Source of the DNA: Oscillospiraceae bacterium
GTDB taxonomy: Bacteria > Bacillota > Clostridia > Oscillospirales > Acutalibacteraceae
Length of the DNA stretch: 45,351 nucleotides
Reading direction: 5' to 3'
Assembly: GCA_015066095.1 (NCBI GenBank)
Contig: SVPC01000014.1
Span: 1-45,351 of the forward strand
Shown here piece by piece: positions 1 to 45,351 of the stretch. The notes beneath the pieces are model-generated. The model saw only the letters and a program-made list of their open reading frames with translations, was not told the DNA's origin and searched no databases. Position 1 is the stretch's first letter, and each line of letters begins with the position of its first letter. The translations under genes were made by a program, and so were the position numbers.

Positions 1-2
1 TA

Positions 3-527
3 CTCAAAAAGAAATCGTTTGAATATATCACTGTAAGTGAGATTTGCGAAACGGCAGGAGTAAATCGCTCAACATTTTATCTGCATTATGAAACTGTTGG
101 AGATTTGCTTGATGAAACTGTAAGATATTTACTGAATGATTTTTTATCGTATTTTGGGGCCGATACAAAACGGGTCGCACTAAACCTTAAAAACTGCGAA
201 CTTGACGATTTGATTTTTATTTGCGATAAGTACCTTACACCTTATTTCACTTATATCAAAGACAATAAAGAGGTTTTTGGTTCGGCACTTGCGAATAATA
301 AAACCTTGAGGTTTGAAGATGTCTATAAGCGAATGTTTGATAACATATTCGATCCAATATTAGATAGATTTCAGTATCCGCAGAGCGATAGGCAATATGT
401 AATGATGTACTATCTTAATGGTATAAATTCTATCGTTAGTGAGTGGTTGAAAAATGGTTGCGATAAAACAATTAAAGAATTATCGAAGATAGTTTCAATT
501 TGTGTTTTTGGGTTAAAAGATGTTTAG
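3..527 (+). CDS. TetR/AcrR family transcriptional regulator (5' truncated by the window edge)
   Basis: The reading frame is open from base 3, so the real start lies outside the window. The first visible residues form the second half of a TetR-type helix-turn-helix: ITVSEICETAGVNRSTFYLH, then HYETVGDLLDE, which matches the recognition helix and following helix of the family. About 174 residues are visible; the remainder is helical, as expected for the ligand-binding and dimerisation domain, with no recognisable effector pocket. Such proteins usually repress a neighbouring efflux or enzyme gene; the likely target lies to the left and cannot be seen. A two-hairpin repeat block follows the stop and probably ends transcription. 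Family call is firm, ligand unknown. Confidence 0.85.
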   Translation, partial: LKKKSFEYITVSEICETAGVNRSTFYLHYETVGDLLDETVRYLLNDFLSYFGADTKRVALNLKNCELDDLIFICDKYLTPYFTYIKDNKEVFGSALANNKTLRFEDVYKRMFDNIFDPILDRFQYPQSDRQYVMMYYLNGINSIVSEWLKNGCDKTIKELSKIVSICVFGLKDV

Positions 528-569
528 ACTTTGTAATCCAATAACTTTGATATCGGTTGCTCAATGTAT

Positions 570-671
570 CTAACCCACTATGACACTTTCAAATTCCGAA
601 AGTGTCATTTTTATATGTGAAAAAGGAAGACGACTTCCTTACGAAGTGTCTCCCTTTTGTTTCTTCTTTTA
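570..671 (+). repeat. Two-hairpin dispersed repeat block, copy 1 (terminator-like)
   Basis: The first hairpin has arms ATGACACTTTC and GAAAGTGTCAT (580-608) followed by a T run. The second, at about 621-660, is an imperfect hairpin around CTTCCTTACGAAGTGTC and ends in TTCTTCTTTTA. Essentially the same block recurs at 34712-34824, and the second hairpin recurs inverted at 33645-33690. The first hairpin is a plausible intrinsic terminator for the TetR gene. The rest of the 420-base gap (528-947) holds this block and the inverted-repeat-bounded segment at 681-970; no gene is seen. Confidence 0.75.
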
Positions 672-680
672 TTTAACTAT

Positions 681-970
681 TAATTTAGCCAAAGCATTCA
701 AACTTGAATCAGATTTTGAAACAAGTATTTTTCGCTATGGCATTGTTAAAATACTCGTAAATCCGACAAGGATTTACTGCGTTTTGTGCCTCGCACATCA
801 AAAAATCCTTTATTTACAAAATTCTACGACCTTAGAGGGACTATTTTTTGAGTGGATTTTGGTGAAGCGAAGCACATAAGGCTGTCGCCTATGTGCGACA
901 ATGAGCCTAAAGGCATCTAAAAATCGCCCTTTAAGGCTGGTTCGAGTTTAAATGCTTTGGCTATAAATTT
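681..970. repeat. About 290-bp segment bounded by inverted repeats (MITE-like)
   Basis: The left end (681-708, core GCCAAAGCATTCAAACTTGA) is repeated in inverted orientation at the right end (about 942-970) with only a few mismatches and a 2-base gap. Inside are smaller hairpins, for example AAATCC-GACAA-GGATTT at 761-777 and GCACATAAGGC-TGTC-GCCTATGTGC at 872-896. The segment has no credible gene. The right arm contains the last codons and stop of the leftward acyltransferase gene. It could be a non-autonomous element, or the result of an inverted duplication of that gene end. Confidence 0.5.
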
Positions 971-2207
971 CTTCTGTCGCTATTCGTGCCTTTGCCACAA
1001 TATCTTTTTTAGATTTGGGTATACAATAATACAAAACCTTTGGGGTGCCGATTGAAATGACATCACCTATTTCGTACCAATAAAAATCGGAATAAAGACT
1101 ATACGATAATTCGGCAGGTTGAGTATAGTTAAGTTGACCGTCACACCCAACAAGCGAAAATCCGTCTTTTGTATGAGTCAAAACGCCGTCGCCCACCTTG
1201 TACACACATTTGGTGTCTATCATCATATAGATATCCACTTCGCACTCTATCTTATACTCACCCGATAAAATCTCCTGTCTTGCACACTCGCGTTGCCAAG
1301 CGTACCAATCGGGAATGTGCGAAAACTCAGTCACACCGTTTTTCGCTTTCATAAAACCGTCTTCGGTCAATTCATAAACCTTGCCACAGTTTTTACAGGT
1401 AAGTGTTGTGCCTTTGCCCTCGGTTTCGCCCTCGCAATTGCAGTGCGGACATTTGTACAAAACACGGTTAAGACAATCTGCGCGAAATTTTTCGGTGATT
1501 TTTATGCCGTTTTCCTGCTGCCAACGAAAATTATCAAAAGAAAACTGTTCTTTTAAAATACTGTTTATTTGCTCAAACGATTTTTCCTTAATTTCCTCGG
1601 GTGAAAGTAAATATTCCATTTCTGCCGAAATCTTCACCTTGCGGGTTTGCAAATTATTGTAAAGCGGGTCGTAAGCAAAAGCACCGTATGTACGAATCAT
1701 TACAACCGGAATACCCAATTTTTTAACAAGTTTGCCAAGACTTTGGGGCAAAGGAGTTGCCGTGCCATCAAAACTATAACTCGCTTCGGGGTACATAAGG
1801 ATAGATGTTTTATTCTTTTTTACGCAATGTAAAATGTCTTTAACAAGCAAACTATCGCTTATGAACTTTTGCGTAGGAATGCATCCTATAAGGCGCATAA
1901 GTAAATTTTTACCGACAAAGCCGTCCGATGTCATAACGATATTATATCTGCGCGGAAATAAAAGTGTTGACACAATTTTAAGGTCAATAAAACTTGAATG
2001 ATTCATAAGTATCAGGCACGGCTCTTTTTTGGAAAGCCTTTCCATACCTATTTTTTTAAACTCTGCCTTGACACCTAAAAGTGCAAAAAACGACAAAATT
2101 CTTATAACAAGTGCCAAAAGAAAAAAGGGTTTTAAGGGCTTTTTGTGCTTTTTAGGCTTTAATTTTATAACCTCACTGTATGGCATCTCGCGCGTTTTTA
2201 ACTTCAT
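948..2207 (-). CDS. PlsC-like acyltransferase with C-terminal zinc ribbon
   Basis: Probably transfers an acyl group to a lysophospholipid or similar acceptor at the inner face of the membrane. The PlsC/LPLAT family shows as NHSSFID (the H-x4-D catalytic motif, about residues 70-75) and YPEAS (about 139-143), which replaces the usual PEGT/PEGxR. An N-terminal hydrophobic segment follows a basic stretch. Beyond the acyltransferase domain lies a zinc ribbon (CPHC about 253-256, CKNC about 271-274) and a further domain of about 130 residues that I do not recognise. I chose the ATG at 2207 because AGGGGAG lies 6 bases upstream; an ORF start at 2237 would include the ribosome binding site. At 419 residues it is much longer than a plain PlsC (about 200-250). 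Confidence 0.8.
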   Translation of the reverse strand: MKLKTREMPYSEVIKLKPKKHKKPLKPFFLLALVIRILSFFALLGVKAEFKKIGMERLSKKEPCLILMNHSSFIDLKIVSTLLFPRRYNIVMTSDGFVGKNLLMRLIGCIPTQKFISDSLLVKDILHCVKKNKTSILMYPEASYSFDGTATPLPQSLGKLVKKLGIPVVMIRTYGAFAYDPLYNNLQTRKVKISAEMEYLLSPEEIKEKSFEQINSILKEQFSFDNFRWQQENGIKITEKFRADCLNRVLYKCPHCNCEGETEGKGTTLTCKNCGKVYELTEDGFMKAKNGVTEFSHIPDWYAWQRECARQEILSGEYKIECEVDIYMMIDTKCVYKVGDGVLTHTKDGFSLVGCDGQLNYTQPAELSYSLYSDFYWYEIGDVISIGTPKVLYYCIPKSKKDIVAKARIATEEIYSQSI

Positions 2208-2323
2208 ATACATCTCCCCTTGCAAATAATATACCACATTCTGAACATTATGGCAATTGTAACTTTTCCAACAAATAAAGCCTCCGATAAATTATAGTTT
2301 ATCGTGGAGTAAATTGTATCGTC

Positions 2324-2454
2324 AGGAAGCCTTCCCCTTGAGGGGAAGGGGGACCGCGTTAGCGGTGGATGAGGTGGAAAACGCTATAAGATAATAGAAA
2401 TTCACACCTCATCCGTCACTTCGTGACACCTTCTCCTCGAGGAGAAGGCTTCCT
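2324..2454. repeat. Palindromic MITE-like element with AGGAAGCC ends
   Basis: The ends are perfect inverted repeats, AGGAAGCCTTC and GAAGGCTTCCT. Two inner hairpins flank the centre: CTTCCCCTTGAGGGGAAG on the left and CTTCTCCTCGAGGAGAAG on the right. ACCGCGTTAGCGGTGGATGAGGTG on the left is mirrored by a CACCTCATCCGTCACTTCG-type segment on the right. No coding capacity. From memory, elements of this appearance (GGATGAGGTG next to a small hairpin) are common in Clostridia genomes, but I could not search. It lies in the 449-base gap 2238-2686, which otherwise holds only the next repeat and the pyridoxal kinase promoter. Confidence 0.7.
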
Positions 2455-2475
2455 GTGCTATCTATATAAAAACAT

Positions 2476-2546
2476 CGTAGGGGAGACCATTGGTCTCCCG
2501 AAAAATTACATCTCACCTGAACGGGCAAACACTGTTTGCCCCTACG
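2476..2546. repeat. Short palindromic repeat with CGTAGGGG ends
   Basis: The ends CGTAGGGG and CCCCTACG are inverted repeats. Two internal hairpins follow: GGGAGACCATTGGTCTCCC and GGGCAAACACTGTTTGCCC. The architecture matches another element at 34945-35025, which has ATTGTAGGGG and CCCCTACAAT ends but different inner hairpins. Non-coding. Confidence 0.7.
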
Positions 2547-2627
2547 ACATGTCAATCAACTCTCCTACAAACTATAATTTAACACCGTGCATACATTATC
2601 AGGGGACTAAAATATATTACATTTTTG

Positions 2628-2656
2628 TTGCATTGACAGTGTTTCTATGCTATAAT
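2628..2656 (+). promoter_or_regulatory. Extended -10 promoter for the pyridoxal kinase gene
   Basis: A TATAAT hexamer at 2651-2656 is preceded by TG one base upstream (2648-2649), the extended -10 form. A weak -35 (TTGCAT, 2628-2633) lies 17 bases away. The start codon is 30 bases downstream. A perfect TTGACA at 2633-2638 is too close to the -10 (12 bases) to serve. Confidence 0.6.
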
Positions 2657-2686
2657 ATTAAAAAATTTTTCAAGAAGGCGAATAAA

Positions 2687-3514
2687 ATGAAAAAAATACT
2701 CACTATTCAGGACTTTTCGTGTGTGGGCAAATGTTCTTTGACAGTTGCCATTCCCATAATTTCAGCATTCGGTATTGAAACCTGTGCGTTACCTACTGCA
2801 CTTCTTTCAACCCATACCCAGTTTAAAAATTGGACATTTGCAAACCTTTGCGACCAATTAGACCCTATAACCGACGCTTGGCAGAAAGAAGATATCACCT
2901 TTGATGGCATTTGCACGGGATATTTAGGCGGTATTGACCTTATAGAAAATGTTAAAGGCATTATAACCCGCTTTGTAAAAAAAGACGGTACTGTACTTAT
3001 CGACCCCGCCATGGGTGACAACGGTAAACTTTACACAGGCTTTGATATGGAATATGTAAAAGCAACCAAAACCCTTTGCGCTATGGCAGATGTTATAACA
3101 CCCAATATCACCGAAGCGGCGTTTATGCTCGATATGGAATATAAAGATGGCTATGATAAAGAATATCTTTTGGACATATGCCAAAAACTTCACCAAAACG
3201 GTGCGCGTGATGTTGTAATAACAGGTGTCAAAAAAGACCAAGCCCATGTCGGTGTATTTTGCCTTTTAGACGGAAAAGAAATTTTTGAATATTATACCGA
3301 GCGCGAACCCAAAGACTTCCACGGCACAGGCGATATTTATTCTTCTGCAGTTTATGGCGGACTTATGAACGGCAAAACTTTACAAGAATCGGTAAAATTT
3401 GCTTGTGATTACACAAAACACTGTATCGCGGTAACCCTTGCTGACGAGAGCCACCCCTTCTACGGTGTAAACTTTGAACAATGCACCGCAGATATTACAG
3501 AATTTATAAAATAA
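2687..3514 (+). CDS. pdxY: Pyridoxal/pyridoxamine kinase (PfkB/ThiD superfamily)
   Basis: Phosphorylates B6 vitamers with ATP to feed pyridoxal 5'-phosphate salvage in the cytoplasm. The 275 residues begin ILTIQDFSCVGKCSLTVAIP, the typical PdxK/PdxY start. They contain VLIDPAMGDNGKLY and TPNITEAA in the middle, and the FHGTGDIYSS motif near residue 216 with the catalytic aspartate and anion hole. Start at 2687 is supported by AGAAGG just upstream; the frame remains open leftward into a palindromic repeat, which is not coding. It is a single-gene unit with its own promoter and a terminator shared with clpX. PdxK and PdxY cannot be told apart here, so the symbol is a best guess. Confidence 0.85.
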   Translation: MKKILTIQDFSCVGKCSLTVAIPIISAFGIETCALPTALLSTHTQFKNWTFANLCDQLDPITDAWQKEDITFDGICTGYLGGIDLIENVKGIITRFVKKDGTVLIDPAMGDNGKLYTGFDMEYVKATKTLCAMADVITPNITEAAFMLDMEYKDGYDKEYLLDICQKLHQNGARDVVITGVKKDQAHVGVFCLLDGKEIFEYYTEREPKDFHGTGDIYSSAVYGGLMNGKTLQESVKFACDYTKHCIAVTLADESHPFYGVNFEQCTADITEFIK

Positions 3515-3515
3515 T

Positions 3516-3545
3516 AAAAGGAACGACTTTAAAGTCGTTCCTTTT
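3516..3545. terminator. Bidirectional terminator between pdxY and clpX
   Basis: A near-perfect 30-base palindrome, arms AAAAGGAACGACTTT and AAAGTCGTTCCTTTT. The A/T-rich outer bases give a U run on either strand. The two genes are convergent here. Confidence 0.85.
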
Positions 3546-3550
3546 AAATT

Positions 3551-4783
3551 TTATCTTTCAACTTTTGCTTCGCCGGTTTCTACCGTTTTGGCAGTGATGG
3601 TTATTTTCTTTATTGTATTATCCGACGGGGTTTCGAACATTAATGGTTGCAACACGCCTTCAATAATTGAACGAAGACCGCGAGCACCTGTTTTGCGTTC
3701 AATTGTGAGCTCTGCAATTTTTTCAAGCGCCTTTTTATCAAATTTTAATTCTACACCGTCTAACTTAAACAAGGTTTCGTACTGTTTTATAATGGAATTT
3801 TTAGGTTCCAACATAATGCGTACCAAGGTTTCCTTATCCATTCCTGTAAGAGCGGTGATAACGGGCATACGACCAACCAATTCGGGAATTATGCCGAATT
3901 TTACCAAATCTTGATGAGTCGCCTGTGTGCTGAGTGCTTCACTTTCGCGACTTTTTGGTGATTTAACATCTGCGCCAAAGCCCAAACTGCTACCGCCCAT
4001 GCGGCGCTCAATCACCTTTTCAATACCGTCAAACGCACCTGCGCAAATAAACAAAATATTGGTGGTGTCTATCTGAATAAATTCCTGCTGCGGATGTTTT
4101 CTGCCACCCTGTGGCGGAACATTGGCAATAGTACCCTCTAATATTTTAAGAAGCGCCTGTTGAACACCCTCGCCACTTACATCACGGGTGATAGATGCAT
4201 TTTCACTCTTACGGGCGATTTTATCAATCTCATCAACATAGATAATACCGCGCTGAGCCTTTTCAATATCATAATCTGCCGCTTGAATAAGTCGAAGCAG
4301 TATATTCTCGACATCTTCGCCCACATAACCCGCTTCGGTCAAGGTGGTAGCATCGGTAATAGCAATCGGCACATCGAGAGTCTTTGCCAATGTCTGCGCC
4401 AAAAGGGTTTTACCAACACCTGTAGGGCCAAGCATAAGCACATTACTCTTACCGAGTTCTACATCATTATCGGTATTTTTGAAAATTCTCTTATAATGAT
4501 TATACACCGCAACCGACAAGGTTTTTTTGGCTTCATCCTGACCGATAACATACTGGTCAAGTTTTTCCTTTATTTCCTGTGGCTTTGGCAACACAAATTC
4601 TTTTTTGCTTTCCTTTTTTGCACGGCTCTTTTGAGGCATTTCATCTTCAAAAAGCAAACTGTTGCAAAACTGTATACATCTATCACAGATATATACACCC
4701 GGGCCCTCAACAAGACGGGTTACCTCGTCTTGCGATTTGCCGCAAAAGGAACAACAAATTTCCATATCGTTATTTTTAGGCAT
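3551..4783 (-). CDS. clpX: ATP-dependent Clp protease ATP-binding subunit ClpX
   Basis: Hexameric AAA+ unfoldase that feeds tagged or misfolded proteins to ClpP. The N-terminal zinc-binding domain has Cys11, Cys14, Cys33 and Cys36. The Walker A motif GPTGVGKT is at about 119-126 and Walker B IIYVDEID at about 180-187, followed by sensor and pore-loop regions and the C-terminal small domain. The 410 residues fit the usual length. It lies 4 bases downstream of clpP in the same direction with its own site (GAGGT before the ATG). Tig, clpP and clpX form a classic protein-quality cluster. Confidence 0.98.
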
Positions 4784-4787
4784 TGTA

Positions 4788-5369
4788 TTACCTCTTTGTA
4801 ATTACTTTATCAATAAGACCATATTCTTGGGCTTCTTGAGCACTCATAAAGTTATCGCGTTCGGTATCACGTGCAATTTCTTCCAAAGATTTGCCTGTGT
4901 TTTCTGACAAAATGCGGTTTAAGTTCTCGCGAGTTTTTTCAATATGCTTTGCGTGAATTAAAATTTCGGTAGCCTGACCACGTGTGCCGCCCAAAGGCTG
5001 ATGAATCATAATCTCACTATTGGGGAGTGCATATCTCTTGCCTTTTGTACCTGCTGACAAAAGGAACGCGCCCATACTTGCCGCCATACCCATACAAATT
5101 GTGCTAACATCGCACTTAATGTACTGCATTGTATCGTAAATAGCCATACCAGCCGATACAGAACCGCCGGGGCTATTGATGTAGAAACTAATATCTTTGT
5201 CGGGGTCCTGACCTTCAAGATAAAGCATTTGTGCGATAACTATACTTGCGGTAGTATCGTTAACCTCTTCACAAAGCATAATTATACGGTCATTAAGTAA
5301 GCGTGAAAAAATATCATAAGAACGCTCTCCGCGACTTGTTTGTTCTAAAACATAAGGTACTAAACTCAT
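4788..5369 (-). CDS. clpP: ATP-dependent Clp protease proteolytic subunit ClpP
   Basis: Serine peptidase that forms the double-heptamer proteolytic chamber. The catalytic triad is visible: Ser98 in GMAASMGAF, His123 in MIHQPLGG and Asp172 in DTERDNFM. I chose the ATG at 5369 because AAGGAG lies 7 bases upstream and the protein then starts [20 protein letters not shown], the standard N-terminus. Upstream in-frame codons to 5432 run through a hairpin and are not part of the gene. 193 residues, normal length. Probably co-transcribed with clpX, with a partial stop from the hairpin between it and tig. Confidence 0.98.
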
Positions 5370-5397
5370 AGTAATTCTCCTTTTAGATAAAAATAAC

Positions 5398-5434
5398 ATA
5401 TGGGTGTCGGCACCGTTAGTGCCGGCACCCATAT
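5398..5434 (-). terminator. Hairpin between tig and clpP
   Basis: Long stem, arms ATATGGGTGTCGGCAC and GTGCCGGCACCCATAT around a 5-base loop. On the minus strand it is followed by a short T-rich stretch. It may attenuate read-through from tig into clpPX or act as an RNA-processing site; the T run is weak. Confidence 0.6.
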
Positions 5435-5470
5435 ACCGTATTATTAACTAATTCCTAAAATTATAATCAA

Positions 5471-6889
5471 TTATTCTTCTGTCTTTTTAGCGGCTGTCTT
5501 TTTTGCGGTAGTTGTTTTCTTTGCGGCCGGTTTCTTTGCTGTGGTGGTAGTTTTCTTTGCGGCAGGCTTCTTTGCGGGAGCCTTCTTTTCTGCCTTCTTT
5601 TCTACTTCGGTAATAACCGCATTTTCCTTAACAAAGTCAATAGCCTTACCTACTGCAACATCCTTTGCCAATTCTTCGGCGGGGATTGCCTTTTTAACAG
5701 CATCAACTTCCATATTATACTGTTTTGCCATTTCTTCGAAGCGAGCATTAAGGTCTTCTTCACTTGCCTCAATCTTTTCAAGTTCTACAATCTTTTCAAG
5801 TGCTAAACGGAACTTAACCTGACTTTCAGCCTGAGGACGGAAAGTAGCCTTGAAATCATCCATTGTAGTATTTGAATATTTGAGATAAGTCTGTAAATCA
5901 AGACCCTGCATCTGCAAACGATAGCCAAATTCTTCAACACTCTGGTTAAGGCGGCTTTCGAACATTGCTTCGGGGATTTCGCCCTTGATGCTGTCAACAA
6001 TCTGCTGTACGAGTTCGTTTTCTGCTTCTTCTTCGGCAATCTTTGTCTTTTGAGCCAAAGCCTTTTCCTTAAGGTCTGCCTTTAATTCAGCAAGGGTGTC
6101 AAATTCGCTAACATCTTTTGCAAATTCGTCATCGATTTCGGGTAATTCGCGGAACTTGATTTCGTGAAGTTTAATCTTAAATACAGCTTCTTTACCTGCA
6201 AGGTCTTCTGCACCATATTCTTCGGGGAAGGTTACGGTGATATCAAATTCTTCACCGATATTCTTGCCAACAAGTTGTTCTTCAAAACCGGGGATAAATG
6301 CGCCCGAGCCGAGTTCCAAAGTGTGGCCTTCTGCCTTACCGCCGTCAAATGCAACACCATCTTTAAAGCCTTCAAAGTCAATAACAACGGTGTCACCCAT
6401 TTGAGCTGCACGGTCTTCAACAGATACCATACGAGCATTACGCTCTGCCATAGCCTTAACCTGAGCATCAATTTCGCTGTCTTCTACAACTGCCTTAATT
6501 TTTTCTGCTTTAAGGCCTTTGTATTCGCCGATTTCAATTTCGGGATAAGTAGTAACAGCAACCTTAAAGTCTACACCGTCTTCTTTAGAAATAGAAACCA
6601 TATCAAAGTCCATCTTATCGTTAATAACTTTAAGACCTGCTTCGTTTATTGCTTCTTCAACTGCATCGGGATAAAGGATGTTAAGTGCTTCTTCAAAGAA
6701 TGCTTCCTCACCATACATCTTAACTACCATAGCATAAGGAGCTTTGCCCTTTCTAAAACCGGGGATGTTTATTTTATCCTTTTGTTGGTCGAAAGCCTGC
6801 TTTATAGCTTCGCCAAATTTTTGTGCGTCAATAGTAATTTCAAGTTCATATCTATTAGCGCCAAGTTTTTTTGTTTCTTTTAAACTCAT
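5471..6889 (-). CDS. tig: Trigger factor with lysine/alanine-rich C-terminal tail
   Basis: Ribosome-bound chaperone and peptidyl-prolyl isomerase acting on nascent chains. The ribosome-docking signature GFRKGKAP is at 44-51. The FKBP-like domain covers about 163-245 (GDTVVIDFEGFKDG, SGAFIPGFEEQLVG), followed by the helical chaperone arms. The protein has 472 residues, longer than the usual 425-435. The excess is a low-complexity tail from about residue 430 made of repeats such as AKKPAAKKTTT, like the tails of histone H1 and HU-like proteins. The start is supported by GGAGGT 6 bases upstream. A promoter with an extended -10 lies at about 6932. Identity is certain; the tail's role is unknown. 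Confidence 0.96.
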   Translation of the reverse strand: MSLKETKKLGANRYELEITIDAQKFGEAIKQAFDQQKDKINIPGFRKGKAPYAMVVKMYGEEAFFEEALNILYPDAVEEAINEAGLKVINDKMDFDMVSISKEDGVDFKVAVTTYPEIEIGEYKGLKAEKIKAVVEDSEIDAQVKAMAERNARMVSVEDRAAQMGDTVVIDFEGFKDGVAFDGGKAEGHTLELGSGAFIPGFEEQLVGKNIGEEFDITVTFPEEYGAEDLAGKEAVFKIKLHEIKFRELPEIDDEFAKDVSEFDTLAELKADLKEKALAQKTKIAEEEAENELVQQIVDSIKGEIPEAMFESRLNQSVEEFGYRLQMQGLDLQTYLKYSNTTMDDFKATFRPQAESQVKFRLALEKIVELEKIEASEEDLNARFEEMAKQYNMEVDAVKKAIPAEELAKDVAVGKAIDFVKENAVITEVEKKAEKKAPAKKPAAKKTTTTAKKPAAKKTTTAKKTAAKKTEE

Positions 6890-6931
6890 TTTTATACCTC
6901 CGCATAAAATGCTATTTTTTCATTTCAAAAC

Positions 6932-6937
6932 ATTATA
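6932..6937 (-). promoter_or_regulatory. Extended -10 element for tig
   Basis: On the minus strand, TATAAT is preceded by TGG (extended -10), about 40 bases before the tig start codon. No good -35 hexamer is seen 17 bases further upstream, in keeping with an extended -10 promoter. Confidence 0.5.
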
Positions 6938-6992
6938 CCATATTTATATAAATATTTCCACAAAATTTTGAAAAAAGTTTAAATTTAGTAAA

Positions 6993-7670
6993 TTATACTA
7001 TAAAGAAAGGTGTAAAATCTATACAATCACAAGAAATTAGCCTAAAATTCACGCCTTCAAACTCTTTAACCGCATTATTAAAGCCACTTCCGTGAATATG
7101 CCCGTGGTAAACGGTATCAATTCCATATTCTTTTATAACCCCAAAAATCTCACGGCAAACCTGATTGCCATACACGGGCGGGTAATGCAAAAACAGCAAA
7201 ATCGGCAACCCTGTTTTTTTAGCATCGTCAAGTGATTTTCTAAGTCTGCCGACTTCACGAGCGATAATCTTATCATCCACCGCCGCATCGTAAAACCAAC
7301 CGCGTGTACCGGCTATTGCATAACCTTCGGCAATTACTGTGTTGTTAAACAAAATCTCAACATTGTCTATATCATTTTGCTCAAAAAACTCTCTTAATTT
7401 TTTAACGGTAGACCACCATAAATCGTGATTACCTTTTAATATAACTTTTTTTCCGTTTAATTTTTTTAAAAACTGGAAATCGGCTTTAGTATCTTCGAGT
7501 TTTAGCGCCCACGAAAAATCACCTGGGAGAATAACAGTATCATTTTCGCTTACCAGTCTATTCCAATTAGCCAAAATACGGTCGGTGTGATTATCCCAAC
7601 CGCGAAAAATATCCATCGGTTTATCACTGCCAAACGACAAATGCAAATCTGAAATGGCAAAAATGCTCAT
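6993..7670 (-). CDS. Metallophosphoesterase family protein
   Basis: Calcineurin-like dinuclear metal phosphoesterase. The conserved metal-binding blocks appear in order: DLHLS (D-x-H, residues 8-12), GDFSWAL (about 51), KGNHDLWW (about 79), HYPP (about 162) and GHIHG (about 190). 225 residues, a single catalytic domain with no signal peptide, so cytoplasmic. The substrate cannot be deduced; family members hydrolyse phosphoesters from nucleotides to phosphoproteins. Start at 7670 has a strong AAGGAGGG site. Its stop is about 100 bases upstream of the tig start, in the same direction. Confidence 0.85.
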   Translation of the reverse strand: MSIFAISDLHLSFGSDKPMDIFRGWDNHTDRILANWNRLVSENDTVILPGDFSWALKLEDTKADFQFLKKLNGKKVILKGNHDLWWSTVKKLREFFEQNDIDNVEILFNNTVIAEGYAIAGTRGWFYDAAVDDKIIAREVGRLRKSLDDAKKTGLPILLFLHYPPVYGNQVCREIFGVIKEYGIDTVYHGHIHGSGFNNAVKEFEGVNFRLISCDCIDFTPFFIV

Positions 7671-7746
7671 TTTCTCCCTCCTTACATAAATTAAAAATTT
7701 TTACACACACTATTACTGACCCACGGTCAGAAAGGATGATTTTTTA

Positions 7747-7908
7747 ATGGAAAACAATTGTAAAACCAACGCTTGTATTTCTTGCGATGTTAAAAACTGT
7801 GTTTACCACGCCGAAAACAACACCTGTTCAGCAGGCAAAATTCACGTAGGTGACGGCAGTGCAAACACCGCAAAAGACACTTGTTGCGATACTTTCAAAG
7901 CAAAATAA
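7747..7908 (+). CDS. DUF1540 small cysteine-rich protein
   Basis: A 53-residue protein, too short for usual gene-size cut-offs. It has seven cysteines in the spacing typical of DUF1540: CKTNACISCDVKNCVYH, then NTCSAGKIHVG, then DTCCDTF near the end. This family is widespread in Clostridia and is presumed to bind metal; no function is established to my knowledge. AAAGGATG lies about 10 bases upstream of the ATG. It is a stand-alone gene, divergent from the phosphoesterase and convergent with thrC, with a terminator directly after it. Confidence 0.85.
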   Translation: MENNCKTNACISCDVKNCVYHAENNTCSAGKIHVGDGSANTAKDTCCDTFKAK

Positions 7909-7918
7909 AAAATCATAC

Positions 7919-7940
7919 GGGAGGGCTTAAAGACCCTCCC
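7919..7940. terminator. Bidirectional terminator between the DUF1540 gene and thrC
   Basis: Stem GGGAGGG/CCCTCCC with an 8-base loop. A T-rich stretch follows on the plus strand and a longer T run follows on the minus strand. Confidence 0.8.
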
Positions 7941-7947
7941 CTACTTT

Positions 7948-9435
7948 TTATATTCCAAGTGCGTTATAAACTGCTTGAAGCATTTCTTCTTTTTCGCAAA
8001 GTTCCTTAAATCGAACCGAAGCATTTTCGAGCGCCTCTATAGGCTTCGGAATAGCGGTTTTGGTTTCATCTGACAACAAACGAACCGTATCGAACTCGCT
8101 CTCACCCTTTTTATCGCTTACAGCAGACAAAACGCTGTTTGCAAACTTATAAGGCGATGCGGTAGACGCGATAACTGTGGGTCGGTCATCACCTGTTTTT
8201 TCTACATACTGTTTATAAACATTCATAGCAACCGCGGTATGAGTATCGCACAAATAACCATACTCTTTAAAGAGTTCGTCAATGGTTTTGAGTGTTGCTT
8301 CATCATCACAACAACCACCAAAGAACAATTCACCCATGGCATTTTTAATATCATCACTTACTGTGAATGTACCACTACTTGAAAGGTCGTTTTGCATCTT
8401 TGCAACTGCCTTATCATCATTGCCAGATAGTTCAAACAACATTCTTTCAAGGTTGGATGAAATGAGAATATCCATAGACGGTGAAATGGTAGTAAAGAAA
8501 CTGCGGTTACGGTCGTATTTACCCGTATTTATAAAATCGGTAAGTACATTATTAGCATTAGATGCGCAGATGAGTTTATTCACCGGAACACCCATCTTTT
8601 TAGCGTAGTAAGCCGCCAAAATGTTACCAAAGTTACCTGTGGGAACAACTATATTAAAGCCGTCTTTAAGATAATCTTCACCGCGCGAAAGCATATCGCA
8701 ATAAGCCGAAATATAATAAACAATCTGCGGCGCGAGTCTTCCCCAGTTAATAGAGTTTGCCGAAGAAAACTGCATATTATTTTCAGCCAATTTTTCTTTG
8801 ACTGCATTGTCTGTAAAAATCTTTTTAACACCTGTCTGTGCATCATCGAAATTGCCTTTGATAGCGCAAACATGTACATTTTCACCCTTTTGCGAATCCA
8901 TCTGCAATTTTTGCATAGGACTCACACCATCGCTCGGGTAGAAAACCATAATTTCGGTATTTTCCACATCGCAAAAACCTTCCAAAGCGGCTTTGCCGGT
9001 ATCCCCCGAAGTAGCAACCAAAATTACAATCTTTTTACCGCCCGATACCTTTTTGGCAGATGTTGTAAGCAAATAGGGCAAAAGTTGAAGTGCCAAATCT
9101 TTAAAAGCACAGGTAGGTCCATGCCAAAGTTCAAGGATATTAGCATTTTCACCAATAAGCGAAATGGGAGCAGGTAACTCATTATCAAACGAGCCTGTAT
9201 ATGCGCCCTTTACACAATAATCAACTTCCGTTTCGGTAAAATCATTAAGGAAACTGCCGAGTATATATTTTGCTCTACCTATATAATCAAGTCCGCAAAG
9301 GTTTTTAAAATCTTCACTTGCCAAAACAGGGAAAGTATCAGGCACAAAAAGTCCGCCTTCTACTGAAATGCCCTGTGAAATAGCCTCGGCGGCTGTAACC
9401 TTTACAGATTTATCTCTTGTACTTATGTAATTCAT
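7948..9435 (-). CDS. thrC: Threonine synthase
   Basis: PLP enzyme converting O-phosphohomoserine to threonine, the last step of threonine synthesis. The N-terminal segment MNYISTRDKS is typical of the longer bacterial/fungal class. The PLP lysine is Lys112 in GPTCAFKDLALQLL. The phosphate-binding glycine region VATSGDTGKAA and PTGNFGNILAAYYAKKMG follow. I chose the ATG at 9435: GAAAGG then lies 9 bases upstream, whereas the ATG at 9444 directly abuts that site. 495 residues, usual length. Single gene with its own consensus promoter; no other threonine genes are nearby. Confidence 0.96.
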   Translation of the reverse strand: MNYISTRDKSVKVTAAEAISQGISVEGGLFVPDTFPVLASEDFKNLCGLDYIGRAKYILGSFLNDFTETEVDYCVKGAYTGSFDNELPAPISLIGENANILELWHGPTCAFKDLALQLLPYLLTTSAKKVSGGKKIVILVATSGDTGKAALEGFCDVENTEIMVFYPSDGVSPMQKLQMDSQKGENVHVCAIKGNFDDAQTGVKKIFTDNAVKEKLAENNMQFSSANSINWGRLAPQIVYYISAYCDMLSRGEDYLKDGFNIVVPTGNFGNILAAYYAKKMGVPVNKLICASNANNVLTDFINTGKYDRNRSFFTTISPSMDILISSNLERMLFELSGNDDKAVAKMQNDLSSSGTFTVSDDIKNAMGELFFGGCCDDEATLKTIDELFKEYGYLCDTHTAVAMNVYKQYVEKTGDDRPTVIASTASPYKFANSVLSAVSDKKGESEFDTVRLLSDETKTAIPKPIEALENASVRFKELCEKEEMLQAVYNALGI

Positions 9436-9464
9436 AAAACCCATCCTTTCAATGCGTATAACTT

Positions 9465-9493
9465 ATTTTAATACTACACAATATATTTGTCAA
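9465..9493 (-). promoter_or_regulatory. Promoter for thrC
   Basis: On the minus strand, TTGACA (9488-9493) and TAAAAT (9465-9470) are separated by 17 bases. The pair lies directly beyond the yraN stop codon and about 30 bases before the thrC start, so thrC is transcribed independently of the upstream cluster. Confidence 0.75.
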
Positions 9494-9498
9494 ACATT

Positions 9499-9861
9499 TT
9501 ACCACGCATTTTCGATATATTTTAGTTTATATCCGGCCGAGCCGTCTTCTTTTTCAAAAACTGTTACCTGCGCTATATCAAACCGCGGTTGTTTTTCACA
9601 CTGAGTTTTCACAATATAATCATTAGCGGTGAGCATTATTCGTCTTTGCTTAAATGAATCGACCGATTCAACACCCGAAACCATACTGTCAATCTTTCGG
9701 GTTTTAACCTCAACAAACAGAATAAACCGCTCGTTTTCGGCAATTATATCTATTTCGCCGTATCTTGTATGATAATTGCGTTTTACAATAGAAAAACCAT
9801 TTTTGCGCAAAAAGTTGGCTGCTCTCTTTTCGCCTTCCATACCCGTTTTGCCTATGTTCAT
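9499..9861 (-). CDS. yraN: YraN family protein (UPF0102, predicted endonuclease fold)
   Basis: 120 residues with the UPF0102 pattern: GEKRAANFLRKNGFSIVKRN, then RYGEIDIIAENERFILFVEVKTRK. The E-I-D-I and E-V-K motifs form the Holliday-junction-resolvase-like (PD-(D/E)xK) core. Function is not established; it is often encoded next to rnhB, as here. The start ATG overlaps the rnhB stop by 4 bases (ATGA), which indicates translational coupling. Confidence 0.9.
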   Translation of the reverse strand: MNIGKTGMEGEKRAANFLRKNGFSIVKRNYHTRYGEIDIIAENERFILFVEVKTRKIDSMVSGVESVDSFKQRRIMLTANDYIVKTQCEKQPRFDIAQVTVFEKEDGSAGYKLKYIENAW

Positions 9862-10466
9862 TTCTTTTCACCTAAAATATTTTTAAGAAAAGACATGCGA
9901 TGAATTTCACACGGACCATATTGCTTTATTAGGTCGGTATGAAGTTTTGTTCCATAACCCTTATGTTTTGCAAACTCATAAATCGGATATTTTTCATCAT
10001 ACTCTAAAAGCAGGCGGTCACGCGTAACCTTTGCAAGAATTGAAGCCGCCGCGATTGACATAGACTTAGCATCGCCCTTTACCACAGTGGCGCACGGCAC
10101 TTTTATACCCGTAGGTACGCGGTTGCCGTCGATAAGCGCAAAATCAACCTCTTTAAGGCCATTTATCGCCCTATTCATAGCAAAATATGTAGCATTTAAA
10201 ATGTTGTGTTCTTCTATCTCTTCCAAAGAGCCGAAAGCGATATGATAATCGACCGCTTTTTCTATAATAATATCAAAAAGGGATTCTCTTTTCTTTTCGC
10301 TTAACTTTTTAGAATCGTTAAGACCCTCTATATCGCAATTTTCGGGAAGAATAACCGCAGCGGCACAAACAGGACCTGCCAAAGGACCTCTGCCCGCTTC
10401 GTCAACACCGCATATATACTTGAAGCCACTGTCACGCGCGGCTTGTTCGTAACTAAAATCAGGCAT
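9858..10466 (-). CDS. rnhB: Ribonuclease HII
   Basis: Cleaves RNA strands in RNA-DNA hybrids and removes single ribonucleotides from DNA. The N-terminal motif GVDEAGRGPLAGP (from residue 20) carries the catalytic Asp22 and Glu23. A further catalytic aspartate lies in ALIDGNR (about 112), and SIAAASILAKVTRD follows. 202 residues, normal. It overlaps the 3' end of rbgA by 8 bases and the start of yraN by 4, so it lies inside a tight lepB-rbgA-rnhB-yraN transcription unit, a common Firmicute order. Confidence 0.97.
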   Translation of the reverse strand: MPDFSYEQAARDSGFKYICGVDEAGRGPLAGPVCAAAVILPENCDIEGLNDSKKLSEKKRESLFDIIIEKAVDYHIAFGSLEEIEEHNILNATYFAMNRAINGLKEVDFALIDGNRVPTGIKVPCATVVKGDAKSMSIAAASILAKVTRDRLLLEYDEKYPIYEFAKHKGYGTKLHTDLIKQYGPCEIHRMSFLKNILGEKK

Positions 10467-11325
10467 CTTTTTCTACCCTTTCCAAAGAAATATTGCCGAG
10501 TTTTTGATTGCGATATTCTTCCAAAATCATATTAGCAGCGCGTTCTGTATCGGTTTCGCCACCGCGGATAACCATGCCGCGTTTTTTGCCGATTTGGCAT
10601 AAAAGTTCGTAAGAATCAAGTGAAAAATCAAGCTCGCCAAAACGCTCACACAATCTGTCCCTATAATTTTCTGCCAAAATTTCAAGTAATCTGACCGCCA
10701 AAAGTTCGGTATCAATTACATTATCCTTAACCGCTCCTGTAAAGGCCAAATGTTCGCCCACCGTTTCGTCCTCAAACTTAGGCCATAAAACACCCGGTGT
10801 ATCTAAAAGTTCGAGTTGTCTATCTATTGTAAACCACTGATTACCGCGTGTAACACCGGGGCGGTTTTCTGCCTTGGCGCGGGTTTTACCTGCAATTTTA
10901 TTTATAAACGAAGACTTGCCTACATTAGGAATGCCCACAACCATAACGCGTAGCGGTTTGCCTACCATACCTTTCTCGGCGTATGCTTCAAGTTTATACG
11001 CAAGGGCGGTTTTTACAGTATCTTTAAACTGACCGATACCCTTACCGCTTTTACAGTCCAGCGCAATTGCAGTAATTCCGTTTTGCTTATAGTAGTCTAT
11101 CCATTCCTTGGTGATGCGATTATCCGCCATATCACATTTATTAAGCAAAATTATATGCGGTTTATTTTCAATGATTTCCGCCAAATCGGGATTGCGCGAA
11201 CTTTGTGGAATCCGCGCATCTACAACCTCAGCTATAGCATCAATAAGCGGTAAGATCTCTTTGATTTTCCGCTTGGTTTTTGCCATATGCCCCGGAAACC
11301 ACTGTATTGTCTGTTTATTATCCAT
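10459..11325 (-). CDS. rbgA: Ribosome biogenesis GTPase RbgA (YlqF)
   Basis: Circularly permuted GTPase needed for late 50S assembly. The N-terminal signature IQWFPGHMAKTKR is present. The G motifs come in permuted order: G4 NKCD (62-65), G1 GIPNVGKS (131-138), G3 DTPG (175-178). A C-terminal helical domain follows. The start could be at 11334 or 11325. I favour 11325 because TTTGGA then lies 9 bases upstream, although that site is weak; the difference is three residues. It begins just after lepB ends and overlaps rnhB. Confidence 0.95.
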   Translation of the reverse strand: MDNKQTIQWFPGHMAKTKRKIKEILPLIDAIAEVVDARIPQSSRNPDLAEIIENKPHIILLNKCDMADNRITKEWIDYYKQNGITAIALDCKSGKGIGQFKDTVKTALAYKLEAYAEKGMVGKPLRVMVVGIPNVGKSSFINKIAGKTRAKAENRPGVTRGNQWFTIDRQLELLDTPGVLWPKFEDETVGEHLAFTGAVKDNVIDTELLAVRLLEILAENYRDRLCERFGELDFSLDSYELLCQIGKKRGMVIRGGETDTERAANMILEEYRNQKLGNISLERVEKDA

Positions 11326-11340
11326 TTTTATCATTCCAAA

Positions 11341-11976
11341 CTATTTATCAGTAAGACTGCCCATACTACTGAACGGAAAAACCCTATAAACTGCATGTCC
11401 TAAAACATAACGCTCGTCTATCATTCCATTTTCACCTATTCCAGAAGAACGGCTATCAAGTGAAACCGCGCGGTTATCACCCAAAACAAATATATGTCCC
11501 TTTGGTACTGTTACAGGAAAAGACACATCGTGAGTGCCGGTATACGCATTACCGATATATGGCTCGGCAAGAACCTCACCGTCCACCACAACCTTGCCAT
11601 CGATGATATCCACAACCTGATTTTCGATTGCTATAACACGCTTTATTATGGGTCCGCCGTCCGTATTTGCCACCGTGTTTTCAATATTGCGCGAAATAAC
11701 TACTATGTCACCGTTTTTCGGCGTATAGGAAAAATCAGTGATAACAACCATTTCGCCGTTATGCAATGTGTTAAGCATTGAATCGCCCGAAATAGTAGCC
11801 ACTCGGAAAATAAACCCAAAAACCACTATAACACAAATAAGCGCGATTGAAATAACATCAAGCCACTCAAAAAATTCTTTTCTTTTGGAAAACTTTTCTT
11901 CTCGCGGTTTTTCGTTTCTTGCCTCTTCAATATTGGTATCAACCATAAAACCGCCAAATTCGTTATCGTTTTTCAT
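11341..11976 (-). CDS. lepB: Signal peptidase I
   Basis: Membrane-anchored serine/lysine peptidase that removes signal peptides from exported proteins. A charged cytoplasmic N-terminus of about 38 residues is followed by one membrane segment (about 39-58). The catalytic serine is Ser66 in SGDSMLNTL and the lysine is Lys112 in GPIIKRVIAI; the C-terminal GDNRAVSLDSR box is intact. 211 residues. The upstream site (GGTAG) is poor. It lies 65 bases after rplS with a terminator between, so expression may depend on read-through or on a promoter I could not define. Confidence 0.95.
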   Translation of the reverse strand: MKNDNEFGGFMVDTNIEEARNEKPREEKFSKRKEFFEWLDVISIALICVIVVFGFIFRVATISGDSMLNTLHNGEMVVITDFSYTPKNGDIVVISRNIENTVANTDGGPIIKRVIAIENQVVDIIDGKVVVDGEVLAEPYIGNAYTGTHDVSFPVTVPKGHIFVLGDNRAVSLDSRSSGIGENGMIDERYVLGHAVYRVFPFSSMGSLTDK

Positions 11977-12005
11977 AACTTACTACCATTCTACAATAAA
12001 AATTC

Positions 12006-12037
12006 AAGGGGACAAGTTTTCCAACCTGTCCCCCTTT
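12006..12037 (-). terminator. Terminator after rplS
   Basis: Stem arms AAGGGGACAAG and CTTGTCCCC-type complement with a short AT loop. On the minus strand it is followed by GAATTTTTATTG. It separates rplS from lepB and may be leaky. Confidence 0.7.
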
Positions 12038-12041
12038 AAGA

Positions 12042-12383
12042 TTAAATCTTTTCTTTAACCTTTGCAGCCTTACCAACTCTATCACGGAGATAGTAAAGTT
12101 TAGCTCTGCGAACCTGACCCTTACGTACGAGTTCTACCTTAGCAACTGAAGGTGAATGTACGGGGAACACACGCTCAACACCTACGCCATAAGAAACACG
12201 GCGAACGGTAAAGGTTTCTGCAATACCGCTGTTATTCTTAGCAATAACTGTACCTTCGAAAACCTGAATTCTTTCCTTTTCGCCTTCCTTAATGCGAACG
12301 TGTACCTTAACGGTGCTACCGATTTCGATTACAGGAACATCTTTTTTAAGTTGGTCTTGAGTTAATTCCTTAATTACGTCCAT
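12042..12383 (-). CDS. rplS: 50S ribosomal protein L19
   Basis: 113 residues of bL19 at the 30S-50S interface. Typical features are the start [12 protein letters not shown], the central [26 protein letters not shown], and [21 protein letters not shown]. Strong GGAGGAAAAACC site before the ATG. Its promoter and a leader of about 120 bases lie upstream, suggesting feedback control by L19. Confidence 0.98.
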
Positions 12384-12508
12384 GGTTTTTCCTCCTTAAT
12401 TTTTTACCAGATGTTCATACACGTTTGTCAGAGGACCATCTGCTTCAATGTCGATTTTTTCGGCAAGAAGACACCCGTAAAGGTTCGGGTGAAATCAAAT
12501 GCTCGTAT
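12384..12508 (-). promoter_or_regulatory. 5' leader of rplS, candidate L19 autoregulatory leader
   Basis: The transcript begins near 12502 and has about 115 bases before the rplS start. It can form a hairpin ACCCGAACC-TTTACGGGT near the 5' end and a longer-range pairing of CAGATG with CATCTG just before the ribosome binding site. A known Firmicute RNA family (L19 leader) has this location and size. I infer membership from position and pairing only, not from a covariance search. Confidence 0.5.
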
Positions 12509-12537
12509 ATTTTACCATAAACCCCCTAAAAAAGCAA
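12509..12537 (-). promoter_or_regulatory. Promoter for rplS
   Basis: On the minus strand, TTGCTT (12532-12537) and TAAAAT (12509-12514) are 17 bases apart. TGG precedes the -10 (extended form). Confidence 0.65.
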
Positions 12538-12539
12538 GT

Positions 12540-12841
12540 ATTTTTTACTTTATTTTCAAAAATTTTTTAACTTTTTAGTCACTATACATTAGAGAGTGGT
12601 CGGTATTATTCATAGCCCCAATATCTTCTATTATACCATATTTCAAAGGATAAAAATTATCCGCCAAACCCTTTTTTTAAGCAAAAATACTCTCGTTACG
12701 CTTGTTTTGATAATATACTATTAATGAAAACCATAACAAAATTATAACTTTTGCCGAAAAGTTATCCACAACAAGATTTTAATAAAAAATTTTTTGTAAA
12801 TTTTGCACAAATTTAAGCGGTGTTTTGCTCATACTAAATAC
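12540..12841. other. AT-rich intergenic region between rplS and glgP
   Basis: About 300 bases with no credible gene on either strand. It contains a single exact DnaA-box-like TTATCCACA at 12762-12770 and several A/T runs. Nothing else is recognised. Confidence 0.5.
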
Positions 12842-12870
12842 TTGCAATTTTTTTGCAAATAATGTATTAT
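12842..12870 (+). promoter_or_regulatory. Promoter for glgP
   Basis: TTGCAA (12842-12847) and TATTAT (12865-12870) are separated by 17 bases. The glgP start codon follows 30 bases later. Confidence 0.6.
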
Positions 12871-12899
12871 ATATGTATACTTATTACGGAGATGAAAAA

Positions 12900-15302
12900 A
12901 TGGCTAAAATAACCCCTTCAACACTTGCTTCCTTAATTGAGAAAAAACTTTTACACAACTTTGGCGTTACCCCCGAACAGGCTTCTAACGAGCTTTTTTA
13001 CAAAGCTTGTGTTTTGAGCCTTTTGGAAATAATGAACGAGCGCCGTGCCGCTTCCAAAGCCGAACGCGCCGAAAAACAAGCCAAAATTGTATACTATATG
13101 AGTATGGAATTCCTTATGGGACGTTCCTTTAAAACTAATCTTTATAATCTTGACCTTACAGCCACTATGGAAAAGGCGCTTAAAAAGTTTGATGTAAAAC
13201 TCGAAAAACTTTACGATTTTGAGCCTGATGCAGGTCTTGGCAACGGCGGTCTCGGACGTCTTGCCGCCTGTTTCTTGGAAGCGCTTTCAAGCGGCAGTTA
13301 CCCCGCTATGGGTTATTGTATCCGTTACGAACTTGGTATATTCCGCCAAAAATTAGTTGACGGTTGGCAAACCGAAATGCCCGACTTCTGGCTTCCGGGC
13401 GGCGGTGTATGGCTTGAAGCCAAACCCGGCTCAGCGGTTGATGTAAACTTTGACGGCTATGTAAACGAATGGTGGGAAAACGGTCACCACCATGTAGAGC
13501 ATAAAGACTACCAGACAGTTCGCGCCGTACCCTATGACCTTTGCGTTGCAGGTAAAGACGGCAAGACCGTAAATGCACTAAGGCTTTGGAGTGCCGAATG
13601 TCACGATTTTGATATGTCCGCCTTTAACCAAGGCGAATATTTACGCGCTATTGAAGGACGCGCCATGGCAGAAAATATTTCTAAAATACTTTACCCTGCC
13701 GACAATCACATCGAAGGTAAATCATTGCGTCTTCGTCAGCAATACTTCTTGGTTTCGGCTTCTATTCAGGATATTTTGAGCCGTCACTTGCGCCACTATA
13801 ACACCCTCGAAAACCTACCCGAAAAGGTAGCGATTCATATTAACGATACCCACCCCACCCTTGCCATACCCGAACTTATGCGCTTTTTACTTGACGACTG
13901 CGGTTACACATGGGAAAAAGCATGGGAGATTGTGAAAGGTACTGTTGCATACACCAACCACACCATTATGCCCGAAGCGCTTGAATGTTGGCCCGATAGC
14001 CTTATTAAAGAACGCATTCCCCGTGTTTATCAGATTATTAAGGAAATTGACCGCCGTTACCGCCAAGAAGTTATCGCAAAAACGGGCGATTTTGACCTTG
14101 CAGAGCGTACTGCCGTTATATCTAACGGCGTAGTACGTATGGCAAACCTTTGTGTCGCTACCTGTCACGCCGTAAATGGTGTTTCAAAACTTCATAGCGG
14201 TATAATTGTAAAAGAGCTTTTCAGCGATTATGCAAAAATGACCCCCGAAAAGTTCAAAAATGTAACAAACGGTATTGCTCACCGCCGTTGGCTTTGTTGT
14301 GCAAACCCCCGTCTTACAGAGTTTTTAAGCGAAACCATTGGCGATGGTTTTATAACCGATGCGAGCGAACTCGAAAAACTTATGGCTTATAAAGACGATA
14401 CCGCCGTTTTGGAAAGTTTAGCAAAAATCAAGCGTCACAACAAGGAACGCTTTGCTAAATACATTGAAAAACAGAACGGAATTATCTTAAACCCCGATTC
14501 TATTTTTGATATGCAGGTAAAACGCTTACACGAATATAAACGCCAACACCTTAATGTGCTTAATATTATAAGTGAATATCAGTTTATTAAGAATAATCCC
14601 AACGCGCCTTTCACCCCTAAAACCTATATTTTCGGTGCAAAGGCAGCCCCCGGTTATCTACTTGCAAAACAAATTATCCAGATGATTTATACCCTTTCGC
14701 GTGTTATTGAAAACGACCCCGATGTTAAGGATAAAATCAAGATTTTATTCTTAGAAGATTACCGTGTTACTATGGCAGAACTTATGATACCTGCTGCAGA
14801 TATAAGCGAACAAATATCACTCGCTTCTACCGAGGCTTCCGGCACAGGTAATATGAAACTTATGATGAACGGTGCTATTACTCTGGGTACCGAAGACGGT
14901 GCAAATGTAGAAATTCATTCTGCTGTTGGCGACGAAAACATCTTGATTTTCGGTATGCAAACACCTGAGGTTTTAGAACTTCAAAAACACGGATACAATC
15001 CCGACAAATATTACAACAATAACCCTGTTCTTCGCCAAGCACTTGACTTTATAGGCCGCGGCTTTGGAGGTCAGCGTTTTGACGATATTTACAACACCCT
15101 TAAAAATCACGATACCTATATGGCCCTTGCCGACTTTGCAGACTACCATAATATACAGGCAAAGGCTTCAGCACTATATAACGACCACGAAGTTTGGCAG
15201 AAAATGTCGCTTACCAATATCGCAAAATCGGGCATTTTCTCTGCCGACCGCTCAATTGAAGACTATGCGCGTGATATTTGGAACGCGACACCGCTTAAAT
15301 AA
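12900..15302 (+). CDS. glgP: Glycogen/starch/alpha-glucan phosphorylase
   Basis: PLP-dependent enzyme releasing glucose 1-phosphate from alpha-1,4-glucans. The 800 residues carry the family hallmarks: YYMSMEFLMGRS, DAGLGNGGLGRLAACFLEA, HINDTHPTLAIPELMR, TNHTIMPEALECW, and VKRLHEYKRQHLN. The PLP-lysine segment is EASGTGNMKLMMNGA. I chose the ATG at 12900 (MAKITPS) because GGAG lies about 8 bases upstream; the frame stays open to a TTG at 12825, but that part spans the promoter. The next gene starts 2 bases after the stop, so the two act as one operon for alpha-glucan use. Confidence 0.98.
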   Translation: MAKITPSTLASLIEKKLLHNFGVTPEQASNELFYKACVLSLLEIMNERRAASKAERAEKQAKIVYYMSMEFLMGRSFKTNLYNLDLTATMEKALKKFDVKLEKLYDFEPDAGLGNGGLGRLAACFLEALSSGSYPAMGYCIRYELGIFRQKLVDGWQTEMPDFWLPGGGVWLEAKPGSAVDVNFDGYVNEWWENGHHHVEHKDYQTVRAVPYDLCVAGKDGKTVNALRLWSAECHDFDMSAFNQGEYLRAIEGRAMAENISKILYPADNHIEGKSLRLRQQYFLVSASIQDILSRHLRHYNTLENLPEKVAIHINDTHPTLAIPELMRFLLDDCGYTWEKAWEIVKGTVAYTNHTIMPEALECWPDSLIKERIPRVYQIIKEIDRRYRQEVIAKTGDFDLAERTAVISNGVVRMANLCVATCHAVNGVSKLHSGIIVKELFSDYAKMTPEKFKNVTNGIAHRRWLCCANPRLTEFLSETIGDGFITDASELEKLMAYKDDTAVLESLAKIKRHNKERFAKYIEKQNGIILNPDSIFDMQVKRLHEYKRQHLNVLNIISEYQFIKNNPNAPFTPKTYIFGAKAAPGYLLAKQIIQMIYTLSRVIENDPDVKDKIKILFLEDYRVTMAELMIPAADISEQISLASTEASGTGNMKLMMNGAITLGTEDGANVEIHSAVGDENILIFGMQTPEVLELQKHGYNPDKYYNNNPVLRQALDFIGRGFGGQRFDDIYNTLKNHDTYMALADFADYHNIQAKASALYNDHEVWQKMSLTNIAKSGIFSADRSIEDYARDIWNATPLK

Positions 15303-15304
15303 TT

Positions 15305-17158
15305 ATGAACTATTATCCGTTTGATTCAAGAAATCCTTTATACCGTAATAAATTAGGTGCTTTAGCCGAGGGAGAAACCCTTCGGCTAAAAGTGTTGCTT
15401 CATAACGACGCGCTTGTTTCAGACGTATTTTTAATTTTAGAAGATGACAAAAACCACACCGAAACCCATATTCCAATGGTAACAGGTGAAACCTTAGAAG
15501 ATTACCGTTTTTACGAGTGTGAAATTTCCCCGTCCGAAGGGCTTTATTGGTATCACTTTAAATATCAAAGCGAATTTGGTGAATTTTTCATAAAGAAAAC
15601 CGAACATTCGTTAGGTATTGTATCAGACCAAGGTGACAACTGGCAACTAACGGTATATGACAAAGATTTCACCACACCCGATTGGCTTGACGGTGGTATA
15701 ATTTATCAAATTTTCCCCGACCGTTTTTATAATTCGGGTGAAAAGAAAACCCGTGTACCAAAAGACCGATATATTGTAGACGATTGGAATAAACAACCCG
15801 AATTCCGACAAGACGAAAAATTTAAAGCGCTCGGTAACGATTATTACGGCGGCGACCTTAAAGGTATAGAGCTTAAACTCCCTTATCTTAAGTCGCTTGG
15901 GGTGAACTGCATTTATTTAAACCCTATTTTCGAAGCACATTCCAACCACCGCTACAATACTGCCGATTATATGAAAGTGGACCCATCACTCGGTACAAAA
16001 GGCGACCTTGAAAACCTTATAAAATCGGCTAAAAAACAGGGTATTTATATTATTTTAGATGGCGTTTTCTCCCACACGGGTGACGACAGTATTTATTTTA
16101 ACCGCTACGGACGCTACGCGGCGCCGGGTGCTTGGGATAATGCCGACTCACCTTATCGCGAATGGTATAAGTTTGATGATAGCGAAATCGGTTATTCGGC
16201 ATGGTGGGGTGTACCCACTCTTCCCGAAGTAGATGAAGACAACCCCGATTTTACCGAATTTATAACAGGCGAAAATGGTGTCATCCGCTATTGGCTTAAA
16301 AAGGGTATCAAAGGCTTCCGTCTTGATGTTGCAGACGAACTGCCCGACGCATTTTTGGACAACATCCGCAAAGCAGTTAAAGCCGACAATAAAAACAACT
16401 TCCTTTTAGGTGAAGTTTGGGAAGATGCTACCAATAAAATCAGTTACAACTCGCGCCGTCGTTTCTTGCGTGGAAAACAACTTGACTCGGTTATGAATTA
16501 TCCCTTTTCTAATGCTATAACCGATTATTTGCTGGGCGGTAATTCGCGCGATTTGGTAGATACCGTTTTAGAAATTTTGGAAAACTATCCCGCACCTGCA
16601 ATAAAACTGCTTATGAACCATATCGGCACACACGACACACCGCGAATACTCACCCTTTTAGGCAAGGGCAAGGTGGAAAATCGTGAGCGCGAGTGGCAGT
16701 CGAAACAAAGTTTAACCGATGAAGAATATAAAAAAGCGGTTGCGCTTTTAAAAGTGGGTGCACTCATTCAGTACACTCTCCCAGGCATCCCGTCACTTTA
16801 TTACGGCGATGAGGTTGGTATGCAAGGTTTTGGCGACCCGTTTTGCCGTGCGGCATTCCCATGGGATAATACCGATGATGATTTGTTACGCTTTTACAAG
16901 GCTTTGGGTACTATACGCCGTCAAAGCAAAGTTTTTTGCTCGGGCGAGTTTATACCTGTGTATGCCAACTTTGGCGAAATTGCTTACATTCGCAAAAAGG
17001 GTGAGTCACAGCTTCTTATCGCCGCAAGTCGTTGGCATGAGCACACCCAAATTAAAGTTCCCAAAGAATTTAAAAACGCAAAATGTCTTTTGGGTATAAG
17101 TAACGATGGCGAAAATCTAAAACTTCCGCCTTACGGATTTTCGGTTTTGCAAATATAA
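15305..17158 (+). CDS. GH13 alpha-glucanase (neopullulanase/cyclomaltodextrinase type)
   Basis: Hydrolyses alpha-1,4 (possibly also alpha-1,6) links in maltodextrins or pullulan fragments. An N-terminal beta-sandwich of about 120 residues precedes the (beta/alpha)8 barrel (GGIIYQIFPDRFYNSG). Region I is DGVFSHTG (His257), the nucleophile is Asp341 in GFRLDVADE, the acid is Glu370 in LLGEVWED, and the third carboxylate is Asp444 in GTHDTPR. 617 residues. No signal peptide, so probably cytoplasmic. With glgP it can break imported or stored glucan to glucose 1-phosphate and small sugars. The exact specificity within GH13 is uncertain. Confidence 0.9.
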   Translation: MNYYPFDSRNPLYRNKLGALAEGETLRLKVLLHNDALVSDVFLILEDDKNHTETHIPMVTGETLEDYRFYECEISPSEGLYWYHFKYQSEFGEFFIKKTEHSLGIVSDQGDNWQLTVYDKDFTTPDWLDGGIIYQIFPDRFYNSGEKKTRVPKDRYIVDDWNKQPEFRQDEKFKALGNDYYGGDLKGIELKLPYLKSLGVNCIYLNPIFEAHSNHRYNTADYMKVDPSLGTKGDLENLIKSAKKQGIYIILDGVFSHTGDDSIYFNRYGRYAAPGAWDNADSPYREWYKFDDSEIGYSAWWGVPTLPEVDEDNPDFTEFITGENGVIRYWLKKGIKGFRLDVADELPDAFLDNIRKAVKADNKNNFLLGEVWEDATNKISYNSRRRFLRGKQLDSVMNYPFSNAITDYLLGGNSRDLVDTVLEILENYPAPAIKLLMNHIGTHDTPRILTLLGKGKVENREREWQSKQSLTDEEYKKAVALLKVGALIQYTLPGIPSLYYGDEVGMQGFGDPFCRAAFPWDNTDDDLLRFYKALGTIRRQSKVFCSGEFIPVYANFGEIAYIRKKGESQLLIAASRWHEHTQIKVPKEFKNAKCLLGISNDGENLKLPPYGFSVLQI

Positions 17159-17171
17159 AAAAGGAGATGCT

Positions 17172-17372
17172 ACGCGTTGTGTTTTAAAGAACACAACGCA
17201 GCGATATAAATCCCTATCGGGATTTTCGATATGCTTTTGCTCGATATGTGTTACACACTCGATATGTTGCCTTACGGCAACGAGGACGCGATTTATATCA
17301 TATCGAGTTTGCCGAAGGTAAACATATCGAATTTTATAAAGTAAAATATATCGAATTGCGAAGCAATATATC
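17172..17372. repeat. Array of small hairpins separated by ATATCG-type spacers
   Basis: A GC-clamped hairpin (arms GCGTTGTGTT/AACACAACGC, 17174-17199) is followed by GATATAAAT, mirrored at 17291-17299 as ATTTATATC. Between and after are at least five more small stem-loops: AAATCCC-TAT-GGGATTT, GTTGCC-TTAC-GGCAAC, TTTGCC-GAA-GGTAAA, ATTTTA/TAAAAT and ATTGC-GAA-GCAAT. They are separated by CGATATG or CATATCGA half-sites. No gene; a likely palindromic repeat mosaic in the 3' region of the GH13 transcript. Confidence 0.65.
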
Positions 17373-17396
17373 GACAAAAATTATTTTGAAAATATA

Positions 17397-17424
17397 AAAA
17401 GCAGATGCAAATGCATCTGCTTTT
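17397..17424. terminator. Bidirectional terminator after the GH13 gene
   Basis: Perfect stem AAAAGCAGATGCA/TGCATCTGCTTTT with a 2-base loop and flanking A and T runs. Serves the GH13 gene on the plus strand and the membrane protein on the minus strand. Confidence 0.85.
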
Positions 17425-17428
17425 AATT

Positions 17429-18691
17429 TTACACATTAACCGTTTGCTTGGTTTCTTTAGGTTCTTCATCAGGTATTTCCACACGTTCATCTACACCAAT
17501 AAACGCAAACACAAACAAAATTATCATTCCTGCCTGACACCAAATATATGTGGTATCTATCATACTATACGGCGCAATACCCAAAAGCACTGCACCCAAT
17601 AACGGGAACGAATAAGACTGTACTCTACCCGACCATACTCGCTTAACAGTATTTAAAACACTAACAAGAAACGCAACAAAAGCAGAACCTATAAGTGCAG
17701 TCCCCACTACGCCGTGCGACAAAAGACTGTCAAGCACTATGTTATGCGCTAGATTTACATTCTTTATGCCTTCAGAATAATATGCCGGATTATCTATTCT
17801 CCACATACGATAAGATAAGAAACCGCGGCCAAAAAACGGATATTTTTCCAATGTGTTGATAGTACGCTCATAAATAAGTAAGCGACTATTTGCCGTGCCA
17901 TCATCAGCAAAAACCTTGACCAGTCTTGGCATTATCTGTGGCATTAACGCAACCACCGCGCCGACAAATATAGCCACCGCACAAAAGATAACCAAATATT
18001 TATATTGTTTGCCAAACAGCAAATATCCGCCAACCATAAGCGCCATTACAACCCATAATGACACACTGCCGCAAAGTATAAGGCCTATCACATTCATAAT
18101 AGCGGAAACTATAAATGCACCGCGTTTTTTATCAACATTCACAATCTTATAAATGCAAAACAAAACTGCCAACACGGTCATAAGGCCGTAAAAATTCGGA
18201 TTAATTGAAACACTAAAACAACGGTGACTGCCTTTGCCGATTATAATAAAATAAATCTTTTCAATCACTGCCACCAATACCGCCACATTAGAAAACATCA
18301 CAATATACGAAAGAGCGTTTTCTACCATACTTTTTGTAAGGATAGCCCTTGCAACAAAGAACACCATAAACATAGCGCCAAATAAGAAAGAAGCACCAAG
18401 GCCTACCCAGTTACCTCTAACCACTGCCACCACACAGGTTGTGATTAAAAATATAAAGGTTGGATATGCCATTTTATATTTAAAAAGCAATTTGCGAGCG
18501 TCAGACCATACCAATATCATAAGACAGGTATTAACAAGCGCCGCTATCTGAACAACAAAATGTATAAATCCCAAAGCTACTGAAAGCATTATCCAACGGG
18601 CTAACTTGCCCATAATTTCATTTTCTTTTGTGGATATAGAAAACCTTGTCTCTATCTTTTCTATACCAAAGAGCGAAAGCAATGTTGTCAT
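17429..18691 (-). CDS. O-antigen ligase family (Wzy/RfaL-like) membrane protein
   Basis: 420 residues with about ten hydrophobic segments. The C-terminal half has the family signature: a periplasm-type loop with FGRGFLSYR, then NLAHNIVLDSLLSHGVVGTALIG. Relatives polymerise or ligate surface polysaccharides; in a Gram-positive cell the acceptor is unknown. I chose the ATG at 18691, which has a G-run (GGGGGGG) 6 bases upstream; the longer frame starts at a TTG inside that run. It has its own promoter and no neighbouring polysaccharide genes, so the pathway cannot be named. Confidence 0.75.
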   Translation of the reverse strand: MTTLLSLFGIEKIETRFSISTKENEIMGKLARWIMLSVALGFIHFVVQIAALVNTCLMILVWSDARKLLFKYKMAYPTFIFLITTCVVAVVRGNWVGLGASFLFGAMFMVFFVARAILTKSMVENALSYIVMFSNVAVLVAVIEKIYFIIIGKGSHRCFSVSINPNFYGLMTVLAVLFCIYKIVNVDKKRGAFIVSAIMNVIGLILCGSVSLWVVMALMVGGYLLFGKQYKYLVIFCAVAIFVGAVVALMPQIMPRLVKVFADDGTANSRLLIYERTINTLEKYPFFGRGFLSYRMWRIDNPAYYSEGIKNVNLAHNIVLDSLLSHGVVGTALIGSAFVAFLVSVLNTVKRVWSGRVQSYSFPLLGAVLLGIAPYSMIDTTYIWCQAGMIILFVFAFIGVDERVEIPDEEPKETKQTVNV

Positions 18692-18728
18692 GCCATACCC
18701 CCCCAACTTAAATATTTTCTATACCGCA

Positions 18729-18757
18729 ATTATACTCCTTTTAGCATAAAAAGTCAA
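18729..18757 (-). promoter_or_regulatory. Promoter for the O-antigen-ligase-like gene
   Basis: On the minus strand, TTGACT (18752-18757) and TATAAT (18729-18734) are separated by exactly 17 bases, with the start codon 38 bases downstream. Confidence 0.7.
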
Positions 18758-18838
18758 TTGACATTTGTTTGCCACCATTTATACCATATATAAACAATTT
18801 TATGCATTAACTACAATAAAATAAAATTTAAAATTACT

Positions 18839-18856
18839 TGTCCTATTTATAGGACA
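18839..18856. other. Perfect dyad TGTCCTA-TTTA-TAGGACA
   Basis: A 7-base perfect inverted repeat with a 4-base AT spacer lies in the divergent intergenic region, about 60 bases upstream of the next rightward promoter. No U run follows. It may be an operator or a small hairpin; the binding protein is unknown. Confidence 0.4.
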
Positions 18857-18918
18857 CTTAGCATATTATAATAATAACAGAAACGAAAATAAAAAAGCAA
18901 AAAATTTTTAAAAAATGC

Positions 18919-18947
18919 TTGACAAACCGTGTTCTGTATATTATAAT
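18919..18947 (+). promoter_or_regulatory. Consensus promoter for the 58-residue membrane protein
   Basis: Perfect TTGACA (18919-18924), a 17-base spacer and perfect TATAAT (18942-18947). This is an intrinsically strong sigma-A promoter that would need a repressor to be kept off; the dyad directly downstream fits that role. Confidence 0.85.
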
Positions 18948-18955
18948 AAGGATAA

Positions 18956-18969
18956 CGAACAAATGTTCG
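18956..18969 (+). promoter_or_regulatory. LexA (SOS) operator
   Basis: CGAACAAATGTTCG is a perfect dyad CGAAC-N4-GTTCG and matches 13 of 14 positions of the Gram-positive SOS box (CGAACRNRYGTTYC). It lies 8 bases beyond the -10 element, over the expected transcription start, and directly before the ribosome binding site. Binding of LexA here would block transcription until DNA damage. I found no other match while reading the window. Confidence 0.75.
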
Positions 18970-18982
18970 GGAGGTAAACAAA

Positions 18983-19159
18983 ATGACTTTTGCAGATATT
19001 ATAATCACTTTATTTGAAATATTGGGCGCTTTGGCGCTTATTTGGTGCATCTTCCATGAAGAGCGTCTTGTAGCCTTTGAAGAAAAGGTTTTTTCATCAT
19101 TCCGTCGTAAGCGTATGCGCGTTATAAATACCGAGCGCACACATAGTTATAACATTTAA
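18983..19159 (+). CDS. Small single-pass membrane protein under an SOS box
   Basis: A 58-residue protein I do not recognise. Residues 5-24 (DIIITLFEILGALALIWCIF) form one membrane helix. It is followed by HEERLVAFEEKVFSS and a strongly basic FRRKRMRV stretch, so by the positive-inside rule the C-terminal two thirds should be cytoplasmic. The start has GGGAGG 8 bases upstream; a consensus promoter, a LexA-type operator and a terminator frame the gene, so it is a complete single-gene unit. By analogy with YneA of Bacillus and SidA of Caulobacter, small SOS-induced membrane proteins that delay division, a similar role is possible. No sequence similarity to either is claimed (it has no LysM domain). 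Confidence 0.75.
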   Translation: MTFADIIITLFEILGALALIWCIFHEERLVAFEEKVFSSFRRKRMRVINTERTHSYNI

Positions 19160-19196
19160 TTTTATTTTTCTCTTTCTTTATGTACTTATTTTTGCA

Positions 19197-19230
19197 ACAA
19201 AGAAGCGGCTCTTTTGAGCCGCTTCTTTGT
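19197..19230. terminator. Bidirectional terminator between the small SOS gene and trxB
   Basis: Long stem ACAAAGAAGCGGCTC/GAGCCGCTTCTTTGT with a 4-base loop and a T run beyond it on the plus strand. Confidence 0.85.
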
Positions 19231-19247
19231 TTTTTATAATACTTTAT

Positions 19248-20171
19248 TTAAAAATTTTCTGTTATATATTCTTCTGCCATATTGGCGGCAACTGCACCGT
19301 CAGAAACCGCGGTGACTACCTGCCGTAAAATTTTGTTGCGTACATCCCCTGCTACAAAAACACCGCTTATATTTGTTTTGCAAGTTTCATCGGCGAGCAC
19401 ATATCCATTTTTTTGGAGCGCCACCGCGCCGTTTAAAAATTCGGTTGTAGGTTTTCTGCCAATACTTATAAACAAACCATCGCACAAAAGGTTTTTGCTC
19501 TCTTGGGTTTTAAGATTTTTAACCACTACACCCGCAAACTTATCTTCCACTATAAACTCTTGCACCGCACTATCCCATAAAAATTCTACATTCGAAGTTT
19601 CAAGTAAAGGCTTGTGATAAATTTTTGTGGCGCGCAAAGTATCGCGTCTGTGAATTAAATACACCTTTTTTGCAAGGCGTGAAAGATAAAGTGCATCTTG
19701 TGCGGCAGAATTACCGCCACCCACTACTGCAACAATTTTATCTTTATAAAATCTGCCGTCACAATGAGCGCAGTAATGCACACCTCTGCCCGTAAGAGCG
19801 CTCTCATTCGTCAAACCCAATTCACGTGGATTAGCGCCTGTGGCTATAATAACCGTCTTTGCACAAATCTCACCGCCGAGCGTTTTAATTTTTTTAATTT
19901 GTTCGCCGAAATCGACCGACAAAACCTCATCATATTGAGTCTCGGCGCCAAAGCGTTCTGCCCCCGACTGCATACTCATACCCAAAGAGAAACCATCTAT
20001 CCCATCAGGAAAACCGGGATAATTATCGATATCTCCCGTAAGCGTCATCTGACCGCCTACTGACATTTTTTCAATCACAAGCGTGTCTAATCCTGCACGG
20101 GCGGCATAAAGTGCCGATGTATATCCTGCAGGACCACCGCCTAAAATCACAACATCATAAATCTTATCCAT
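19248..20171 (-). CDS. trxB: Thioredoxin-disulfide reductase
   Basis: FAD enzyme that reduces thioredoxin with NADPH. The FAD-binding GGGPAGY is at 11-17, the redox-active CAHC at 134-137 and the NAD(P)-binding GGGNSAAQDA at 151-160. HRRDTLRATK follows, the arginine motif typical of NADPH use, and the C-terminal GVFVAGDVRNK binds FAD. 307 residues. I chose the ATG at 20171 with GGAGAG 5 bases upstream; the frame runs open to 20246 inside queH. The start overlaps the end of queH by 8 bases, so the two are co-transcribed. Confidence 0.96.
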   Translation of the reverse strand: MDKIYDVVILGGGPAGYTSALYAARAGLDTLVIEKMSVGGQMTLTGDIDNYPGFPDGIDGFSLGMSMQSGAERFGAETQYDEVLSVDFGEQIKKIKTLGGEICAKTVIIATGANPRELGLTNESALTGRGVHYCAHCDGRFYKDKIVAVVGGGNSAAQDALYLSRLAKKVYLIHRRDTLRATKIYHKPLLETSNVEFLWDSAVQEFIVEDKFAGVVVKNLKTQESKNLLCDGLFISIGRKPTTEFLNGAVALQKNGYVLADETCKTNISGVFVAGDVRNKILRQVVTAVSDGAVAANMAEEYITENF

Positions 20172-20733
20172 TATTCTCTCCAAATCTTTGTTTGTCGCGC
20201 TCGATTTGTTTTTGGTATCTGTCCTCTTCGGAAAAAATACAACCACAATACTTTTGCATATAAAATTCTTTTTCTCGCGCCTTCATATTACCTTCGCGGA
20301 AATTGGGTCTGAAATCACGATACAAAAACTTAACCCCGTACTGTGCGGCAAACTTTTCACCTGCCGCCTTTATAGCCTCGTGGTCTTGATAAAGACTTGC
20401 AAGAAGCGTTGTTGTAAAATACTCAAACCCATTATCCCTAGCATAGCGCGCCGTCTCTTCTAAACGGTGACTGTAACAGTATACACACCTTGCATCTATA
20501 TTATCCGCAACATTTCTGACAAATTGTCGCAGTCCGTAATTTTCCTTAACCCTTATATCACAGCCGATTTCCGCAGCATACTGCAAAAGGCAATCGCGAC
20601 GCGCTTCATACTCCTTAAAAGGGTGAATATTCGGATTGTACCAAAATAACGAAAGTGCAAAACCCTCGTTTTGCAACGGCTCAATACATGAAAGTGAGCA
20701 AGGTGCGCAACAACAATGAAGCAAAACTTTCAT
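20164..20733 (-). CDS. queH: Epoxyqueuosine reductase QueH
   Basis: Reduces epoxyqueuosine to queuosine in tRNA, the last step of queuosine formation, as the non-homologous replacement for QueG. 189 residues starting MKVLLHCCCAPCS, with the conserved cysteine pair and C-x2-C motif that bind the 4Fe-4S cluster. Other family segments are FWYNPNIHPFKEY, ARCVYCYSHRLEETA and the late MQKYCGCIFSEED, with further conserved cysteines. No other queuosine gene lies nearby. Coupled to trxB downstream, which fits a redox theme but is not proof of a link. Confidence 0.9.
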   Translation of the reverse strand: MKVLLHCCCAPCSLSCIEPLQNEGFALSLFWYNPNIHPFKEYEARRDCLLQYAAEIGCDIRVKENYGLRQFVRNVADNIDARCVYCYSHRLEETARYARDNGFEYFTTTLLASLYQDHEAIKAAGEKFAAQYGVKFLYRDFRPNFREGNMKAREKEFYMQKYCGCIFSEEDRYQKQIERDKQRFGENNG

Positions 20734-20742
20734 AAAAACTCC

Positions 20743-21216
20743 TTATAATTTTACAATTATCGGCATTATGCCGTTTTTCTCAATATCTATAACCGCGTAA
20801 GATTCGTGAAAATCGCGTCCACAAGAACACGAACCGGGATTCACAACATAAACGCCGTTTTCATATAATATTTTAGATATATGTGTATGGCCGTAAAGCG
20901 CAATTTCACAGCCATTTTGCTTAGCCGACTCTATAAGCCGTTCTACGCCATATTTGACCGATAAAGTATGCCCGTGGGTGTAAAAAATCTTTTTGCCGCC
21001 CACAGTTGCCACCGCTGTAGACGGAAAAGCAGAAAAATAATCACAATTACCGCTTAAAATGTAAAACTTTTTGTCGGGAAAAATATACTGCAAATCTTCA
21101 ATGTCCGAAGCGCAGTCGCCCAGAAAAAACACCGCCTGTGCATTTGGTTGGTCATATAAAATTTTTTCTATTATATCGCTTCGCTTGTGCGAATCTGAGA
21201 TAACTACTACTCTCAA
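20743..21216 (-). CDS. YfcE/MJ0936-type metallophosphoesterase
   Basis: 157 residues of the small calcineurin-like family: SDSHKRSDII (metal D-x-H), FFLGDCASD, LSGNCDYF (GNCD in place of GNHD), FYTHGHTLSV, ALYGHTHISK and NPGSCS. Typical of the YfcE class of phosphodiesterases; the physiological substrate is unknown. I set the start at the TTG at 21216 because AAAGGTGATT precedes it and the product then begins LRVVVISDSHK, as in relatives. The frame remains open to 21507, but that part is antisense to the next gene. Ends 9 bases before queH in the same direction. Confidence 0.85.
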   Translation of the reverse strand: MRVVVISDSHKRSDIIEKILYDQPNAQAVFFLGDCASDIEDLQYIFPDKKFYILSGNCDYFSAFPSTAVATVGGKKIFYTHGHTLSVKYGVERLIESAKQNGCEIALYGHTHISKILYENGVYVVNPGSCSCGRDFHESYAVIDIEKNGIMPIIVKL

Positions 21217-21277
21217 AGAATCACCTTTTATTCTAAACTTTAACTTTTGGCATAAATATATTACAGGGGGAATTTTT

Positions 21278-21517
21278 ATGAATAATGATAAAGCATCAAT
21301 TGAAAATATTTTAAAAATGAGTGACGGCAAACTAGACCGTAAAACATTAGAAAATGTGGCGCAATCGGGCGATGCTTCTTCGCTTGTGAACAAACTGTCA
21401 GACAAAGATAAACAGAAGTTAGACGAAATATTATCCGACAAGCAAAAACTTGCAGAAGTTTTAAAAAGTCCGCAAGCAAAAATGCTTTTAAAACTTTTCG
21501 GAGGCAAAAATGGATGA
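21278..21517 (+). CDS. Unrecognised small helical protein, micro-operon gene 1
   Basis: 79 residues, highly charged and predicted mostly helical: MNNDKASIENILKMSDGKLD, ending KSPQAKMLLKLFGGKNG. No signal, membrane segment or catalytic motif. GGGGG lies 7 bases before the ATG. It overlaps the next gene by 8 bases and is divergent from the YfcE-type gene. The last third (DKQKLAEVLKSPQAKMLLKL) is amphipathic and could bind a partner or a membrane surface. From memory, proteins like this and its two neighbours recur together in Clostridia, but I cannot name the family. Confidence 0.7.
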   Translation: MNNDKASIENILKMSDGKLDRKTLENVAQSGDASSLVNKLSDKDKQKLDEILSDKQKLAEVLKSPQAKMLLKLFGGKNG

Positions 21518-21851
21518 CCTTAACCAAAAACTTTCCCAAATACTAAACGACCCCGAAAGTATGAACCGCGTACGCCAAATGGCAGAGAGCATACTTTCTG
21601 ATAAAGAAGAAGAAACCACCGACGATTCGATTTTCGGTTCATTCGGTAGCGAAGAACTTGGTAACATTATGTCGATTGTGTCCCGACTTAACAATCAGCA
21701 AAATGATGCACGTACAAGTCTTTTACTTGCACTAAAACCGCATTTAAGCGAAGCAAAACAAGAAAAGGTAGATACCGCAATAAAAATTTTGCGCCTTTTA
21801 GACCTTTTGCCTATTTTAAAAGAAAGCGGAGTTTTAGGTAAACTGTTATGA
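21510..21851 (+). CDS. Unrecognised conserved-looking helical protein, micro-operon gene 2
   Basis: 113 residues. An N-terminal helical part (MDDLNQKLSQILNDPESMNR) is followed by an acidic linker. The C-terminal half is more conserved-looking: ARTSLLLALKPHLSEAKQEK, then DTAIKILRLLDLLPILKE. The C-terminal pattern is familiar to me from uncharacterised Clostridia proteins. It overlaps gene 1 by 8 bases and gene 3 by 4 bases (ATGA), so the three are translationally coupled. No membrane segment is evident, though the C-terminal helices are hydrophobic on one face. Confidence 0.75.
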   Translation: MDDLNQKLSQILNDPESMNRVRQMAESILSDKEEETTDDSIFGSFGSEELGNIMSIVSRLNNQQNDARTSLLLALKPHLSEAKQEKVDTAIKILRLLDLLPILKESGVLGKLL

Positions 21852-22117
21852 CAAAAAACGAATTTGAAAACCGCAGGCTTGAGGCCATTCAAAAAATGAA
21901 GCAAATGAATTCCCAAAGCACACATAAAGAGCCTGAGCCCATAAAGAAACCTCAACCGCCAAACCAAACCTCTGTACTTTCGGGATTGGGACTGCCGTTT
22001 TTAGATAATTTAAAAAGCGACGGAGATATGACCCTTGTTTTAGGGTTGCTTTTGCTTTTATTAAGCGAAAAAGCCGATAAACGGCTTTTATTTGCGCTTG
22101 TATATATTTTACTTTGA
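21848..22117 (+). CDS. Unrecognised protein with hydrophobic C-terminus, micro-operon gene 3
   Basis: 89 residues. A charged N-terminal helix (MTKNEFENRRLEAIQKMKQM) and a proline-rich linker (EPEPIKKPQPPNQ) precede a leucine-rich C-terminus: DMTLVLGLLLLLLSEKADKR, then LLFALVYILL. The two short leucine blocks flank a charged turn and could form a membrane hairpin or a surface-seeking segment. The start overlaps the stop of gene 2, and a terminator overlaps its own stop. Function unknown. Confidence 0.7.
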   Translation: MTKNEFENRRLEAIQKMKQMNSQSTHKEPEPIKKPQPPNQTSVLSGLGLPFLDNLKSDGDMTLVLGLLLLLLSEKADKRLLFALVYILL

Positions 22118-22150
22118 AAGAGTATATTTAAAGTTTTAAATATACTCTTT
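22117..22150. terminator. Bidirectional terminator overlapping two stop codons
   Basis: Stem AAAGAGTATATTTA/TTTAAATATACTCTTT followed by more T on the plus strand. The stop of the plus-strand gene overlaps its left edge, and the last codons of the minus-strand membrane protein lie in its right arm. Confidence 0.8.
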
Positions 22151-22924
22151 TTTGTTTGTTTTAAAATGTGCGAGAATAAACACCACAATAAATACACTCA
22201 TTGCAAGCAGGGTAAATATTACGCTCGAATCACTATGGGTATACCCGCTGCCAAAAACATTAACAAGCAAATATGCCACCGACTGTGAAGCGCAAAGTGT
22301 TACCGAAACTAAACCTGTTGCCAAGATTTTGCGGAAATTAACTTCCACATCCAAACCATTGTAAAGTTTGCCGTAATTTATAAAGAAAAGCATTAAAACG
22401 CAATAACCTGCCATCAATAAAACGTTATCACTAATGGCCGCCAATGAAGAAATATTTATAAATGTAAATATTGTTCTTGCGATTGCGTAAATTGCAGGAA
22501 TCGCGTGTATAAGTCGCGGCATTTTAATCTTGCAAAAATGCGAACTGCCAAACAACACAAAATATCCTGACGCCGCAACCGTTATGACTTTTGCTACATA
22601 CTTTTGCCATTCGGGGGTGGTGGGTGCCACCGCTTCGAAAAATAACTCGCCCAAAAAAGCCAATGCCACTACATAAGAAGTAATCGCCATCGCAAGATTT
22701 ACACGCGGTGTTTTCTCTGGGGTTTTATAAGCCTTAAATGCCACCAAAAACAAAAGTACACACGAAAGTCCTATCAAAGCCATCATAACATTGCCAAAGG
22801 TATCGAAGCCCGTCAAATAAAAACCGTTGCTTTTTTGAATTGTCACCGCAATCTGCACCACACGGGCGGCAATACATACCGGCAAACATATAAAAAAGGT
22901 TGTCATTATCTTTTTAAAATTCAT
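22136..22924 (-). CDS. Multi-pass membrane protein of unknown function
   Basis: 262 residues with about seven hydrophobic segments, a basic N-terminus (MNFKK) and a short charged C-terminus (HFKTNKKEYI). I see no transporter, sensor or enzyme motif. GGAGAG lies 5 bases before the ATG. It stands alone, divergent from spoIID and convergent with the micro-operon. Proximity to spoIID suggests, but does not show, a sporulation link. Confidence 0.75.
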   Translation of the reverse strand: MNFKKIMTTFFICLPVCIAARVVQIAVTIQKSNGFYLTGFDTFGNVMMALIGLSCVLLFLVAFKAYKTPEKTPRVNLAMAITSYVVALAFLGELFFEAVAPTTPEWQKYVAKVITVAASGYFVLFGSSHFCKIKMPRLIHAIPAIYAIARTIFTFINISSLAAISDNVLLMAGYCVLMLFFINYGKLYNGLDVEVNFRKILATGLVSVTLCASQSVAYLLVNVFGSGYTHSDSSVIFTLLAMSVFIVVFILAHFKTNKKEYI

Positions 22925-23029
22925 TATATTCTCTCCAAAATAACATTAAAAAGCATTTGTTATCATATATTTAATATTATAATGCAGACTCAAAAATGTC
23001 AATATCAATGTGTAAAAAGAAGGTTTTTT

Positions 23030-23989
23030 ATGAAAAAAATATTTTCTCTGTCGGTAATTTTATTGGCGGTATTGTTACTACTGCCACTATATGCTTTAAC
23101 CAATGAACAAATAACCGAAACCGCTACCCCCGAATCGGCACAGACAATGGCTGATGCGCAAATATCGGGTGATGATTTTAAGGTTTTAATTACCGAAACC
23201 AATAAAATAGAAACCCTTTCGGCAGAAGATTACATTTTTGGTGTTGTAGCGGGAGAAATGCCCGCTTTATACGAAGAAGAAGCATTAAAAGCACAGGCGG
23301 TCTGCGCTTATACCTTTGCGCTTTGGCGAAAACGCGAAAACAGTGATAAAGATTACGATATTTCTGACGATTACACCACCGACCAATGCTACATATCACC
23401 GGAAGACGCGCGTAAAAAATGGGGCAGTAATGCCGAAACTCACGAACAAAAAATCCGTAATGCCATAAAGGCGGTGTTGCTTCAAAAACTTACCTATAAC
23501 GGCGATATTATACTGTCGGTTTACCATTCACTGTCTTCAGGCAAGACAGAAAGCGCCAAAAATGTGTGGGGCAAAGAGTATCCCTATTTACAGGCGGTAG
23601 CAAGTGTTGGTGACAAACTTGCCGCCAATTATATCTCAACCGCCCAATTTACCACAGAACAGTTAGAAACCGCGCTTAAAATAACCATACCTAAAGACAC
23701 AAAGAATGTTTTTTCCGACATAAAACGCACCGAATCGGGTACAGTTAAAAATATTACTGTTTGCGACCAAAAAATGAAAGGCAGTGAAGTTCGCAGTGCG
23801 CTCCAACTTAAATCTTCCAACTTTGAAATAACACAAAAAGATGGAGTTTTCACATTTACAGTTTACGGCTACGGGCACGGTGTAGGGCTTAGTCAAAACG
23901 GCGCTAACTATATGGCAAAGCAAGGCAGTGATTATAAAGAAATTCTTACACATTATTATACAGGGTGCGAGATAATGCGGAATTCGTAA
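23030..23989 (+). CDS. spoIID: SpoIID/LytB domain protein (stage II sporulation protein D)
   Basis: SpoIID is a membrane-anchored lytic transglycosylase that thins septal peptidoglycan during engulfment in sporulation. A signal-anchor covers residues 4-22. The SpoIID core starts at about 50 and includes SAEDYIFGVVAGEMPALYEE with the proposed catalytic Glu76, then ALKAQAVCAYTFALW. VYHSLSSGKTESAKNVWG and the C-terminal YGYGHGVGLSQNGA follow. 319 residues. AGAAGG precedes the ATG; the frame open from 22835 is not coding. The last residues (MRNS) and the stop are encoded by a dispersed repeat at 23973-24005. Could be a SpoIID paralogue rather than the sporulation protein itself. Confidence 0.88.
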   Translation: MKKIFSLSVILLAVLLLLPLYALTNEQITETATPESAQTMADAQISGDDFKVLITETNKIETLSAEDYIFGVVAGEMPALYEEEALKAQAVCAYTFALWRKRENSDKDYDISDDYTTDQCYISPEDARKKWGSNAETHEQKIRNAIKAVLLQKLTYNGDIILSVYHSLSSGKTESAKNVWGKEYPYLQAVASVGDKLAANYISTAQFTTEQLETALKITIPKDTKNVFSDIKRTESGTVKNITVCDQKMKGSEVRSALQLKSSNFEITQKDGVFTFTVYGYGHGVGLSQNGANYMAKQGSDYKEILTHYYTGCEIMRNS

Positions 23990-24005
23990 TGCGGAATTAT
24001 TAAAA
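23973..24005. repeat. AATTCCGCATT-type dispersed repeat, copy 1
   Basis: The segment reads, on the minus strand, AATTCCGCATTACGAATTCCGC. Similar stretches lie at 29547-29581 and 35046-35078. This copy carries the last four codons and the stop of the spoIID gene. Confidence 0.55.
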
Positions 24006-24029
24006 AATAATATCCTCTCATCACATGAC

Positions 24030-24060
24030 AAAAAGAAGATGTCTTAGACATCTTCTTTTT
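24030..24060. terminator. Terminator after spoIID
   Basis: Stem AAAAAGAAGATGTC/GACATCTTCTTTTT with a 3-base loop, ending in a T run. Confidence 0.85.
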
Positions 24061-24193
24061 GAGTTGGTGTCGCAACCATTGAGCGTTTTGTGTGGCGACA
24101 AACCGGAGTTTGCAAAAATATTTTACAACACTTGTGTTCATTTGTCAACACATTTGTTGTAATTTGTGTTATTTATTTTGTAGGAGTGATTTT

Positions 24194-24412
24194 ATGTACT
24201 ACAATGAAATAATACAATTTGAACGCGAATCCAAAAATATTACCCAAAAACAAATGGCTGAATTTTTAGGTATAAAGCAGCAACAATACGCTCGATACGA
24301 AAAAGGAATAAATCTTTTACCTATTACGCATTTAAAAAATATTTGCGCGTATTTAAATCTTTCCGCTGACTATATTTTAGGTCTTCCCGATTTACCTTAT
24401 CCTAAAAGATAA
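24194..24412 (+). CDS. XRE-family helix-turn-helix regulator
   Basis: A 72-residue protein that is almost only a Cro/C1-type DNA-binding domain: TQKQMAEFLGIKQQQYARYE is the helix-turn-helix, followed by the helices that end LNLSADYILGL, typical of the family. TAGGAG lies about 7 bases before the ATG. The 60 bases upstream hold repeated TTGTGTT/AACACA motifs that may be its own operator. Alone between spoIID and ileS; the target is unknown. Small stand-alone XRE proteins often come from mobile elements, but no such element is visible. Confidence 0.9.
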   Translation: MYYNEIIQFERESKNITQKQMAEFLGIKQQQYARYEKGINLLPITHLKNICAYLNLSADYILGLPDLPYPKR

Positions 24413-24433
24413 ACTCTTCTATATTCCGCATAA

Positions 24434-24459
24434 AAAAATCCCGCAGAAGCGGGATTTTT
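24434..24459. terminator. Bidirectional terminator between the XRE gene and ileS
   Basis: Stem AAAAATCCCGC/GCGGGATTTTT with loop AGAA and A/T runs on both sides. Confidence 0.85.
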
Positions 24460-24470
24460 CCTTTTATAAA

Positions 24471-27400
24471 TTATACTTTTTTTACGCCGATTGTAACGGT
24501 TTGGTCGTTGATATCCCACTCTTTGGTAAAGCCCATCGGTTCACCTATAATCAAAGCATCTGCCAAAGTATCACCCGCAATATCAGCAGTCTTGCGTGTA
24601 GCAATATCACAAACTACATCACTGCCTTTTAGCGTGATTTCAATATGGTCGGTAACATTAAAATCGGCTTCTTTACGCATAGTTTGAATCTTGCTTATAA
24701 GTTCGCGAACAAAGCCTTCTTCAATAAGTTCTTCAGTGAGAACTGTATCAAGCGCAACAGTCACACCATTATCACTAACCGTGAAGAAACCTTCTTTTTG
24801 TGATGCATCTATAAGCAAATCTTCGGTTTCAAGTTTGATATCGCCAGTTGAAAGTGACAATGTAAGTTTTCCGCTCTCATCAAGTTGCTTTTTAGCGGCA
24901 TTTCCGTCGATAGAAGCCAAAGCATTGCGGATTTCACCCAACTGCTTACCAAATTTCGGACCTAATGTTTTAAGTTGTGGCTTAAAGGTGTAGGTAACAA
25001 AATTATCAACCTCACCTGTAAAGTCTACATTCTTAATATTAAGTTCTTCTTTTATAATTGAAACAAAACTGTCTTGGACTTCGCCGTTAAGTTTAACATA
25101 CATAGTGTTAAGTGGTTGACGGTTCTTTCTTGACGAGCCGTTTCGTGCAGCACGACCGAGAACTACAATATCAAGCACCTTTTCCATCTGACTTTCAAGG
25201 TTTACATCTATAAGTGTTTCATCCACAACAGGGAATTTGCAAAGGTGTATACTCTCAGGGGCGGTTTTATCCACACTCTTCACAAGATTTTGGTAGATAT
25301 TTTCTGCCATAAACGGAATCATCGGTGCGGCAGTTTTAGCGGTAACAACAAGCGCATGGTAAAGGGTCATATAAGCCGCGATTTTATCGTCGGTCATACC
25401 CTGTACCCAATAACGCTCACGACCGCGGCGTACATACCAGTTACTCATTTCATCAACAAATTCCTGTAAAGCACGTGCGGCTTCGGGGATTTTATAATTA
25501 GCAAGATTGTTATCAACAACCTTAACCATTGAATTGAGTTTGGACAAAAGCCATTTATCCATAACGGTAAGTTTACAGTCACGAAGATTGTACTTTGTGG
25601 GGTCAAACTTATCGATATTAGCATAAAGCACATAGAAAGCATAGGTGTTCCACAGAGTACCCATAAACTTACGCTGACCTTCGGTTACTGCCTTGCCGTG
25701 GAAACGGTTGGGAAGCCAGGGTGCCGAATTAGTGTAGAAATACCAACGAATAGCATCTGCGCCATAATTTTCGAGTGCGTCAAATGGGTCAACTGCGTTA
25801 CCTTTTGATTTACTCATTTTCTGACCGTTTTCGTCCTGAACGTGACCTAAAACTATAACGTTCTTATAGGGCGCCTTATTGAAAATAAGGGTGGAAATCG
25901 CAAGGAGTGAATAGAACCAACCGCGAGTCTGGTCAACCGCTTCCGAAATAAAGTCTGCAGGGAACTGCGCCTCGAACAAATCTTTATTCTCAAAAGGATA
26001 ATGATGCTGTGCAAAAGGCATTGCACCAGAGTCAAACCAACAGTCAATAACCTCGGGAACGCGGTGCATTTGCTTACCGCATTCGGGACATTTAATTGTA
26101 ACTGCATCGATATAAGGACGGTGAAGTTCTATATCGTCAGGACAATTATCCGACATTGATTTAAGTTCTTCAATACTGCCTATTGCGTGGTGGTGACCGC
26201 ATTCACAAGTCCAAATATTAAGTGGTGTACCCCAGTAACGGTTACGAGAAATGCCCCAGTCCTGAACATTCTCGAGCCAGTCACCAAAACGGCCCTTACC
26301 AATGCTTTCGGGAATCCAGTTAATGGTATTATTGTTGCGGATAAGGTCATCCTTAACATCGGTCATCTTGATAAACCAAGATTCACGCGCATAGTAAATA
26401 AGGGGAGTATCGCAACGCCAACAGAAAGGATAGTCGTGCTCAAACTTGGGAGCATCGAAAAGAAGACCAGCCTTATCAAGGTCGGTAAGTACCAACGGGT
26501 CTGCATCCTTTACAAATTTACCGGCATAAGGTGTGTCTTCGGTCATTTCACCCTTACCATTTACAAACTGAACAAAAGGCAAATCATATTTTCTGCCCAC
26601 TTTAGAGTCATCTTCACCAAAAGCGGGAGCGATATGAACAATACCTGTACCATCACTCATAGTAACATAACTGTCACAGGTGATAAAGTGCGCTTTTTTC
26701 TTTTGTTTTTCGCAAACAGGTGTCTGGAAATCGAAAAGTGGCTCATATTCCTTATATTCAAGGTCTTTACCTACAAATTCTTCTACAATTTCGTAAGCGG
26801 GAGCATCTTCGGTTGCAAGTTTAGAGAGAACTTTATCTAAAAGTTCTTTAGCCATATAGTAAACATAGCCATCAGCTGCCTTAACCTTGCAATAGGTATC
26901 GTCGGGGTTTACGCAAAGCGCAACGTTGGACGGAAGTGTCCACGGAGTTGTAGTCCAAGCAAGAAAATATGCATCTTCACCCACTACCTTAAAGCGGACA
27001 ACCGCACTGCGTTCTTTAACATTTTTATAGCCTTGGGCTACTTCGTGTGAAGAAAGCGGTGTTCCGCAACGGGGACAGTAAGGCACAATTTTAAAACCCT
27101 TGTACAAAAGGCCTTTTTCGTAGATTTGCTTTAATGCCCACCACTCCGACTCAATAAAATCGTTATGATAGGTAACGTACGGGTCGTTCATATCTGCCCA
27201 GAAGCCAACAGTTTTGGAAAAATCTTCCCACATACCCTTGTATTTCCAAACGCTTTCTTTACAATGGTCAATAAATGGGTCAAGACCATATTCCTCAATT
27301 TGTTCCTTACCATCAAGACCCAAAAGTTTTTCAACCTCAAGTTCAACAGGCAAACCGTGAGTGTCCCAACCCGCTTTTCTTGGTACCATATAACCTTTCA

Positions 27401-27620
27401 TTGTGCGGTAACGCGGAATCATATCCTTTATAACGCGAGTTAGCACATGACCGATATGCGGTTTACCATTAGCGGTAGGGGGACCGTCATAGAAAACATA
27501 GGGGGCGTCGCCCTTGCGCTCTTCTATACTCTTTTCAAAAATTTTGTTGTCATCCCAAAATTGTTTGATTTTCTTTTCTTCTTCCACAAAATTGAGATTG
27601 GGTGAAATGTTTTTATACAT
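24471..27620 (-). CDS. ileS: Isoleucyl-tRNA synthetase (apparently type 2)
   Basis: Charges tRNA-Ile. The HIGH motif is at 55-58 (NGKPHIGHVL) and KMSKSKGN lies near residue 600. The editing domain includes TTTPWTLPSN, and GWDTHGLPVELEVEK follows the first catalytic half. The 1049 residues, the LEVEK/SVWKYKGMWEDF pattern and the lack of a C-terminal cysteine zinc motif fit the type 2 (IleRS2) class, which is often resistant to mupirocin. I set the start at 27620 with AAAGGAG 7 bases upstream; the longer frame to 27710 runs through the T-box terminator. Controlled by the T-box leader directly upstream. Confidence 0.97.
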   Translation of the reverse strand: MYKNISPNLNFVEEEKKIKQFWDDNKIFEKSIEERKGDAPYVFYDGPPTANGKPHIGHVLTRVIKDMIPRYRTMKGYMVPRKAGWDTHGLPVELEVEKLLGLDGKEQIEEYGLDPFIDHCKESVWKYKGMWEDFSKTVGFWADMNDPYVTYHNDFIESEWWALKQIYEKGLLYKGFKIVPYCPRCGTPLSSHEVAQGYKNVKERSAVVRFKVVGEDAYFLAWTTTPWTLPSNVALCVNPDDTYCKVKAADGYVYYMAKELLDKVLSKLATEDAPAYEIVEEFVGKDLEYKEYEPLFDFQTPVCEKQKKKAHFITCDSYVTMSDGTGIVHIAPAFGEDDSKVGRKYDLPFVQFVNGKGEMTEDTPYAGKFVKDADPLVLTDLDKAGLLFDAPKFEHDYPFCWRCDTPLIYYARESWFIKMTDVKDDLIRNNNTINWIPESIGKGRFGDWLENVQDWGISRNRYWGTPLNIWTCECGHHHAIGSIEELKSMSDNCPDDIELHRPYIDAVTIKCPECGKQMHRVPEVIDCWFDSGAMPFAQHHYPFENKDLFEAQFPADFISEAVDQTRGWFYSLLAISTLIFNKAPYKNVIVLGHVQDENGQKMSKSKGNAVDPFDALENYGADAIRWYFYTNSAPWLPNRFHGKAVTEGQRKFMGTLWNTYAFYVLYANIDKFDPTKYNLRDCKLTVMDKWLLSKLNSMVKVVDNNLANYKIPEAARALQEFVDEMSNWYVRRGRERYWVQGMTDDKIAAYMTLYHALVVTAKTAAPMIPFMAENIYQNLVKSVDKTAPESIHLCKFPVVDETLIDVNLESQMEKVLDIVVLGRAARNGSSRKNRQPLNTMYVKLNGEVQDSFVSIIKEELNIKNVDFTGEVDNFVTYTFKPQLKTLGPKFGKQLGEIRNALASIDGNAAKKQLDESGKLTLSLSTGDIKLETEDLLIDASQKEGFFTVSDNGVTVALDTVLTEELIEEGFVRELISKIQTMRKEADFNVTDHIEITLKGSDVVCDIATRKTADIAGDTLADALIIGEPMGFTKEWDINDQTVTIGVKKV

Positions 27621-27640
27621 TCCAATACTCCTTTCAAGAT

Positions 27641-27870
27641 AAAAAAGCCCTTTACCCATAATAGGACAAAGGACTTTAGCTTTAAACCACCTATTACGAC
27701 AAACAAACATTTGCGATTTCTGTAACGTGAAACAAACGGAAAAGCCTACTTTATTCAGCCCTCTGCTCGGGAGTGATACCGATTTTTAAACCTGCAAGGC
27801 TCACACCTTCCCTTGCTCGCTTAAAGGTTTTTATAAAAAACCGCAGTCTCCGTCAAAGCATTTTACTTTT
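27641..27870 (-). promoter_or_regulatory. T-box leader, isoleucine specific
   Basis: On the minus strand the leader ends in an intrinsic terminator (27641-27680: AAAGTCCTTT pairs with AAAGGGCTTT, then a T run). A T-box motif, AGGTGGTTTAAAG, lies at about 27680-27693 and provides the TGGT bulge that pairs with the tRNA acceptor end. The likely specifier codon is ATC followed by A (27775-27777), set in a loop between GGT and CTCCCGAGCAGAGGG. Uncharged tRNA-Ile would favour the antiterminator and switch ileS on. Identification is by motif order and context. Confidence 0.85.
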
Positions 27871-27881
27871 ATTGTTTTTTA

Positions 27882-28343
27882 TTAGTCATTTGCAGAACTG
27901 GGGATTTGCTGTTTCAAAGCGGCACGGGTCTTACGAACCTCGCCGAGGTTTGCAGTAAGACCTTCATCTGCGCGACGCATAATATCGTCAACGAAATCTT
28001 GCGCTGCTTTGCGCATTTCACGGCTCTTGCCCTGAGCGGCCGCAATAATTTCGGCAGCCTTTGCCTGAGAAAGTTTAACAATCTCTTCCTGTGCTACCAT
28101 AGCTTTAGCTTTTTCTTCAGCATTACGGATAATAGCATCTGCTTCGCGCTTAGCGTTTGTAATGATGTCGGCGCGATCAGCTACAATACCCTTAGCCTGT
28201 TTAATTTCAGCAGGGATATTAAGACGGATTTCGTCCACAACTGCTCTGAGTTTTTCAATGTCAACGATAGTCTTTTTGCCGGGGATTTTGAGACCGCTGT
28301 CAAGCACCTCGTCAAACTGTTCTAATAATTCGTCAAGTGTCAT
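27882..28343 (-). CDS. Coiled-coil protein between coaD and ileS
   Basis: A 153-residue soluble, almost wholly helical protein. The middle (about 50-130) is rich in A, E, K and R with heptad spacing (READAIIRNAEEKAKAMVAQ), like the b/H subunits of rotary ATPases or DivIVA-type coiled coils. Similar proteins are often labelled only ATPase or ATP synthase subunit-like. I set the start at ATG 28343 because GGAGG lies 8 bases upstream; an ATG at 28358 overlaps that site. It lies 37 bases after coaD in the same direction, probably in the rsmD-coaD operon. Function not recognised; a cell-division or scaffold role is possible. Confidence 0.75.
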   Translation of the reverse strand: MTLDELLEQFDEVLDSGLKIPGKKTIVDIEKLRAVVDEIRLNIPAEIKQAKGIVADRADIITNAKREADAIIRNAEEKAKAMVAQEEIVKLSQAKAAEIIAAAQGKSREMRKAAQDFVDDIMRRADEGLTANLGEVRKTRAALKQQIPSSAND

Positions 28344-28380
28344 TTTCATTTCCTCCATAAACCCTTAAGGGTATTATTTT

Positions 28381-28863
28381 TTAATTTATCCTTTCGAGAA
28401 TATCTTCCTTTATAACCTCGGGCACAAAAGAAGAAATATCACCGCCCATGGAAGCTATTTGCTTAACCATACTTGAGCTTAAATACATATTCTGTGCGCT
28501 TGTGGTTAAAAAGAGGGTTTCAACGTCGGGATTTAACTTCTTATTTGTTAAAGCCATTTGGAATTCATACTCGAAATCCGACATGGCTCGAAGTCCTTTA
28601 ATAATCGCCTTTGCACCCTTTTGCTTAGCGTAGTCTGCCAAAAGTCCGTCGAATGTATCAACTTCGACATTATTAAGTTCTGGAATGCACTTTTTAATCA
28701 TATTTACCCTTTCCAGGGGGGTAAAACTGGTAACCTTATTCTTGTTGTGAGCTACAACAACAATTACCTTATCAAACATATTAGCCGCGCGGTGTATTAT
28801 GTCTAAGTGACCATAAGTTATAGGGTCAAAACTACCGGGGCAAATAGCAATACTATTTTTCAT
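28381..28863 (-). CDS. coaD: Phosphopantetheine adenylyltransferase
   Basis: Transfers AMP from ATP to 4'-phosphopantetheine, the fourth step of coenzyme A synthesis. The nucleotidyltransferase motif CPGSFDPITYGHLDII with its T/H-x-G-H is at 8-23. GLRAMSDFEYEFQMA and the C-terminal SSSMVKQIASMGGDISSFVP are also standard. 160 residues, usual length. It begins 5 bases after rsmD ends; rsmD-coaD is a common Firmicute pair. Confidence 0.97.
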   Translation of the reverse strand: MKNSIAICPGSFDPITYGHLDIIHRAANMFDKVIVVVAHNKNKVTSFTPLERVNMIKKCIPELNNVEVDTFDGLLADYAKQKGAKAIIKGLRAMSDFEYEFQMALTNKKLNPDVETLFLTTSAQNMYLSSSMVKQIASMGGDISSFVPEVIKEDILERIN

Positions 28864-28868
28864 TTATT

Positions 28869-29408
28869 TTATATTCCTTTTCTATAAACCGAAACATTGA
28901 TTTTTCCATAACGATAGGTTTTTGCTACCTTAAAACCGCCAATTTCGGCAGGTATTTCTACTTCATTCGGATACTCACAAACTATAATACCGTAATCGCT
29001 CATAAGTGGGAGCACCGATTTAAGTGCAGGTAATAACAAACCTTTAAGGTACGGTGGGTCTAAAAACACAATATCAAATGTGTCACGGCTCATAGCCGCA
29101 AAAGATGCATAATCGGCATTATACACCTTGGAAATATCCGAAAAGCCCACATTTTCGATGTTTTGTTTTATCACTTTAATTGAAGCGGCGCTGTTATCAA
29201 CAAACACAGCACTTTTAGCACCGCGGCTTAACGCTTCAATCCCTAACTGACCCGAACCTGCAAACAAATCAAGTACGCGTCTGCCCTCAATATCAAACTG
29301 TATGGCGCTGAAGACCGCCTCTTTAACCTTTTGTGAGGTAGGGCGGACATCGTTGCCTTCAAGCGTTTTTAAATTTTTACCACGGGCAATACCTGTGATT
29401 ACACGCAT
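28869..29408 (-). CDS. rsmD: 16S rRNA (guanine966-N2)-methyltransferase RsmD
   Basis: SAM-dependent methylation of G966 in 16S rRNA. It starts MRVITGIARGKNLKTLEG and has RPTSQKVKEAVFSAI, the SAM-binding VLDLFAGSGQLGIEALSRGA (about 44-63), and the catalytic DPPY in VFLDPPYLKG (about 115). 179 residues. First gene of the leftward rsmD-coaD-coiled-coil cluster with a consensus promoter upstream. GGTGAT lies before the start. Confidence 0.95.
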   Translation of the reverse strand: MRVITGIARGKNLKTLEGNDVRPTSQKVKEAVFSAIQFDIEGRRVLDLFAGSGQLGIEALSRGAKSAVFVDNSAASIKVIKQNIENVGFSDISKVYNADYASFAAMSRDTFDIVFLDPPYLKGLLLPALKSVLPLMSDYGIIVCEYPNEVEIPAEIGGFKVAKTYRYGKINVSVYRKGI

Positions 29409-29470
29409 TTATATCACCAAAATTTAACTAAAAAATACTCAAGCATATAAACTGCCCATAATATATTTAC

Positions 29471-29500
29471 ATTATCCCACGAACAAGGGGGGTTTGTCAA
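29471..29500 (-). promoter_or_regulatory. Promoter for the rsmD operon
   Basis: On the minus strand, TTGACA (29495-29500) and GATAAT (29471-29476) are separated by 18 bases. The start codon follows about 65 bases downstream. Confidence 0.7.
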
Positions 29501-29523
29501 GTATTTTTTGCCGTTTATGAAAA

Positions 29524-29546
29524 AACACACGGGTTTACCGTGTGTT
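29524..29546 (-). terminator. Terminator after the FAD/Rieske gene
   Basis: Stem AACACACGG/CCGTGTGTT with a 5-base loop; on the minus strand a run of T follows. Confidence 0.8.
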
Positions 29547-29581
29547 CAATTCCGCATTTCGCATTACGAATTACGAATTAA
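29547..29581. repeat. AATTCCGCATT-type dispersed repeat, copy 2
   Basis: Starts AATTCCGCATTTCGCATTAC on the plus strand and continues with two ACGAATTA units. It includes the stop codon of the leftward FAD/Rieske gene. Related to 23973-24005 and 35046-35078. Confidence 0.55.
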
Positions 29582-30870
29582 ATCTCTATCCCATCGGTAG
29601 CAGGGCCATCCAACAGCGTACCGTCACTACCAAAGCGCGACCCGTGGCAAGGGCAATCCCAACTGTGCTCTGCCGCATTCCATTTAAGCGCACAGCCTAA
29701 GTGCGGACAGCGTTTTTTAGTGGGAGTAATAAGATTAAGTGTTGTTTCAAAACCGTTAGCAAAGAGTTGCGGTGTTAAAATTCCCCGCTCAGGCGCAAAA
29801 ACTTTGGCGAAAGCACTTTCGTTTTTACAGAGTATATCGCTTAATGTAAGGGCGGCACACATAGCACCTGTCATTCCCCATTTATTAAAACCGCTCGCCA
29901 CATAAAATTTAGAAGACGAATTACTGTACTCGCCTATATAGGGCATTTTGTCAAGACTTATACAGTCTTGTGTTGCCCATGCAGCCACTTCTTTGGCGCA
30001 GGGGTAATTAAGATGTGCAAACTCACGCAGTTCATTATAATTACCACCCTTTTTGCCTGTGCGGTGTCCGCCGCCACCCAAAAGCAACAGGTCACCATAA
30101 TTACGAAACGACAAACCTTTATCATCTGCATCCACATACATACCGTCAACCTGTATAGCACCTTTAAGTGCCAAAACATAAGAACGGTGCTGATAAAGTT
30201 TTAAAAAATATCTTCCGTGCTTATTGATAAACGGAAAATGAGTGGCAACCACCACGCGCTTGGCATAAATTTTACCACCGTCATAAACCGCGGTATTTCC
30301 TATCATTTCGCGCACCTTTGTATGCTCGTAAATATTTAGGTCCTTTGCAATTTCTCTTAAAAACTTTAAAGGATGAAACTGTGCTTGATTTGGAACACGC
30401 AACCCTTTAACTGCAAACTGAAAAAGATTTATATCCGAAAAATCGGCTTCGCAACCGATTTTTTTGTACACTTCCATTTCCTTTTTGAGTTTCCTATCAT
30501 CAAAAGAATAAACATAATTATCCTTTATTTCAAAATCGCAATCAATCTCTTTGCAAAGTTTTTTATACTGTGCTAACGCCTCTTTATTTGCAAGATAATA
30601 ACCCCTTGCAACATCTTCACCGCGTAAAGTTTCTATTTTTTGATAATTGAGCCCGTGTTGTAGGGTTATTTTAGCGGTAGTTTTTGATGTGACACCACTG
30701 CAAATCTCATTTTGCTCTGCAAGGACATAATCCACTCCCGCTTTTTGCAAAAAATAAGCCGTTAAAATACCCGCTATGCCGCCGCCTATTATCAACACAT
30801 CGGTTTTTATATCGCCTTTAGCTTTTGGGAATTTGGGCAAACTCACATCTTCCCATATAGATTTATTCAT
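29578..30870 (-). CDS. FAD-dependent oxidoreductase with C-terminal Rieske domain
   Basis: Two-part flavoprotein, 430 residues. The DAO-type FAD domain begins with DVLIIGGGIAGILTAYFLQK (about 24-43), followed by SGVTSKTTAKITLQHG. The Rieske 2Fe-2S domain at the C-terminus has CPHLGC and CPCHGSRF, giving the two Cys and two His ligands. Relatives are numerous in Firmicutes, but the substrate is not established. The protein ends shortly after the second Rieske motif (DGPATDGIEI), somewhat short of the usual length. Its stop codon lies in a dispersed repeat, so the 3' end may have been trimmed. GGTGAT stands before the start. Confidence 0.9.
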   Translation of the reverse strand: MNKSIWEDVSLPKFPKAKGDIKTDVLIIGGGIAGILTAYFLQKAGVDYVLAEQNEICSGVTSKTTAKITLQHGLNYQKIETLRGEDVARGYYLANKEALAQYKKLCKEIDCDFEIKDNYVYSFDDRKLKKEMEVYKKIGCEADFSDINLFQFAVKGLRVPNQAQFHPLKFLREIAKDLNIYEHTKVREMIGNTAVYDGGKIYAKRVVVATHFPFINKHGRYFLKLYQHRSYVLALKGAIQVDGMYVDADDKGLSFRNYGDLLLLGGGGHRTGKKGGNYNELREFAHLNYPCAKEVAAWATQDCISLDKMPYIGEYSNSSSKFYVASGFNKWGMTGAMCAALTLSDILCKNESAFAKVFAPERGILTPQLFANGFETTLNLITPTKKRCPHLGCALKWNAAEHSWDCPCHGSRFGSDGTLLDGPATDGIEI

Positions 30871-30919
30871 ACCATCACCAATGGTATTATTTCACCGCAA
30901 AAAAATTATATGCAACGAA

Positions 30920-30951
30920 AAAGGACTCTTGTACACATACAAAAGTCCTTT
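30920..30951 (-). terminator. Terminator after the Na/Pi cotransporter gene
   Basis: Imperfect stem AAAGGACT...AGTCCTTT with inner pairing TTGTA/TACAA; on the minus strand a T run follows. Confidence 0.75.
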
Positions 30952-30967
30952 AACACCTGCTTACAGG

Positions 30968-32653
30968 CTATTCTTCAACCTTTTGAGAACCTGTGGGATT
31001 TATAATACTGAAGCCTACATTTACAAGGTGGTCGGCAACACGCTCTAGCCCTGATACGAGAGATGAATAATAGGGGCTCACCTCCGCACTGCAAATTCCT
31101 TCGGCAAGGCGCACGAAATGACTCGCTATAAGGTCTTTCTTCATACCGTCAACATCTTCTTCCAAAGCCGTGAGTTTGGACAATTCTTGCTTGTTCAGAT
31201 TTTCAAATACATCTTTGGAAATTGTAAACATCTGCAAAATTTGTTCGCGCATTTTGGTAATACCCATCTGTGCTTTATCGGAAAACGTAATCTCTTTTTG
31301 GCGCATTTCCACCCCTATTTCATGGAAATTTTCAGCATTGTCACCTATGCGTTCCAAGTCATTTAGAACATGGAAATACGCACCGATTACCTTTTCGTCG
31401 CTTTCCTCCACATTAGCCGAAAGCTTGATTAAGAACTGAGTCAAAGCACGGTTGGTGAAGTCAATAATTTCTTCGTTGTTTCGAATTTCTTCACCTCGCT
31501 CTGTCGAGCCGCTATCAACAGCAGCAAAAGAAAGGCGGATGTTTTCTTCAACCAAACCGAGCATATATTCGATTTCTTTTTTTACCTGCATAAGCGCAAC
31601 GGGAGGTGTGGTCAACAACCTATCGTCAACATATTTCAGGCTCATCGACTCGGTCTGTTCCTTCTTGTCCTTGATTACCGCGCAGGAATATTTAACCAGA
31701 TGCTTCACAAACGGAAGCAACAAGCAGGTTGTGGTCACATTGAATATGACGTGGAAAGCGGAAACTCTCATTTGAAGCGACATTGGGTCACTGCCAGGAA
31801 ACAAGGAAACCAAAAGGTTTACTATCGGTTCTTTAAAGAACCAGATTATTGCCGTAAAGAATACTGTTCCTATTGTGTTGAATGTGAAGTGGATAAGCGC
31901 CACACGCTTAGAGTTAGCATTTGCACCTACCGAAGCCAATAACGCAGTTACACAAGTACCAATGTTAGCGCCAAGGATAATAAAGAGCGCCATATCAAGC
32001 GGAAGCACATTTGCACCTACCATCGTAATAACAACACCGCTGGCAGCTGATGAGCTTTGGATAAGTGCGGTAAAGATAGCGCCAACCAAAATTAAAAGCA
32101 AGGGGAAGTCTATTTTCTGGAAAATGTTAGTAAACATTTCTTCCACAAGCGTATTACCAAACGCCTGCTCACTGCTCATAACTTCAAGACCAACGAAAAT
32201 GAGTCCCAAACCGCAGAAGAAACTGCCGGCAATTTTAATCTTTTCCTTTTTGAAAAAGCCCATCATTACACCCGCAAAAGCGAGAAGATACATTACCATA
32301 TTGAAATAATCATTTTTAAGCGCGACCAATACACCCGTAATTGTTGTACCGATATTGGCACCCATAATAATAGGTGTGGCTTGCATAAGCGTCATAACAC
32401 CTGCATTTACAAGACCTATAACCATTACTGATGTTGCAGATGAGCTTTGAATAATTGCTGTTACACCCGCGCCAATCCCTACGCCCGAAAAGCGGTTGTT
32501 ACTAATTTTTCCGAGCAATCGCTTCATTCCCGAACCTGCACTCTTTTCCAAAGCATCACTCATAAAGTTCATACCTACAATAAAAACTCCGACACCTGCG
32601 AGTAACCAAATAAGACTACCTATCAATTGCATCAAATTCTCTGATGATAACAT
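30968..32653 (-). CDS. Na+/phosphate cotransporter family protein with PhoU-like domain
   Basis: Membrane protein importing (or exporting) phosphate with sodium. The 561 residues hold two inverted halves, each with the QSSSA motif: TAIIQSSSATSVMVIGL (about 66) and TALIQSSSAASGVVITM (about 195). A cytoplasmic helical PhoU-like domain runs from about 350 to the end (DDRLLTTPPVALMQVKKEIE onward). This is the NptA/YjbB-type fusion. Strong AAAAGGAG site. It is divergent from a LysR regulator that shares its promoter region and may control it. Confidence 0.93.
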   Translation of the reverse strand: MLSSENLMQLIGSLIWLLAGVGVFIVGMNFMSDALEKSAGSGMKRLLGKISNNRFSGVGIGAGVTAIIQSSSATSVMVIGLVNAGVMTLMQATPIIMGANIGTTITGVLVALKNDYFNMVMYLLAFAGVMMGFFKKEKIKIAGSFFCGLGLIFVGLEVMSSEQAFGNTLVEEMFTNIFQKIDFPLLLILVGAIFTALIQSSSAASGVVITMVGANVLPLDMALFIILGANIGTCVTALLASVGANANSKRVALIHFTFNTIGTVFFTAIIWFFKEPIVNLLVSLFPGSDPMSLQMRVSAFHVIFNVTTTCLLLPFVKHLVKYSCAVIKDKKEQTESMSLKYVDDRLLTTPPVALMQVKKEIEYMLGLVEENIRLSFAAVDSGSTERGEEIRNNEEIIDFTNRALTQFLIKLSANVEESDEKVIGAYFHVLNDLERIGDNAENFHEIGVEMRQKEITFSDKAQMGITKMREQILQMFTISKDVFENLNKQELSKLTALEEDVDGMKKDLIASHFVRLAEGICSAEVSPYYSSLVSGLERVADHLVNVGFSIINPTGSQKVEE

Positions 32654-32683
32654 AATTTTTCTCCTTTTCTTTTATACTACTAT

Positions 32684-32712
32684 ATTATATCCATTGACAA
32701 TACATAAGTAAA
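32684..32712 (-). promoter_or_regulatory. Promoter for the Na/Pi cotransporter gene
   Basis: On the minus strand, TTTACT (32707-32712) and TATAAT (32684-32689) are 17 bases apart. It overlaps the divergent lysR promoter, so the two compete for polymerase. Confidence 0.55.
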
Positions 32713-32722
32713 ATACTATAAT
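32694..32722 (+). promoter_or_regulatory. Consensus promoter for the LysR gene
   Basis: Perfect TTGACA (32694-32699), 17-base spacer, perfect TATAAT (32717-32722). The ATG is about 40 bases downstream. Confidence 0.8.
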
Positions 32723-32725
32723 ATT

Positions 32726-32742
32726 ATTGTTATCATAACAAT
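32726..32742. promoter_or_regulatory. Palindromic operator candidate ATTGTTAT-C-ATAACAAT
   Basis: A perfect 8-base dyad around one central base, placed over the expected lysR transcription start and about 40 bases upstream of the divergent cotransporter -10. It fits the T-N11-A style of LysR boxes. A regulator bound here could repress its own gene and activate the cotransporter. Confidence 0.55.
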
Positions 32743-32762
32743 TTAGTTATATAGGTGATTTT

Positions 32763-33647
32763 ATGACAGTACGACATTTAAAAGTGTTTGTTTGTGTTTG
32801 CAAACACGGAAATATGACCAAAGCCGCCGAAGAACTATTCATAGCACAACCTGCCGTTAGTAATACTATTGCCGAAATTGAGAAAAACTATAACGTTAAA
32901 TTATTTGAACGGATAAATAAACGCTTATTTTTAACAGATGAAGGTAAAACTTTGCTTATCAAAGCGCAGGAAGCGGTATCCGCCTTTGACGAGTTTGAAG
33001 AACAGGCACTTAACTCCTCTAAAAAGCCGCTTTTAAAAATCGGCTCGTCGCTAACCATAGGTAAACAAAAACTGCCTTGGCTTTTACGCAAATTAAAAGA
33101 AAACTTTACTGATATAGACTTTCAAATATCTATAAATCAAACTGCCATAATTGAAAGTAAAATTTCAAACGGCACGTTAGATTTTGCGTTTATACAAGGC
33201 AAACCTTCCGACCCTAATATTAAATCACGACTAGTTGACTGTAGCACATTGATTGCCGTTTGTGGAAATAAATACAATATGCCCGACACCGTAACACTAA
33301 AAGAATTGTGTAAATATGACCTACTGCTACGCGAAGATGAAAGTGTATCACGTGAATTTTTAGACCACATATTTGCGCTTGAAAACATAGTTGTAACCCC
33401 TGTAATGGAATCTATAAGTAACCAAGCGCTTATCTCGGCGGCGGTGCAAAATCTCGGTGTCACAATTATGCCCGAAGCACTTCTTACCCGTCAATTAAAT
33501 AACGGTGGGCTTAGAAAAATTGCCGTATCCGATTATGAATTCACGCGAAATTCTTATCTCATATACCACAAAGACAAATCTTTCGGCACAGTCAAAAAGG
33601 AAATATTTGATTTTTGTTATAAAAATTATAAAAACAATAAAAACTAA
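32763..33647 (+). CDS. LysR family transcriptional regulator
   Basis: 294 residues. The N-terminal winged helix-turn-helix is standard: HLKVFVCVCKHGNMTKAAEE, then LFIAQPAVSNTIAEIEKNYN. The effector-binding domain follows (SSLTIGKQKLPWLL onward). The effector cannot be read. GGTGAT lies 4 bases before the ATG. It is divergent from the Na/Pi cotransporter with overlapping promoters and a palindrome between, the usual sign of local control, though a PhoU-fused transporter under a LysR protein is not a pairing I know well. Confidence 0.95.
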   Translation: MTVRHLKVFVCVCKHGNMTKAAEELFIAQPAVSNTIAEIEKNYNVKLFERINKRLFLTDEGKTLLIKAQEAVSAFDEFEEQALNSSKKPLLKIGSSLTIGKQKLPWLLRKLKENFTDIDFQISINQTAIIESKISNGTLDFAFIQGKPSDPNIKSRLVDCSTLIAVCGNKYNMPDTVTLKELCKYDLLLREDESVSREFLDHIFALENIVVTPVMESISNQALISAAVQNLGVTIMPEALLTRQLNNGGLRKIAVSDYEFTRNSYLIYHKDKSFGTVKKEIFDFCYKNYKNNKN

Positions 33648-33690
33648 AAGAAGATACCTTGAGGCACACTCCGTAAGGAAGTGTGCCTTG
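33645..33690 (-). repeat. Dispersed hairpin repeat, copy 3 (inverted), terminator-like
   Basis: Read on the minus strand this is the second hairpin of the blocks at 570-671 and 34712-34824 (shared ACTTCCTTACGGAGTGT and GGTATCTTCTTTTA). Stem GAGGCACACT/AGTGTGCCTT, and on the plus strand GATTTTTTG follows, so it can also end the LysR transcript. Confidence 0.7.
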
Positions 33691-33816
33691 ATTTTTTGTA
33701 TTGGATTCATTTATAATCCAATGAAATTATAATGCTTCTAAAAGATGTCGGTGAATGTCGGTCTTATTTCATATATAATATTATTGAAAAATAAAAAAGA
33801 AAGGAGTATTATAAAA

Positions 33817-34374
33817 ATGGACTTTTTAAATGAACTGTTTTCGGCGGGTGTTTGGGGTGATAAAACACCTTCGCCTCCAAAATGGAACAAATGGATACAT
33901 AGAAACTTAAGCGATAATCATTGCCCAGAATGTTTAATGTTAGATGGTTGTTGGTTTTTAAAGGAGAAAACTCCAAAATGGCCACATCATTCATTTTGCC
34001 ACTGTGTATTAAAAGATATCCCATATAACGAGGCGTTAACTTTAAGTTCCTGTAAATGCCCCTACTAAAAGTTTGACCCGTATTTGTTTGACCCCGATGA
34101 TTTTTACAAACATGGAAAAAGTGCTATGTTAGAAAGTTGGGGATATTCTATACATGATTCAACTTATTTAAAAGAAGAAATTCAAAAACAAAGTTTAGAA
34201 AAGTACAGAAACGGAGATTATAAATTAGGACAGTTAAATGAATATGGACAAAGAATAAGTATCAGGGTTGAATTGCCACGCAAAAACGGTGATGGTATGA
34301 TATCCTTTATTACCGGCTGGATGGTAAAACCTAATGGACATATTCAATTAAACACACCGTATGGAGGGAAATAA
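33817..34374 (+). pseudogene. Toxin-like gene interrupted by one in-frame TAA
   Basis: Two open stretches (33817-34068 and 34069-34374) are in the same frame, separated only by TAA at 34066-34068. The joined product would be 185 residues including the stop position. The first part has a cysteine/histidine cluster (CPECLMLDGCWF, then WPHHSFCHCVL) like the C-terminal end of phage minor-head/morphogenesis proteins, where H-x-x-C-x-C is common. The second part (FDPDDFYKHGKSAMLESWGY to GWMVKPNGHIQLNTPYGGK) resembles small C-terminal domains of polymorphic toxins, in my judgement DUF6883-like. AAGGAG is 10 bases before the ATG. Either a decayed remnant or two separate products; downstream residues look unchanged, so the stop may be recent. 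Confidence 0.6.
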
Positions 34375-34375
34375 T

Positions 34376-34624
34376 ATGAAGTATCTTGATTGTGTAGAAG
34401 TAATTGCAGAAAAAGAAGAATACGCTAAACAAGGTGTTCACAAAGGGATGCAGGGTGTTATATGGTTAGAAGAATCAATTGATGGAACTTGGGATGTCTT
34501 TTTTGATTTATGGGGCGAGCATGCCCCGATAGGTGATATTGCTATAAAAAAGGAAGATTTGAAACTTATTCCTAAGATGGACGCTGAAATCAACGAGCGA
34601 ATAAAAGCTGAGTTTGATAAATAA
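34376..34624 (+). CDS. Small acidic protein, possible immunity protein
   Basis: 82 residues, acidic, no signal or membrane segment: MKYLDCVEVIAEKEEYAKQG, then HKGMQGVIWLEESIDGTWDV, ending in a charged helix. The G-M-Q-G-V-I turn and beta pattern resemble DUF4926-like small beta proteins that often follow toxin genes; this is recognition from memory. GGAGGG is 5 bases before the ATG and overlaps the end of the toxin-like frame, so the two are coupled. It is intact while its partner is broken, as expected if it once gave immunity. Function not proven. Confidence 0.65.
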   Translation: MKYLDCVEVIAEKEEYAKQGVHKGMQGVIWLEESIDGTWDVFFDLWGEHAPIGDIAIKKEDLKLIPKMDAEINERIKAEFDK

Positions 34625-34711
34625 TTGTACATTTTGTAAAATACAGAGAATACTTATCTCATAATAATAACAGAACTTTTGCTTTCTGAGATAGGTGATT
34701 TTTTAAAGTAT

Positions 34712-34824
34712 GCAACCCACTATGACACTTTCAATTTTGAAAGTGTCATTTTTATTATACTAAAAGCAATAAAAAAGGGAGACAACTTCCTTACGGAGTG
34801 TCTCCCTTTCGGTATCTTCTTTTA
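34712..34824 (+). repeat. Two-hairpin dispersed repeat block, copy 2
   Basis: The first hairpin TGACACTTTCAA/TTGAAAGTGTCA (34722-34747) is followed by a T run. The second hairpin GGGAGAC...GTCTCCC surrounds CTTCCTTACGGAGTG and ends TATCTTCTTTTA. It shares the flanking AACCCACTATGACAC with copy 1 at 570-671. Follows the toxin/immunity-like pair. Confidence 0.75.
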
Positions 34825-34944
34825 GTTTGCATGGTGCTCAACTGAAGCTCTCATTGTATCGCAGCAATTGTTTTTTAAAAATTATAACATAAATATAATG
34901 ACAAATAAGATTTTAGCCGAAAATCCGCTAAATTTTATAAACAT

Positions 34945-35025
34945 ATTGTAGGGGCTGATGCCTACATCAGCCCGTCCAATTTTATCGAATCTATCGGGTC
35001 GATGAAGGGCATCGACCCCTACAAT
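34945..35025. repeat. Short palindromic repeat with ATTGTAGGGG ends
   Basis: Outer inverted repeats ATTGTAGGGG and CCCCTACAAT; inner hairpins GGGCTGATG-CCTA-CATCAGCCC and GGGTCGATG-AAGGG-CATCGACCC. Same architecture as 2476-2546. Confidence 0.7.
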
Positions 35026-35045
35026 ATTTTATTTGCATTAATAAT

Positions 35046-35078
35046 AATTCCGAATTACGCATTTCGCATTCATAATTA
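35046..35078. repeat. AATTCCG-type dispersed repeat, copy 3
   Basis: AATTCCGAATTACGCATTTC followed by GCATTCATAATTA, a diverged relative of 23973-24005 and 29547-29581, lying directly beyond the rplQ terminator. Confidence 0.5.
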
Positions 35079-35080
35079 AA

Positions 35081-35106
35081 AAACCCACCGAATAATCGGT
35101 GGGTTT
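35081..35106 (-). terminator. Terminator of the S10-spc-alpha operon
   Basis: Perfect stem AAACCCACCGA/TCGGTGGGTTT with loop ATAA; on the minus strand a T run follows. It lies about 85 bases after the rplQ stop. Confidence 0.85.
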
Positions 35107-35113
35107 ATATTTT

Positions 35114-35181
35114 GTCGTTTTAGTACACACATCATCGGCGCCTTGACGATATTTTCGTCATTGACAATGTGAGCACTAAAA
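35114..35181 (-). other. Structured 3' segment between rplQ and its terminator
   Basis: Nested pairings can be drawn: outer TTTTAGT/ACTAAAA, middle CACAT/ATGTG and inner TGACGA-TATTT-TCGTCA. It lies in the 3' untranslated RNA of the operon. Role unknown. Confidence 0.45.
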
Positions 35182-35190
35182 TCAGAGAAA

Positions 35191-35532
35191 TTAGATTAAC
35201 TCGATAATAGCCATTTCAGCTGCGTCACCACGGCGGGGAGCAGTCTTAACGATTCTGCAATAACCACCGTTTACATCCATATACTTAGGAGCGATTTCGT
35301 TGAACAATTTAGCAACAACATCTTCCTTAGTAATGAAAGCCAAAGCCTGACGCTTATTGTGAAGGGTATTTTCCTTAGCGAGTGTAATATATTTCTCTGC
35401 CATTGACCTAACTTCCTTAGCGCGTGTTACGGTTGTTTCAATCTTACCGTTTTCAAGCAAGAATGTTACCATAGCGCGAAGCATAGCTTTTCTGTGGTCA
35501 CTGGTTCTTCCGAGTTTACGGGTACCTGGCAT
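35191..35532 (-). CDS. rplQ: 50S ribosomal protein L17
   Basis: 113 residues of bL17: [20 protein letters not shown] at the start, [19 protein letters not shown] in the middle and a short C-terminus ending in AEMAIIELI. Last gene of the long leftward ribosomal operon, 26 bases after rpoA, with its own AAGGAG site. A structured segment and a strong terminator follow. Confidence 0.98.
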
Positions 35533-35558
35533 TTCAATTCACTCCTTAGCCAAAGTTT

Positions 35559-36509
35559 TTATTCCTCTTCCTTTTTGAGTGTAAAGCCAAATGAATTCAA
35601 TTTAGCAATAACCTCTTCCAAGGACTTACGGCCCAAGTTTCTTACCTTCATCATTTCCTCTTCGGTCTTGTAGATAAGATCTTCAACCGTATTAATACCT
35701 GCACGTTTTAAGCAGTTGAAGCTACGTACAGACAAATCAAGTTCGTCAATAGTCAAATCGAGAACTTTTTCTTTCTCGTTATCACTCTTAACAGCCATAA
35801 TGCTTTCAGTTTCACTAATGCCTTCTGCAAGGTCAAGGAACAATTCAAGGTGTTCCATCAAAACTTTGGCAGACATAGAAACTGCTTCGTCAGCTCTCAA
35901 AGAGCCGTCGGTCCAAACTTCTAAAGTAAGTTTGCCCTTATCAGTAACATTACCAACACGGGTGTTATCAACCGAGAAGTTTGCCTTAAGCACAGGTGTA
36001 TAAATTGAGTCAACGGGAATCATATCAACTATGTTCTGGTTGCCCTTATTCTGGTCAGCCGAAACATAGCCCCTGCCCTTTTCAAGGGTCATTTCCATAT
36101 TGAGCTTAGCGTCTTCGCCGAGCGTTGCAATATGCATTTCGGGATTGAGAATTTCTACTTCAGAATCAGCCTTGATTGAAGCTGCGGTAACCTCGCAAGG
36201 ACCTTCTGCTTCAATATAGATTTTCTTTGCGCCGTCTGCGTGAAGTTTTGCAATAAGACCCTTTATGTTGAGGATGATTTCAGTAACATCTTCCTTAACA
36301 CCGGGAATAGTAGAAAACTCATGAACAACGCCATCAATCTTAACGCCTGTTACAGCAACACCGGGGAGTATGGAAAGAAGAACTCTTCTCATACTGTTGC
36401 CGAGAGTTGTAGCGTAACCGCGTTCCAACGGTTCCATTACGAACTTACCGTATTTTCCGTCAGCGGTGATTTCGACAATATCAATTCTGGGCTTTTCAAT
36501 TTCTATCAT
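35559..36509 (-). CDS. rpoA: DNA-directed RNA polymerase subunit alpha
   Basis: Alpha subunit that dimerises to nucleate RNA polymerase. The N-terminal domain shows [20 protein letters not shown] and [14 protein letters not shown]. The C-terminal domain, which contacts activators and UP elements, starts near 245 with [20 protein letters not shown] and [20 protein letters not shown]. 316 residues, normal. Lies between rpsD and rplQ in the standard alpha-operon order. Confidence 0.98.
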
Positions 36510-36588
36510 TTAAAAGCTCCGTTTCTCCGTACTGTAAATTTTAGTTTCACAGCGCTTTGTACGGAAAGCACCATGAGAATTCTAATTA

Positions 36589-37215
36589 TTATTTTGAATA
36601 GAATTCGACAATGAGTTGTTCTTCAACTGGTGCATCGATTTGGTCTCTGTTTGGTAGAGCAATAACCTTTGCACTAAATTGGTCGCGGTTAACATCAATC
36701 CACTGCGGAACGGGTCTTGCACCGTTTGCTTCAATTATAGCCTTGAACTTTTCGCTGCCACGGCTCTTTTCACAAACAGTTACAACGTCACCTGCTTTAA
36801 GAAGATAAGAAGCGATGTCAACACGGCTTCCGTTAACTTCGAAATGACCGTGACCTACAAGCTGTCTTGCTTCTGCACGAGATGATGCGAAACCTACTCT
36901 GTAAACTACGTTATCAAGACGGCTTTCAAGAATGCGGAGAAGGTTATCACCAGTGATACCCTGCTTTCTTTCAGCTATCTCGAAATAATGATGGAATTGA
37001 TTTTCCTGAACGCCATAGAAACGTCTTGCGGTTTGCTTAGCGCGAAGCTGCAAGCCGTACTCAGATGACTTCTTTCTACCTTGTCCGTGCTGACCGGGAG
37101 CATAAGCTCTGATACCAACCGAACATTTTTCAGAATAGCAGCGTTCGCCCTTTAAGAACAATTTTTGTCCTTCGCGGCGGCAAAGTCTGCAAACTGCACC
37201 GGTATATCTTGCCAT
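36589..37215 (-). CDS. rpsD: 30S ribosomal protein S4 (zinc-binding form)
   Basis: Assembly-initiating 30S protein that often represses its own operon. The N-terminus keeps four cysteines (CRLCRREGQ, then [12 protein letters not shown]), the zinc-binding form. The S4 RNA-binding domain is at about 95-160 ([31 protein letters not shown]). 208 residues. GGAGGT precedes the start. About 80 bases separate it from rpoA, the largest gap inside this part of the operon. Confidence 0.98.
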
Positions 37216-37266
37216 CTATTACACCTCCATAATTTCTGCAGTAAAAACTGCGGTAAATGTTTTTGA

Positions 37267-37665
37267 TTAAACGCGTCTTCTCTTGGGAGGACGGCAACCA
37301 TTGTGCGGAATCGGGGTAACGTCTTTAATCATACTTACCTCGAGACCTGCTGTCTGCAATGCGCGGATAGCAGCTTCACGTCCTGCTCCTGGACCTTTAA
37401 CATATACTTCAACGGTTTTAAGACCGTGCTCCATAGCAGCTTTAGCTGCAGTTTCAGCAGCAGACTGTGCTGCGAAAGGAGTAGACTTTCTTGAACCGCG
37501 GAAACCTAATTCACCTGCACTTGCCCATGAAAGAGCATTGCCTTGTGTATCGGTGATGGTTACGATAGTATTGTTGAAGGTAGACTGGATATGAGCGGCA
37601 CCACGTTCAATATTTTTCTTTTCGCGACGACGGCGTGTAGCAGTCGACTTTTTAGCAGTAGCCAT
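37267..37665 (-). CDS. rpsK: 30S ribosomal protein S11
   Basis: 132 residues. Basic N-terminal extension ([17 protein letters not shown]), then [38 protein letters not shown] and the C-terminal [20 protein letters not shown], all standard for uS11. GGAGGAAG before the ATG. Next to rpsM and rpsD in the canonical order. Confidence 0.98.
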
Positions 37666-37682
37666 TTAATTCTTCCTCCTAC

Positions 37683-38051
37683 TTATTTCTTCTTGTTAGC
37701 GATGGTCTTCTTAGGACCTTTACGTGTACGAGCGTTAGTCTTAGAACGTTGACCTCTTACAGGTAAGTTCTTGCGATGACGCAAACCACGGTAGCTACCA
37801 ATTTCGATAAGTCTCTTGATATCAAAAGCGATAGCGCGACGACGGTCACCTTCTACTTGAAGGTTGTGGTCGATATATTCACGCAACTTTGAGATATCAT
37901 CTTCAGTTAAGTCCTTACATCTAACATCAGGGTCAATACCTGTGTCGGCAAGGATTTTTTTAGATGTAGTAAGACCAATACCAAATATATAAGTGAGACC
38001 GATTTCTACTCGCTTATTATTCGGAAGGTCAACACCAGCAATACGTGCCAT
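37683..38051 (-). CDS. rpsM: 30S ribosomal protein S13
   Basis: 122 residues: starts [20 protein letters not shown], then [11 protein letters not shown] and the C-terminal [20 protein letters not shown], as in uS13, which contacts the 50S subunit and P-site tRNA. GGAGGTGC precedes the ATG. Between rpmJ and rpsK. Confidence 0.98.
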
Positions 38052-38107
38052 TTATCAAAGCACCTCCATTTTATTCTTGTCGGCGAAATTGCTATTAAAA
38101 GCGCTTA

Positions 38108-38221
38108 TTAACCCTGACGCTGTTTGTGCTTGGGGTTTTCGCAAATTACCATAATCTTGCCTTTACGCTTAATAATTTTGCACTTTTCGCAAATCTTTTT
38201 AACAGAAGGTCTGACTTTCAT
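38108..38221 (-). CDS. rpmJ: 50S ribosomal protein L36
   Basis: A 37-residue protein: [20 protein letters not shown], then [17 protein letters not shown]. It has Cys11, Cys14, Cys27 and His32, the zinc-binding form of bL36. GGAGGT lies before the ATG. Between infA and rpsM, its normal place. Confidence 0.97.
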
Positions 38222-38251
38222 TTGGATTATACCTCCTTCAAATTTTGACTG

Positions 38252-38470
38252 TTATTTTGAACGCCATGTAATGCGTCCCTTAGACAGGTCATACGGGGAC
38301 ATTTCAACTGTAACTTTATCGCCGGGCAAAATTCTGATGAAATTCATGCGAAGTTTGCCGGAAATGTGAGCTAAAATCTGATGTCCGCCTTGGATTTCTA
38401 CTTTAAATATTGCATTAGGCATTGCTTCAACAACGGTGCCTTCAAGCTCTATCATGTCCTGTTTAGACAT
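38252..38470 (-). CDS. infA: Translation initiation factor IF-1
   Basis: 72 residues, one S1/OB fold: [20 protein letters not shown], then [19 protein letters not shown] and [17 protein letters not shown]. Binds the A site of the 30S subunit during initiation. Its start overlaps the stop of the KOW-domain gene by one base (TAATG), so the two are coupled. Confidence 0.98.
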
Positions 38471-38724
38471 TACGGTTCCTCCTTAAATTTTGCAGCATCT
38501 CTATACGCTGCAAGTGCCTTTTTTAATTGTTTATTTGTTTTAAAACTGTCAGTTTCAAGAACGGTATTTGTAAATTGCAAATGCTTTATATTTTTGCGTT
38601 TTGGTCGGTCGAGCGGACGCTCTTTACCATCACAAACATAAACATAATCGCCTTCGCTTTTTACGACCACCATAAAGTAGTCTTTATCCCGTCCCGCCTT
38701 AGAACACACAATTCTACCTATCAT
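38470..38724 (-). CDS. KOW-domain RNA-binding protein (L14e/L6e/L27e-like)
   Basis: 84 residues: [20 protein letters not shown], then [22 protein letters not shown] and a basic helical C-terminus. The G-x-I-V-x-S-x-A-G-R-D start is the KOW-type beta fold seen in eukaryote/archaeal L14e. This gene occurs between map and infA in many Clostridia; its ribosomal role is not settled. I chose the ATG at 38724 because GAGGT precedes it by 5 bases; the longer frame from 38736 uses a TTG overlapping the map stop. Confidence 0.88.
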
Positions 38725-38732
38725 AACATACC

Positions 38733-39482
38733 TCAAACTATTGTCATAATTTTCGGTCCGTCAGGTGTGATAACAACCGTATGCTCAAAGTGAGCCGAAA
38801 GTGAACCATCCTTGGTTTCAACAGTCCAACCGTCCGGCAAAACCTTGACATCGTAGTGACCGACATTTACCATCGGTTCAATCGCCAAAGTCATTCCGGG
38901 CAAAAGGCGGATTCCACGTCCCTGTGTGCCAAAATTAGGTACCTCGGGGGCTTCGTGCAGCTGGGTTCCTATTCCGTGTCCGACATATTGTCTTACAACA
39001 GAAAACCCTGCCGCCTCAACAGTCCGCTGAACCGCGCTACTGATATCGCCGATTCTGCTGCCTGCGCGTGCCGCTTTGATACCCTCATATAGAGCATCCT
39101 TTGTCACGCTCATCAGCCGCTTTGCTTCGTCGGATACATCTCCGCAAGCAAAAGTGGCAGCATTGTCACCGTGATAACCCTGAAACTTTGCGCCAAGGTC
39201 GACACTTACTATGTCGCCGGCACAAATTTTACGCGATTTTGACGGAATGCCGTGAATAACCTCGTTGTTAATAGATATACAAGCGGTTGCGGGGTAGCCG
39301 TGATAATTTTTAAAATTAGGTTCACCGCCACGGGAACGGATGTATTTTTCTGCCAAAGCATCAAGCTCGGCAGTGGTAACACCCGCCTCAACCGCGTTGC
39401 CTACAGTTTGTAGTGCTCCGGCTGCGATGGAGCAAGCCTCTTTCATTATGCCGAGTTCACGGCTTGTCTTTAGCACTACCAT
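38733..39482 (-). CDS. map: Type I methionine aminopeptidase
   Basis: Removes the initiator methionine from nascent proteins. 249 residues with pita-bread fold motifs: NEVIHGIPS, SVDLGAKFQGYHGDNAATF with two metal-binding aspartates, YVGHGIGTQLHEAPEVPNFG with the metal-binding histidine, and IEPMVNVG and HFEHTVVIT with the glutamates. The start overlaps the adk stop by one base (TAATG). Standard gene for this operon in Firmicutes. Confidence 0.97.
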   Translation of the reverse strand: MVVLKTSRELGIMKEACSIAAGALQTVGNAVEAGVTTAELDALAEKYIRSRGGEPNFKNYHGYPATACISINNEVIHGIPSKSRKICAGDIVSVDLGAKFQGYHGDNAATFACGDVSDEAKRLMSVTKDALYEGIKAARAGSRIGDISSAVQRTVEAAGFSVVRQYVGHGIGTQLHEAPEVPNFGTQGRGIRLLPGMTLAIEPMVNVGHYDVKVLPDGWTVETKDGSLSAHFEHTVVITPDGPKIMTIV

Positions 39483-40117
39483 TATAAATTCCCCAATGCT
39501 TCGAGTACAAGACGGGTTGTATCTTTAACCTCATCTTGACCCTCCACCGTTACAAGCTTGCCGCAATTTTTGTAATAATCTTTTAAAGGCTCGGTCTGTT
39601 CGTGATAAACATTAAGTCTGTTAAGAACAGTCTGGGGCTCGTCATCCTTGCGGATTACAAGTGCGCCTTCGCAAAAATTACAAATACCTTCTTTAGCGGG
39701 TTTCTTGTACTCGGTGTGGTAACTCGCACCGCACTTTTCACATACGCGTCTGCCCGACATACGCTTAACGATTTCGCTATCTGCCACCTCAATAGAGAGC
39801 GCAACATCGATATCGAAACCTAATTTATCAAGGGCTTCTGCCTGGGGAATGGTGCGGGGGAAACCGTCAAGAATGTAGCCGTTTTGGCAATCATCCTCAC
39901 CTAGACGTTCCTTAATGATGCCTATTACAACATCATCAGGAACAAGGTTTCCTGCGTCTATGAAAGCTTTCGCTTTAAGTCCCATTTCTGTACCGTTTTT
40001 TAAAGCAGCACGGATAATGTTGCCGGTAGAAATGGTAGGGATACTGTATTTTTCGGAAATAATTTCCGCCTGAGTGCCTTTACCGGCACCGGGGGCTCCT
40101 AAAAGTATCAGTTTCAT
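39482..40117 (-). CDS. adk: Adenylate kinase (zinc-binding lid form)
   Basis: Converts ATP + AMP to 2 ADP. P-loop GAPGAGKGT at 7-15, DGFPRTIPQAEAL at about 84, and a lid domain with four cysteines (CEKCGASYH, then CNFCEGAL) that bind zinc, typical of Gram-positive bacteria. 211 residues. Follows secY by 11 bases and overlaps map. Confidence 0.98.
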   Translation of the reverse strand: MKLILLGAPGAGKGTQAEIISEKYSIPTISTGNIIRAALKNGTEMGLKAKAFIDAGNLVPDDVVIGIIKERLGEDDCQNGYILDGFPRTIPQAEALDKLGFDIDVALSIEVADSEIVKRMSGRRVCEKCGASYHTEYKKPAKEGICNFCEGALVIRKDDEPQTVLNRLNVYHEQTEPLKDYYKNCGKLVTVEGQDEVKDTTRLVLEALGNL

Positions 40118-40128
40118 CTTAAATCACC

Positions 40129-41421
40129 TTAATCAAGGAATCCCTTATAGTGACGCATCATCATCTGAGACTCGAGACTGCGTACAGTATCAAGAGCTAC
40201 ACCAACCATAATAAGGAGTGAAGTACCACCAACAGAAATATTGATAGCGCCTACACCGCTTATGATAATGGGGAGAATTGCGATGACACTGAGGAACAAC
40301 GCGCCCAAAAGTGTGATACGGGAAAGGATTTTTTGAATAAAGTCAGATGTGGGTTTGCCGGGACGGATACCCGGAATAGCACCGCCGTTTTTACGCAAGT
40401 TGTTTGCCATTTCAACAGGATTGAACTGGATTGTTGAATAGAAATAAGCAAAGCCTATAATCAACAAGAAATAAACAATTGCGTAGGGAGCACCTTGCAC
40501 ACTGAAAAGTTGCAAGAACTTGTAGAAAGTGGAATCACTCTCTCCTGTGAATGCCATAATCATTGTGGGCAACATCAAAATAGATGAAGCAAAGATGATA
40601 GGCATAACACCCGACATATTTACCTTAATCGGAATATGTGTGTTTTGGCCGCCATACATTTTATTACCTACAACACGCTTAGCGTATTGAACAGGGATTC
40701 TGCGTTCTGCATGGGTCATCCATACAACGAACATAATGGTTGCCAAGAAAATAAGAACGATTGCAATAACTTCTACATACTTGCCCAATTCGGCAACATA
40801 GTACCACAAAGCTTCGAATGCCTGCGGACCACGAGCAAGAATACCGGCAAAAAGTATCATAGAGATACCATTACCAACACCCTTTTCGTCAATGCGTTCG
40901 CCAAGCCACATTACAAGAGCAGAACCTGCTGTAAGGGCAAGTACAATTGTGATACCTGCAAACCAAGGTGCAGCTAAGCCACCATCGGTCAAATACTTGT
41001 TGTTTTCAAGGTAGATAAAATATGCAGTACCTTGAATCAAAGCCAAAGCTACTGTTACCCAACGGGTAAGTTGAGCCAACTTCTTTTGACCTTCTTCGCC
41101 TTCTTTTGACCATTCTTGAAGTCTTTTGAAAACTACGGTCAAAAGTTGAACGATAATTGAAGAGTTGATGTACGGTGTAACCGACAAAGCCAAGATTGCA
41201 CCATATTCAAGACTACCACCGGTCAAAATTGAAAGATAACTGAAAACTTGCTGAGTTGCAGTAAGTTCAGTACTATCAAAAGCGCCGATTAAAGCCTCGG
41301 TATCAACGAAAGGAACCGGAATAACCGAACCGATACGGAAAATTAAGAGAATCATTACGGTAAAGAGAATCTTATTACGGATTTCTTTAATAACCCAAGC
41401 GTTTTTTAATGTCTGTAACAT
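40129..41421 (-). CDS. secY: Preprotein translocase subunit SecY
   Basis: Central channel of the Sec translocon, 430 residues with ten membrane helices. Typical segments: RIGSVIPVPFVDTEAL, TPYINSSIIVQLLTVV (plug and helix 2), ERIDEKGVGNGISMILFAGI, and PGIRPGKPTSDFIQKILSRI in the large cytoplasmic loop. The start overlaps the rplO stop by one base (TAATG). Located between rplO and adk, as usual. Confidence 0.98.
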   Translation of the reverse strand: MLQTLKNAWVIKEIRNKILFTVMILLIFRIGSVIPVPFVDTEALIGAFDSTELTATQQVFSYLSILTGGSLEYGAILALSVTPYINSSIIVQLLTVVFKRLQEWSKEGEEGQKKLAQLTRWVTVALALIQGTAYFIYLENNKYLTDGGLAAPWFAGITIVLALTAGSALVMWLGERIDEKGVGNGISMILFAGILARGPQAFEALWYYVAELGKYVEVIAIVLIFLATIMFVVWMTHAERRIPVQYAKRVVGNKMYGGQNTHIPIKVNMSGVMPIIFASSILMLPTMIMAFTGESDSTFYKFLQLFSVQGAPYAIVYFLLIIGFAYFYSTIQFNPVEMANNLRKNGGAIPGIRPGKPTSDFIQKILSRITLLGALFLSVIAILPIIISGVGAINISVGGTSLLIMVGVALDTVRSLESQMMMRHYKGFLD

Positions 41422-41861
41422 TAAATCACCTCAGCCTTTCCGCCTAAAGCCTCGATTTTCTGGGCAGCAGATGCGGAATAAGCATTGAGTTTAACCTCAA
41501 GCTTTTTGGTAAGCTTGCCGTTAGCCAAAACCTTAACAGGAAGGTTAGCTTTCTTAATTATTCCCTTTTGTGCCAAAGCCTCGGCGTCTACAACGCTACC
41601 GTCCTCGAACTTTTCAAGAGCGGAAAGGTTGATAGCAATCCATTCTTCAGCGAAAATATTATTGAAACCACGTTTCGGAACGCGTCTTTGCAAAGGCATC
41701 TGACCGCCTTCGAAACCTGCGCGGATACCACGGCCTGCACGAGCTTTTTGACCCTTATGGCCTTTGCCTGCAGTTTTACCCTGGCCTGAACCGTGACCTC
41801 TGCCTATACGCTTAGACTCTTTTGTTGAGCCAAGCGCAGGAGCTAATTCATGCATTTTCAT
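41421..41861 (-). CDS. rplO: 50S ribosomal protein L15
   Basis: 146 residues. Starts [20 protein letters not shown], then the basic glycine-rich [20 protein letters not shown] and [16 protein letters not shown], typical of uL15. I chose the ATG at 41861 because AAGGAGG lies 8 bases upstream; a GTG at 41870 overlaps that site. Overlaps secY by one base. Confidence 0.98.
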
Positions 41862-41927
41862 TGTTCGCACCTCCTTGCTAAATTCGCGGGAAACCGCGTT
41901 GTCACAAAAAGTGACATTATAGCGAAC

Positions 41928-42128
41928 TTACGCTTTAACTTCTGTTGCTTCAACTAAGTGACAAACTTTGTTGATTTTACCTCTGGTAGATGCGTTGTCG
42001 GGCTGAATAGATTCGTCGCCGAGTTTACGCAAACCAAGAGCTTCAACAGTAGCGATTTGGTCCTTTTTAGAACCGATTGTGCTCTTTACGAGCTTTACTT
42101 TGAGGCATGCAGCCTTCTTTGTTGCCAT
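41928..42128 (-). CDS. rpmD: 50S ribosomal protein L30
   Basis: 66 residues: [37 protein letters not shown] and the uL30 end. Slightly longer than the usual 58-60 because of a short N-terminal (MATKKAAC) and C-terminal (ATEVKA) extension. GGAGGAGC before the ATG. Between rpsE and rplO. Confidence 0.96.
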
Positions 42129-42142
42129 AATGCTGCTCCTCC

Positions 42143-42646
42143 TTAACCTACGATTTCCTTAACTGACTTGCCGCGGACAGCCGCAACCTGTTCAGCGCTG
42201 CGAAGTGATGCAAGACCTTGAATGGTTGCACGCACTACGTTGCAAGGATTATTTGAACGTAAAGCCTTTGTACGGATATCAGTAATACCTACCATTTCAA
42301 CAACCGCACGAACTGCACCGCCGGCGATAACACCGGTACCGGGAGCAGCGGGCTTCATAAGAACGCGACCTGCGCCAAAAGCACCGATTACTTCGTGGGG
42401 GATTGTTGTACCCTTTAATGAAACCTTAATAAGGTTTTTCTTAGCGTCTTCAATGCCCTTACGGATAGCGTCCGGAACTTCGCCTGCTTTACCAAGACCG
42501 AAGCCTACGATACCGTTACCGTCACCTACTACTACCAAAGCGGAGAATTTCATAATACGTCCGCCCTTAACGGTCTTAGATACACGGTTAATGGCAACTA
42601 CACGCTCTTTTAAATCTAATGTTGATGCGTCAATATTTGTAGCCAA
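42143..42646 (-). CDS. rpsE: 30S ribosomal protein S5
   Basis: 167 residues. The S5 N-terminal domain shows [20 protein letters not shown] and [19 protein letters not shown]; the C-terminal part shows [20 protein letters not shown] and [15 protein letters not shown]. Involved in decoding accuracy and in the mRNA entry tunnel. 15 bases after rplR. Confidence 0.98.
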
Positions 42647-42661
42647 AAGTATTCCTCCTTA

Positions 42662-43021
42662 TTAGAACTTAAGGCCGCCCTCGCGGGCACCTTCGGCAAG
42701 CTCTTTTACACGGCCGTGGAAAATATATCCGCCGCGGTCAAAAACAACCTCGGTGATGCCCTTTTCAGCGGCACGAGCAGCAATTAACTGTCCAACTTTA
42801 CGAGCGCCCTCTTTGTTGCTGCCGTTTAATTCAAAATCTTTTTCGTTAGAACCGGCTGCAGCGAGAGTTACGCCGTTTACATCGTCGATAAGCTGGGCGT
42901 AAATGTTGCTGTTGGAGCGGAATACATCAAGGCGAGGACAAGCTGCTGTACCGCTAATCTTAGCACGTACACGCGCATGACGCTTAAGTCTTGCCTTATT
43001 TGTGTTTGGTTTAGTAACCAT
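42662..43021 (-). CDS. rplR: 50S ribosomal protein L18
   Basis: 119 residues: basic start ([20 protein letters not shown]), [20 protein letters not shown], and the C-terminal [20 protein letters not shown], as in uL18, which binds 5S rRNA. AAGGAG-type site before the ATG; 18 bases after rplF. Confidence 0.98.
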
Positions 43022-43039
43022 TTTTCATACACTCCTTCT

Positions 43040-43588
43040 TTATTTCTTACCACCCTTAGCGGCTTTACCTTCTTTACGGCGAATGTGTTCGTCAACATAC
43101 TTGATACCTTTGCCCTTGTAGGGTTCGGGGGGACGTTTTTCACGAACTTCAGCCGCAAATTGACCAACCTTCTGCTTATCGGGACCGCTAATAATAATTG
43201 AGTTATTGTTCGGTACTTCGATGGTGATACCATCTACCTCAGGCATAATAACCTGATGTGAATAACCTAAGTTCATAACTAGGTCTTTACCCTGCTTTTG
43301 TGCACGGTAACCTACACCGTTTACTTCAAGTTCTTTTTTGTAACCATTAGTAACACCTTCTACCATATTGGCAATAAGTGTACGGGTAAGTCCGTGTAAA
43401 GAACGGTGTTCTTTGTTATCGCTCGGACGGGTAACAACGATTTCGTTGTTTTCAATTGCGATATTCATAGCAGCGTTGAAGCTGTTTTTGAGTTCGCCCT
43501 TGGGACCCTTTACAGTAACAACTGTACCGTCGATTTTAACATCAACACCAGCAGGAATTGCAATAGGTTTATTTCCTATTCTTGACAT
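43040..43588 (-). CDS. rplF: 50S ribosomal protein L6
   Basis: 182 residues made of two repeated alpha/beta domains: [33 protein letters not shown], and the C-terminal [20 protein letters not shown] signature of uL6. Located at the base of the L7/L12 stalk. 15 bases after rpsH. Confidence 0.98.
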
Positions 43589-43603
43589 TTCCCAAGCACC
43601 TCC

Positions 43604-44002
43604 TTACCAAACAAAAGCGAGAACTTCGCCGCCAACATTGGCTTTGCGAGCTGCTTTGTCTGTCATTATTCCCTTAGAGGTGGAAAGGATTGCTATACCA
43701 AGACCCTTCATAACTCTTGGCATATCCTCTACATTTGTGTAGATACGCAAACCGGGCTTCGACACTCTGCGAATGCCGGTGATGATTTGCGATTTGTTTT
43801 GGCCGTATTTCAAAGCAATTTGAATTACGCCTTGCTTACCGTCTTCTTCTACGGTGAAGCTTTGTATATATCCCTCGTCAAGTAAAATCTGAGCAATAGC
43901 TTTCTTTACATTAGACGCAGGAATAGCTACCGAATCGTGTTTTGCTGAAGAAGCGTTACGAATTCTCGTAAGCATATCAGCGATTGTATCGGTAATTTGC
44001 AT
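43604..44002 (-). CDS. rpsH: 30S ribosomal protein S8
   Basis: 132 residues: [20 protein letters not shown], then [20 protein letters not shown] and [20 protein letters not shown], the uS8 signature. In many bacteria S8 is the translational repressor of the spc operon. GGAGGTTG before the ATG. Confidence 0.98.
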
Positions 44003-44030
44003 GCCGTCAACCTCCTTTAGCTTTTATGCC

Positions 44031-44216
44031 TTACCAGCTTGCTTTCTTCACTCCGGGAATCTCGCCCTTGTAAGCGAGTTCTCTGAAGCATATACGGCAG
44101 ATGCCGTACTTGCGAAGATAAGCGTGGGGGCGACCACAGATTTTACATCTGTTATACTCTCTTGTAGAAAATTTTGCAGGACGAGCCTGTTTCATTTTCA
44201 TAGCAGTTTTAGCCAT
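44031..44216 (-). CDS. rpsN: 30S ribosomal protein S14, zinc-binding type Z
   Basis: 61 residues: [20 protein letters not shown], then [20 protein letters not shown], giving two C-x2-C pairs that bind zinc. This short form is typical of Firmicutes (often named rpsZ). Between rplE and rpsH. Confidence 0.98.
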
Positions 44217-44228
44217 AATTCCTTCTCC

Positions 44229-44768
44229 TTACTTCGCAAACGGAGCGCCCATAAGAGTTAATAACTCACGAGCCTCTTCATCTGTTTTAGCAGTGGTAAC
44301 GAAAATAATATCCATACCACGTACTTTGTCAATCTTATCATAGTCGATTTCAGGGAATATCAACTGTTCTTTAACGCCCATAGCATAGTTGCCGCGGCCG
44401 TCGAAAGCGTCGGGGTTGATACCTCTGAAGTCACGTACTCTCGGAAGAGCTGCATTGAAAAGTCTTTCAACAAATTCATACATACGCTCACCGCGGAGAG
44501 TAACTTTTGCGCCGATAGGCATACCTTCACGAAGCTTAAAGTTCGCTACGGATTTCTTTGCACGGCAGGGAATAGCCTTTTGACCGGTAATTTTGCCTAA
44601 ATCGTTAACGATGGCGTCGATTACCTTTGTGTTGTCTTTTGCTTCGCCTGCGCCTACATTTATTACGACTTTATCGAGCTTCGGAATCTGCATAACGCTC
44701 TTATAGCCGAATTTCTTCATCAATGCAGGAGCAACTGAAGCTTTATATTCATTAGCTAAATTTGACAT
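44229..44768 (-). CDS. rplE: 50S ribosomal protein L5
   Basis: 179 residues: [61 protein letters not shown] and [20 protein letters not shown], all typical of uL5, which binds 5S rRNA and contacts P-site tRNA. GGAGG before the start; 17 bases after rplX. Confidence 0.98.
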
Positions 44769-44785
44769 TATAAGTTCCTCCTACT

Positions 44786-45109
44786 CTAAAAAGTCTCGCC
44801 GCATTTTTTGCACATGCGGTCTTTTTTGCCGTCTTCGTAAACTTTTGTGCCTACTCTGGTCGGCTTATTGCATTTGGGGCATACAACCTGTACTTTACAA
44901 GCATATACTGCACTTTCGGTTTCGATGATACCCGAAGGGTCACCGGCCTTGCGCGGTTTAGCGTGCTTCTTAACCATATTGATGCCTTCAACGATTACTT
45001 TACCCTCTTTGGGGCTAACCTCAAGAACCTTACCGGTTTTATTGCGGTCCTTTTTATCTCCTGTGAGGAGTACTACGGTATCGCCGGTCTTAATGTGAAG
45101 ATTACTCAT
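44786..45109 (-). CDS. rplX: 50S ribosomal protein L24
   Basis: 107 residues. KOW motif at the N-terminus (IKTGDTVVLLTGDKKDRNKT, GKVLEVSPKEGKVIVEG), followed by KHAKPRKAGDPSGIIETE. The C-terminal part has four cysteines (VCPKCNKPTRVG, MCKKCGETF) forming a zinc ribbon, as in several Clostridia uL24. An early 50S assembly protein. Confidence 0.98.
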   Translation of the reverse strand: MSNLHIKTGDTVVLLTGDKKDRNKTGKVLEVSPKEGKVIVEGINMVKKHAKPRKAGDPSGIIETESAVYACKVQVVCPKCNKPTRVGTKVYEDGKKDRMCKKCGETF

Positions 45110-45125
45110 TTTCCATTACCTCCCA

Positions 45126-45351
45126 TTAAAGTACTTCCGGAGCAAGAGAAAGAATCTTTGTATAATCCTTCTCGCGAAGCTCACGGGCTACCGGTCCAAA
45201 AATACGGGTACCACGAGGGTTCTTATCATCACGGATAATTACAGCCGCATTTTCGTCAAATCTGATGTATGTGCCATCATTACGGCGAAGACCTTTTGCA
45301 GAACGAACTACAACTGCCTTTACTACATCGCCCTTCTTAACAGTACCGCCG
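45126..45351 (-). CDS. rplN: 50S ribosomal protein L14 (5' part outside the window)
   Basis: 75 codons plus the stop are visible; the gene runs off the right edge. Readable segments are [40 protein letters not shown] and [20 protein letters not shown], ending [10 protein letters not shown], the C-terminal two thirds of uL14. Precedes rplX in the standard spc-operon order. Confidence 0.97.

Follow-up and report, generated by a model that had tools for sequence, protein, structure and literature searches.

The window analyzed here, i.e., the whole stretch of 45,351 nucleotides that forms contig C9 of a 1.32-Mb genome, contains 18.9 kb from its start a short frame preceded by a palindrome of the type recognized by the SOS repressor LexA. 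This raises two questions: whether this is a genuine gene controlled by LexA, and what its 58-residue product might do upon DNA damage. A sequence-only reading of the locus had proposed that the gene is off until LexA is cleaved and then makes a small membrane protein that would delay cell division or alter the membrane.

A compact transcription unit containing a single gene

The transcription unit spans positions 18919-19231 and consists of a promoter, a LexA-type palindrome, a GGGAGG sequence, the 58-residue frame, and a strong terminator, as follows.

18919..18947, + strand: sigma-A promoter TTGACA-17-TATAAT, 12/12 consensus match
18919-18924 and 18942-18947, + strand: -35 TTGACA and -10 TATAAT of this promoter, with a 17-base spacer
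18956..18969, no strand assigned: predicted LexA operator CGAACAAATGTTCG, covering the predicted start point
18969..18974, + strand: ribosome binding site GGGAGG, sharing the last base of the operator
18983..19159, + strand: frame of the 58-residue membrane protein, ATG at 18983 and stop at 19157-19159
19196..19231, + strand: intrinsic terminator with a 16-bp stem, a 4-nt loop, and a T-run

All these elements, from the promoter to the terminator, are where the sequence-only reading had placed them. Since the two flanking frames, O-antigen ligase-like and thioredoxin-reductase-like, are both read in the opposite direction, the 58-residue gene is a one-gene unit. About 12 kb from it, the minus strand carries clpX, clpP, and the trigger factor gene as a group (3551-6889). 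Neighbors are seldom kept across the 53 loci of the own genus described below, with wzy present in one, trxB in four, and queH in two (own locus counted, ~1.5 kb per side), and a conserved neighbor was therefore dropped as a clue to function.

The LexA-type box is conserved across the genus

Taken on its own, the palindrome is not compelling. The perfect CGAACN4GTTCG occurs at one site in the genome and a reversed control pattern at two sites, so that the dyad by itself could be due to chance. Within the window, three matches with at most one mismatch were found versus 0.9 expected, which is weakly unusual (5 of 100 shuffles reach three).

It is the conservation of the box among homologues that removes this chance reading. 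Searching with the single protein, we found matches in 53 of 99 genomes. The own genus accounts for all of them (53/61), with no match in the 38 other genomes of the order. GAACN4GTTC is present shortly upstream of the start in all 53 homologues, as the full CGAAC...GTTCG in 50 and as AGAAC...GTTCG in the remaining three. The exact TTGACA-17-TATAAT promoter is found in 51, one more matches it at 11/12 positions, and the last (L011) is cut upstream by a contig end. The GAAC core starts 8-9 or 14-15 bases past the -10 in 49/53, a ribosome binding site-like sequence lies between box and start in 53/53, and a terminator-like hairpin was detected 3' of the gene in 32 of the 52 homologues scanned. 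Identity among the five closest relatives is high between about -80 and the end of the frame and drops on either side. The frame is under purifying selection, with dN/dS values of 0.09-0.37 in the 14 closest pairs. The possibility of a chance dyad next to a frame that is not a gene is therefore negligible; it is ruled out by the conservation of box, promoter, and frame in the genus and, as described below, of the box beyond it, which the count in a single genome was insufficient to do. The 58-residue gene is real.

The gene can nonetheless be absent, since no copy is detectable in three near-complete genomes of the genus (G025, G029, and G044, 94-96% complete) in which LexA is present. A wider profile run over the eight genomes of the genus without a match recovered one fragment at a contig end; many of the sampled genomes are incomplete bins.

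Boxed homologues occur in many genera of one bacterial family

A profile built on the genus, used against 396 genomes of the order, matched 13 genomes from four genera, all in the own bacterial family. A second profile, built from 30 proteins, matched 110 of 298 genomes of the family, representing 40 of 111 genera; against 392 genomes of the class, it gave two matches, both in the own genus. No relatives outside the own bacterial family were thus found in the order and class samples (396 + 392 genomes). Of the 119 non-genus proteins, 116 reach an E-value of 0.01 with the genus-only profile (database size set to 10,000, here and below) and three fall short. One homologue (L031) comes from Clostridia bacterium isolate RGIG7192, from water buffalo caecum.

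The non-genus set in which we looked for the box comprised 118 places in 105 genomes and 39 genera. Within 120 nt upstream, GAACN4GTTC is exact in 53 and has one mismatch in 36, neither being found in 29. A box within one mismatch is thus present in 89/118 places, versus 7 of 590 control stretches drawn from the same loci, none of them exact. The position of the 120-nt stretch depends on the start codon assigned to each homologue, for which a script took the nearest ATG. As the loci are interrelated, such counts are not of independent events, and counts per genus are fairer: a boxed copy exists in 36 of the 39 non-own genera, with an exact box in 20. Since the profile was built on the protein only, the box is independent evidence. 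Whether homologues keep the LexA box and whether the frame is constrained were among the checks proposed along with the sequence-only reading, and both came out in its favor: all genus copies carry the box, at least one copy does in 36 other genera, and the frame is constrained.

The 29 unboxed places, some of which look phage-borne, were counted against the LexA explanation. No boxed copy was found in genera g172, g206, and g252. Members of g252 (L166, L169, L179, L188) and g206 (L122, L123, L140) keep the E..FE core and have no recognizable LexA box, and control may have changed in these two genera. Two loci, L041 and L023, display a second box-like site, GAACATTTGTTT, between -35 and -10, and in 7 of 12 non-genus loci inspected by eye CGAACATTTGT is found immediately 5' of the -35; double operators are possible in these loci.

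LexA and the other candidate members of the regulon

The own genome encodes LexA, on a separate contig (C18), and a LexA-type box, CGAATAAATGTTCG, precedes lexA. Of 11 lexA loci examined in the genus, 10 have a box within one mismatch. Allowing up to two mismatches, the own genome has 18 forward sites versus 32 for the control, which is mostly noise, and four of these sites are positionally sensible. They are before the 58-residue gene; before lexA; directly before the start of a Y-family DNA polymerase gene (dinB-like, with IMS domains), as GGAACAAATGTTCA; and, as CGAACAAATGTTCA, between the -35 and -10 (identified by eye) of a gene encoding a YpsA-family SLOG protein (G000:C19:81459-81899; loci L058, L088, and L268).

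The last of these genes suggests an alternative in which the YpsA-family protein is the organism's own SOS division brake, leaving a different role to the membrane protein. Raised levels of ypsA inhibit division in Bacillus subtilis (PMC7376506), which together with the box in the own ypsA-like gene speaks for this scenario. However, a box within one mismatch was found in only 4 of the 22 genus ypsA-like loci examined, versus 53/53 for the membrane protein. The idea that SOS control of the ypsA-like gene is conserved in the genus was therefore rejected, and the alternative is very unlikely.

A LexA match, counted at an E-value of 0.001, was found in 266/298 genomes of the family; fewer pass the model cut-off (249/298 here, and 78/98 in the scan that covered G025, G029, and G044). 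LexA is matched in 106 of the 110 genomes that carry the 58-residue protein and in 160 of the 188 in which it was not found (Fisher p 0.0018, uncorrected for relatedness). One genome without a LexA match (G518) carries a boxless copy (L143), which fits LexA control. Three others that are 93-95% complete (G623, G647, and G677) also have no LexA match, yet carry boxed copies (L152, L111, and L154). This counts against LexA control unless LexA was missed or left unassembled in them.

Together, these comparisons indicate that the 58-residue gene is almost certainly under LexA control. SOS control is about as firm as sequence allows, and comparative genomics lends strong support to the regulatory part of the earlier claim, in which the gene is off until LexA is cleaved. 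A study of the gut SOS meta-regulon worked by COG (PMC3998124) and would presumably not have detected a protein without a COG.

A small membrane protein with three conserved glutamates

Hydropathy analysis shows one membrane helix within residues 1-26. AlphaFold2 predicts two helices, at residues 3-24 and 26-44, with a mean pLDDT of 75 and a pTM of 0.37. In the 53 proteins of the genus, Lys and Arg residues average 10 after residue 25 versus 0.04 in residues 1-5. Since they are nearly absent from the N-terminus and abundant after residue 25, the C-terminus is predicted to be inside. The single membrane helix and basic cytoplasmic tail of the sequence-only reading thus agree with both hydropathy and predicted topology.

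Three acidic residues stand out. Within the genus, E12 is conserved in 52/53 proteins and both E26 and E33 in 53/53, and in the 89 boxed non-genus copies the corresponding numbers are 76, 84, and 89. E12 lies within the membrane helix (about 3-24), while E26 and E33 are in the second helix (26-44), which is followed by the basic tail. With spacings of 14 and 7 residues, the three glutamates would lie on one helical face. The 58-residue product is probably a membrane-located docking protein.

These features bear on another scenario, in which the product would be an SOS-induced membrane-damaging peptide of the TisB/DinQ kind, one that has no target in the divisome but lowers membrane potential, slows growth, and helps damaged cells survive. 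The protein is small and basic, with one membrane helix and tight SOS-type control on a strong promoter, and DinQ provides a precedent (PMC3567139). However, the conserved E12, E26, and E33 and a second helix past the membrane point to a specific partner. Moreover, conservation among the five closest relatives is confined to promoter and frame, which would leave little room for an antisense RNA or structured leader as in type I toxins. About 28 nt separate the predicted start point from the ATG, the flanks are poorly conserved, and no Rfam family matches the window at its gathering score. A membrane-damaging peptide is unlikely.

No match of weight to a known family was found in Pfam, NCBIfam, PHROGs, or PDB sequences. 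When the 53 members were compared with Pfam, down to matches at an E-value of 1, neither LysM nor a toxin family was found. Weak matches in Pfam (best 0.009, to single members) and NCBIfam (best 0.035), and two matches in a search for solved relatives among PDB sequences (E 1.8 and 4.2), were taken as chance. One phage protein family (phrog_23321) is weakly matched by 15/53 members (best E 0.0041), and none of 10 representatives, nine of them boxless copies, reach it at an E-value of 0.1.

Terminal alanine in most non-genus relatives

Outside the genus, 86/118 proteins end in alanine (75 of the 89 boxed ones), a residue that accounts for 11% of all residues. The commonest such endings are -VA (40 proteins), -AA (13), and -CA (12). 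Within the own genus, terminal alanine is found in just 6/53 proteins. The own LexA has GRITA followed by GKPIL at the expected site, and we take the junction between the two to be the position of cleavage. In LexA-like repressors, cleavage exposes ClpXP-dependent C-degrons (PMC5742171). The terminal alanine of most non-genus relatives is therefore a possible degradation tag, and many family members may be built to be short-lived. Such a C-degron consists of small nonpolar residues with Ala in last place, whereas the 58-residue protein of the window terminates in -NI; since the genus mostly lacks terminal alanine, a degradation step is not supported for it.

Boxless copies in phage-like regions

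Some homologues appear to be phage-borne. A boxless copy on an IMG/VR contig (L209:4467-4634, + strand) lies in a phage-like region, next to genes encoding HTH, M78 peptidase (just over the cut-off), Bro-N/ANT antirepressor, PcfJ, and DUF3102 proteins. Two other boxless copies adjoin a DNA methylase (L079) and DUF3102 (L085), respectively. They are similar and lie ~3.4 kb apart on one contig (G249:C36), at about 13.1 and 16.6 kb, and the frame of the second ends after 50 residues. With the genus-only profile, L209 has an E-value of 4e-14 and L079 and L085 are near 1e-7, while the best shuffled peptide reaches 0.61. None of the three ends in alanine.

Searching viral contigs with two of the phage-type proteins revealed no relatives. 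The exact pattern EDKLIAFE has one match in the viral contigs, which is L209, and the ten stretches with EEKLIAFE were all rejected by eye as unrelated proteins. Phages are reported to carry division inhibitors, such as lambda Kil and T5 Hdi (PMC3961180 and PMC10714956), which by analogy would fit, without proving, a shared job for the phage-type copies.

Could the 58-residue protein be a domesticated phage protein that acts for or against phages, e.g., on SOS prophage induction? The three copies in phage-like regions and the E-value of L209 relative to shuffled peptides are in line with this idea, but the family spans 40 genera of one bacterial family, the window's protein has no match in phage records, and 13 other window proteins that were scanned show no phage family. 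We consider a phage-directed role highly improbable.

A working model: delay of division upon DNA damage

Although the transcription unit, its conserved box and promoter, and a protein family under constraint are established by sequence comparison, we infer the steps that would follow, i.e., derepression, topology, partner, division arrest, and degradation. LexA bound to an operator just 3' of the consensus promoter would keep the single gene off, and RecA-driven cleavage of LexA would release it, whereupon a small bitopic membrane protein, predicted to have its N-terminus outside and its C-terminus inside, would be made in a burst. Such tight repression of a consensus promoter would suit a product that is harmful to growing cells. 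E12, E26, and E33 would be aligned along one flank of a helical rod crossing and leaving the membrane, as expected of a docking face. The protein would bind a membrane partner involved in septation or in building the envelope, most obviously an FtsW-type synthase, and this binding would delay division until the damage is repaired. Outside the own genus, the -VA, -CA, -AA, or similar end seen in most genera would be read as a ClpXP-type tag, allowing later clearance.

Delay of division is, by analogy, the likeliest function, and we give it even chances of being correct. It is the best guess by kind since arrest of division is known for a number of small SOS proteins with a single membrane pass (PMC13396833 and PMC6851548). 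YneA binds FtsW via its membrane helix, SosA and SidA being modeled likewise at low confidence (PMC13396833), and a Clostridioides difficile lexA mutant filaments (PMC4689574). YneA itself is above the model cut-off in 0/60 genomes, versus 1/14 control genomes; matches below the cut-off were found in 18/60 genomes, the frames being 208-1434 residues long. Our literature searches turned up no SOS division inhibitor from Clostridia.

The same sequence data would apply to an adaptor that links the SOS response to some other process at the membrane, such as cell-wall elongation or a lipid or respiratory enzyme, and with neighbors so rarely kept, genomic context does not favor division over it. Set against this possibility, which we regard as rather unlikely, are the division-arresting SOS proteins just cited.

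If delay of division is taken as the starting point, a more detailed picture can be drawn, tentatively and with more doubt than confidence. The 58-residue protein would be an SOS checkpoint protein that evolved separately in one clostridial family, inserted in reverse relative to YneA and SosA, acting via a glutamate buried in the membrane and an acidic face in the cytoplasm with no outer domain. In most genera it would be cleared by a cytoplasmic protease reading the terminal alanine, an end similar to those exposed when LexA is cleaved, and phage copies, free of LexA, would hold host division. What goes beyond the sequence-only reading is how the family is distributed, that many members end in alanine, that a membrane glutamate is conserved, and that phage-type copies exist.

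Comparison with known SOS-induced membrane proteins

No earlier description of the 58-residue family was found in the open-access literature searched. If the family is a division brake, its features suggest why it would have been overlooked: it is short, matched by no domain model, and found in one bacterial family only.

YneA of Bacillus and Listeria and ChiZ of Mycobacterium resemble the 58-residue protein in being small, single-pass, and controlled by LexA, which has been shown for YneA and is suggested here by the box. In contrast to them, with their outer LysM and C-terminus outside, the 58-residue protein has no LysM and is predicted to have its C-terminus inside. In Bacillus, yneA adjoins lexA, whereas the 58-residue gene and lexA are on different contigs (C9 vs. 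C18). A relative of YneA or of LysM proteins was rejected, since the 53 members match neither the YneA model, which is not among the six NCBIfam families matched to an E-value of 1, nor LysM, which bears out the earlier statement that the protein is unlike YneA and belongs to no recognized family.

SosA of Staphylococcus, a 77-residue single-pass SOS division inhibitor, also lacks LysM and is turned over through its C-terminus (PMC6851548). The C-terminus of SosA is outside and the protein is a proposed CtpA substrate, whereas the charge distribution of the 58-residue protein predicts a C-terminus inside; in the known Gram-positive inhibitors, the C-terminus is predicted to be outside (PMC6851548). 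The 53 members gave no SosA match among the NCBIfam models, which may or may not include one for SosA. YneA and SosA need their outer parts for activity, and the opposite topology predicted here counts against the division reading. With its C-terminus inside, the 58-residue protein could reach a shared target only via its membrane helix and the cytoplasmic side.

SidA of Caulobacter is 29 residues long. This very small, SOS-induced, single-pass division inhibitor is modeled on TM7 of FtsW at low confidence (PMC13396833). It is shorter than the 58-residue protein and comes from another phylum, the two being compared by description. TisB and DinQ of Escherichia coli are SOS-controlled small hydrophobic peptides, as the 58-residue protein would be, but the latter differs in its conserved acidic positions and second helix, and its gene in a short predicted leader.

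The family offers a concrete one-gene candidate for one large clostridial group, easy to express and test, and the phage-type copies suggest that its target is worth attacking. If it is indeed a division brake, it would show that an SOS brake in the membrane can rely on its cytoplasmic side instead of an outer part.
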